Assembly (NCBI GenBank): GCA_029935705.1
Contig: JAOZJU010000013.1
Location: 1-35,722, forward strand
From: Arcobacteraceae bacterium
GTDB taxonomy: Bacteria > Campylobacterota > Campylobacteria > Campylobacterales > Arcobacteraceae
Direction: 5' to 3'
DNA length: 35,722 nucleotides
Numbering within the stretch: position 1 is the stretch's first letter; each line of letters opens with the position of its first letter. Under the pieces are notes generated by a model. The model made no database searches. It was not told the origin of the DNA and saw nothing but the letters and a program-made list of their open reading frames with translations. Made by a program: the position numbers and the translations under genes. Shown piece by piece: positions 1 to 35,722 of the stretch.

Positions 1-374
1 ACTATGACAGGGGTCGCTGTATATAGTTCTCTTATAAAAAATTGTTTGACATATCGCTTAAATGTATCAACTACAAGAAAATTTTTGTCTTCTATGTTTT
101 GTCGCATGAGACTTGACAGCTTGTCTATAAGCTCCTCGTCCAATGACCGTATGACAAACCTATATGTGCCACCTTTTTTACAAACTCCGCTTTTCTCTAT
201 AGGTAGCATACCACCAAATACATAGTACTTAAAGCCCTCGCTTTTGTGAAGTTGCATTAGTTTCTTGTCTTGTGCGAATGAATTATTGATATAACCTGCT
301 ATAGTTTTGAAACTATTTTCAAATAAGATATCTTGCTTAATATAAGCAGTGCATGTAAGTTCAAAATATTTCAT
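1..374 (-). CDS. cas6: CRISPR-associated endoribonuclease Cas6, N-terminal part (cut by window edge)
   Basis: Cas6 cuts CRISPR precursor RNA inside the repeat to make guide RNAs for type I and III systems. The visible 124 codons start MKYFELTCTAYIKQD and contain FKYYVFGGMLPIEK, YRFVIRSLDEELIDKL and a closing FIRELYTATPVIV. That is the pattern I know from Cas6 proteins of Campylobacterota: a first ferredoxin-like fold, then the ELYT-TP-hinge before the second half. The start is ATG at 372-374 with a perfect AAAGGAG at 379-385. The C-terminal half, with the glycine-rich loop, lies outside the window, so completeness cannot be judged. No repeat array or other cas gene is visible; these would lie to the left. 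It is transcribed in the same direction as comM but separated from it by a hairpin. The family call rests on recognised sequence, not on a search. Confidence 0.83.
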   Translation of the reverse strand, partial: MKYFELTCTAYIKQDILFENSFKTIAGYINNSFAQDKKLMQLHKSEGFKYYVFGGMLPIEKSGVCKKGGTYRFVIRSLDEELIDKLSSLMRQNIEDKNFLVVDTFKRYVKQFFIRELYTATPVI

Positions 375-391
375 AAAACTCCTTTGGGACA

Positions 392-400
392 ATTTTACCA
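392..400 (-). promoter_or_regulatory. Possible extended -10 promoter for cas6
   Basis: On the minus strand TGGTAAAAT fits an extended -10 (TGn plus TAAAAT). A start about seven bases downstream would fall at the edge of the cas6 AAAGGAG, giving a very short leader. The rest of the 375-608 gap is A+T-rich and shows no CRISPR repeat, tRNA or credible small gene. Confidence 0.3.
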
Positions 401-551
401 AAACAATCTAAAAAATCATCTCTAATATTCTTTTTAATTGTTTATTTTTCAAATCTTTGTAAATAGCTTCTAAAATGATTTTATATAGTTGTCATCTAAT
501 AGTACACTATCTAAAAACCCTTAACCACCATAAAGAGTATCGACTCTAAAA

Positions 552-600
552 CAAAAGAACTCTTTACTCTTTTACATAGAGATTTTACAGAGTTCTTTTG
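552..600 (-). terminator. Hairpin downstream of comM, likely terminator of the long operon
   Basis: CAAAAGAACTCT (552-563) and AGAGTTCTTTTG (589-600) form a perfect 12-bp inverted repeat with a 25-base loop, nine bases after the comM stop. Read on the minus strand, the right arm ends in TTCTTTTG and is followed by TTTTAG, a short U-rich tail. It separates the operon from cas6. The loop is longer than in a classical terminator, so processing or a bidirectional role is also possible. Confidence 0.55.
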
Positions 601-608
601 ACACTAAA

Positions 609-2105
609 CTACCTCTTCCTATAACTCAATGCCTCAAGAATAGACCTGCTATCTATATCTTTTTTGTTTTCAATATCTGCTATAGTTCTTGCTACTTTTT
701 GCACCTTTTTGATACCTCTATATGTCAAGCTGAAGTTTTCTATGGCTTTGTCCATGATATCTTTTGCTCCTTTATCAAGAGAGCAAAATCGTTCTATAGC
801 TTTGTCGTCCAATTTGCCATTTAGCTCTGTTTGACCTCTTTTTAGCTGTGTGGCAAATACCCTTAATGTTGTCTCAAACATCTCTTCGCTACTTATGCTT
901 GGCTTGTCTCTTTTGCTCACTTCACTCATAGCTACATATAGATCGATCCTGTCTAAAAATGGATCGCTCAATCTGCTTTTGTATCGCTGTATATCAAGCA
1001 AACTACAGCGACAATCTTTTTTAGTAGATAGCAAGTTTCCACATGGACACGGATTCATAGCACCTATAAACAAAAATTTGGTGTTGTATTGTTTTTTGCT
1101 ATTGACTCTTGATATAGCGACTATATTGTCCTCCAAGGGCTCTCTTAGGGCTTCTATGATGCTTTTTTGAAAGTGTGGCAACTCATCAAAAAACAAAACT
1201 CCACCATCGCTTAGTCCTATCTCGCCTATTTTTGTGCCTCCTATGATAGATGCTTTAGATGCTGTGTGGTGTGGCGATACAAAGTTTCTTATAGGTGCAA
1301 AGCTTGGTTCTTTGAGTTCTATCGAATCAAGCTTGACTTTGTCAAGTATCTCATCAAGCGACATAGGATGCAAGATATATCTCATTCGTTTGCTTATCAT
1401 ACTTTTGCCTGAGCCTGGGTTTCCTTCGAAGATGATATTGTGGTTTCCGCAGACACTGATAAGTGCTGCTCTTTTTGCTACCTCTTGTCCTTTTACATCA
1501 AGAAAATCAAACTCAAACTCTTTTTGAAAATAGTAGTTTTTGTCAAATATATTTATAAACTGATATTTAAACTCGACATTTTTTACTCTTTTGCTCTCTT
1601 TGTCCTGTGCTTGAAAAAACGATATAGCATCTTTTAGATTCTCTACTGCATATATGTTTATATTTGGTATGATTGATAGTTTTTTTGCTGATTGTTTTGG
1701 TATGAGGATATTGACAAGTTTTTTGCTCCTATAAAGCGACAGAACCAATACAAATATAGACTTGGTGTCCTTAAACCCTCCATCGAGTCCAAGCTCGCCA
1801 AACATATAAAAATCTTCAAAATCTACTCGTTGGTCTTGCATGGCGATAAGCAAAGCAATAGGAGCATCAAATTGGCTACCAGTTTTTGCTATCTCGCTTG
1901 GGCTTAGGTTTATTGTGATTTTTTTTGGTGGAAACTTAAACTCATTGAAAAGCAGTGCTGATTTGATACGATCTTTTGATTCTTGTATAGCACTACTGCC
2001 CAAACCTACTATACTAAACGATGGCAACCCACTTGTAAATGTGGATTCTACATCTACACTAATAGCATCAAAGCCATCTATACTGGCACATTTTAATTTT
2101 TTTAT
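609..2105 (-). CDS. comM: ComM / YifB-family Mg-chelatase-like AAA+ helicase, apparent AUA start
   Basis: ComM is a hexameric AAA+ helicase that promotes branch migration during integration of transformed DNA. Walker A GNPGSGKS is at about residues 228-235, followed by the VLFFDELPHF Walker B and REPLEDN. The N-terminal Lon-like domain has GLPSFSIVGLGSSAIQESKDR, and the C-terminal chelatase domain ends LTYRGIKKVQKVARTIAD. Family members normally begin about MKKIKCA and are near 500 residues. Here that frame is intact (KKLKCASIDGFDAISVDVE) and leads to 498 residues, but the expected ATG is ATA (2103-2105). The only common start codon in frame is a TTG at 2027, inside the conserved GLPSF motif, which would delete 26 conserved residues. 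AGGGGG sits five bases before the ATA. The dnaE stop (2115-2117) is nine bases upstream in the same frame. The function call is firm; the start is not. Confidence 0.88.
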   Translation of the reverse strand: MKKLKCASIDGFDAISVDVESTFTSGLPSFSIVGLGSSAIQESKDRIKSALLFNEFKFPPKKITINLSPSEIAKTGSQFDAPIALLIAMQDQRVDFEDFYMFGELGLDGGFKDTKSIFVLVLSLYRSKKLVNILIPKQSAKKLSIIPNINIYAVENLKDAISFFQAQDKESKRVKNVEFKYQFINIFDKNYYFQKEFEFDFLDVKGQEVAKRAALISVCGNHNIIFEGNPGSGKSMISKRMRYILHPMSLDEILDKVKLDSIELKEPSFAPIRNFVSPHHTASKASIIGGTKIGEIGLSDGGVLFFDELPHFQKSIIEALREPLEDNIVAISRVNSKKQYNTKFLFIGAMNPCPCGNLLSTKKDCRCSLLDIQRYKSRLSDPFLDRIDLYVAMSEVSKRDKPSISSEEMFETTLRVFATQLKRGQTELNGKLDDKAIERFCSLDKGAKDIMDKAIENFSLTYRGIKKVQKVARTIADIENKKDIDSRSILEALSYRKR

Positions 2106-2110
2106 AAAAA

Positions 2111-2117
2111 CCCCCTA
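2111..2117 (-). promoter_or_regulatory. Ribosome-binding site that favours the AUA start of comM
   Basis: On the minus strand TAGGGGG combines the dnaE stop codon (TAG) with a G-rich Shine-Dalgarno-like AGGGGG. Five T residues then separate it from ATA AAA AAA. This spacing suits initiation at the ATA (2103-2105) and supports translational coupling to dnaE. Confidence 0.4.
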
Positions 2118-5100
2118 TTCCACATATACACCCTTTAGATTGGATACCATTTTTTCTACTTTTGTTGATACAAAATAGCTTGAGTTCATCACCACATCTT
2201 GTAGTTTTGATGTTATGGTTATCTGTAAGGGTCTTTTGCCTTGATTGTTCGCTACTATATAGTGTAGTTTTTCAAGAACCTCATCATATGTGTCGCTATA
2301 TATTATCTTGATTTTCAATGGCTCGTTTTGTGTTGGTTTTTTTGATTTTTTGCCTTTTTTGGCATCTTTTAGATCTTTGTAGCTTAAGATATTAAACTTA
2401 ATACCAAAGTCATCTTTCTTTACTATAGCTTTAAATACGATAGGTTTTTTTGTATCATACTCAGTTTCTAACTTCTTGGCATGATTTGGAAACAACATAA
2501 AACTATAACTACCGTGTAGATCAATCAAGTTTACAATAAAATATGTGTTGCCTTGTCTGCTTGTCTTTGGAACCATATACTCTATTAGGCCTACTATTGT
2601 CACACTTTGCCCATCTTCTAACTCATCAAAATCACTACTTTTGACATAATCAATACCATCTAACACCTCTCTATATTCATCAAGTGGATGTCCTGATACA
2701 TAAAACCCCAAAGACTCTCTTTCAAGCGATAGTATCTCTTGTGACTCATACTCCTCTTCGTGATTTAGTTCCATATCTACTGTTTGAAGCTCTTTATCGT
2801 CGCCAAAAAGTGAATCTTTTGCCATCTTTTTTGCTTGATTTGCTTTGCTTACACACTCCATGATATATTCCAATTGATTTATCAGTGCTTTTCTTGAGTA
2901 TCCAAAACAATCAAAAGAACCAGATTTTATAAGTGTTTCTATCACTCTTTTGTTTACTTTTTGACCATCTATCCTTGATACAAAATCAGCCATATCTTTA
3001 AACTTGCCATCTTTTCTTGAGTGCAAAATAGAGTCAATAGCTTTGTGTCCTGCCCCTTTGAGTGCTCCCATACCAAAAAGCACCAGCTCTTTTTCCTCTA
3101 CAATATCACTACTAAATACAGACAAAGAGCGATTTATATCTGGTGGCACTAACTCATATCCCATCCTTTTTAATTCATCTATATATTTTGCTATCTTTTC
3201 TGTTTTATTCTCTTCAGATGTAAGCAATGAAGCCATAAACTCTGTAGGATAGTATCTTTTTAGGTATGCTGTATAAAATGTCACCATAGCATAAGCTACA
3301 GAGTGCGATTTATTAAAGCCATATCCAGCAAACTTCTCTATCATATCAAACAACTTAGCACAATGATCTATATCAAAACCTTTTTTTTCGCCTCCTTTTG
3401 CAAACTTCTCTTTGATATTTGCCATTTGTGTTTTATTTTTTTTGCCCATAGCTCTTCGCACCAAATCAGCTTCAGCCAAACTAAAGCCACCAATAGCCTG
3501 AACTATCTTCATAACCTGCTCTTGATATACAATCACCCCATAGGTCTCTTTAAGTATTGGTTTTAGCACCTCTTCAAACTCATCAAAAAAGTAGCTTACA
3601 TTATCACCATTTTTTCTCTCAACAAAAGTGTTCACCATACCAGCTTCTATAGGTCCTGGCCTATAGAGTGCTATGATTGCTACAATCTCATCAAACTTAT
3701 CTGGCTTGAGCTTTTTACACAACTCTTGAACTCCAGAAGCTTCTATTTGAAACAACCCAATAGTATCGCCACTTGATATTTGAGTGTATATCTCTTTGTT
3801 GTTTTTGTCCTCTTTGTCAAAATCTATTGTTTTGTTGTATCGTTTTTTTACAAGTTTAAGTGTATCGTCTATGACTGTCAATGTTTTAAGTCCTAAAAAA
3901 TCAAACTTTATAAGATCGACATCTTCAACATAATACCCACTATATTGAGTAGCTACAGCTTGGTCATCACCGCTTGGTCTAAAAAGTGGTGTTTTTTTAT
4001 ATAAAGGTTCGTTTGATATCACCACTCCAGCAGCATGAGTGCCGGCATTTCTGTTTAGTCCCTCCAAAGCAATAGCATGGTCCCATACTTTTTTTGCGAT
4101 TGGATCATCCTCACAAAACTCCTCTATCTTTGGTTCTTTCTCTTTTGCTATTTCCAATGTGATATTTAGTGGTTTGTTTGGTATAAGCTTTGCTAATTTG
4201 TCTGCTTGTTTGAGTGGCAACCCCATCACTCTGCTGACATCTCGTATAACACCTTTTGCCATAAGTTTGCCAAATGTGATTATCTGTGCTACATTTTCTC
4301 TGCCATATTGTGAAACAACATAATCAATAACCTCTTGTCGCCTATTTTGACAAAAGTCCATATCGATATCTGGCATAGATACTCTACCTGGATTTAAAAA
4401 TCTTTCAAATATAAGTCCATATTTAAGTGGGTCTACATCTGTGATAGATAAACAATATGCCACCAAGCTACCAGCTGCGGAACCTCGTCCTGGACCTACT
4501 GGTATAGGTGGCGAGGTTTTTTTGGCAAACTGGACAAAATCCCACACTATGAGCATATAGCCTGGAAATTTCATATCGTTTATTGTGTTTATCTCTGTAT
4601 TTAATCTATCCTCATATAAGTTGTGTTTTGATTTGTCAATATTTTTCAATATATTTTTTAAGCCCTCTTTACACTCATGAGCAAAAAGTATTTTGTCGTT
4701 TTCAAGGCTATATTCACTATCTGGTTCGGGCAGATCTATCTCTTTTGCTTTTGCTTTTGTAGTTGTAAATTTAAAATTAGGCGGTGTTGGGTCGCCTAAT
4801 TTTAACTCTAAATTGCACTTTTGTACTATCTCTTGGGTGTTTGATATCGCTTCTGGTATATCCATAAAGAGTTTTTGCATATCTTGTGGTGATTTTAGAT
4901 AAAACTCATGAACACTATGTTTTAGTCTATCTGGGTCATCAAGAAGTTTGTTCATAGCTATACACATAAAAGCTTCATGTGAAGATGCATCGTTTTTCAC
5001 TGTGTAGTGTGTATCGTTTGTGGCTATTATTTTAATACCTGTCTCTTTTGATATTTTTAATATATCTTCATCTATATAGTTTTGGTCACTTATGCCGTGT

Positions 5101-5663
5101 CGCATAATCTCAAGATAAAAATCATCGCCAAATATCTCTTGATACTCTTGTGCTATTTTTTTAGCTTCATCATAACCTTTTGCTCCATTTGCTTGGTTTT
5201 TTGGATTTTTCATATTTAGATGCCAATTTACCTCGCCTTGAAGACAAGCGGAGCTACATACAAGCCCACTGCTATGCTCTTTTAGAAGCTTTTTGTTTAT
5301 TCGTGGATAGTAGTAAAAACCCTCAAGATATGCTTTGCTACTTAGATACATAAGGTTTTTGTATCCTGTCTCGTTTTTAGCATACAAACACAAGTGAAAT
5401 CTTTTTCTTGTGCTTTTGTCGCTTAGGTTGTCGCTGTTGTGTAGATATGTCTCCATGCCTATTATAGGTTTTAGCCCCTCTTTTTTCATATGTTTATAAA
5501 AATCAATTGCACCAAACATATTGCCATGATCAGTCATAGCTACACTTGTCATACCTAACTCTTTTAGCTTTGTAGATAGTGACTTTATCTTGTTTGCTCC
5601 ATCAAGAAGTGAGTATTCTGTGTGTAGATGTAAGTGAGTAAACTCTCTTTTTTTATTGGTCAT
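2115..5663 (-). CDS. dnaE: DNA polymerase III alpha subunit
   Basis: This is the catalytic subunit of the replicative polymerase. The 1182 residues match the usual length of the DnaE1 type. The N-terminal PHP domain has FTHLHLHTEYSLLDG (8-22) and MTDHGNMFGA. The polymerase core shows GPGRGSAAGSLVAY (390-403) and PDIDMDF (431-437), whose Asp432 and Asp434 correspond to the metal-binding pair, and GTHAAGVVIS further on. YGVIVYQEQVM and FNKSHSVAYA are also typical DnaE motifs. An OB-fold region follows near the end. The ATG lies inside the end of greA (11-base overlap), indicating translational coupling. The stop TAG immediately precedes the comM initiation region. Confidence 0.97.
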   Translation of the reverse strand: MTNKKREFTHLHLHTEYSLLDGANKIKSLSTKLKELGMTSVAMTDHGNMFGAIDFYKHMKKEGLKPIIGMETYLHNSDNLSDKSTRKRFHLCLYAKNETGYKNLMYLSSKAYLEGFYYYPRINKKLLKEHSSGLVCSSACLQGEVNWHLNMKNPKNQANGAKGYDEAKKIAQEYQEIFGDDFYLEIMRHGISDQNYIDEDILKISKETGIKIIATNDTHYTVKNDASSHEAFMCIAMNKLLDDPDRLKHSVHEFYLKSPQDMQKLFMDIPEAISNTQEIVQKCNLELKLGDPTPPNFKFTTTKAKAKEIDLPEPDSEYSLENDKILFAHECKEGLKNILKNIDKSKHNLYEDRLNTEINTINDMKFPGYMLIVWDFVQFAKKTSPPIPVGPGRGSAAGSLVAYCLSITDVDPLKYGLIFERFLNPGRVSMPDIDMDFCQNRRQEVIDYVVSQYGRENVAQIITFGKLMAKGVIRDVSRVMGLPLKQADKLAKLIPNKPLNITLEIAKEKEPKIEEFCEDDPIAKKVWDHAIALEGLNRNAGTHAAGVVISNEPLYKKTPLFRPSGDDQAVATQYSGYYVEDVDLIKFDFLGLKTLTVIDDTLKLVKKRYNKTIDFDKEDKNNKEIYTQISSGDTIGLFQIEASGVQELCKKLKPDKFDEIVAIIALYRPGPIEAGMVNTFVERKNGDNVSYFFDEFEEVLKPILKETYGVIVYQEQVMKIVQAIGGFSLAEADLVRRAMGKKNKTQMANIKEKFAKGGEKKGFDIDHCAKLFDMIEKFAGYGFNKSHSVAYAMVTFYTAYLKRYYPTEFMASLLTSEENKTEKIAKYIDELKRMGYELVPPDINRSLSVFSSDIVEEKELVLFGMGALKGAGHKAIDSILHSRKDGKFKDMADFVSRIDGQKVNKRVIETLIKSGSFDCFGYSRKALINQLEYIMECVSKANQAKKMAKDSLFGDDKELQTVDMELNHEEEYESQEILSLERESLGFYVSGHPLDEYREVLDGIDYVKSSDFDELEDGQSVTIVGLIEYMVPKTSRQGNTYFIVNLIDLHGSYSFMLFPNHAKKLETEYDTKKPIVFKAIVKKDDFGIKFNILSYKDLKDAKKGKKSKKPTQNEPLKIKIIYSDTYDEVLEKLHYIVANNQGKRPLQITITSKLQDVVMNSSYFVSTKVEKMVSNLKGVYVE

Positions 5664-6132
5664 CGTAGTATATCTCCTCTATCTCAAACTCTTTTTCTCC
5701 TCCTGGCAAAGTTGCTATTATCTCATCGCCTACCTCTTTTCTTAGAAGCTGTTTTGCCAATGGAGAGTGAAAAGATATTTTATTTTGACTTATATCTGTC
5801 TCTTGCGAACCTACGATTTTATACACTATCTCTTTATCCTCTTGTATATCTATGAGCACCACTGTTGATCCAAAGTTTACCTTATCGTGTGGAATTTTAG
5901 CAGGATCTATGATGACCGCTTTGCTTATGATATCTTCTAGCCTTGCTATTTGTTTTTCACAATTTGCTTGCTGCTCTTTTGCTGCATGATACTCTGCATT
6001 TTCTTTCAAATCACCCAACTGTCTCGCCTCATCTACTGCTTTTAGTATCTGTGGTTTCTCGATTAATTTTAGCTCTTTTAGTTTTTGGGCTGTTTTGTCG
6101 TATCCCTCTTTTGTCATAGGCTCTTTTGTCAT
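5653..6132 (-). CDS. greA: Transcription elongation factor GreA
   Basis: GreA enters the RNA polymerase secondary channel and stimulates cleavage of backtracked transcripts. The 159 residues carry the N-terminal coiled coil with EARQLGDLKENAEYHAAKEQQ, including the acidic tip residues (D and E of GDLKENAEY), and a C-terminal FKBP-like domain with SFHSPLAKQLLRKEVGDE. The start is ATG at 6130-6132 with AAAAAAGGAG a few bases upstream. It overlaps dnaE by 11 bases. The spacing of 13 bases after the RND gene suggests cotranscription. Confidence 0.96.
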   Translation of the reverse strand: MTKEPMTKEGYDKTAQKLKELKLIEKPQILKAVDEARQLGDLKENAEYHAAKEQQANCEKQIARLEDIISKAVIIDPAKIPHDKVNFGSTVVLIDIQEDKEIVYKIVGSQETDISQNKISFHSPLAKQLLRKEVGDEIIATLPGGEKEFEIEEIYYDDQ

Positions 6133-6145
6133 TTGAACTCCTTTT

Positions 6146-9100
6146 TTATTTTAATCTATATGTCATCCCATACAAAACTGGAAGATATATAAGATTTAGC
6201 ACAGTTCCCCAAGCCAAACCAAATCCCAGTGCTATAGCCATAGGTTGAAATATCACTGCTTGTCCCGTAGGGAAAAATATCAAAGTAGATATACCTATGA
6301 GTGTAGTTACTGTTGTCAATATGATAGGTCTAAATCTTTTTGCAGAGTAGTAAAACACATCTTCTATAGTTTTTGATTTTCGCAAATATGTCATCATGAT
6401 GATACCATCGTTTATCACTATACCAGCTAATCCCAAAGCTCCTATCATAGAGGTCATTCCAAGATTTACACCAAGTATTGTATGTCCGACCAAACCTCCC
6501 AATAGTGAAAATGGTATCACACTCATGACTATAAATGTCTGTCTAAAACTATTAAAAAGATATATCATAGACAAAAGTATGAGCAACATCGCTAAAGATG
6601 TAGCTAGCTTCATATCGTTTATCAAGTCTCTGTTTTTTTCTGCTTCCCCTTTTAGCACTATTTTTATGCCACTTTTTTTGATAGCTTCTAAATCTTTTTG
6701 GAGAATATCTAGCACTTCAGATGCGGTTATGATTTTAGTATCTACATTTGAAAAGAGAAAAAAGTTTGTCTCACCGCTATCTTTTGTAATCTTCTCATAA
6801 GTTTTTATCACTTCAAAATCACAAATCTCTTCGAGAGCCACCATCTGCCCTGAGGCTAACTCTATTGTTTGCTTTTTTAGTTCTGTAAGATTGTCTTTGT
6901 ATTTTGATTTTATCTTGATATCTATCATACCGGAGCTATCGAAAGTTGTTGATTTTTTGAGCTCCAAATATCTATTTGACAATATTTGACCCAAACTTCC
7001 CTCATCTACTCCCAAAGATAGTCCATATTCGTTTATCTTTAGCTTAAGCTCATCTATGCCATAATTTGTAGAACTTGCTACTGACTCAACTCCATCTATG
7101 CTGTTTAAAGAGGCTTTTAGTTTTTTGATCGCTTTGTCTATATTTTCTATATCATTCGATATCAAACCTATCTTTATATCTGCTTTTATTGGTCCTACTT
7201 TTTTCTGCACTACTGATAGGTCTATTAAATTATATTTTTCTTTAAATCTACTCTTAAGTAAAAAATTGTTTATCTCTTTTGATACTGTTTGGGATGTTTT
7301 TGCTCTTATTTTTTGAGTATCGTCATAATAAAAACTAAAAATTGGAGTTATATATCTATCCACAAAATTTTGTGGCTTTAACTCATATAGCTCTATAGCT
7401 ATACTTGATACATAAGGATAGCTCTCGCTGTTTCCTCCACTATCTCTTCTATATCCTGCTATTGAGGATATATTTTTGATAGACCACTTATCTTTGTGTT
7501 TTAGTAGTTCGCGACTTAAACTTTTGACTATCTTGTCGCTTTGTTGGACTGTCGTGTTTACATTTGATTTTAAAGCTATGTTTATAGTAGTGGTATCAAA
7601 CGATGGAAACATTTGAAAGTGGGAGTTTTTTATCATCACAAATGTCAATATCGGTACACCTATGATAAAGACAGCTAAAAATGTTCTTTTCCACTCCATG
7701 ATAAAATGTATTGTTTTGTAGTGTAGTTTGTTTATCTTTTTCCATGACAATGTTTTTGCATCTTTTTTAAGTGTGTGCAAAGCATGAATTGGCAAAAATA
7801 TAAAAGATTCTATCAGCGAAGCTACTATCAAAGCACTTAATGCTATTGGTATTAGCTTGATCACTTCTCCCATGGTTCCACTTAGCATCAAGCTTGGCAA
7901 AAAAGCAAAAAGTGTAGTAAGACTAGCGATAGTTACTGGTTTTACCATATCGTTAGCTCCTTTTATCACTGCCTCTTTTATGGGCAAACCCTCTTCTATG
8001 TATTGTTGGATATGCTCACTTACTACTATGGCATCATCTACTATGATACCTAGTGCTAACAGCACACCTACAAGTGATACGAGATTGATACTATAGCCAG
8101 CTAAGAAAAATACAGTAGAAGCTATAACAAACGATGTGGGAATGCCTATCATTATCACAAATGCCATTCTTGTGTTTATCAATAGTGCAGTTATTAAAGT
8201 GATGATTATCAAGCCTAACAATATATTTGAGGTTACTATATTTAATCTTGTTTTTATTTTTTTTGATTGATTATCTACTACTTTATATGAAACTTGAGGA
8301 TCTTTTTTGTTTAGTTTGTTTAGTAGCTTTTTTACATCCTTTTCTATTGTAATTGCATTGCCGTTTTTGTTTTGACTCAATGTAAGGTTTAGGGCATTTT
8401 TGTTGTTTATAGAGTATATCGTGTTTGTATTTTCATATCTTTTTTTCACTACTGCTATATCTTGCAGATATATGACTTTTTCTTTTATTTTTATTTTTGT
8501 ATTTTTTAACTCTTTTGCTGTCTTAGCACCATTTGCAGTTGACAAAAGGTAGTGTGTACTATAGGACTCTATAGTTCCTATTGGGTATATATATGATATT
8601 GTTTTTAGTGCATTGTAGATATCCGCTGATCTCATATCAAGCGCATTGACCTTTTTTTCATCGATAATGATATCAAAAAAGATATCACTATCGCCATATA
8701 TTTTTACCTCTTGTATATCTTTGATATCCAATGCTAAACTTTTAAGCTGGTTTGCTTTTGATTTTAATTGATCTGTGGTTAAACTCTCAGAATAGACAAC
8801 TATCTCCATAAGTTTTTTTGTCAAATCCACCAAGCTAACTACTGGGTCGTCCATATCTGATGGCAAACTTCCTTTTGCTTTATCTACAGTATCTTTTGCT
8901 TTTGATGCTATATTGTATCTGTTTTGACCCTTTTTAAGCTCCAAAATTATAGTAAATGACCCTGCTTTTACGACTGAGGATATCTTATCTACTCCTTGTA
9001 TCGATTTTAGATCATCCTCTAACTCTTGGACTATGATTTTGTCAAGAGTATCTACACTAGCTCCACTGTAGTGGCCATTTACAGTTATCATATCCAAATC

Positions 9101-9226
9101 AAATGTTGGAAATATCTCTTTTGGCATCTTGATATATGAGACAACTCCCAAAGCAAATAGAAGCACAAACAACAAATAGTTCATTCTTACATTTTCAACA
9201 AAATATCTTAAAAATTTTTCAAACAC
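6146..9226 (-). CDS. RND-family (AcrB/HAE1-like) inner-membrane transporter
   Basis: The 1026-residue protein has the duplicated RND layout. There is a membrane segment near residue 15-32, a large periplasmic region, six helices, a second periplasmic region and a final helix bundle. The proton-relay helix reads [13 protein letters not shown], with the two Asp residues of AcrB TM4. The TM10 counterpart reads [13 protein letters not shown], so Asn-Asp sits where AcrB has its Lys-Asn region. [13 protein letters not shown] near the N-terminus is also typical. Proton-driven export is inferred; the substrate is unknown. Neither a membrane-fusion partner nor an outer-membrane channel gene is adjacent, although these usually accompany RND pumps. 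The start overlaps the mnmG end by eight bases, so it is embedded in the housekeeping operon. Confidence 0.88.
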
Positions 9227-11096
9227 TGCTTTCCTTTTTTATTTTATCTATGTTAAGATGTATTATATCTATCGCACTTGGTGTTATGCCACTTATTTGT
9301 GATGCACCAAACAAAGTTTCTGGCTTAAATCTCTCTAACTTTTCCATAACCTCCAAAGATAGCCCTGGGATGCCCTTGTAAGAGAAATTTGAGGGTATTT
9401 TGAGTTTAAGCATAGTTTTCATCTTCTGTATCTGCTTTTGCTGTTTTTGGACATATCTGTGATATTTTGCTTCGGTTATGATCTCTTGCTTAAGATATGG
9501 CGATATATCTTTAAATTGTGGCACTATTATATCAAATTTTTCTTTAGTCATAGTACTTCGGCCTATCAAGTCAATCAGCTTTATCGCTTGTGTGATTTTA
9601 TTTTCACCTAAATCCTCAAGTAATTTTAGATTTGTTTTGTTTGGATTAAACAAACTCTTTTCAAGCTTTTTTGCAACATCCAATATCATTTTCTCTTTTT
9701 GTTTAGTTTTTTCAAACTGTTTTTTGCTTATCAAAGAAAAATTATATCCATAACGACTAAGTCTCCTATCGGCACTCTCTTCTCGCAAGAGTAGTCTGTA
9801 TTCTGCACGGCTTGTAAACATTCTGTATGGTTCATCTGTCCCTTTAGTCACCAAGTCATCTATAAGCACCCCTATGTATGCTTCATCTCGTCTTAAAATA
9901 AATGGTTTTTTGCTATCTATTGACAATACAGCATTGATACCAGCCATCAAACCTTGAGAGGCTGCCTCTTCATATCCTGTGGTGCCATTTATTTGACCTG
10001 CGAAGTATAAGTTTTTTATCTTTTTTGTTTCAAGAGTGTGTTTAAGTTCGATTGGTTTTATATAGTTGTATTCTATGGCATAAGCATATCGCACTATCTT
10101 TGCATTTTCAAGACCTTTTATAGAGAAGATTTTTCTTTTTTGGATATCTATAGGAAGCGATGAGCTTAAACCGTTTATATAGTATTCGTTTGCTTTTATT
10201 GTTTGTGGTTCTAAAAATAGCTGATGTCTTTCTCTGCTACTAAACCTATAAACCTTGTCCTCTATGCTAGGACAATACCTAGGTCCCACCCCTTGTATTT
10301 GACCGCTAAACATAGGAGCTTTGTCAAAACTATTTTCTATCAGGTTGTGTGTTTGTTTGTTTGTATAAGTTATATAACATGGTAGCTGTGTTGGTTGAAA
10401 GCTATCTTTATCGGTTTGGAAACTTAAAGGTTGTGGGTTTTTGTCTCCATCGTGTTTCTCCATCTTTGAAAAGTCAATTGAGCTTGAAGCTATCCTAGCT
10501 GGTGTGCCAGTTTTCAATCTACCAATATCAAAACCAATATCTTGAAGCTGTTTGCTTAAGATATTTGATGGTTGTTCCCATGCCCTACCTGCTTCAAAAC
10601 TATTTTGGCCTATATGTATGACACCTTGTAGAAATGTTCCAGTGGTTAATATAACTTTTTTTGATATTATCTCTTCGCCCTGTTTTGTCAGTACACCTAC
10701 TATTTTGTCATCTTTTATGATTAGTTTTGTTACTTCATCTTGATAAACTGTTAGATTTTCGCTCATCATACAAGCATCTCTCATATATTGTTTATAACTA
10801 TCCATATCAATTTGAGCACGACTACCCTGCACCGCTTCGCCCTTGCTGGCATTTAGAACTCTAAACTGAATACCAGTAGCATCGGTGCATTTTGCCATCT
10901 CTCCACCTAAAGCATCTATCTCTCGCACGAGATGACCTTTTGCCAATCCACCTATGGCAGGATTACAGCTTGTCGCTCCTATTTGCTCTACTAACATAGT
11001 TATCATTATCGTTTTTTTGCCCATTCTTGATGAGCTTAACGATGCTTCTATGCCTGCATGGCCACCACCTACGACTATTATATCATATCTGTTCAT
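9219..11096 (-). CDS. mnmG: tRNA uridine-5-carboxymethylaminomethyl modification enzyme MnmG (GidA)
   Basis: MnmG, with MnmE, installs the aminomethyl-type group at wobble U34 of tRNAs using FAD and methylenetetrahydrofolate. The FAD site [16 protein letters not shown] is at residues 4-19, followed by the hallmark [37 protein letters not shown] and [20 protein letters not shown] are also diagnostic. The length of 625 residues is normal. The start ATG lies 26 bases after rluB, and no strong Shine-Dalgarno sequence is visible beyond GGAAC in a palindrome between the two genes. The end overlaps the RND gene. Confidence 0.97.
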
Positions 11097-11104
11097 AATA
11101 TCTT

Positions 11105-11122
11105 ATGTTCCATATGGAACAT
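11105..11122. repeat. 18-bp perfect palindrome between rluB and mnmG
   Basis: ATGTTCCATATGGAACAT is a perfect palindrome that fills most of the rluB-mnmG gap and touches the rluB stop codon. The central 16 bases recur at 12244-12259 inside kdsD. It could be an operator or a small RNA cruciform, or coincidence. Confidence 0.4.
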
Positions 11123-11919
11123 TATTGAGTTTTGTCATCTTGTTTTTTTAGAAAATATCTTAAGTCTCTATACTCTTGTCTTGTTAGAAACCTATGCTTG
11201 CCTGATGGCAAGGCATTTAGTGATACTCCACCAAAATCAACTCTTTTAAGATCCATAATATCTGTATCAAAATATCCAAAAAATCTTCTTAATTCTCTAT
11301 TTTTACCTTCGCTTATTATCACTTTTAGTTTTGATATTTTTATATCATTTTTTATGATTTGAAAATCAACAAAAGGTTTAAACTCCATAGAGAATATCTT
11401 TGTATGACTATGAGCCCCTTTTGTTGCATCCTCTACATTCATACCATTTTCCATAGCAGATATCATATCATCTGTGATTTTGCCACTTATTTTAAGCTTG
11501 TATGTCCTATCAAGAGATGAGTTTGTAAGTCTATTGACTACATCTATACTATCGCTTAAGAGCAAAACTCCTTCGCTGTTGTAGTCAAGTCTCCCTACTG
11601 GGTTAAAATGTCTAAACTTATGACTTATATTGTCATAGATAGTAGCTCTACCTCTTGGGTCATTTTTGGTTACTAACTCACCCTTTTTTTTGTTGTAAAC
11701 GATCACCGTATACTCTTTGTTTGGATTGTTAAATATCTTTTTGTCGTTTAACTTAACTATATCCTCATTTGACACTTTTGTGCCCATATCTGTGACTTTT
11801 TTGTTGTTTATCTCTATCTTGCCATCTTCTATAAGCTTGTCTGCTTCTCGCCTACTATATCTCGTGTTGTGTGAGATATATTTATTTAACCTTATTGGTT
11901 CAAAATCTTCATTTGTCAT
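11122..11919 (-). CDS. rluB: RsuA/RluB-family rRNA pseudouridine synthase
   Basis: This enzyme isomerises a specific uridine in ribosomal RNA, probably large-subunit RNA if it is a true RluB. The N-terminal S4 RNA-binding domain (RLNKYISHNTRYSRREADKLIEDG) covers residues 10-60. The catalytic motif GRLDYNSEG is at 109-117, with Asp112 the expected nucleophile. KNRELRRFFGYF fits the conserved arginine-rich strand near the C-terminus. At 265 residues it is of normal size. The ATG directly abuts the kdsD stop (TAG then ATG), implying coupling. The target base (RluB, RluE, RluF or RsuA class) cannot be fixed from the sequence. Confidence 0.88.
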   Translation of the reverse strand: MTNEDFEPIRLNKYISHNTRYSRREADKLIEDGKIEINNKKVTDMGTKVSNEDIVKLNDKKIFNNPNKEYTVIVYNKKKGELVTKNDPRGRATIYDNISHKFRHFNPVGRLDYNSEGVLLLSDSIDVVNRLTNSSLDRTYKLKISGKITDDMISAMENGMNVEDATKGAHSHTKIFSMEFKPFVDFQIIKNDIKISKLKVIISEGKNRELRRFFGYFDTDIMDLKRVDFGGVSLNALPSGKHRFLTRQEYRDLRYFLKKQDDKTQ

Positions 11920-12882
11920 CTATTTTATACCTGCCTCTACCAAATCATGAAGATGAACTACTCCCTCAATTTTATCAAACTCATCTGTGATTATGAGTAA
12001 CTGAATCTTGTGTTTTTCAACTATCTGCAAAACTTCACTTGCTAATATCTCTTTGGATTTTATTGTTATCGGATTTTTTGTAGATATCGTTTCTATATTT
12101 TTATCGAGAGAGAAACTATCTTGTAGCAAAGCCCTTCTTAAGTCGCCATCACTTAATACTGATTTTACTTTCTCATTTTTATCTACTACTATCACACTTC
12201 CCAATCTGCCTTCACTCATCTTCAAGATAGCATTTTTGATAGATGTTCCATATGGAACAATAGGCAAATCAGTTTTTCTCATGATATCATCTATCTTGAC
12301 AAAAAGTTTTTTGCCAAGTGTTCCTCCTGGATGAAAAGAAGCAAAGTCCTCTTTTTTGAAATTTCGTTTTTTCATCATACATACAGCTATCGCATCGCCC
12401 AAAGCCATAGTGATAGTCGTAGATGAAGTGGGAGCTATATTTAAAGGACATGCCTCTTTTGTAACTGCTATAGGCAAAAATATATCGCAATTTTGCCCTA
12501 ATGTAGATGATATATCTTTTGCTATTGCTATTAGCGGTATATTCAATCTTTTAAGATGTGGTATCAATAGCACCAACTCTTCGCTCTCACCGCTATAACT
12601 GATAGCCATGACAGTATCATCTTTAGATATTGCTCCCAAATCGCCATGCATAGCTTCTGTAGGGTGGATAAAAAAACTACTAGTTCCAGTGCTGGCAAAT
12701 GTAGCAGAGATTTTTGCCCCTACTAATCCTGACTTGCCAACTCCTATGATAACTAGCTTGCCTTTTGTGTTATATATAAGCTCAACAGCTTTTTCTATAC
12801 CATCTGTAAGATTGTTTGATAGATTCTTAAGCTCCTGTGCTTCTATCTCTATGACCTGTTTTGCTATAGCTTTATAGTCCAT
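11920..12882 (-). CDS. kdsD: Arabinose-5-phosphate isomerase (KdsD/KpsF)
   Basis: It converts ribulose-5-phosphate to arabinose-5-phosphate, the first step towards Kdo of the lipopolysaccharide core. The N-terminal SIS domain carries VIIGVGKSGLVGAKISATFASTG and FIHPTEAMHGDLG, both hallmarks of this enzyme. YSGESEEL and FHPGGTLGKKL follow. Two CBS domains occupy the C-terminal third (GRLGSVIVVDKNEKVKSVLSDGDLRR, then a second ending VVHLHDLVEAG). At 320 residues it is typical. It lies nine bases after rnj and abuts rluB. Confidence 0.95.
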   Translation of the reverse strand: MDYKAIAKQVIEIEAQELKNLSNNLTDGIEKAVELIYNTKGKLVIIGVGKSGLVGAKISATFASTGTSSFFIHPTEAMHGDLGAISKDDTVMAISYSGESEELVLLIPHLKRLNIPLIAIAKDISSTLGQNCDIFLPIAVTKEACPLNIAPTSSTTITMALGDAIAVCMMKKRNFKKEDFASFHPGGTLGKKLFVKIDDIMRKTDLPIVPYGTSIKNAILKMSEGRLGSVIVVDKNEKVKSVLSDGDLRRALLQDSFSLDKNIETISTKNPITIKSKEILASEVLQIVEKHKIQLLIITDEFDKIEGVVHLHDLVEAGIK

Positions 12883-12891
12883 ATCTTTGCT

Positions 12892-14796
12892 CTATTGGAC
12901 TATAAGTGTAGGCACTATCATTGGGTATTTTTGAAGCTTTCTTACACAATGTTTTCTTATTACCGTTCTTAGCTCATCTTCGACAGCTTTGTTGTTTTGT
13001 AAAATACCAGGTTTTACATTGTCAAGATAGTGTGCCAACACCTCCTCAAGCTCTTTTATAAGAAAACCTTGTGCCTTGCCACTTGCCAAACCAAATGTCA
13101 TAATCTTAGCTGGCGAGACCAATTTTCTCTCATCTTGACTGATTTGTGCGACTATTACCACCATACCATCGTTTGCCATTGTTTGTCTATCTATGACTAC
13201 ATCATTTGCTATTTTATTGTTTTTTTGATTGTCAATATATACTTTTCCAGTCTTTACTGATTTGACTTTTTTAAGCGATTTTGGAGTTATCTCTATCTGC
13301 TCTCCATCGCTCATGACATAGACATTTCTCTCTTCAACACCACAAGATACACCTGTCTTGCCATGTTTTAGTGCATGATTGTACTCACCATGAATAGGCA
13401 AGAAAAATTTTGGCTTACAGATTCTTATCATAAGTTTTTGTTCCTCTTGACCTGCATGACCTGATACATGAATATCTGTATAGTCTTGATATGCCACAGT
13501 TGCTCCTGCTTTTTGCAAATGGTTGATAATCTGCGATACTCCAGCTTCATTGCCAGGAATTGCCCTCGCTGACAATATGATTTGATCTTCTGGTTTTATT
13601 TTTATATGTCTGTGTTCGTGTATTGACATTCTAAACAAAGCACTCATAGGTTCGCCTTGACTACCAGTAGTGACGATAAGAATCTCATTGTCTCTGTATT
13701 TTTTCACATGGTGTGCATCTATAAATATATCTTTTGGGAACTTAACATAACCCAACCTCATAGCTATATCCAAGTTTTTCTCCATAGACCTACCTATGAC
13801 ACAAACTTTTCTGCCATATTTGATTCCATGCTCAATAGCTTGTGAAACTCTATGTATATTTGAGCTAAATGTAGACATCAATACTCGCCCTTTTGCATTG
13901 TTGAAAATCCTATCAAATGTAGGGCCTACAGTTTTCTCTGATTTGGTAAATCCTGCTGAATGGGAGTTTGTGCTATCACTTAAAAGTGCCAATATCCCTT
14001 TTTCGCCATAATAAGCCAATCTATGAAAATCTGTAGGATAATTATCTATAGGGGTGTGATCTATCTTGAAATCTCCCGTATGTATGATAGTGCCTGCATC
14101 GCATTTGATAGCCAAAGCACTACAATCCACGATAGAGTGAGTGATATGCATCCACTCAACTTCAAAATCCCCTATTTTTATCGGTTTTCTTTTTTCTATC
14201 GCTCTGAAGTAACTTTTGTGCTCTCTTATTCTGTGTTCGTCAAATTTTGACCCTATCATCTCAAGAGGCAAAGAGGTGCCATATATTGGAAACTGCATCT
14301 CTTTGAATAGATATGGCATAGCTCCTATATGATCTTCATGCCCGTGAGTTATAAGTATGCCAGATACTTTATGGCGAATTGTGCGAAGATATGAAAAATC
14401 AGGTATAAGTATATCAACTCCATGCATGGTATCATCTGGAAAACTCATACCCACATCGATAATAACCGCTGATTTATCAGTCTCTATTATCATCATATTG
14501 CCACCAATTTCACCAAGTCCTCCAAGTGGGGTTATTCTGACTTTTGAGTTTGATTTTAGATTTATCCTTGTATTAGGATCCAATCTATTTTTTTGGATCT
14601 GCTCGTTTTTATCAAATGCCTTAATAAGGTCGTTTTCCCAACCAAACCCAGTAGTGGGCACTTTTCTTTTGTTTGAGTTCTCTTGTCCGTGTTGTCTATA
14701 TGGTCTCTTGTTTTTGTTGTTTTTGCTGTTTGTCTCAGTTTTTGTAGCTGGTTTTACAGCTTCTTGGTTTTGCTTTGTTGTCTCATTTTCATTCAT
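12892..14796 (-). CDS. rnj: Ribonuclease J
   Basis: RNase J is a metallo-beta-lactamase-fold 5'-3' exonuclease and endonuclease and the main mRNA decay enzyme in Campylobacterota. The catalytic motif HGHEDH is at residues 151-156 within GILITHGHEDHIGAMPYL. HTGDFKID, SDSTNS and HVSGHAGQEEQ give the remaining metal and beta-CASP residues. The first roughly 85 residues are a hydrophilic Asn/Lys/Gln-rich extension before VRITPLGGLGEIGGN, resembling the extension known from Helicobacter pylori RNase J. The start overlaps the end of rsmA by eight bases. Length is 634 residues. Confidence 0.96.
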   Translation of the reverse strand: MNENETTKQNQEAVKPATKTETNSKNNKNKRPYRQHGQENSNKRKVPTTGFGWENDLIKAFDKNEQIQKNRLDPNTRINLKSNSKVRITPLGGLGEIGGNMMIIETDKSAVIIDVGMSFPDDTMHGVDILIPDFSYLRTIRHKVSGILITHGHEDHIGAMPYLFKEMQFPIYGTSLPLEMIGSKFDEHRIREHKSYFRAIEKRKPIKIGDFEVEWMHITHSIVDCSALAIKCDAGTIIHTGDFKIDHTPIDNYPTDFHRLAYYGEKGILALLSDSTNSHSAGFTKSEKTVGPTFDRIFNNAKGRVLMSTFSSNIHRVSQAIEHGIKYGRKVCVIGRSMEKNLDIAMRLGYVKFPKDIFIDAHHVKKYRDNEILIVTTGSQGEPMSALFRMSIHEHRHIKIKPEDQIILSARAIPGNEAGVSQIINHLQKAGATVAYQDYTDIHVSGHAGQEEQKLMIRICKPKFFLPIHGEYNHALKHGKTGVSCGVEERNVYVMSDGEQIEITPKSLKKVKSVKTGKVYIDNQKNNKIANDVVIDRQTMANDGMVVIVAQISQDERKLVSPAKIMTFGLASGKAQGFLIKELEEVLAHYLDNVKPGILQNNKAVEDELRTVIRKHCVRKLQKYPMIVPTLIVQ

Positions 14797-15574
14797 ATTT
14801 TTCCTTTAAATCTCTATATATTTGGCTATATTGTTCTGTATCCACTTCATGCGGTCTTTTGTCGTTGTTTATCTTAAGCTTGTCAAAAATATCATTGAGT
14901 GTTACTTTATCATAACTATCAGCGATATTTTTAAAAAGTTTTTTTCGCGGTGCTTTAAAACATATCTTTAAAAATGTTTTAAACTCATCATCTATTTTCA
15001 AACTGTTTTTTTCTATAGATATCACTGCTGACTCCACTTTAGGAGCTGGCTTGAAGGCACTCGAAGGCACTATTGTTACTATAGTTTTGCTTGTTGATAC
15101 CAAATCGCAAAAAACTGACAATGCACAAAACTGCTTTTGATTGACTTTTGCTACAAACTTCAAAGCAACCTCTTTTTGGGTCATCACTATGATATTTTTG
15201 CAGTTTTTGTCATCAAATGCTCTTAGCAATATATTTGTAGCTATATAGTATGGCAAGTTTGCTACAAGGTTGTAACTCTTGTCATGCAAGCTTGCTTTGT
15301 CCCATATCTTCAATATATCGCTTTGATTTAGAGTTAGTCTTTTGTTCTTTATAACCTCATGGAATCTATTGTTCAAATAGGTTATAAGCTCATAGTCTAT
15401 CTCAAAAGCGGTTACAAATCTGTCTTTGACCAAAATCTCGGTCAAATCACCTAAGCCAGGCCCAATCTCAACGATATGATGATCATCGTTGGGAATCGCT
15501 TCGGCAATTTTATCTAAAACTGATCTATCTTTTAAAAAATTTTGTCCAAATCTTTTCTTTGGTTTTATTTTCAT
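14789..15574 (-). CDS. rsmA: 16S rRNA dimethyladenosine transferase RsmA (KsgA)
   Basis: RsmA dimethylates two adjacent adenines in helix 45 of 16S rRNA using S-adenosylmethionine, a late ribosome assembly step. The N-terminus KKRFGQNFLKD (6-16) is characteristic. IVEIGPGLGDLTEIL (34-48) is the SAM-binding loop and NLPYYI (106-111) the catalytic motif. SAFKPAPKVESAVI is the C-terminal family signature. At 261 residues it is normal. It is the first gene of the long minus-strand series. No clear Shine-Dalgarno sequence precedes the ATG; the upstream region is shared with the divergent mqnD promoter. Confidence 0.96.
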   Translation of the reverse strand: MKIKPKKRFGQNFLKDRSVLDKIAEAIPNDDHHIVEIGPGLGDLTEILVKDRFVTAFEIDYELITYLNNRFHEVIKNKRLTLNQSDILKIWDKASLHDKSYNLVANLPYYIATNILLRAFDDKNCKNIIVMTQKEVALKFVAKVNQKQFCALSVFCDLVSTSKTIVTIVPSSAFKPAPKVESAVISIEKNSLKIDDEFKTFLKICFKAPRKKLFKNIADSYDKVTLNDIFDKLKINNDKRPHEVDTEQYSQIYRDLKEKYE

Positions 15575-15635
15575 CTACTATTTTAACTAAAAAAGCTTAA
15601 AGATACTGCCACAAAAAGAATATATAAGATAATTG

Positions 15636-15644
15636 TGCTATAAT
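15636..15644 (+). promoter_or_regulatory. Extended -10 promoter for mqnD-rsfS
   Basis: TGCTATAAT is a perfect extended -10 (TGn plus TATAAT), 37 bases upstream of the mqnD start. No convincing -35 box is seen, as usual for the housekeeping sigma factor in Campylobacterota. Confidence 0.65.
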
Positions 15645-15680
15645 ACTTAAAGAGAGTCTCACGAATACAAAGGAGTTTTA

Positions 15681-16544
15681 TTGAATAGTATCAAAGTAGC
15701 CCACTCGCCAGATGCCGATGATATATTTATGTATTATGCGATAAAATTTGGCTGGGTAGATGTAGGGCTGTTGCCATTTGAAAATATAGCAGACGATATA
15801 GAGAGTTTAAACAAAGCTACACTAAAGGGCAAATATGATATTTGTGCTATTAGTTTTGCTCTTTATCCATTTGTCAAAAAAGATTATGCTTTGTTAAAAA
15901 CCGCTGTTAGTTTTGGTGAGGGTTATGGGCCAAAACTTATCAAACAAAAAAGAAAGATACTAAAAGAAAACTTTACTGTAGCTTTAAGTGGCGAATATAC
16001 GACAAATGCTATGCTTTTTCGTATCAAATACCCAAATGCAAAGATAACATATATGAACTTTTTGGATATTCAAAATGCAGTTCTTTATGGCAAAGTAGAT
16101 GCTGGAGTTTTGATACACGAATCTATCTTAAGTTATGATGATAGTTTAGAAGTAGAGTGTGAGATATGGGATATATGGCAAGAGCTTTCTGGCAAATATC
16201 TACCACTACCACTTGGTGGTATGTGTATAAGGCGAAGTTTGCCTATAAATAAAGCTATTGATTATGAACGATATCTTATCAAGGCAGTAGATGTAGCAAA
16301 CAAAAACAAAAAGCTATTGAGTCAAATGCTAACACAAAGAGAGCTTATAAGAGTAGATGATAAAACACTTGACAAATATCTCAAACTATATGCAAATGAC
16401 TCATCTGTGCAGTTAAGCGAGATACAAATAGAAGCTATAGATAAGCTTTTTACGATAGGATACGAATATGGGTTTTATAAAGATATAACCAAAACAGACC
16501 AACATATCATACCAACAGAGTATGAAAAATTAAGAGGAAAATAG
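15681..16544 (+). CDS. mqnD: 1,4-dihydroxy-6-naphthoate synthase MqnD
   Basis: MqnD acts in the futalosine route to menaquinone, turning cyclic dehypoxanthinylfutalosine into 1,4-dihydroxy-6-naphthoate. The 287 residues have the periplasmic-binding-protein-like fold shared with MqnA, but AHSPDADDIFMYYA (7-20) and VSFGEGYGPKLI are MqnD-type motifs. LPLGGMCIRRSLP in the second half is also conserved. The start is TTG at 15681, chosen because AAAGGAG ends five bases before it (15670-15676) and the conserved region begins at once. It abuts rsfS (TAG then ATG). It indicates respiration with menaquinone made by the alternative pathway. Confidence 0.92.
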   Translation: MNSIKVAHSPDADDIFMYYAIKFGWVDVGLLPFENIADDIESLNKATLKGKYDICAISFALYPFVKKDYALLKTAVSFGEGYGPKLIKQKRKILKENFTVALSGEYTTNAMLFRIKYPNAKITYMNFLDIQNAVLYGKVDAGVLIHESILSYDDSLEVECEIWDIWQELSGKYLPLPLGGMCIRRSLPINKAIDYERYLIKAVDVANKNKKLLSQMLTQRELIRVDDKTLDKYLKLYANDSSVQLSEIQIEAIDKLFTIGYEYGFYKDITKTDQHIIPTEYEKLRGK

Positions 16545-16865
16545 ATGACAACATCACAACATATCATAAAGATATTAGACGAGAAAAAAGCAAAAGAGAT
16601 CAAACTGTTTGATTTGAAAGACAAAAACTATTTAGTAGATGAAGCGATAGTTGCTACTTCACTAAACGAGAAGCATAGTTTATCGCTTGTAGATAGCCTA
16701 AAAGAGGGGCTAAAACCTCTTGGTGAGGAGTTTTTAAGGGTTGATGATGGTCAAGGGTGGATAGTGATAGATTTAGGCGATAAGCTTATTCATATCATGA
16801 TAGATGAGTATAGACAAAGATACGATATGGATCAATTTTTACAATCATTTAAAGCAAGCTCTTAA
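16545..16865 (+). CDS. rsfS: Ribosome silencing factor RsfS
   Basis: RsfS (Iojap/DUF143 family) binds ribosomal protein L14 and blocks subunit joining under nutrient limitation. The 106 residues contain AKEIKLFDLKDKNYLVDEAIVAT, then DDGQGWIVIDLGDKLIHIMIDEYRQRYDMDQF, the conserved C-terminal segment. It starts directly after the mqnD stop and is probably cotranscribed with it. Confidence 0.93.
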   Translation: MTTSQHIIKILDEKKAKEIKLFDLKDKNYLVDEAIVATSLNEKHSLSLVDSLKEGLKPLGEEFLRVDDGQGWIVIDLGDKLIHIMIDEYRQRYDMDQFLQSFKASS

Positions 16866-16883
16866 ATCTAATCACAAGATATA

Positions 16884-16909
16884 TAAAGAGCTTTACTTTA
16901 CTTTTTTTA
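16884..16909 (+). terminator. Weak terminator-like element after rsfS
   Basis: TAAA-GAGC-TTTA can pair, and CTTTACTTTTTTT follows. A second hairpin, TACACT/AGTGTA (16914-16919 with 16928-16933), lies just before the stop of the converging gene. Both are small; together they may separate the two convergent units. Confidence 0.3.
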
Positions 16910-16934
16910 GCGATACACTGCTTTAAGAGTGTAG

Positions 16935-17447
16935 TTAAAAGTAGTTCTTGATAGTTTGATAGTTTTGTTTTATGAGATTTTTGACAAAATCTTTATCCAA
17001 TTTTTTCTTATCGAGAAAATCGCTAACTATCTTAAATATGTAGATGTCGTCATCTACTAAGTATCTTGAAGATATATTGTAAAAATAACCTCCTTCCATA
17101 TCATATAAAGTAGCAGTTGGGTTGACAATTTGCTCTTGTAGGACTATGCTATCTTTGGTGATTAAGGGCATAAAGTCCATATCATCAAGCTGTTTGTTGA
17201 CACAAAATATATCTCCTATATTTACATCTTGGCTGTTTGTTCCAGCTACTCCTATGTTTATAGCTTTTGATATATCATAGTTTTTATATATATATTCAAC
17301 CATTTTTATCGTATCTTTTTTGCCTACTTTTGATATTGCGACTATTATATCTTTGGATAGAAATATATCATTTGTCTTTTTTTTTAATTTTAGTTTTTCT
17401 ATGAGATATATAGCTTCACATAAAAGTGCTGTGTGTATTAGTATCAA
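16935..17447 (-). CDS. Short nucleoside phosphorylase / nucleosidase-like protein
   Basis: The 170-residue protein looks like a small member of the purine nucleoside phosphorylase/MTA-SAH nucleosidase superfamily. Supporting motifs are Glu11 in ALLCEA (position of the catalytic Glu in MTA nucleosidase), INIGVAGTNSQDVNIGDIF (64-81), YDMEGGYFYNIS (115-126, compare the substrate-binding ME-G motif) and KIVSDFLD (139-146, the conserved Ser-Asp pair with the catalytic Asp). It is clearly shorter than a typical MTA/SAH nucleosidase (about 230 residues). It follows recD2 by nine bases. Whether it cleaves MTA, aminofutalosine or another nucleoside is unknown; the nearness of mqnD is suggestive only. 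Confidence 0.65.
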   Translation of the reverse strand: MILIHTALLCEAIYLIEKLKLKKKTNDIFLSKDIIVAISKVGKKDTIKMVEYIYKNYDISKAINIGVAGTNSQDVNIGDIFCVNKQLDDMDFMPLITKDSIVLQEQIVNPTATLYDMEGGYFYNISSRYLVDDDIYIFKIVSDFLDKKKLDKDFVKNLIKQNYQTIKNYF

Positions 17448-17456
17448 GTTTTACTC

Positions 17457-19715
17457 TTAAGCAAATATATCTTGTATCACAGTTTGGCGTCTTGTATCTT
17501 CTATCCTTTTACAAGCAGCTCTAAATGCCTGCTCTTCGCCTATTATTACACACATCTTTTTTGCTCTAGTGATAGCTGTGTATAGTAGTTTGGTATTGTG
17601 CATGATAAAGTGTGAAAAGGTCATAGGTATTACTACTTTTTTATACTCCATACCTTGGGTTTTGTGGATTGTCAAGCTATAAGACAAAGACAAAAGAGTT
17701 TTTAGTTCGTCAAACTCATAATAGACCACCATATCATCATTTGGATACAATACCAAACATTGGCTTTGATCAAAATCCAATTTGATAATAAGCCCCAACT
17801 GTCCATTAAAAACCCGTTTTTGCATAAACTCTTCACTGCCATCTTTGTAGTTTGCCATCGATTTTGCTTGCATATTTTCATTTTTGATATGTATCACTTT
17901 ATCCCCTAGCCTAAACTCTTGTGACATAGTGCTTACCGCTTGTCCTCTTGGTGGATTGAATATATTTTGAAGTTGATTGTTAAGATTGTTAGCACCTAAT
18001 GTTCCGCCTTTCATAGGGGTGATTAGCTGAAAATATGTCAAAAACTCTTTTATATTTTTGTTTTTTAAATACTCATCAAGTTTTGGTTTTTGTTTTGTAG
18101 CATAAGACAAAATAGAGGATAAAATTTTTGAACTATTTTCATCTCTTAAAATAGAAAACTCCATTTCACTAAGAGTCGCTTTTTGCGAATAGAAGTTTTC
18201 TATAGATACATTTTTATATCTAAAATCATCAAATTTTTTGTCATATGTAGGCAACTGCCCTACTCTAATATCATTTGCTATAGTAGCTATGGCTTGATTT
18301 TCATTTTGTCTATATATTTTGGTAAGTTTACATATAGGAGTTAGGTTAAACTTGATAATATCCGCAAGTACATCTCCAGCACCGATAGCTGGAAGCTGTC
18401 CATCATCTCCTACTATTATAAAAACTGTGTCGTGTTTTATTTTAGATACTATTTGATAAAACATCATAGAGTTTACCATAGAGCTCTCATCGAGCAGTAT
18501 CACCTTAAAATCAAAATACTCTTTCTCTTCATAGCTTAAAAGCAAAGATTGTATAGTGCTACTGTTGTATCCAGTCGTATCAGCTATCCTTTGTGAAGCT
18601 ATACCGCTAAGTGCTATACATCGTATAGATTCATACTCATAAAGCTCATTTAACAGCTCCAACAATGCTCTGCTTGAGGTTGATTTTCCAGTGCCTGCAT
18701 AACCTACTAAAGCTAGTGTCTTTTGACCACTGTTTATTAGCTTGACTGCTTCTTTTTGTTCGTCACTTAATACAAAACCAAACTCTTTCTCTTTTTTTTC
18801 CAAATATCTATCAAAATCAGATATGATAGTCTCATTGTTTTGGTTTTGTCTACTTTTGAAAAACTCCACAATCTTTTTCTCTGCGAAATATATCATAGAT
18901 ATAGCATATCTATCTTGTGTGGTTTTTTTGATTTCTCCAGATAAAACTCCCGAGTTTAAAGCCAAGGTATAAAGCTCATTTTCATCTGTAAATTTTAGTG
19001 TATCATCAAGCAACCCAAAAAGCTTTTTTTTGGATATAGAGCTGTTGCCATTTGAGTTGCAGTATTCGTTTAAGACAAAACTAATAGCCGACTGAACTCT
19101 AAAAGTTGATTTGCGATTTAAACCTATGTTTATAGCTATCTCATCTGCTTTTATAAAACCTATGCCATCTATTTTAGTCAGCATATATGGATTTTCTTCT
19201 ATCTTTTTGACCAAGTTCTCTTGTGAACCAAACTTTTCAAATATTTTGATTATAAGATTTGCTGTTACATTGTATTTTGAAAGATAGAGTCCCAACTCTT
19301 TAAGATGGCGGAACTTTATCCAGCTATCTCTTATAGTTTTTAGTTTTTTCTCTTTTATACCCTTGATCTTTAAAAGTTTGTTTGGATTGTTTTCTATAAT
19401 ATCTACAAACTTCTCTTCATCGTATTTCTCTACGATTGCTTTAGCTACACTTTTTCCTACACCTTTTACTACTTTAGTCAGGAAAAAATACAACTGCTCC
19501 TCCATCATCTTTATAGTTTCAAAACTAAACTGTTCGCCATATTTTTTATGTTTGGTCCATCTTCCAGTGAGTGATACCTCTTCACCTTCGAGCTTTTTGA
19601 TATCTGATTCAATATATGTGCCACATATCTTCTCGCCGTTGTCTAATACTGCTATACAATAGCCATTGGAACTACTAAAAAGAACTTTTTTTATGATACC
19701 TGTAAGTTTATCCAC
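17457..19715 (-). CDS. recD2: RecD2-like ATP-dependent DNA helicase
   Basis: This is a superfamily 1B 5'-3' helicase of the RecD2 type, which works without RecBC. The N-terminal part holds an OB-like segment and helix-hairpin-helix motifs (VKGVGKSVAKAI and MLTKIDGIGFIKADEIA) that are absent from RecD proper. Walker A GYAGTGKST is at 338-346, Walker B VILLDESSM at 405-413, then VGDDGQLPAIGAGDVL, and the C-terminal TIHKTQGMEYKKVVIP with LYTAITRAKKMCVI. Length is 752 residues. The start is GTG at 19713-19715, with AAAGG ten bases upstream. It has its own upstream gap and heads a two-gene unit. Confidence 0.9.
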   Translation of the reverse strand: MDKLTGIIKKVLFSSSNGYCIAVLDNGEKICGTYIESDIKKLEGEEVSLTGRWTKHKKYGEQFSFETIKMMEEQLYFFLTKVVKGVGKSVAKAIVEKYDEEKFVDIIENNPNKLLKIKGIKEKKLKTIRDSWIKFRHLKELGLYLSKYNVTANLIIKIFEKFGSQENLVKKIEENPYMLTKIDGIGFIKADEIAINIGLNRKSTFRVQSAISFVLNEYCNSNGNSSISKKKLFGLLDDTLKFTDENELYTLALNSGVLSGEIKKTTQDRYAISMIYFAEKKIVEFFKSRQNQNNETIISDFDRYLEKKEKEFGFVLSDEQKEAVKLINSGQKTLALVGYAGTGKSTSSRALLELLNELYEYESIRCIALSGIASQRIADTTGYNSSTIQSLLLSYEEKEYFDFKVILLDESSMVNSMMFYQIVSKIKHDTVFIIVGDDGQLPAIGAGDVLADIIKFNLTPICKLTKIYRQNENQAIATIANDIRVGQLPTYDKKFDDFRYKNVSIENFYSQKATLSEMEFSILRDENSSKILSSILSYATKQKPKLDEYLKNKNIKEFLTYFQLITPMKGGTLGANNLNNQLQNIFNPPRGQAVSTMSQEFRLGDKVIHIKNENMQAKSMANYKDGSEEFMQKRVFNGQLGLIIKLDFDQSQCLVLYPNDDMVVYYEFDELKTLLSLSYSLTIHKTQGMEYKKVVIPMTFSHFIMHNTKLLYTAITRAKKMCVIIGEEQAFRAACKRIEDTRRQTVIQDIFA

Positions 19716-19770
19716 TCTTATTCCTTTATTCTTTTTTCCAAAACATATCTAAGCTGTGAGGCTTTCTTGT

Positions 19771-19799
19771 AGAGTATGATTTTCATGCTACTATACTCT
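19771..19799. repeat. Inverted repeat upstream of recD2
   Basis: AGAGTAT (19771-19777) and ATACTCT (19793-19799) form a 7-bp inverted repeat with a 15-base spacer, between recD2 and the ccsBA terminator. It could be an operator for recD2 or part of a read-through barrier; no function is established. Confidence 0.25.
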
Positions 19800-19832
19800 T
19801 TAACGAAAAGTTAAATTTGTCAAATCAAGTTA

Positions 19833-19865
19833 GAAACCAGCCTTATATATCATAAAGCTGGTTTC
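19833..19865 (-). terminator. Terminator hairpin overlapping the end of ccsBA
   Basis: GAAACCAGC (19833-19841) and GCTGGTTTC (19857-19865) pair perfectly over nine bases, and the loop contains a further TTAT/ATAA pairing. The minus-strand 5' arm lies in the last codons of ccsBA and the stop codon is in the loop. The 3' side is followed by TAACTTGATTTG, only moderately U-rich. Confidence 0.6.
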
Positions 19866-22555
19866 AAATCTCTTTTTCTTGATGCAATAAGTGCTACGAT
19901 TAAAACCAAACTGCTTAACAGATATACCCAAGTAGGTATAGGCACTGGATCTCCTGTAGCATATGAGTGCATTCCACTTAAGTAAAAATTGACTCCAAAA
20001 TATGTCATAAGTATAGATGCAAATGCAAGTGTAGAAGCCACAGCAAATACATATGGATTGTTTAGTGGTTTGATAAATCTTAAATGCAAAACTAAGATAT
20101 ATACGACTATAGATACATAAGCCCATGTTTCTTTAGGATCCCAACCCCAGTATCTGCCCCATGATTCATTTGCCCATACTCCACCTATAAAGTTTCCAAT
20201 GACCAACATAGATAGACCGATGATAAGAGATGCTTCATTTATAGCAGTTATTTGATATATAGTTTTGTCTATGAGAGGTTTTTTTTCATCTTTGATTATA
20301 AAAAGTATCATAGTTGTAAAACCAAGCATAGCACCAATTGCCAAAAATCCATAAGAACCTGTGATGATAGAGACATGAATAGTAAGCCAATATGATTTTA
20401 AAACTGGCACTAAGTTTGTGATTTGTGGGTCTATGCCACTTAAGTGAGCGGTAAACATAAACACACCAGCCATAGTAACCGTAGCACTTAGAGAAAAAAT
20501 AGATTTTCGAAAGAAAAATAGCCCAGCAAACATAGCAGACCAAGCTATATATATAAGTGATTCATAAGTATCACTCCATGGAGCATGCCCACTTATATAC
20601 CATCGTCCAGCCATTGCAAATGTGTGTGCTGCAAAAAAGAGACAAAGAGTTATAAATAAAGTAGTAATTAGTTTGCTTGGTAACTCTTTTTGTCTAAATA
20701 TACCTACAAATGCTATAGTAAACAAAATTAAACCAGAAAATATATAAAAAATAGTAAGCTTAGGAAAGATCGCCAATTTGTTGAAAAATATCTCAGTATC
20801 TATCATATTGTCGCTTATCATCACATCTTTGCCTATTTTCTTTTGATACATAGAGATGAAACCTATATATTGCTTAGCTCTACTCCAGTCTTCATCTACT
20901 ACACTACTTATAAAGCCCCTAGTCATTTGCTCTACTACCTCTTTGTTTTTTCCAGTAAAATTTTTCATAGCATCAAGAGGGTTTGACCATTTGTTGTTTG
21001 TGTCGTTTGTATCTTCGGCATAGAGGTTAAACAAATTACCTTGATATACTTGAAATGCTATACTTAGCTTTTCGTCTATTTTTAAAATCTCTTTTTCATA
21101 TGTTCCTCTTTGATTTGGCGATATAGCATTTGCTTTTTTGCTTTCATCTGCTAACTTATACTCTCCATCATCAAACACTTCATTAAATGCAACATATTTT
21201 CTATCTTTAGGTAGCTTTAAAAACTCTTTTAGTTTGGGTGATTTGATAGTTATCATCTTGACATCGCCCCACATCTCTGGTCTTGTGAGCATTCCTAATA
21301 CTATTTGGTCTGCATCATATCCCAAAAAGGTAGATTTTTTTGTGAGTTTTTGTACTATTTCAATATTTAGTGTATTTAAAGGTTTCATCCTTCCCATGCT
21401 AGATTGCACTACAAGTCTGCCAAAATCTTTTGAAATTTTGATAGAATTTTCTTTAAATGTTTTAAAATATCTAGTGCGATTGTCGTCGTCGTTTGCATGA
21501 AGTGGTTGTATCATCAAACCTATAGTTACAAGTGCAAAGATAGCAGTTGAGTTTTTGATATATTTTGTAAGTTTTGCAAATCTGCTTTTTTTGTCAAACA
21601 TATTCATCAACAAACCTAATGTCAAAAGAAAATATCCTATATATGTAGGAATCGTTCCTGGGTCATTGTTTACAGATAGTATAGTGCCTTTTTCATCTTG
21701 GTCATATGAGCTTTGAAAAAATTGATATCCACCATATTTTAAGGTGCTATTCATATAAATACGATAATCAAATATATTTTTGTCATCTATAACTGTAACT
21801 TCACTCGCATATGACGATGGAGCTTGGCTTCCTGGATATCTGTCTAACTCAAATTTATTTAGCTTAATAGCAAACGGCACTGACATCATCTTTGAGCCAT
21901 ATGAGAGTACTACCTCTTCACCTGATTTGAATTTTAGCTCTTTTGTGATACCTGGAGATCCTCTTTTTCCTACGAGTTTGATATTTTGAGTCTCATCGCC
22001 TATTGTTACATTGGTTCCTATGAGGTTCATCTCATCTTTGCCTTTTTTGGCAAACTTATAATCACTCATAGATAAAGTCATAACTTTATCTTCATATCTT
22101 ATATTGTAAAAAAAACTATTATCACCAATAGCACTAAACTCTTTTTGAAATTTAGCTTCATAGTTTTTCCCATCTTTTGAAACAGTAGCTATGATATATG
22201 GTTCAAGAGATATCATATCGCTTTGGCTTTGACCCTCTCTTATATGCATAATACCCTCATATCCTATATATCTGGTCATACTCGCACCTATTAGTATAAC
22301 TACAAACGAAAAGTGAAATATGGTTCTACCATTTAAGTTTTTATACATTTTTCTGTTTATCATCACTCCTATTAGGTTAATGATACTCAATACAAGCACT
22401 ATCTCATACCACAGATTGTTATATACCAATACCCTAGCGGTTGATGTTCCAAAGTCATTTTCAAGTATTGTAGCTACACCAGCTCCTATAGCAAGTAAGC
22501 TAAGAAGTATTATAGTAGTTATGTACGAAAACATAAATTTATAGATTTTTTTCAT
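19850..22555 (-). CDS. ccsBA: Fused cytochrome c biogenesis protein CcsBA (ResB-ResC type)
   Basis: This System II cytochrome c synthase moves heme across the inner membrane and attaches it to CXXCH motifs of apocytochromes. The N-terminal CcsB/ResB part has helices at roughly residues 10-28, 50-65 and 77-92, and a long periplasmic domain. The C-terminal CcsA part carries the heme-handling WWD-type motif WGRYWGWDPKETW (799-811), with histidines near TIHVSIITGS before it and at HLRF (824) and GMHSYATGD (863) after it. A natural fusion of about 900 residues is typical of Campylobacterota. The ATG follows AAAAGGAAAAATT. It lies 15 bases after the Rrf2 regulator gene, so both probably share a transcript. 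Confidence 0.95.
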   Translation of the reverse strand: MKKIYKFMFSYITTIILLSLLAIGAGVATILENDFGTSTARVLVYNNLWYEIVLVLSIINLIGVMINRKMYKNLNGRTIFHFSFVVILIGASMTRYIGYEGIMHIREGQSQSDMISLEPYIIATVSKDGKNYEAKFQKEFSAIGDNSFFYNIRYEDKVMTLSMSDYKFAKKGKDEMNLIGTNVTIGDETQNIKLVGKRGSPGITKELKFKSGEEVVLSYGSKMMSVPFAIKLNKFELDRYPGSQAPSSYASEVTVIDDKNIFDYRIYMNSTLKYGGYQFFQSSYDQDEKGTILSVNNDPGTIPTYIGYFLLTLGLLMNMFDKKSRFAKLTKYIKNSTAIFALVTIGLMIQPLHANDDDNRTRYFKTFKENSIKISKDFGRLVVQSSMGRMKPLNTLNIEIVQKLTKKSTFLGYDADQIVLGMLTRPEMWGDVKMITIKSPKLKEFLKLPKDRKYVAFNEVFDDGEYKLADESKKANAISPNQRGTYEKEILKIDEKLSIAFQVYQGNLFNLYAEDTNDTNNKWSNPLDAMKNFTGKNKEVVEQMTRGFISSVVDEDWSRAKQYIGFISMYQKKIGKDVMISDNMIDTEIFFNKLAIFPKLTIFYIFSGLILFTIAFVGIFRQKELPSKLITTLFITLCLFFAAHTFAMAGRWYISGHAPWSDTYESLIYIAWSAMFAGLFFFRKSIFSLSATVTMAGVFMFTAHLSGIDPQITNLVPVLKSYWLTIHVSIITGSYGFLAIGAMLGFTTMILFIIKDEKKPLIDKTIYQITAINEASLIIGLSMLVIGNFIGGVWANESWGRYWGWDPKETWAYVSIVVYILVLHLRFIKPLNNPYVFAVASTLAFASILMTYFGVNFYLSGMHSYATGDPVPIPTWVYLLSSLVLIVALIASRKRDLKPAL

Positions 22556-22570
22556 AATTTTCCTTTTGTA

Positions 22571-22966
22571 TTATATTATATCTTTCAATGATAGTTTTTT
22601 TAAAAAACCATCAATTTGGGTTTGTAGGTTGTTAAACATAGGCCATAGTTGGCAGTAGATTTTACTTTGGTTGCAGTTTCCAATTGAAATAGAACAATCA
22701 AACACAACTACATCGCTACTTTCTGCTATTTTTACTATGTTGTATATATCTATATCTTTTGGGTCTTTAGACAAAACAAATCCACCATTTTTGCCTTTTT
22801 TTGAGCTTATGATATTTTTTTTGTTAAACTTTTGTAAAACTTTTGCCAAATATGTTTTAGATATATTTAAGTCATTTGATATAGTATCGACACTTATAGC
22901 TTCATTTTTTTCAGATATATAAATAAGTGCCATTAAAGCATATTCACTTTTTTTTGTTAATAGCAT
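22571..22966 (-). CDS. Rrf2-family transcriptional regulator with three-cysteine Fe-S motif
   Basis: The 131 residues begin MLLTKKSEYALMALIYIS, the standard Rrf2 start. A winged helix-turn-helix follows (SVDTISNDLNISKTYLAKVLQKFNKK, then KGKNGGFVLSKDP). Cys91, Cys98 and Cys105 (spacing C-X6-C-X6-C, in DCSISIGNCNQSKIYCQLWP) sit where IscR and NsrR ligate an Fe-S cluster, so it is probably a redox, NO or Fe-S sensor. The spacing matches neither IscR nor NsrR exactly as I remember them. It lies between gyrB (nine bases) and ccsBA (15 bases), suggesting a role with cytochrome biogenesis, but its targets are unknown. Confidence 0.88.
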   Translation of the reverse strand: MLLTKKSEYALMALIYISEKNEAISVDTISNDLNISKTYLAKVLQKFNKKNIISSKKGKNGGFVLSKDPKDIDIYNIVKIAESSDVVVFDCSISIGNCNQSKIYCQLWPMFNNLQTQIDGFLKKLSLKDII

Positions 22967-22975
22967 AAGATAATT

Positions 22976-26369
<3,394 letters not shown>

Positions 26370-26510
26370 ATTTTTTCCTTTTATTATATTATTTTAGTAG
26401 TATGTAGTAGGCACAGTGAATATGTGAATAACTATTATTTTACTTTATTTTAATTGAAGATTTATATGTGAATAAAATAGAAAATTATTCACATATAAAT
26501 CTTCAATTTT
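26370..26510. other. oriC: Probable replication origin (oriC) between dnaA and dnaN
   Basis: The 133-base gap plus the dnaA 3' end contains DnaA-box-like 9-mers: TTATTCACA on the minus strand at 26423-26431 and 26467-26475, TTATTCACA on the plus strand at 26485-26493, and ATATTCACT on the minus strand at 26415-26423, overlapping the first by one base. This motif is close to the box described for Campylobacterota, which differs from the E. coli TTATCCACA. A/T-only stretches (around 26376-26397 and 26431-26455) could be the unwinding element. Origins of several Campylobacterota have been placed in this gap. Gene direction reverses across dnaA, in agreement. Confidence 0.72.
26452..26508. repeat. 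Perfect 24-bp inverted repeat at the dnaA end, carrying two DnaA boxes
   Basis: Positions 26452-26475 and 26485-26508 are exact reverse complements, with a nine-base spacer (AATAGAAAA). Each arm contains one TTATTCACA, so the boxes face each other. The right arm overlaps the dnaA stop codon (26503-26505). Downstream of dnaA on the minus strand there is no U-run, whereas the plus-strand side has ATTTTTA, so it is a poor terminator for dnaA. It could still be an RNA hairpin, a cruciform or a paired DnaA-binding site. Confidence 0.75.
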
Positions 26511-27825
26511 TACTATCTATGATCTTCTTTTCTAAATCATCTACGAGAAGTTTAAAATCTTCATCTTCGTTTATTATCTCTTGTGTTTTTTTAATATTTT
26601 TTGATATTGATGAATGGTTTTTCATCTGTAGATGTTTTGCTATATCTGGCATAGAGTTTATAGTCAGCTTTCTTGAAAGAAATATTACTATTCTTCTTGC
26701 TTGGACTATTTTTGTCATTCTTTTTGCACTTTTAAGATCGTTTGCTTTTATATTTAACACTTTTGAGACCATCTTTATGATGTCTATTATGGTTATCTCT
26801 TTATTTTTTTCTTTTATTTGATTTTTGAGAAGTTGTTTTACAAGATGAATATCAAGTGTTTGATCAAGTAGTTTTACACTTGCATTTATTCTTATGATTA
26901 TACTCTCAATCTCTCGTATAGAGCTGTTTACATTTACAGCTATGTAGTTTATAATCTCATTATTTAGATCGATACCATTTATCTCACTTTTCTTTTTGAT
27001 TATGTTTATTTTTGTTTCAAGTTTTGGTGGCTTGATATCTGCTATCATTCCCCATTCAAATCTAGTTTTTAGCCTTTTGATCAGATGCGGTATCTGCGAT
27101 GGCATCCTATCGCTTGTCATGATTATCTGTTTGTTTGTAGAGTGAAGATAATTAAAAGTATGAAAAAACTCATCTTGTGTTTTCTCTTTGTTTGTAAGGT
27201 ATTGGATATCATCAAGTAGTAAAATATCGCACTTTCTATATTTGTCTCTAAAGTGTGGCATCGATTTTTTCTTGATTGAAAAAGTAAAATCATTCATAAA
27301 ATCTTCAGCAGTAAGATATATAACCTTTTTTCCACTTTTTATACTTTCATTGCCTACTGCTTGAAGTAGATGTGTTTTACCAAGTCCTGTATCTCCATAT
27401 ATAAAGATAGGGTTGTATTGTTTGATACCTTTTTCAACAAATGTTTTAGATACTGTATATGCCATCTGGTTTGATGAACCTACAACAAAACTTTCAAATG
27501 TATATGCAGGATTTAATATAGGGTTTATCTTGTCTTTTTCGTATTGTTCATCGAGTATCTGCTCTTTTTTTGTTTTTTTAATATCTCCACGAACTGCTAT
27601 ATCTATCTTCTCAATTTTTTTAAATATTTCAAATGTTTTGAGATTTTTTTCTAAAATTTTGATAAATTTTGTATTGATATAGGTCGATATAAATCTATTT
27701 GGAACTTCAAAATAGATCGTTTTGTTATCTGCTGAAAGTTTTTTGTAGTTTAGTTGAGATATAAAATTTGTTATATGGTTTTCATCTATTTTATTTTTTA
27801 GTATATTTTGTATTTTACTATTCAT
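26503..27825 (-). CDS. dnaA: Chromosomal replication initiator DnaA
   Basis: DnaA binds origin boxes and, as an ATP-bound filament, melts the origin. The 440 residues comprise an N-terminal helicase-loading domain, a linker, the AAA+ domain with Walker A GDTGLGKT (144-151) and Walker B CDILLLDDIQYL (199-210), MTSDRMPSQIPHL and RFEWGMIADI. The C-terminal DNA-binding helices include IVQARRIVIFLSRKLT and HLQMKNHSSISKNIKK, where NHSSISKNI corresponds to the DHTTV-type signature. The start is ATG at 27823-27825. No Shine-Dalgarno sequence is visible before it. Confidence 0.97.
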   Translation of the reverse strand: MNSKIQNILKNKIDENHITNFISQLNYKKLSADNKTIYFEVPNRFISTYINTKFIKILEKNLKTFEIFKKIEKIDIAVRGDIKKTKKEQILDEQYEKDKINPILNPAYTFESFVVGSSNQMAYTVSKTFVEKGIKQYNPIFIYGDTGLGKTHLLQAVGNESIKSGKKVIYLTAEDFMNDFTFSIKKKSMPHFRDKYRKCDILLLDDIQYLTNKEKTQDEFFHTFNYLHSTNKQIIMTSDRMPSQIPHLIKRLKTRFEWGMIADIKPPKLETKINIIKKKSEINGIDLNNEIINYIAVNVNSSIREIESIIIRINASVKLLDQTLDIHLVKQLLKNQIKEKNKEITIIDIIKMVSKVLNIKANDLKSAKRMTKIVQARRIVIFLSRKLTINSMPDIAKHLQMKNHSSISKNIKKTQEIINEDEDFKLLVDDLEKKIIDSKN

Positions 27826-27852
27826 AATGTGATTATATCTAAATTTTATTAA

Positions 27853-27858
27853 ATTATA
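27853..27858 (-). promoter_or_regulatory. Possible -10 element for dnaA
   Basis: TATAAT on the minus strand, with an expected transcript start about 20 bases before the dnaA ATG. It lies back to back with the ruvC -10. Weak DnaA-box relatives (ATAATCACA, TATTTCACA; two mismatches each) flank it, which might allow autoregulation. Confidence 0.45.
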
Positions 27859-27859
27859 G

Positions 27860-27865
27860 TATAAT
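27860..27865 (+). promoter_or_regulatory. -10 element for the ruvC operon
   Basis: TATAAT on the plus strand, 35 bases before the ruvC ATG, with A/T-rich DNA upstream and no clear -35 box. The 75-base dnaA-ruvC gap is nearly pure A+T and might also act as a second origin element. Confidence 0.5.
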
Positions 27866-27900
27866 ATTGATGTGAAATAAAAAAATTTGAGATATTAGAT

Positions 27901-28389
27901 ATGAATAAGTTAGAAAATTGTTATATATTAGGCATAGATCCAGGCACTATAAATTGTGGTTTTGCTGTTTTATATGTGAATAGAGGTGAAAAAGTTCTAA
28001 AAGAAGCAGGTGTGATAAAGATAAAATCCAAAGTTTTACAAGAGCAGATTTTGGAGCTATCAACTGCTTTGGATATATTGTTTGAAAAGTATAGATTTTC
28101 AAAAGTAGCTGTGGAGGATATATTTTTTGCTTTTAATCCAAAAACTGTCTTAAAATTAGCACAATTTAGAGGAGCATTAAGCTTAATCATACTACAAAAG
28201 TTTGGTATATTTAGTGAATACACCCCACTTCAAATCAAAAAAACAGTAACAGGCAAAGCAAAAGCAACAAAAGAGCAGGTAAACTATATGGTAAAAACTA
28301 TTTTAAATATAAAAAAACCTATAAAACCACTTGATGTGAGTGATGCTATAGCAATAGCGCTTACAGAGTATCAACACAAAGGCATATGA
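27901..28389 (+). CDS. ruvC: Holliday junction endonuclease RuvC
   Basis: RuvC resolves Holliday junctions together with RuvAB. The 162 residues carry the four acidic catalytic positions: Asp13 in [11 protein letters not shown], Glu72 in [12 protein letters not shown], and Asp145 and Asp148 in [25 protein letters not shown] and the basic [11 protein letters not shown] are also typical. It is divergent from dnaA. Its stop overlaps the start of ribE. Confidence 0.96.
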
Positions 28390-29009
28390 TGTTTACAGGA
28401 TTGATTACTACAAAAGCAGTTGTAAATAGTTTTGTAAACAATACTATAAACATAAAAGCAAACATAGATACAAAGATAGGCGATAGCATCGCTATAAATG
28501 GTGTTTGTCTTACTGTCACAGCTCTTTTTAAAGATGGTTTTGAAGTCAAAGTTTCGCAAGAGAGTTTAGAAAATATAGCAGTAGAAAACTTTAAAGGTAT
28601 GGTTCATATAGAACAAGCTATGAGACTAAGTGATAGGTTAGATGGACATATAGTCCAAGGGCATATTGATTGTATAGGTGTTATAAAAGAGATAAAAAAA
28701 GTAGGAACTTCAAGAGATTTTTATATAAAAATACCAAAAAACAAAATAAAATTTTTGTCAAAAAAGGGCTCTATCGCAGTTGATGGCATAAGTCTGACGA
28801 TAAATGATATAGATAAAAATAGTGGCATATTTAGACTTACAATTATCTTGCATACATTTGAAAATACAAAATTTGCCACATACAAAATAGGAGAAAGAGT
28901 AAATATAGAGACAGATATGTTTGCAAGATATATATATAGTTTGTTGGAAAACAAAGATGAGTCAAAACTAACTTGGCAAAATGTAGAAAATATACTTTCG
29001 AGATATTAA
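28386..29009 (+). CDS. ribE: Riboflavin synthase, alpha chain
   Basis: It dismutates two molecules of 6,7-dimethyl-8-ribityllumazine to riboflavin. The protein has two tandem lumazine-binding halves: [12 protein letters not shown], then [14 protein letters not shown] and VSQESLENI in the first; [14 protein letters not shown], then [13 protein letters not shown] and [10 protein letters not shown] in the second. At 207 residues it is normal. Two ATG codons in tandem (28386 and 28389) overlap the ruvC stop; either may start it. Confidence 0.95.
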
Positions 29010-29852
29010 GTGGATAGATTGTTTGTGGTAAATAAACCTTTATTTTGTAGTTCTAACTATTTTTTACGACAAATCAAAAAAAAATACAAATCAAAAAAAG
29101 CAGGTTTTAGTGGCACACTTGATCCTTTTGCAAAAGGATGTCTCATAGTAGCTTTTGGTAAATATACTAAACTCTTTAGATACTTATCAAAAACACCAAA
29201 AAAATATCAAGCTACTATATGGTTGGGGGTTAGTAGTCAATCTTTTGATATTGAAAATATAGATTTCATAGATAAAAATCCAAAAAAATTAGACACAGAT
29301 GATATAAAAGCAAAATTAAAAAATCTTGTAGGCGATATATCCTATACACCTCCTAAATATAGTGCAAAAAATATTGATGGCAAAAGAGCATATCAAAAAG
29401 CAAGAGATGGTGAAGTGTTTAAACTAAAAGAGATAACCTCAACTATCTATGAGACAAACTTTATATCCTACAACCACCCCTTTATCACTTTTGATATAGT
29501 AGTAACCGAGGGGTCATATATCAGAAGTTTGGCACAAGTTTTGCTAAATAACTTAAACACAACTGGAACACTTAGTTATCTTGAACGATTGTATGAGGGC
29601 AAGTTTAGTTTCAAAGATGAAAAAGCTTTAGATCCTTTAAAACATATTGATATAAAAGATATAAAATATAGTGGCGAAAAACTGTCGATACAACAGGGCA
29701 AAAAGATAGATATAAAACAGCTTTCTTACTGTCAAGATGGCATATACAAGATAGTTTTTGATGATTTTTTTACTATTATAAAAATTGAAGATGAAAAAGT
29801 TAGTTATGAAATAAACTCTATCTATATCAAAGGTGAAAAAGATGTTAGATAG
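29010..29852 (+). CDS. truB: tRNA pseudouridine-55 synthase TruB
   Basis: TruB makes pseudouridine 55 in the T loop of tRNAs. Asp38 in GFSGTLDPFAKGCLIVAFG is the catalytic residue. YQATIWLGVSSQSFDIEN, PPKYSAKNIDGKRAYQKAR and VVTEGSYIRSLAQVL follow in the expected order. At 280 residues it is normal. The start is GTG directly after the ribE TAA. The end overlaps the LysE-family gene by 11 bases. Confidence 0.95.
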   Translation: MDRLFVVNKPLFCSSNYFLRQIKKKYKSKKAGFSGTLDPFAKGCLIVAFGKYTKLFRYLSKTPKKYQATIWLGVSSQSFDIENIDFIDKNPKKLDTDDIKAKLKNLVGDISYTPPKYSAKNIDGKRAYQKARDGEVFKLKEITSTIYETNFISYNHPFITFDIVVTEGSYIRSLAQVLLNNLNTTGTLSYLERLYEGKFSFKDEKALDPLKHIDIKDIKYSGEKLSIQQGKKIDIKQLSYCQDGIYKIVFDDFFTIIKIEDEKVSYEINSIYIKGEKDVR

Positions 29853-30462
29853 CTGGACAATCTCAATGCTATTTTCTATAGCTTTGTTTGCATTAGCCAC
29901 TGTGCTGACACCAGGACCAAACAACCTTATGTTGTTGAGTTCTGGACTTAACTTTGGATTTAAAAGAAGTTTGCCTCATATGGCTGGCATAGCTTTTGGC
30001 TTTCCTTTTATGGTGATATGTGTGGGATTGGGCATCGGTGTGGTATTTGAGCTTTTTCCTTTTGTATACAATATCCTAAAAATCATAGGCATATCATATC
30101 TTTTTTGGATGGCTTGGCAAATAGCAACAAACGACAACAGCATAAATCAAGAAAAATATAAAAAATCAAAACCTTTTACATTTATGCAAAGTGTGCTATT
30201 TCAGTGGGTCAATCCCAAAGCTTGGATCATGGCTATCACATCAACTGCTACATTTACCACAAGTGATGAAAATACATTTTTACAAGTATTTGTCATAGCA
30301 TTTATCTATATGTTAAGCGGTTTTTTATCTACAAGTAGCTGGACTATTGGTGGAGTTGTTTTGAAAAAAATCATAAAAGATGCAAAAAGTTTAAAAATAT
30401 TTAATATCACTATGGCTGTTTTGATAGTAGCATCTATATTGCCTTTTATTTTTGAGATATAG
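29842..30462 (+). CDS. LysE/RhtB-family amino acid exporter
   Basis: The roughly 206-residue membrane protein has the family signature LTPGPNNLMLLSSGLNFGFKRSLPHMAGIAFGF near its N-terminus and FQWVNPKAWIMAI in the middle, with about six hydrophobic segments. Such proteins export amino acids or related small molecules; the substrate cannot be told. I prefer ATG at 29842 because AAAGGTG lies seven bases before it. A GTG at 29833 would add three residues. It overlaps the truB end. Confidence 0.88.
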   Translation: MLDSWTISMLFSIALFALATVLTPGPNNLMLLSSGLNFGFKRSLPHMAGIAFGFPFMVICVGLGIGVVFELFPFVYNILKIIGISYLFWMAWQIATNDNSINQEKYKKSKPFTFMQSVLFQWVNPKAWIMAITSTATFTTSDENTFLQVFVIAFIYMLSGFLSTSSWTIGGVVLKKIIKDAKSLKIFNITMAVLIVASILPFIFEI

Positions 30463-30535
30463 ATGATGGTTATGTTTATCAAGATATATCTAAGTTTAAT
30501 TGTCATTTAAAAGAAGTGATCTCTTAAGTTTCATC

Positions 30536-30544
30536 TGTTACAAT
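30536..30544 (+). promoter_or_regulatory. Possible extended -10 upstream of the FkbM-type gene
   Basis: TGTTACAAT fits an extended -10. The leader of about 60 bases contains a small ATACT/AGTAT hairpin. The rest of the 30463-30612 gap shows no gene and no clear terminator for the upstream operon. Confidence 0.35.
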
Positions 30545-30612
30545 ACTATATGAGAGTATCTAAAAACAAAAAACAACATCTTCACACCATAGCAAACATA
30601 AGCAAAATTTAG

Positions 30613-31695
30613 ATGAATAGAGTTAGCATTTGCCATATCAACCAAAAAGAGAAAGAGTTAACCGAACTTTTTATATCTTCAAACAATATCCCAAAATATA
30701 TCTTAGGAGTAAACAAGCTTGCAAAATCTGTGCAAAAATATATCAAAGTAGATGGTATCATAGATGATTTTACCAGAGTCCAAACATCAAAAAACAAAAA
30801 TATATTAAACATAAGCGATATACCAAAAGATGCCATAATCTTGGTCGCATCTACAGCTAGCCCACTTGAGGTCAAACAAAAGTTAGATGATATGGGGTTT
30901 ATAAATTTTAATTATCTTAGCTTTTATAGGTTTTGTGGGTTTGATTTGGTAGCACCTCCATTTATGGTTGATTTTGCAGATGATTTTAAAAAAAATTTTG
31001 ACAAATATGAAACTATCTATCAGCTTCTAGCAGACAACCTATCTAAAAAGATATTTCAAAAGGTTATCAACTTCAAAATCACATTTGATATAGAGTATAT
31101 GATAGGATTTACAAACGACCACAAGGGGCAGTATTTTGACAAAACTATACTGCCAGATATGCCAAATATGATATTCGTAGATGGTGGAGGATATGTAGGC
31201 GATACAGCACGGCAACTTGTAAGCCATTTTCCAGATTTTAAAAAGATATATCTGTTTGAACCAAATGAGAAAAATATTACCATAGCTAAAAAAAGATTGA
31301 AAGATATAGCCAACATAGAGTTTTTTAATATCGGCTTGTCAAACAAAAAAGCTACACTAAACTTCAACGACAAGATGTCATACTCTGCTATATATACAGC
31401 AGGTGCGACTACTGTTTGTGTGGATACTATAGACAATATCATCACACAAAAGGTGGATTTCATAAAGTTAGATATAGAAGGAGCAGAACAAGATGCCATA
31501 GATGGAGCTACAAGGACAATAGCCAAATACACCCCAGTCATAGCTTGCTGTATCTACCACAAAGCCCAAGACTGGTATAAGATCCCACAAAAAGTATTGA
31601 GTATAAATAACCACTACAAGATATATATCCGACACTATATGGAGGGTATATTTGAGACGGTTATGTATTTTATCCCAAAACCAAAAGAGCTGTAG
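30613..31695 (+). CDS. FkbM-family SAM-dependent methyltransferase
   Basis: The 360 residues carry a C-terminal FkbM methyltransferase domain. FVDGGGYVGDTARQL (188-202) is the SAM-binding loop, IYLFEPNEKN the following strand with its acidic residue, and VDFIKLDIEGAEQDAIDGA the FkbM hallmark. The N-terminal 100 residues (KVDGIIDDFTRV, DAIILVAS) look like a separate Rossmann-like module. FkbM proteins O-methylate sugars, lipids or other small molecules and are common in surface polysaccharide regions; the substrate here is unknown. No Shine-Dalgarno sequence precedes the ATG. It stands alone between two gaps. Confidence 0.87.
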   Translation: MNRVSICHINQKEKELTELFISSNNIPKYILGVNKLAKSVQKYIKVDGIIDDFTRVQTSKNKNILNISDIPKDAIILVASTASPLEVKQKLDDMGFINFNYLSFYRFCGFDLVAPPFMVDFADDFKKNFDKYETIYQLLADNLSKKIFQKVINFKITFDIEYMIGFTNDHKGQYFDKTILPDMPNMIFVDGGGYVGDTARQLVSHFPDFKKIYLFEPNEKNITIAKKRLKDIANIEFFNIGLSNKKATLNFNDKMSYSAIYTAGATTVCVDTIDNIITQKVDFIKLDIEGAEQDAIDGATRTIAKYTPVIACCIYHKAQDWYKIPQKVLSINNHYKIYIRHYMEGIFETVMYFIPKPKEL

Positions 31696-31845
31696 CTATA
31701 TTAAAAGATACTTATGCTAAAAATCAAAGAACTTTTAACTTAAGAAAAGCATAGCAGACACAAAAACTACATATTTGCTCTAAAAAGGCGGCAACTACAA
31801 AGATAAACTAAAAGATATAAACAAGAGCAAACAAACTTTATCGTA
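31696..31845. other. Convergent gap without recognised gene
   Basis: The 150 bases between the FkbM-type gene and the converging EamA gene are A/T-rich. They hold only small imperfect repeats (for example TATGCT/AGCATA, 31713-31753, and TTTGCTCT/AGAGCAAA, 31774-31831). No convincing terminator or small gene is seen. Confidence 0.5.
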
Positions 31846-32742
31846 TCATGAATTTTTCTTTTTGTAAAACAAAGATAGATATATACCACTTGCTATTAAA
31901 ATACCACCAATTAGATGATAAGTTTGTAAACTCTCTTTTAAAAATATTGAAGCTAAAATGATACCAAATATAGGCATAATATGGACAAATTGTCCTGTTT
32001 TTGAAGCACCTATCTTCTCTATGCCATAATGCCACAGATAATATGACGATATAGAAGCAAATATTGAGAGATATAAAAAAATAAGATAGTTATCTTTAAG
32101 CAGATCTAACTCGTGTGCCCATTGATAGCCTTGATATAGATATATAAGCATCAACAGCATAAAACCAATAGCCACAATAGAACTAAAAAATTCAAAGCTA
32201 GTCAAATCTTTTGGTTTGAATTTAACCAACACAGAATAGAAAGCCCAAGTAGCAGAAGATAAAATCACAAGAATATCGCCACTATTGAATTTGAGTGTGA
32301 ATATGTTGTCAATATCTGCTTTTAAGATGAGAAAAATCACACCAAAAGTAGATAAAACTATACCAAAAACTTGATTTGAACTGATATTTTGTTTAAGTAT
32401 CAAAAAAGAGACAAGAAGTATCAAAAGAGGTATAGTAGAGTTGATTATCAATGCATTTGTAGATGTAGTAGCAGATAAACCAAAATACAATATTGTGTTA
32501 AAAGATGTGATACCTAAAAATGCCAACAAGGTTAGTATAAACCAATTTTTTTTGAAAGAGTTAAATATATGTTTGTATCGCAAAACTAAGATTGGCAACA
32601 CCATCAAAAACACAAAAGCCCATCTAAAAAAAGCCAACTCTAGTGGTGTCATATCCTCTTTGATAAATCTTCCTATCACAAAATTGACAGACCAAAATAG
32701 GATACACAATATCAAGAAAAAATAGGTTTTTATATTTGACAC
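31846..32742 (-). CDS. EamA/RhaT-family (DMT superfamily) transporter
   Basis: The 298-residue protein has about ten hydrophobic helices in two EamA repeats. CILFWSVNFVIGRFIKEDMTPLELAFFRWAFVFLM is the first-repeat signature, and SATWAFYSVLVKF with SSYYLWHYGIEKIGASKTGQFVHIMPIFGIILA belongs to the second. Such carriers export metabolites or amino acids. The preferred start is GTG at 32740-32742, because AAGGA lies seven bases upstream and the first helix begins at once. An upstream ATG at 32850 would add 36 residues of unusual composition and no ribosome-binding site. It is the only minus-strand gene right of dnaA. Confidence 0.87.
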   Translation of the reverse strand: MSNIKTYFFLILCILFWSVNFVIGRFIKEDMTPLELAFFRWAFVFLMVLPILVLRYKHIFNSFKKNWFILTLLAFLGITSFNTILYFGLSATTSTNALIINSTIPLLILLVSFLILKQNISSNQVFGIVLSTFGVIFLILKADIDNIFTLKFNSGDILVILSSATWAFYSVLVKFKPKDLTSFEFFSSIVAIGFMLLMLIYLYQGYQWAHELDLLKDNYLIFLYLSIFASISSYYLWHYGIEKIGASKTGQFVHIMPIFGIILASIFLKESLQTYHLIGGILIASGIYLSLFYKKKNS

Positions 32743-32878
32743 AGCTCTATCCTTATAATATATGCTAAAGTATAACACATATGCCTTAAAACTATCTATA
32801 TAAAAGCTCAATATGTGATATATGTCGCATAAATTTTTAAATTGTCTCACACCCAGACATCACCCTGTCGTAGTGGTT

Positions 32879-32887
32879 TGGTATAAT
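32879..32887 (+). promoter_or_regulatory. Strong extended -10 promoter for the small envelope-protein genes
   Basis: TGGTATAAT is a perfect extended -10. A leader of about 110 bases follows before the first gene. It contains a strong AAAGGAG (32902-32908) that is followed only by GTG AAT ATG TAG (32920-32931), a minimal reading frame, and a small GCAC/GTGC hairpin (32976-32988). Confidence 0.6.
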
Positions 32888-33007
32888 GCTCTAAAATCTA
32901 CAAAGGAGAATATACAGCAGTGAATATGTAGGTCAAGTATAGCCTAAAATATACAAGCATCGATAGAAAAACAAGGCACAAAAAGTGCAAAATAAAAAAG
33001 GAATAAT

Positions 33008-33331
33008 ATGAGCATAAGATTAAAAAATAAATATACAGGTGTAGTAGTTGCAGCACCGTGGGGATTTTCGTGGACGAGTTTATTTTTCGGTCCATTTGTA
33101 CCGCTATTAAGAGGCGATGTCAAGTGGGCAGTGCTGGGGTTTGTCATAGTAGCCATAACCGCTGGTTTAGGCTGGTTTGTCATGCCGTTTGTCTATAACA
33201 AATTTTATATCAAAGAGCTAATAGAAAAAGGATATATCCCAGCAGATGATATATCAAAACAAAAACTAATAGGAAAAAATATTATAGCAGATGATCTACA
33301 AAACGAACAAGAGGAAAAAGATGATAAATAG
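33008..33331 (+). CDS. Small membrane protein, HrgC/DUF2628-like
   Basis: The 107-residue protein begins MSIRLKNKYTGVVVAAPWGFSWTSLFFGPFVPLLRGDVKW. Two hydrophobic stretches follow (about residues 20-35 and 40-62), then VYNKFYIKELIEKGYIPAD and a charged tail ending in Glu/Lys/Asp. GFSWT-FFGPFVPL-RGD-KW together with YNKxYIKxLxEKGY is a pattern I associate with small proteins annotated HrgC or DUF2628; their function is not known to me. AAAAAGGAATAAT precedes the ATG. It overlaps the next gene by 11 bases. The family assignment is from memory. Confidence 0.75.
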   Translation: MSIRLKNKYTGVVVAAPWGFSWTSLFFGPFVPLLRGDVKWAVLGFVIVAITAGLGWFVMPFVYNKFYIKELIEKGYIPADDISKQKLIGKNIIADDLQNEQEEKDDK

Positions 33332-33632
33332 AATCAAAACGACAGCAATAAGCTTGAGCTTAGCAGTGCTAATGATGGGGTGTTTAGATAGCGACACAAA
33401 AAAGCAAGGCATATCAAGACCAAACATAGACAAACAAACACAAGACAACTTCAACAACTATTTTAAAGACAAAAAAGTTGAAGCATTTGTATGTACAAAT
33501 GACACAGGAAGCTACACGATAAACAAAAAATATGTAAAGTTTGCTTATACAAACGATGACTACTATATGTTTGACAACACAGGTGTGTCGTATACTATCG
33601 CACAATGCCAGCCAGCGAAATATGAACGATGA
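33321..33632 (+). CDS. Putative small lipoprotein
   Basis: I choose ATG 33321 (103 residues) because GAGGAAAAAG precedes it; an ATG at 33291 would add ten residues without a ribosome-binding site. The N-terminus INRIKTTAISLSLAVLMMGCLDSD is a lipoprotein-type signal: basic start, hydrophobic core, then Gly-Cys. The lipobox is imperfect, with Met at -2 and -3. The mature part of about 80 residues is hydrophilic, with VEAFVCTNDTGSYTINKKYVKFAYTNDDYY and a second Cys near the end (AQCQPAKYER). I do not recognise a family. Confidence 0.7.
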   Translation: MINRIKTTAISLSLAVLMMGCLDSDTKKQGISRPNIDKQTQDNFNNYFKDKKVEAFVCTNDTGSYTINKKYVKFAYTNDDYYMFDNTGVSYTIAQCQPAKYER

Positions 33633-33665
33633 TATATAGTATAAAAGATACAAAAAAGGAACAAT

Positions 33666-34016
33666 ATGATATATAATTTTATAAGATTGATTATAGTTGT
33701 GGCGACGATACACACCACAGCCACAGCCACAGCACCAGTGCCAGACTATTGGCATATCAAAGGTGTGAAGCCCAACGACACATTGAGCATACGAACACAG
33801 CCAAACCACAAGTCAAAAAAAATTGGTGAGATACCACACGATGCTAGATGTATCCAAAACTTGACGAGAAACGACCTGCGATGTGGCGGATACAAAAACG
33901 GCTGGTGCAAAGTAGCCTATGGCTATGTAGCAGGGTGGGTAGCAGACAAATATCTCGAACCCGCATGGATAAATGGTGGCGATAGTCTAGAAGATGACCC
34001 CAAATGTTTCAAATAG
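33666..34016 (+). CDS. Secreted SH3b-domain protein
   Basis: The 116 residues start with a hydrophobic, signal-like segment (IYNFIRLIIVVATIHTTATATA). A bacterial SH3 domain follows from about residue 29: VKPNDTLSIRTQPNHKSKKIGEIP, then GWCKVAYGYVAGWVADKYLEP. The Ser-Ile-Arg pattern and GWV-x-x-KYL are typical. Cysteines in RCIQN, RCGGY and GWCKV, plus one at the C-terminus, could form disulfides. SH3b domains often bind cell-wall or protein ligands. AAAAAGGAACAAT precedes the ATG. It follows the putative lipoprotein by 33 bases. Confidence 0.8.
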   Translation: MIYNFIRLIIVVATIHTTATATAPVPDYWHIKGVKPNDTLSIRTQPNHKSKKIGEIPHDARCIQNLTRNDLRCGGYKNGWCKVAYGYVAGWVADKYLEPAWINGGDSLEDDPKCFK

Positions 34017-34084
34017 TCTGGCAAAGGTTGTGTAGCATTTTGATATATTTTAAAGTGACAAAATAAACTAAAAGAGCATAGCAG

Positions 34085-34116
34085 ACAAGCCTATAGCGAT
34101 ACAGCTGATGGCTTGT
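34085..34116 (+). terminator. Possible terminator after the SH3b gene
   Basis: ACAAGCC (34085-34091) pairs with GGCTTGT (34110-34116), with an inner AGC/GCT pair and a TTCT tail. The tail is short, so the call is weak. The rest of the 34017-34246 gap carries only the AAA+ gene promoter. Confidence 0.4.
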
Positions 34117-34221
34117 TTCTAAGTCCTACATAGATACATAATATTCCAACTATCTATATGCGAACAAAATTACAAATTTTCAAGAAATTTTTCAAGCGGA
34201 CATAATGTTGTCTGGATACTA

Positions 34222-34230
34222 TGTTATAAT
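34222..34230 (+). promoter_or_regulatory. Extended -10 promoter for the AAA+ gene
   Basis: TGTTATAAT is a perfect extended -10. The expected transcript start (about 34236-34237) coincides with AAAGGATGAATATG, so the message would begin at or inside its own ribosome-binding site. Confidence 0.55.
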
Positions 34231-34246
34231 AGTTCAAAGGATGAAT

Positions 34247-35722
34247 ATGAACAGCAGATATAAAACCACAGCACAGATGATAGAGGAGTTTGACACAACT
34301 AGATATGTATCAAGCGAGCATGAAGATTTGGTCACATACTGGATGCTCAAAGCATTGCTAAAGTTAGGTGGACACAAGAAACTTATAAATGTAAAAAATA
34401 GCAGTTTTCTTGATGACGATATAGCTTGTTTTTTGGGTTTTGGGCATCTTGTAGATGTAGACGAAAAGCACTTTATAAAAAGAGATATGATGAAAAGCTT
34501 GACAAACAAATATCAAAAACTAGAAAACAAAAAAACAATCCACAAGCAAACTTTGCTTGACAAAAATATAGACAAAATAGGTAAACTACTGGGACTATCA
34601 CAAGATGAGAGAGCTATACTCAAGTTTGTTATATTGGTTCATCAAGTAGAAATACTACAAACTACGATAGAATTAACCAGAGATAAGTTCACTTCCAGAC
34701 AAACCATACAGACAGTAGCGGAACTACTAGATATCCCAATCAAACGAACTACGAAGTTGCTAAGCACTAGCTCTAAACTATACAAAACTACTCTAGTAAA
34801 CTTATATGAATCAAGAAGAAATGGCAATTTTACAGACAATCTAGAAACTATCAGTGATATCTTCGCTGAAAATATGAATGAAACAGATGGTGATGTGTTA
34901 GATATCATAGACGAAGTAGTAAGAAAGACAGACAAAGCAGAGCTAACGATAAATGACTACAAACATATACGAACCGATGTAGATATATTGGTCAAATATA
35001 TGCGAAATGCTACTAAAAATCAGACAGCAGGCGCAAATGTGCTACTATACGGAATACCCGGAACCGGCAAGACACAGCTGGCTAAAACTGTAGCCAAAGT
35101 GCTAGGCAAGGAGCTTTATGAAGTAAGTTACATAGACAAAGACGGCGACTCTATGGCATGCGATGAGAGAACCAAAGCCTACAAGATAGCACAAGCTATG
35201 CTGACAAAAAAAGATACGATACTGCTATATGATGAAGCAGAGGATATATTTGATAGCGACCAAGGAAGTATGTTTGCTCGGTCAAGAAAACAAGACAACA
35301 AAGCATGGATAAACAATATGCTAGAGACAAACGACATACCTACCATATGGATAACCAACGATATAGACTCGATAGACAATGCTATCATAAGACGATTTGA
35401 TATAAATATAAAAGTCCCAATACCAAACAAGTCCCAAAGAGTCAAGATATTGACCAAGTATTCACATGGCAAACTAGACAAAAAAACTATAGAGAAGTTT
35501 GCCACCCATGAACATATAGCTCCTTCTATCATAGGCTCTACAACCAAAGTAATAGAAAGCATCAAGCCAAAACAAACAGAAGTGATGTTTGAGCGGATAC
35601 TAAACAACACTTTAAGTGCCCAAGGATACAAAAAGATACAAAAACACACATCAAGCGAACTGCCACAGATGTATGATACATCTTTTATCAACACCACAGC
35701 AGATATCCAACAAATAGCCACA
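34247..35722 (+). CDS. AAA+ ATPase of the SpoVK-like class, partial (cut by right edge)
   Basis: The open frame runs to the window end (492 codons visible). The AAA+ module is clear: NVLLYGIPGTGKTQLAKTVA with Walker A at about 269-276, TILLYDEAEDIF with Walker B at about 326-333, PTIWITND as sensor 1 near 369-372, and AIIRRFD with the arginine-finger pair near 382-385. The DGDSMACDERTKAYKIAQ and KAWINNMLETN segments match large stand-alone ATPases I recognise from many proteobacteria, usually named only AAA family ATPase. The first 260 residues look mainly helical, with IGKLLGLSQDERAILKFVIL. ATG 34247 is preferred (AAAGGA five bases upstream); ATG 34241 is in frame. Function is unknown; remodelling of a protein partner is inferred. 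Confidence 0.85.
   Translation, partial: MNSRYKTTAQMIEEFDTTRYVSSEHEDLVTYWMLKALLKLGGHKKLINVKNSSFLDDDIACFLGFGHLVDVDEKHFIKRDMMKSLTNKYQKLENKKTIHKQTLLDKNIDKIGKLLGLSQDERAILKFVILVHQVEILQTTIELTRDKFTSRQTIQTVAELLDIPIKRTTKLLSTSSKLYKTTLVNLYESRRNGNFTDNLETISDIFAENMNETDGDVLDIIDEVVRKTDKAELTINDYKHIRTDVDILVKYMRNATKNQTAGANVLLYGIPGTGKTQLAKTVAKVLGKELYEVSYIDKDGDSMACDERTKAYKIAQAMLTKKDTILLYDEAEDIFDSDQGSMFARSRKQDNKAWINNMLETNDIPTIWITNDIDSIDNAIIRRFDINIKVPIPNKSQRVKILTKYSHGKLDKKTIEKFATHEHIAPSIIGSTTKVIESIKPKQTEVMFERILNNTLSAQGYKKIQKHTSSELPQMYDTSFINTTADIQQIAT

Follow-up and report, generated by a model that had tools for sequence, protein, structure and literature searches.

In the analysed stretch of 35,722 nucleotides (the window), the inverted repeat that overlaps the dnaA stop codon is most plausibly the DUE-distal half of an oriC2 located in the dnaA-dnaN gap, i.e. 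a tail-to-tail pair of DnaA boxes whose flanks have been made symmetric in the window's lineage, and from the sequence and its comparison with relatives we would give this reading a probability of roughly 80%. DnaA protein-binding sites are accordingly the best-supported candidate for what matters in the repeat. The spacing of these predicted boxes points further than the window, and the order-wide, nearly fixed distance between the outward and the DUE-proximal box is a more interesting result than the palindrome in which the outward box happens to lie here.

Origin layout and the inverted repeat

The features of the locus are as follows, with positions given on the forward strand of the window.

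25302..26369, minus strand: dnaN, 355 aa, DNA polymerase III beta with three domains (Pfam)
26369..26398: likely DUE core, the 30 bp of oriC2 with the lowest stability (99.9th percentile across the window), with a 4-bp overlap with the trio
26395..26410, minus strand: DnaA-trio-like run CTACTACATACTACTA, assigned by sequence, with the same motif in relatives
26415..26423, minus strand: weaker twin box ATATTCACT, 8 bp nearer the DUE than the DUE-proximal box
26423..26431, minus strand: DUE-proximal (R1-type) DnaA box TTATTCACA, 62 bp from the outward box
26452..26475: inverted-repeat arm on the dnaN side
26467..26475, minus strand: partner DnaA box TTATTCACA, whose start is 18 bp from that of the outward box
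26476..26484: loop of the inverted repeat, 9 nt
26485..26493, plus strand: DUE-distal, outward-pointing DnaA box TTATTCACA, with a counterpart in relatives
26485..26508: dnaA-proximal arm of the inverted repeat, containing the dnaA stop codon TGA (26503-26505)
26503..27825, minus strand: dnaA, 440 aa, Pfam Bac_DnaA, Bac_DnaA_C and DnaA_N
27871..28019, minus strand: candidate oriC1, a group of four same-orientation boxes (no more than 1 mismatch each) that spans part of the ruvC-dnaA gap and the 5′ end of ruvC
27901-28389, plus strand: ruvC (Pfam)

The dnaA-dnaN gap comprises 133 bp and, read on the minus strand, leads from the palindrome through TTATTCACA and its weaker twin ATATTCACT, a short spacer, CTACTACATACTACTA and an AT-rich run into dnaN, and all three exact copies of TTATTCACA in the window fall within 71 bp of this gap. 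Several attributes of an oriC2 were found together, namely a dnaA-dnaN position in a ruvC-dnaA-dnaN locus, a cluster of DnaA boxes with the core TTCAC, a DUE-proximal box directed towards the DUE with a DUE-distal box directed oppositely, and, by prediction, a neighbouring DnaA-trio with a helically unstable DUE. The sign of the GC skew flips around 26-27 kb, where gene orientation diverges as well. The boxes of the candidate oriC1 sit mostly within the 5′ end of ruvC and overlap its coding sequence. HP1021-type boxes have the motif TGTTWCW, and none was found in the dnaA-dnaN gap; a comparison with plasmids gave no match. The predicted origin of a genome not studied before is now precisely located.

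The coordinates bear out what the earlier note had read at the dnaA end, i.e. that the two arms of 24 nt match exactly (100% complementary across the 9-nt loop), that each holds one TTATTCACA (26467-26475 on the minus and 26485-26493 on the plus strand) and that the dnaA stop codon lies in the right arm. The same note had described the boxes as facing each other; by the 5′-TTATTCACA-3′ convention, they instead point away from each other, tail-to-tail and outward.

The palindrome is real and statistically extreme. By scanning the window plus 40 contig stretches (419 kb, about a third of the genome) for perfect inverted repeats with loops of 3-30 nt, we found its 24 bp to be the longest, followed by repeats of 19, 17, 16, 16 and 15 bp, while three first-order Markov copies of the 419 kb yielded 14 at most. 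The two boxes are insufficient to explain the palindrome, because 15 more outer pairs match beyond the two 9-mers, with a chance of about 9e-8 under the local base composition. The arrangement TGTGAATAA-N9-TTATTCACA occurs a single time in the genome, and the next match carries 3 mismatches. A dispersed repeated element was rejected, the arm having no second genomic copy at fewer than 3 mismatches. That the palindrome was produced by the assembly or by a fold-back event is hardly credible: the genome is indeed a draft in 78 contigs, but each flank is unique and where it belongs: the dnaA frame runs uninterrupted to its stop codon on one side, and on the other the DUE-proximal box and the trio stand at a spacing like that of a genome of the same genus (L002). 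The preservation of distances on both flanks disfavours a fold-back join in particular.

DnaA-box spacing across the order

The dnaA-dnaN gaps were read in 97 genomes of the window's family (its own included) and in 48 from other families of the order, of which 134 genomes, again with the window's own, were usable for spacing counts (91 of the family and 43 from other families). Gene order and box sequence suggest Arcobacteraceae as the family and Campylobacterales as the order; a contig scan with DnaA gave matches mainly in remote phyla and was left out of the comparison. Since the genomes share ancestry, their counts do not represent independent events, and the agreement of spacing between families is a stronger argument than the number of genomes. 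Among the 97 family genomes, box-like sites amounted to 3.7 per gap versus 0.34 in shuffles, and their pattern was - - + + in 65 and - - + in 25 (90 of 97 together); two outward boxes lay exactly 10 bp apart in 90 family genomes.

Between the innermost outward box and the DUE-proximal box lay 61-63 bp in 35 of the 43 genomes of other families, a spacing found in 15 of these families, and 70-71 bp in 76 of the 91 genomes of the window's family, while shuffled sequences placed only 0.6 and 0.7 genomes on average at 61-63 bp and 70-71 bp, respectively, and at most 3. The outward box near the dnaA stop recurs in relatives, often with a partner site 18-20 bp away (70 of 91 family genomes and 14 of 43 others, versus 1.9% in shuffles), and this partner is weak or missing in about a third of the genomes. 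The earlier suggestion that the element could pair DnaA protomers in opposite orientation fits these data, as the boxes belong to oriC2 and the opposed pair recurs in relatives at near-fixed spacing.

In the window's genome the partner lies at 18 bp and the DUE-proximal box at 62 bp, and the corresponding values in L002 are 19 and 61 bp. Two further genus mates, L003 and L004, have their nearest outward box at 52 bp, with a weaker one, picked by eye, at 62 bp. Judged by these predicted sites, the window's genus shares the spacing of the other families, unlike its own family.

A common box pattern was not reported in the published comparison of four species (PMC5043019), and our literature searches, which covered open-licence papers, returned no report of a conserved spacing in this group, although an earlier report elsewhere is possible. 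The distance between oppositely oriented boxes is conserved in many families of the order, contrary to the conclusion drawn from the four species, so that a rule fixing the spacing of two opposed DnaA subcomplexes becomes testable.

Hairpin conservation and the source of the symmetry

When arm complementarity was followed from the dyad outward, within-genome pairing was close to the cross-genome control at every position, inside as well as outside the boxes, and a conserved hairpin was rejected by this control. As the arms pair equally well within and between genomes, the boxes, as protein-binding sites, account for what is conserved in the element. None of the three genus mates (L002, L003 and L004) has the extended arms, nor does any other relative examined; the longest paired run in any of them is 10 bp, and most have 4-6 bp. 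In many family genomes the partner site TAATCAC pairs incompletely with the outward box. A conserved inverted repeat with covarying arms, which the earlier note had proposed to seek in the dnaA-dnaN gaps of relatives, was not found, and its check against close relatives came out divided, with the palindrome absent and the boxes present. The perfect palindrome is probably a quirk of the lineage. Short opposed-box palindromes were seen just past the dnaA stop in two genomes of other families, TGTGAATAA-N5-TTATTCACA right after it in L271 and GTGAACAAA-N8-TTTGTTCAC directly past it in L029.

The hairpin might alternatively work as DNA, either through cruciform extrusion under supercoiling or through a hairpin in one single strand that presents a duplex DnaA box and loads the helicase in the manner of an A-site. 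Either DNA strand is predicted to fold into a 24-bp stem of -21.1 kcal/mol (DNA parameters) with a complete box inside, and the loading of DnaB by a DnaA-box hairpin is established in vitro, according to PMC6127211, which cites Masai 1990; but with the extended arms in no other genome examined, box arms that do not covary and a TAATCAC partner that in family genomes often pairs incompletely with the outward box, we consider such a function improbable. The cruciform extrusion suggested earlier is left without comparative support by the same absence of the arms and of covariation. Similarly improbable is the joint reading in which the orisomes of the order use a fixed ruler, with 61-63 bp (about six helical turns) between the outward DUE-distal and the DUE-proximal box, or 70-71 bp (nearly seven turns) for most genomes of the window's family, and in which the distal pair here is in addition a true DnaA-box hairpin that loads the helicase or governs opening.

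A role in the dnaA mRNA, as a 3′-end, processing or attenuation hairpin between dnaA and dnaN, is unlikely too, if slightly less so. The RNA stem is strong (-28.8 kcal/mol, z -8.2) and long perfect hairpins also occur between other co-oriented genes of this genome, yet the dnaA-dnaN strand carries no U-tract after the stem, the terminator scan finds none there, the hairpin is not kept in relatives, and Rfam gives only sub-threshold, irrelevant miRNA matches. The mRNA role put forward before thus lacks comparative support for the same reasons as the cruciform, the extended arms being missing from the three same-genus genomes and all other relatives examined and the arms showing no covariation. 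An intrinsic terminator of dnaA was rejected, a stem followed by a U-tract not being found on the transcribed strand; the earlier note had rightly placed the U-run on the wrong side for such a terminator, the T run at 26507-26511 being 3′ of the hairpin on the plus strand only.

Under the preferred oriC2 reading, DnaA bound at the DUE-proximal box and the weak twin beside it would extend over the trio and open the DUE. A DnaA subcomplex of opposite polarity would form at the outward box and its partner and help to recruit the second helicase. Such a role of opposed subcomplexes has been proposed for E. coli and discussed for epsilonproteobacterial origins (PMC5043019). The additional 15 bp of symmetry per side would have arisen in place in the window's lineage with the length almost unchanged; the spacing (18 and 62 bp versus 19 and 61 bp in L002) is nearly the same, and therefore no element was inserted. 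The simplest source would be homogenisation of an existing imperfect palindrome by template switching, for which a function of the symmetry is not required, and the homogenisation of arms at imperfect palindromes by this process is known (PMC8604942, PMC7202029). The DnaA proteins of the nearest relatives are only 61-64% identical, a distance too large for the ancestral arm sequence, or the arm that was copied, to be read.

The 419 kb contain other perfect hairpins of at least 15 bp, more than chance would give, and these too are found in gaps or at the edges of genes. This would fit a general mutational tendency in sequence free of coding constraint, or some unrecognised use of hairpins. Two of them are a perfect 17-bp hairpin that separates nusG from the gene for ribosomal protein L11 (L207, 2380-2428) and a perfect 19-bp hairpin with a folB-like gene on one side and the gene for NADH-quinone oxidoreductase chain 3 on the other (L211, 2652-2700).

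Comparison with known origins

In the A-site of the ABC primosome, as described in PMC6127211 after Masai 1990, a hairpin stem likewise contains a DnaA box, a fold that is predicted here; by that account, the A-site acts on single-stranded DNA in vitro, whereas the predicted hairpin of the window lies in a chromosomal origin. Compared by general layout, the oriC of Campylobacter jejuni is alike in its dnaA-dnaN gap, twin DUE-proximal boxes, DnaA-trio and reach into the dnaA 3′ end, but differs in having seven footprinted boxes, two of them within dnaA (PMC6052347). The closest likeness is with the epsilonproteobacterial oriC2 of A. butzleri, W. succinogenes and S. denitrificans (PMC5043019). 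There, oppositely directed arrays and a DUE occupy the dnaA-dnaN region, and the window has in common with this oriC2 the dnaA-dnaN site, boxes with the TTCAC core, an R1-type DUE-proximal box, an outward DUE-distal box and two opposed arrays. Two differences stand out, namely that two boxes of the window's genome are embedded in a perfect 24-bp palindrome and that it has a single outward box, against two in most genomes of the family. By its predicted architecture, the element is a variant of the known epsilonproteobacterial oriC2.
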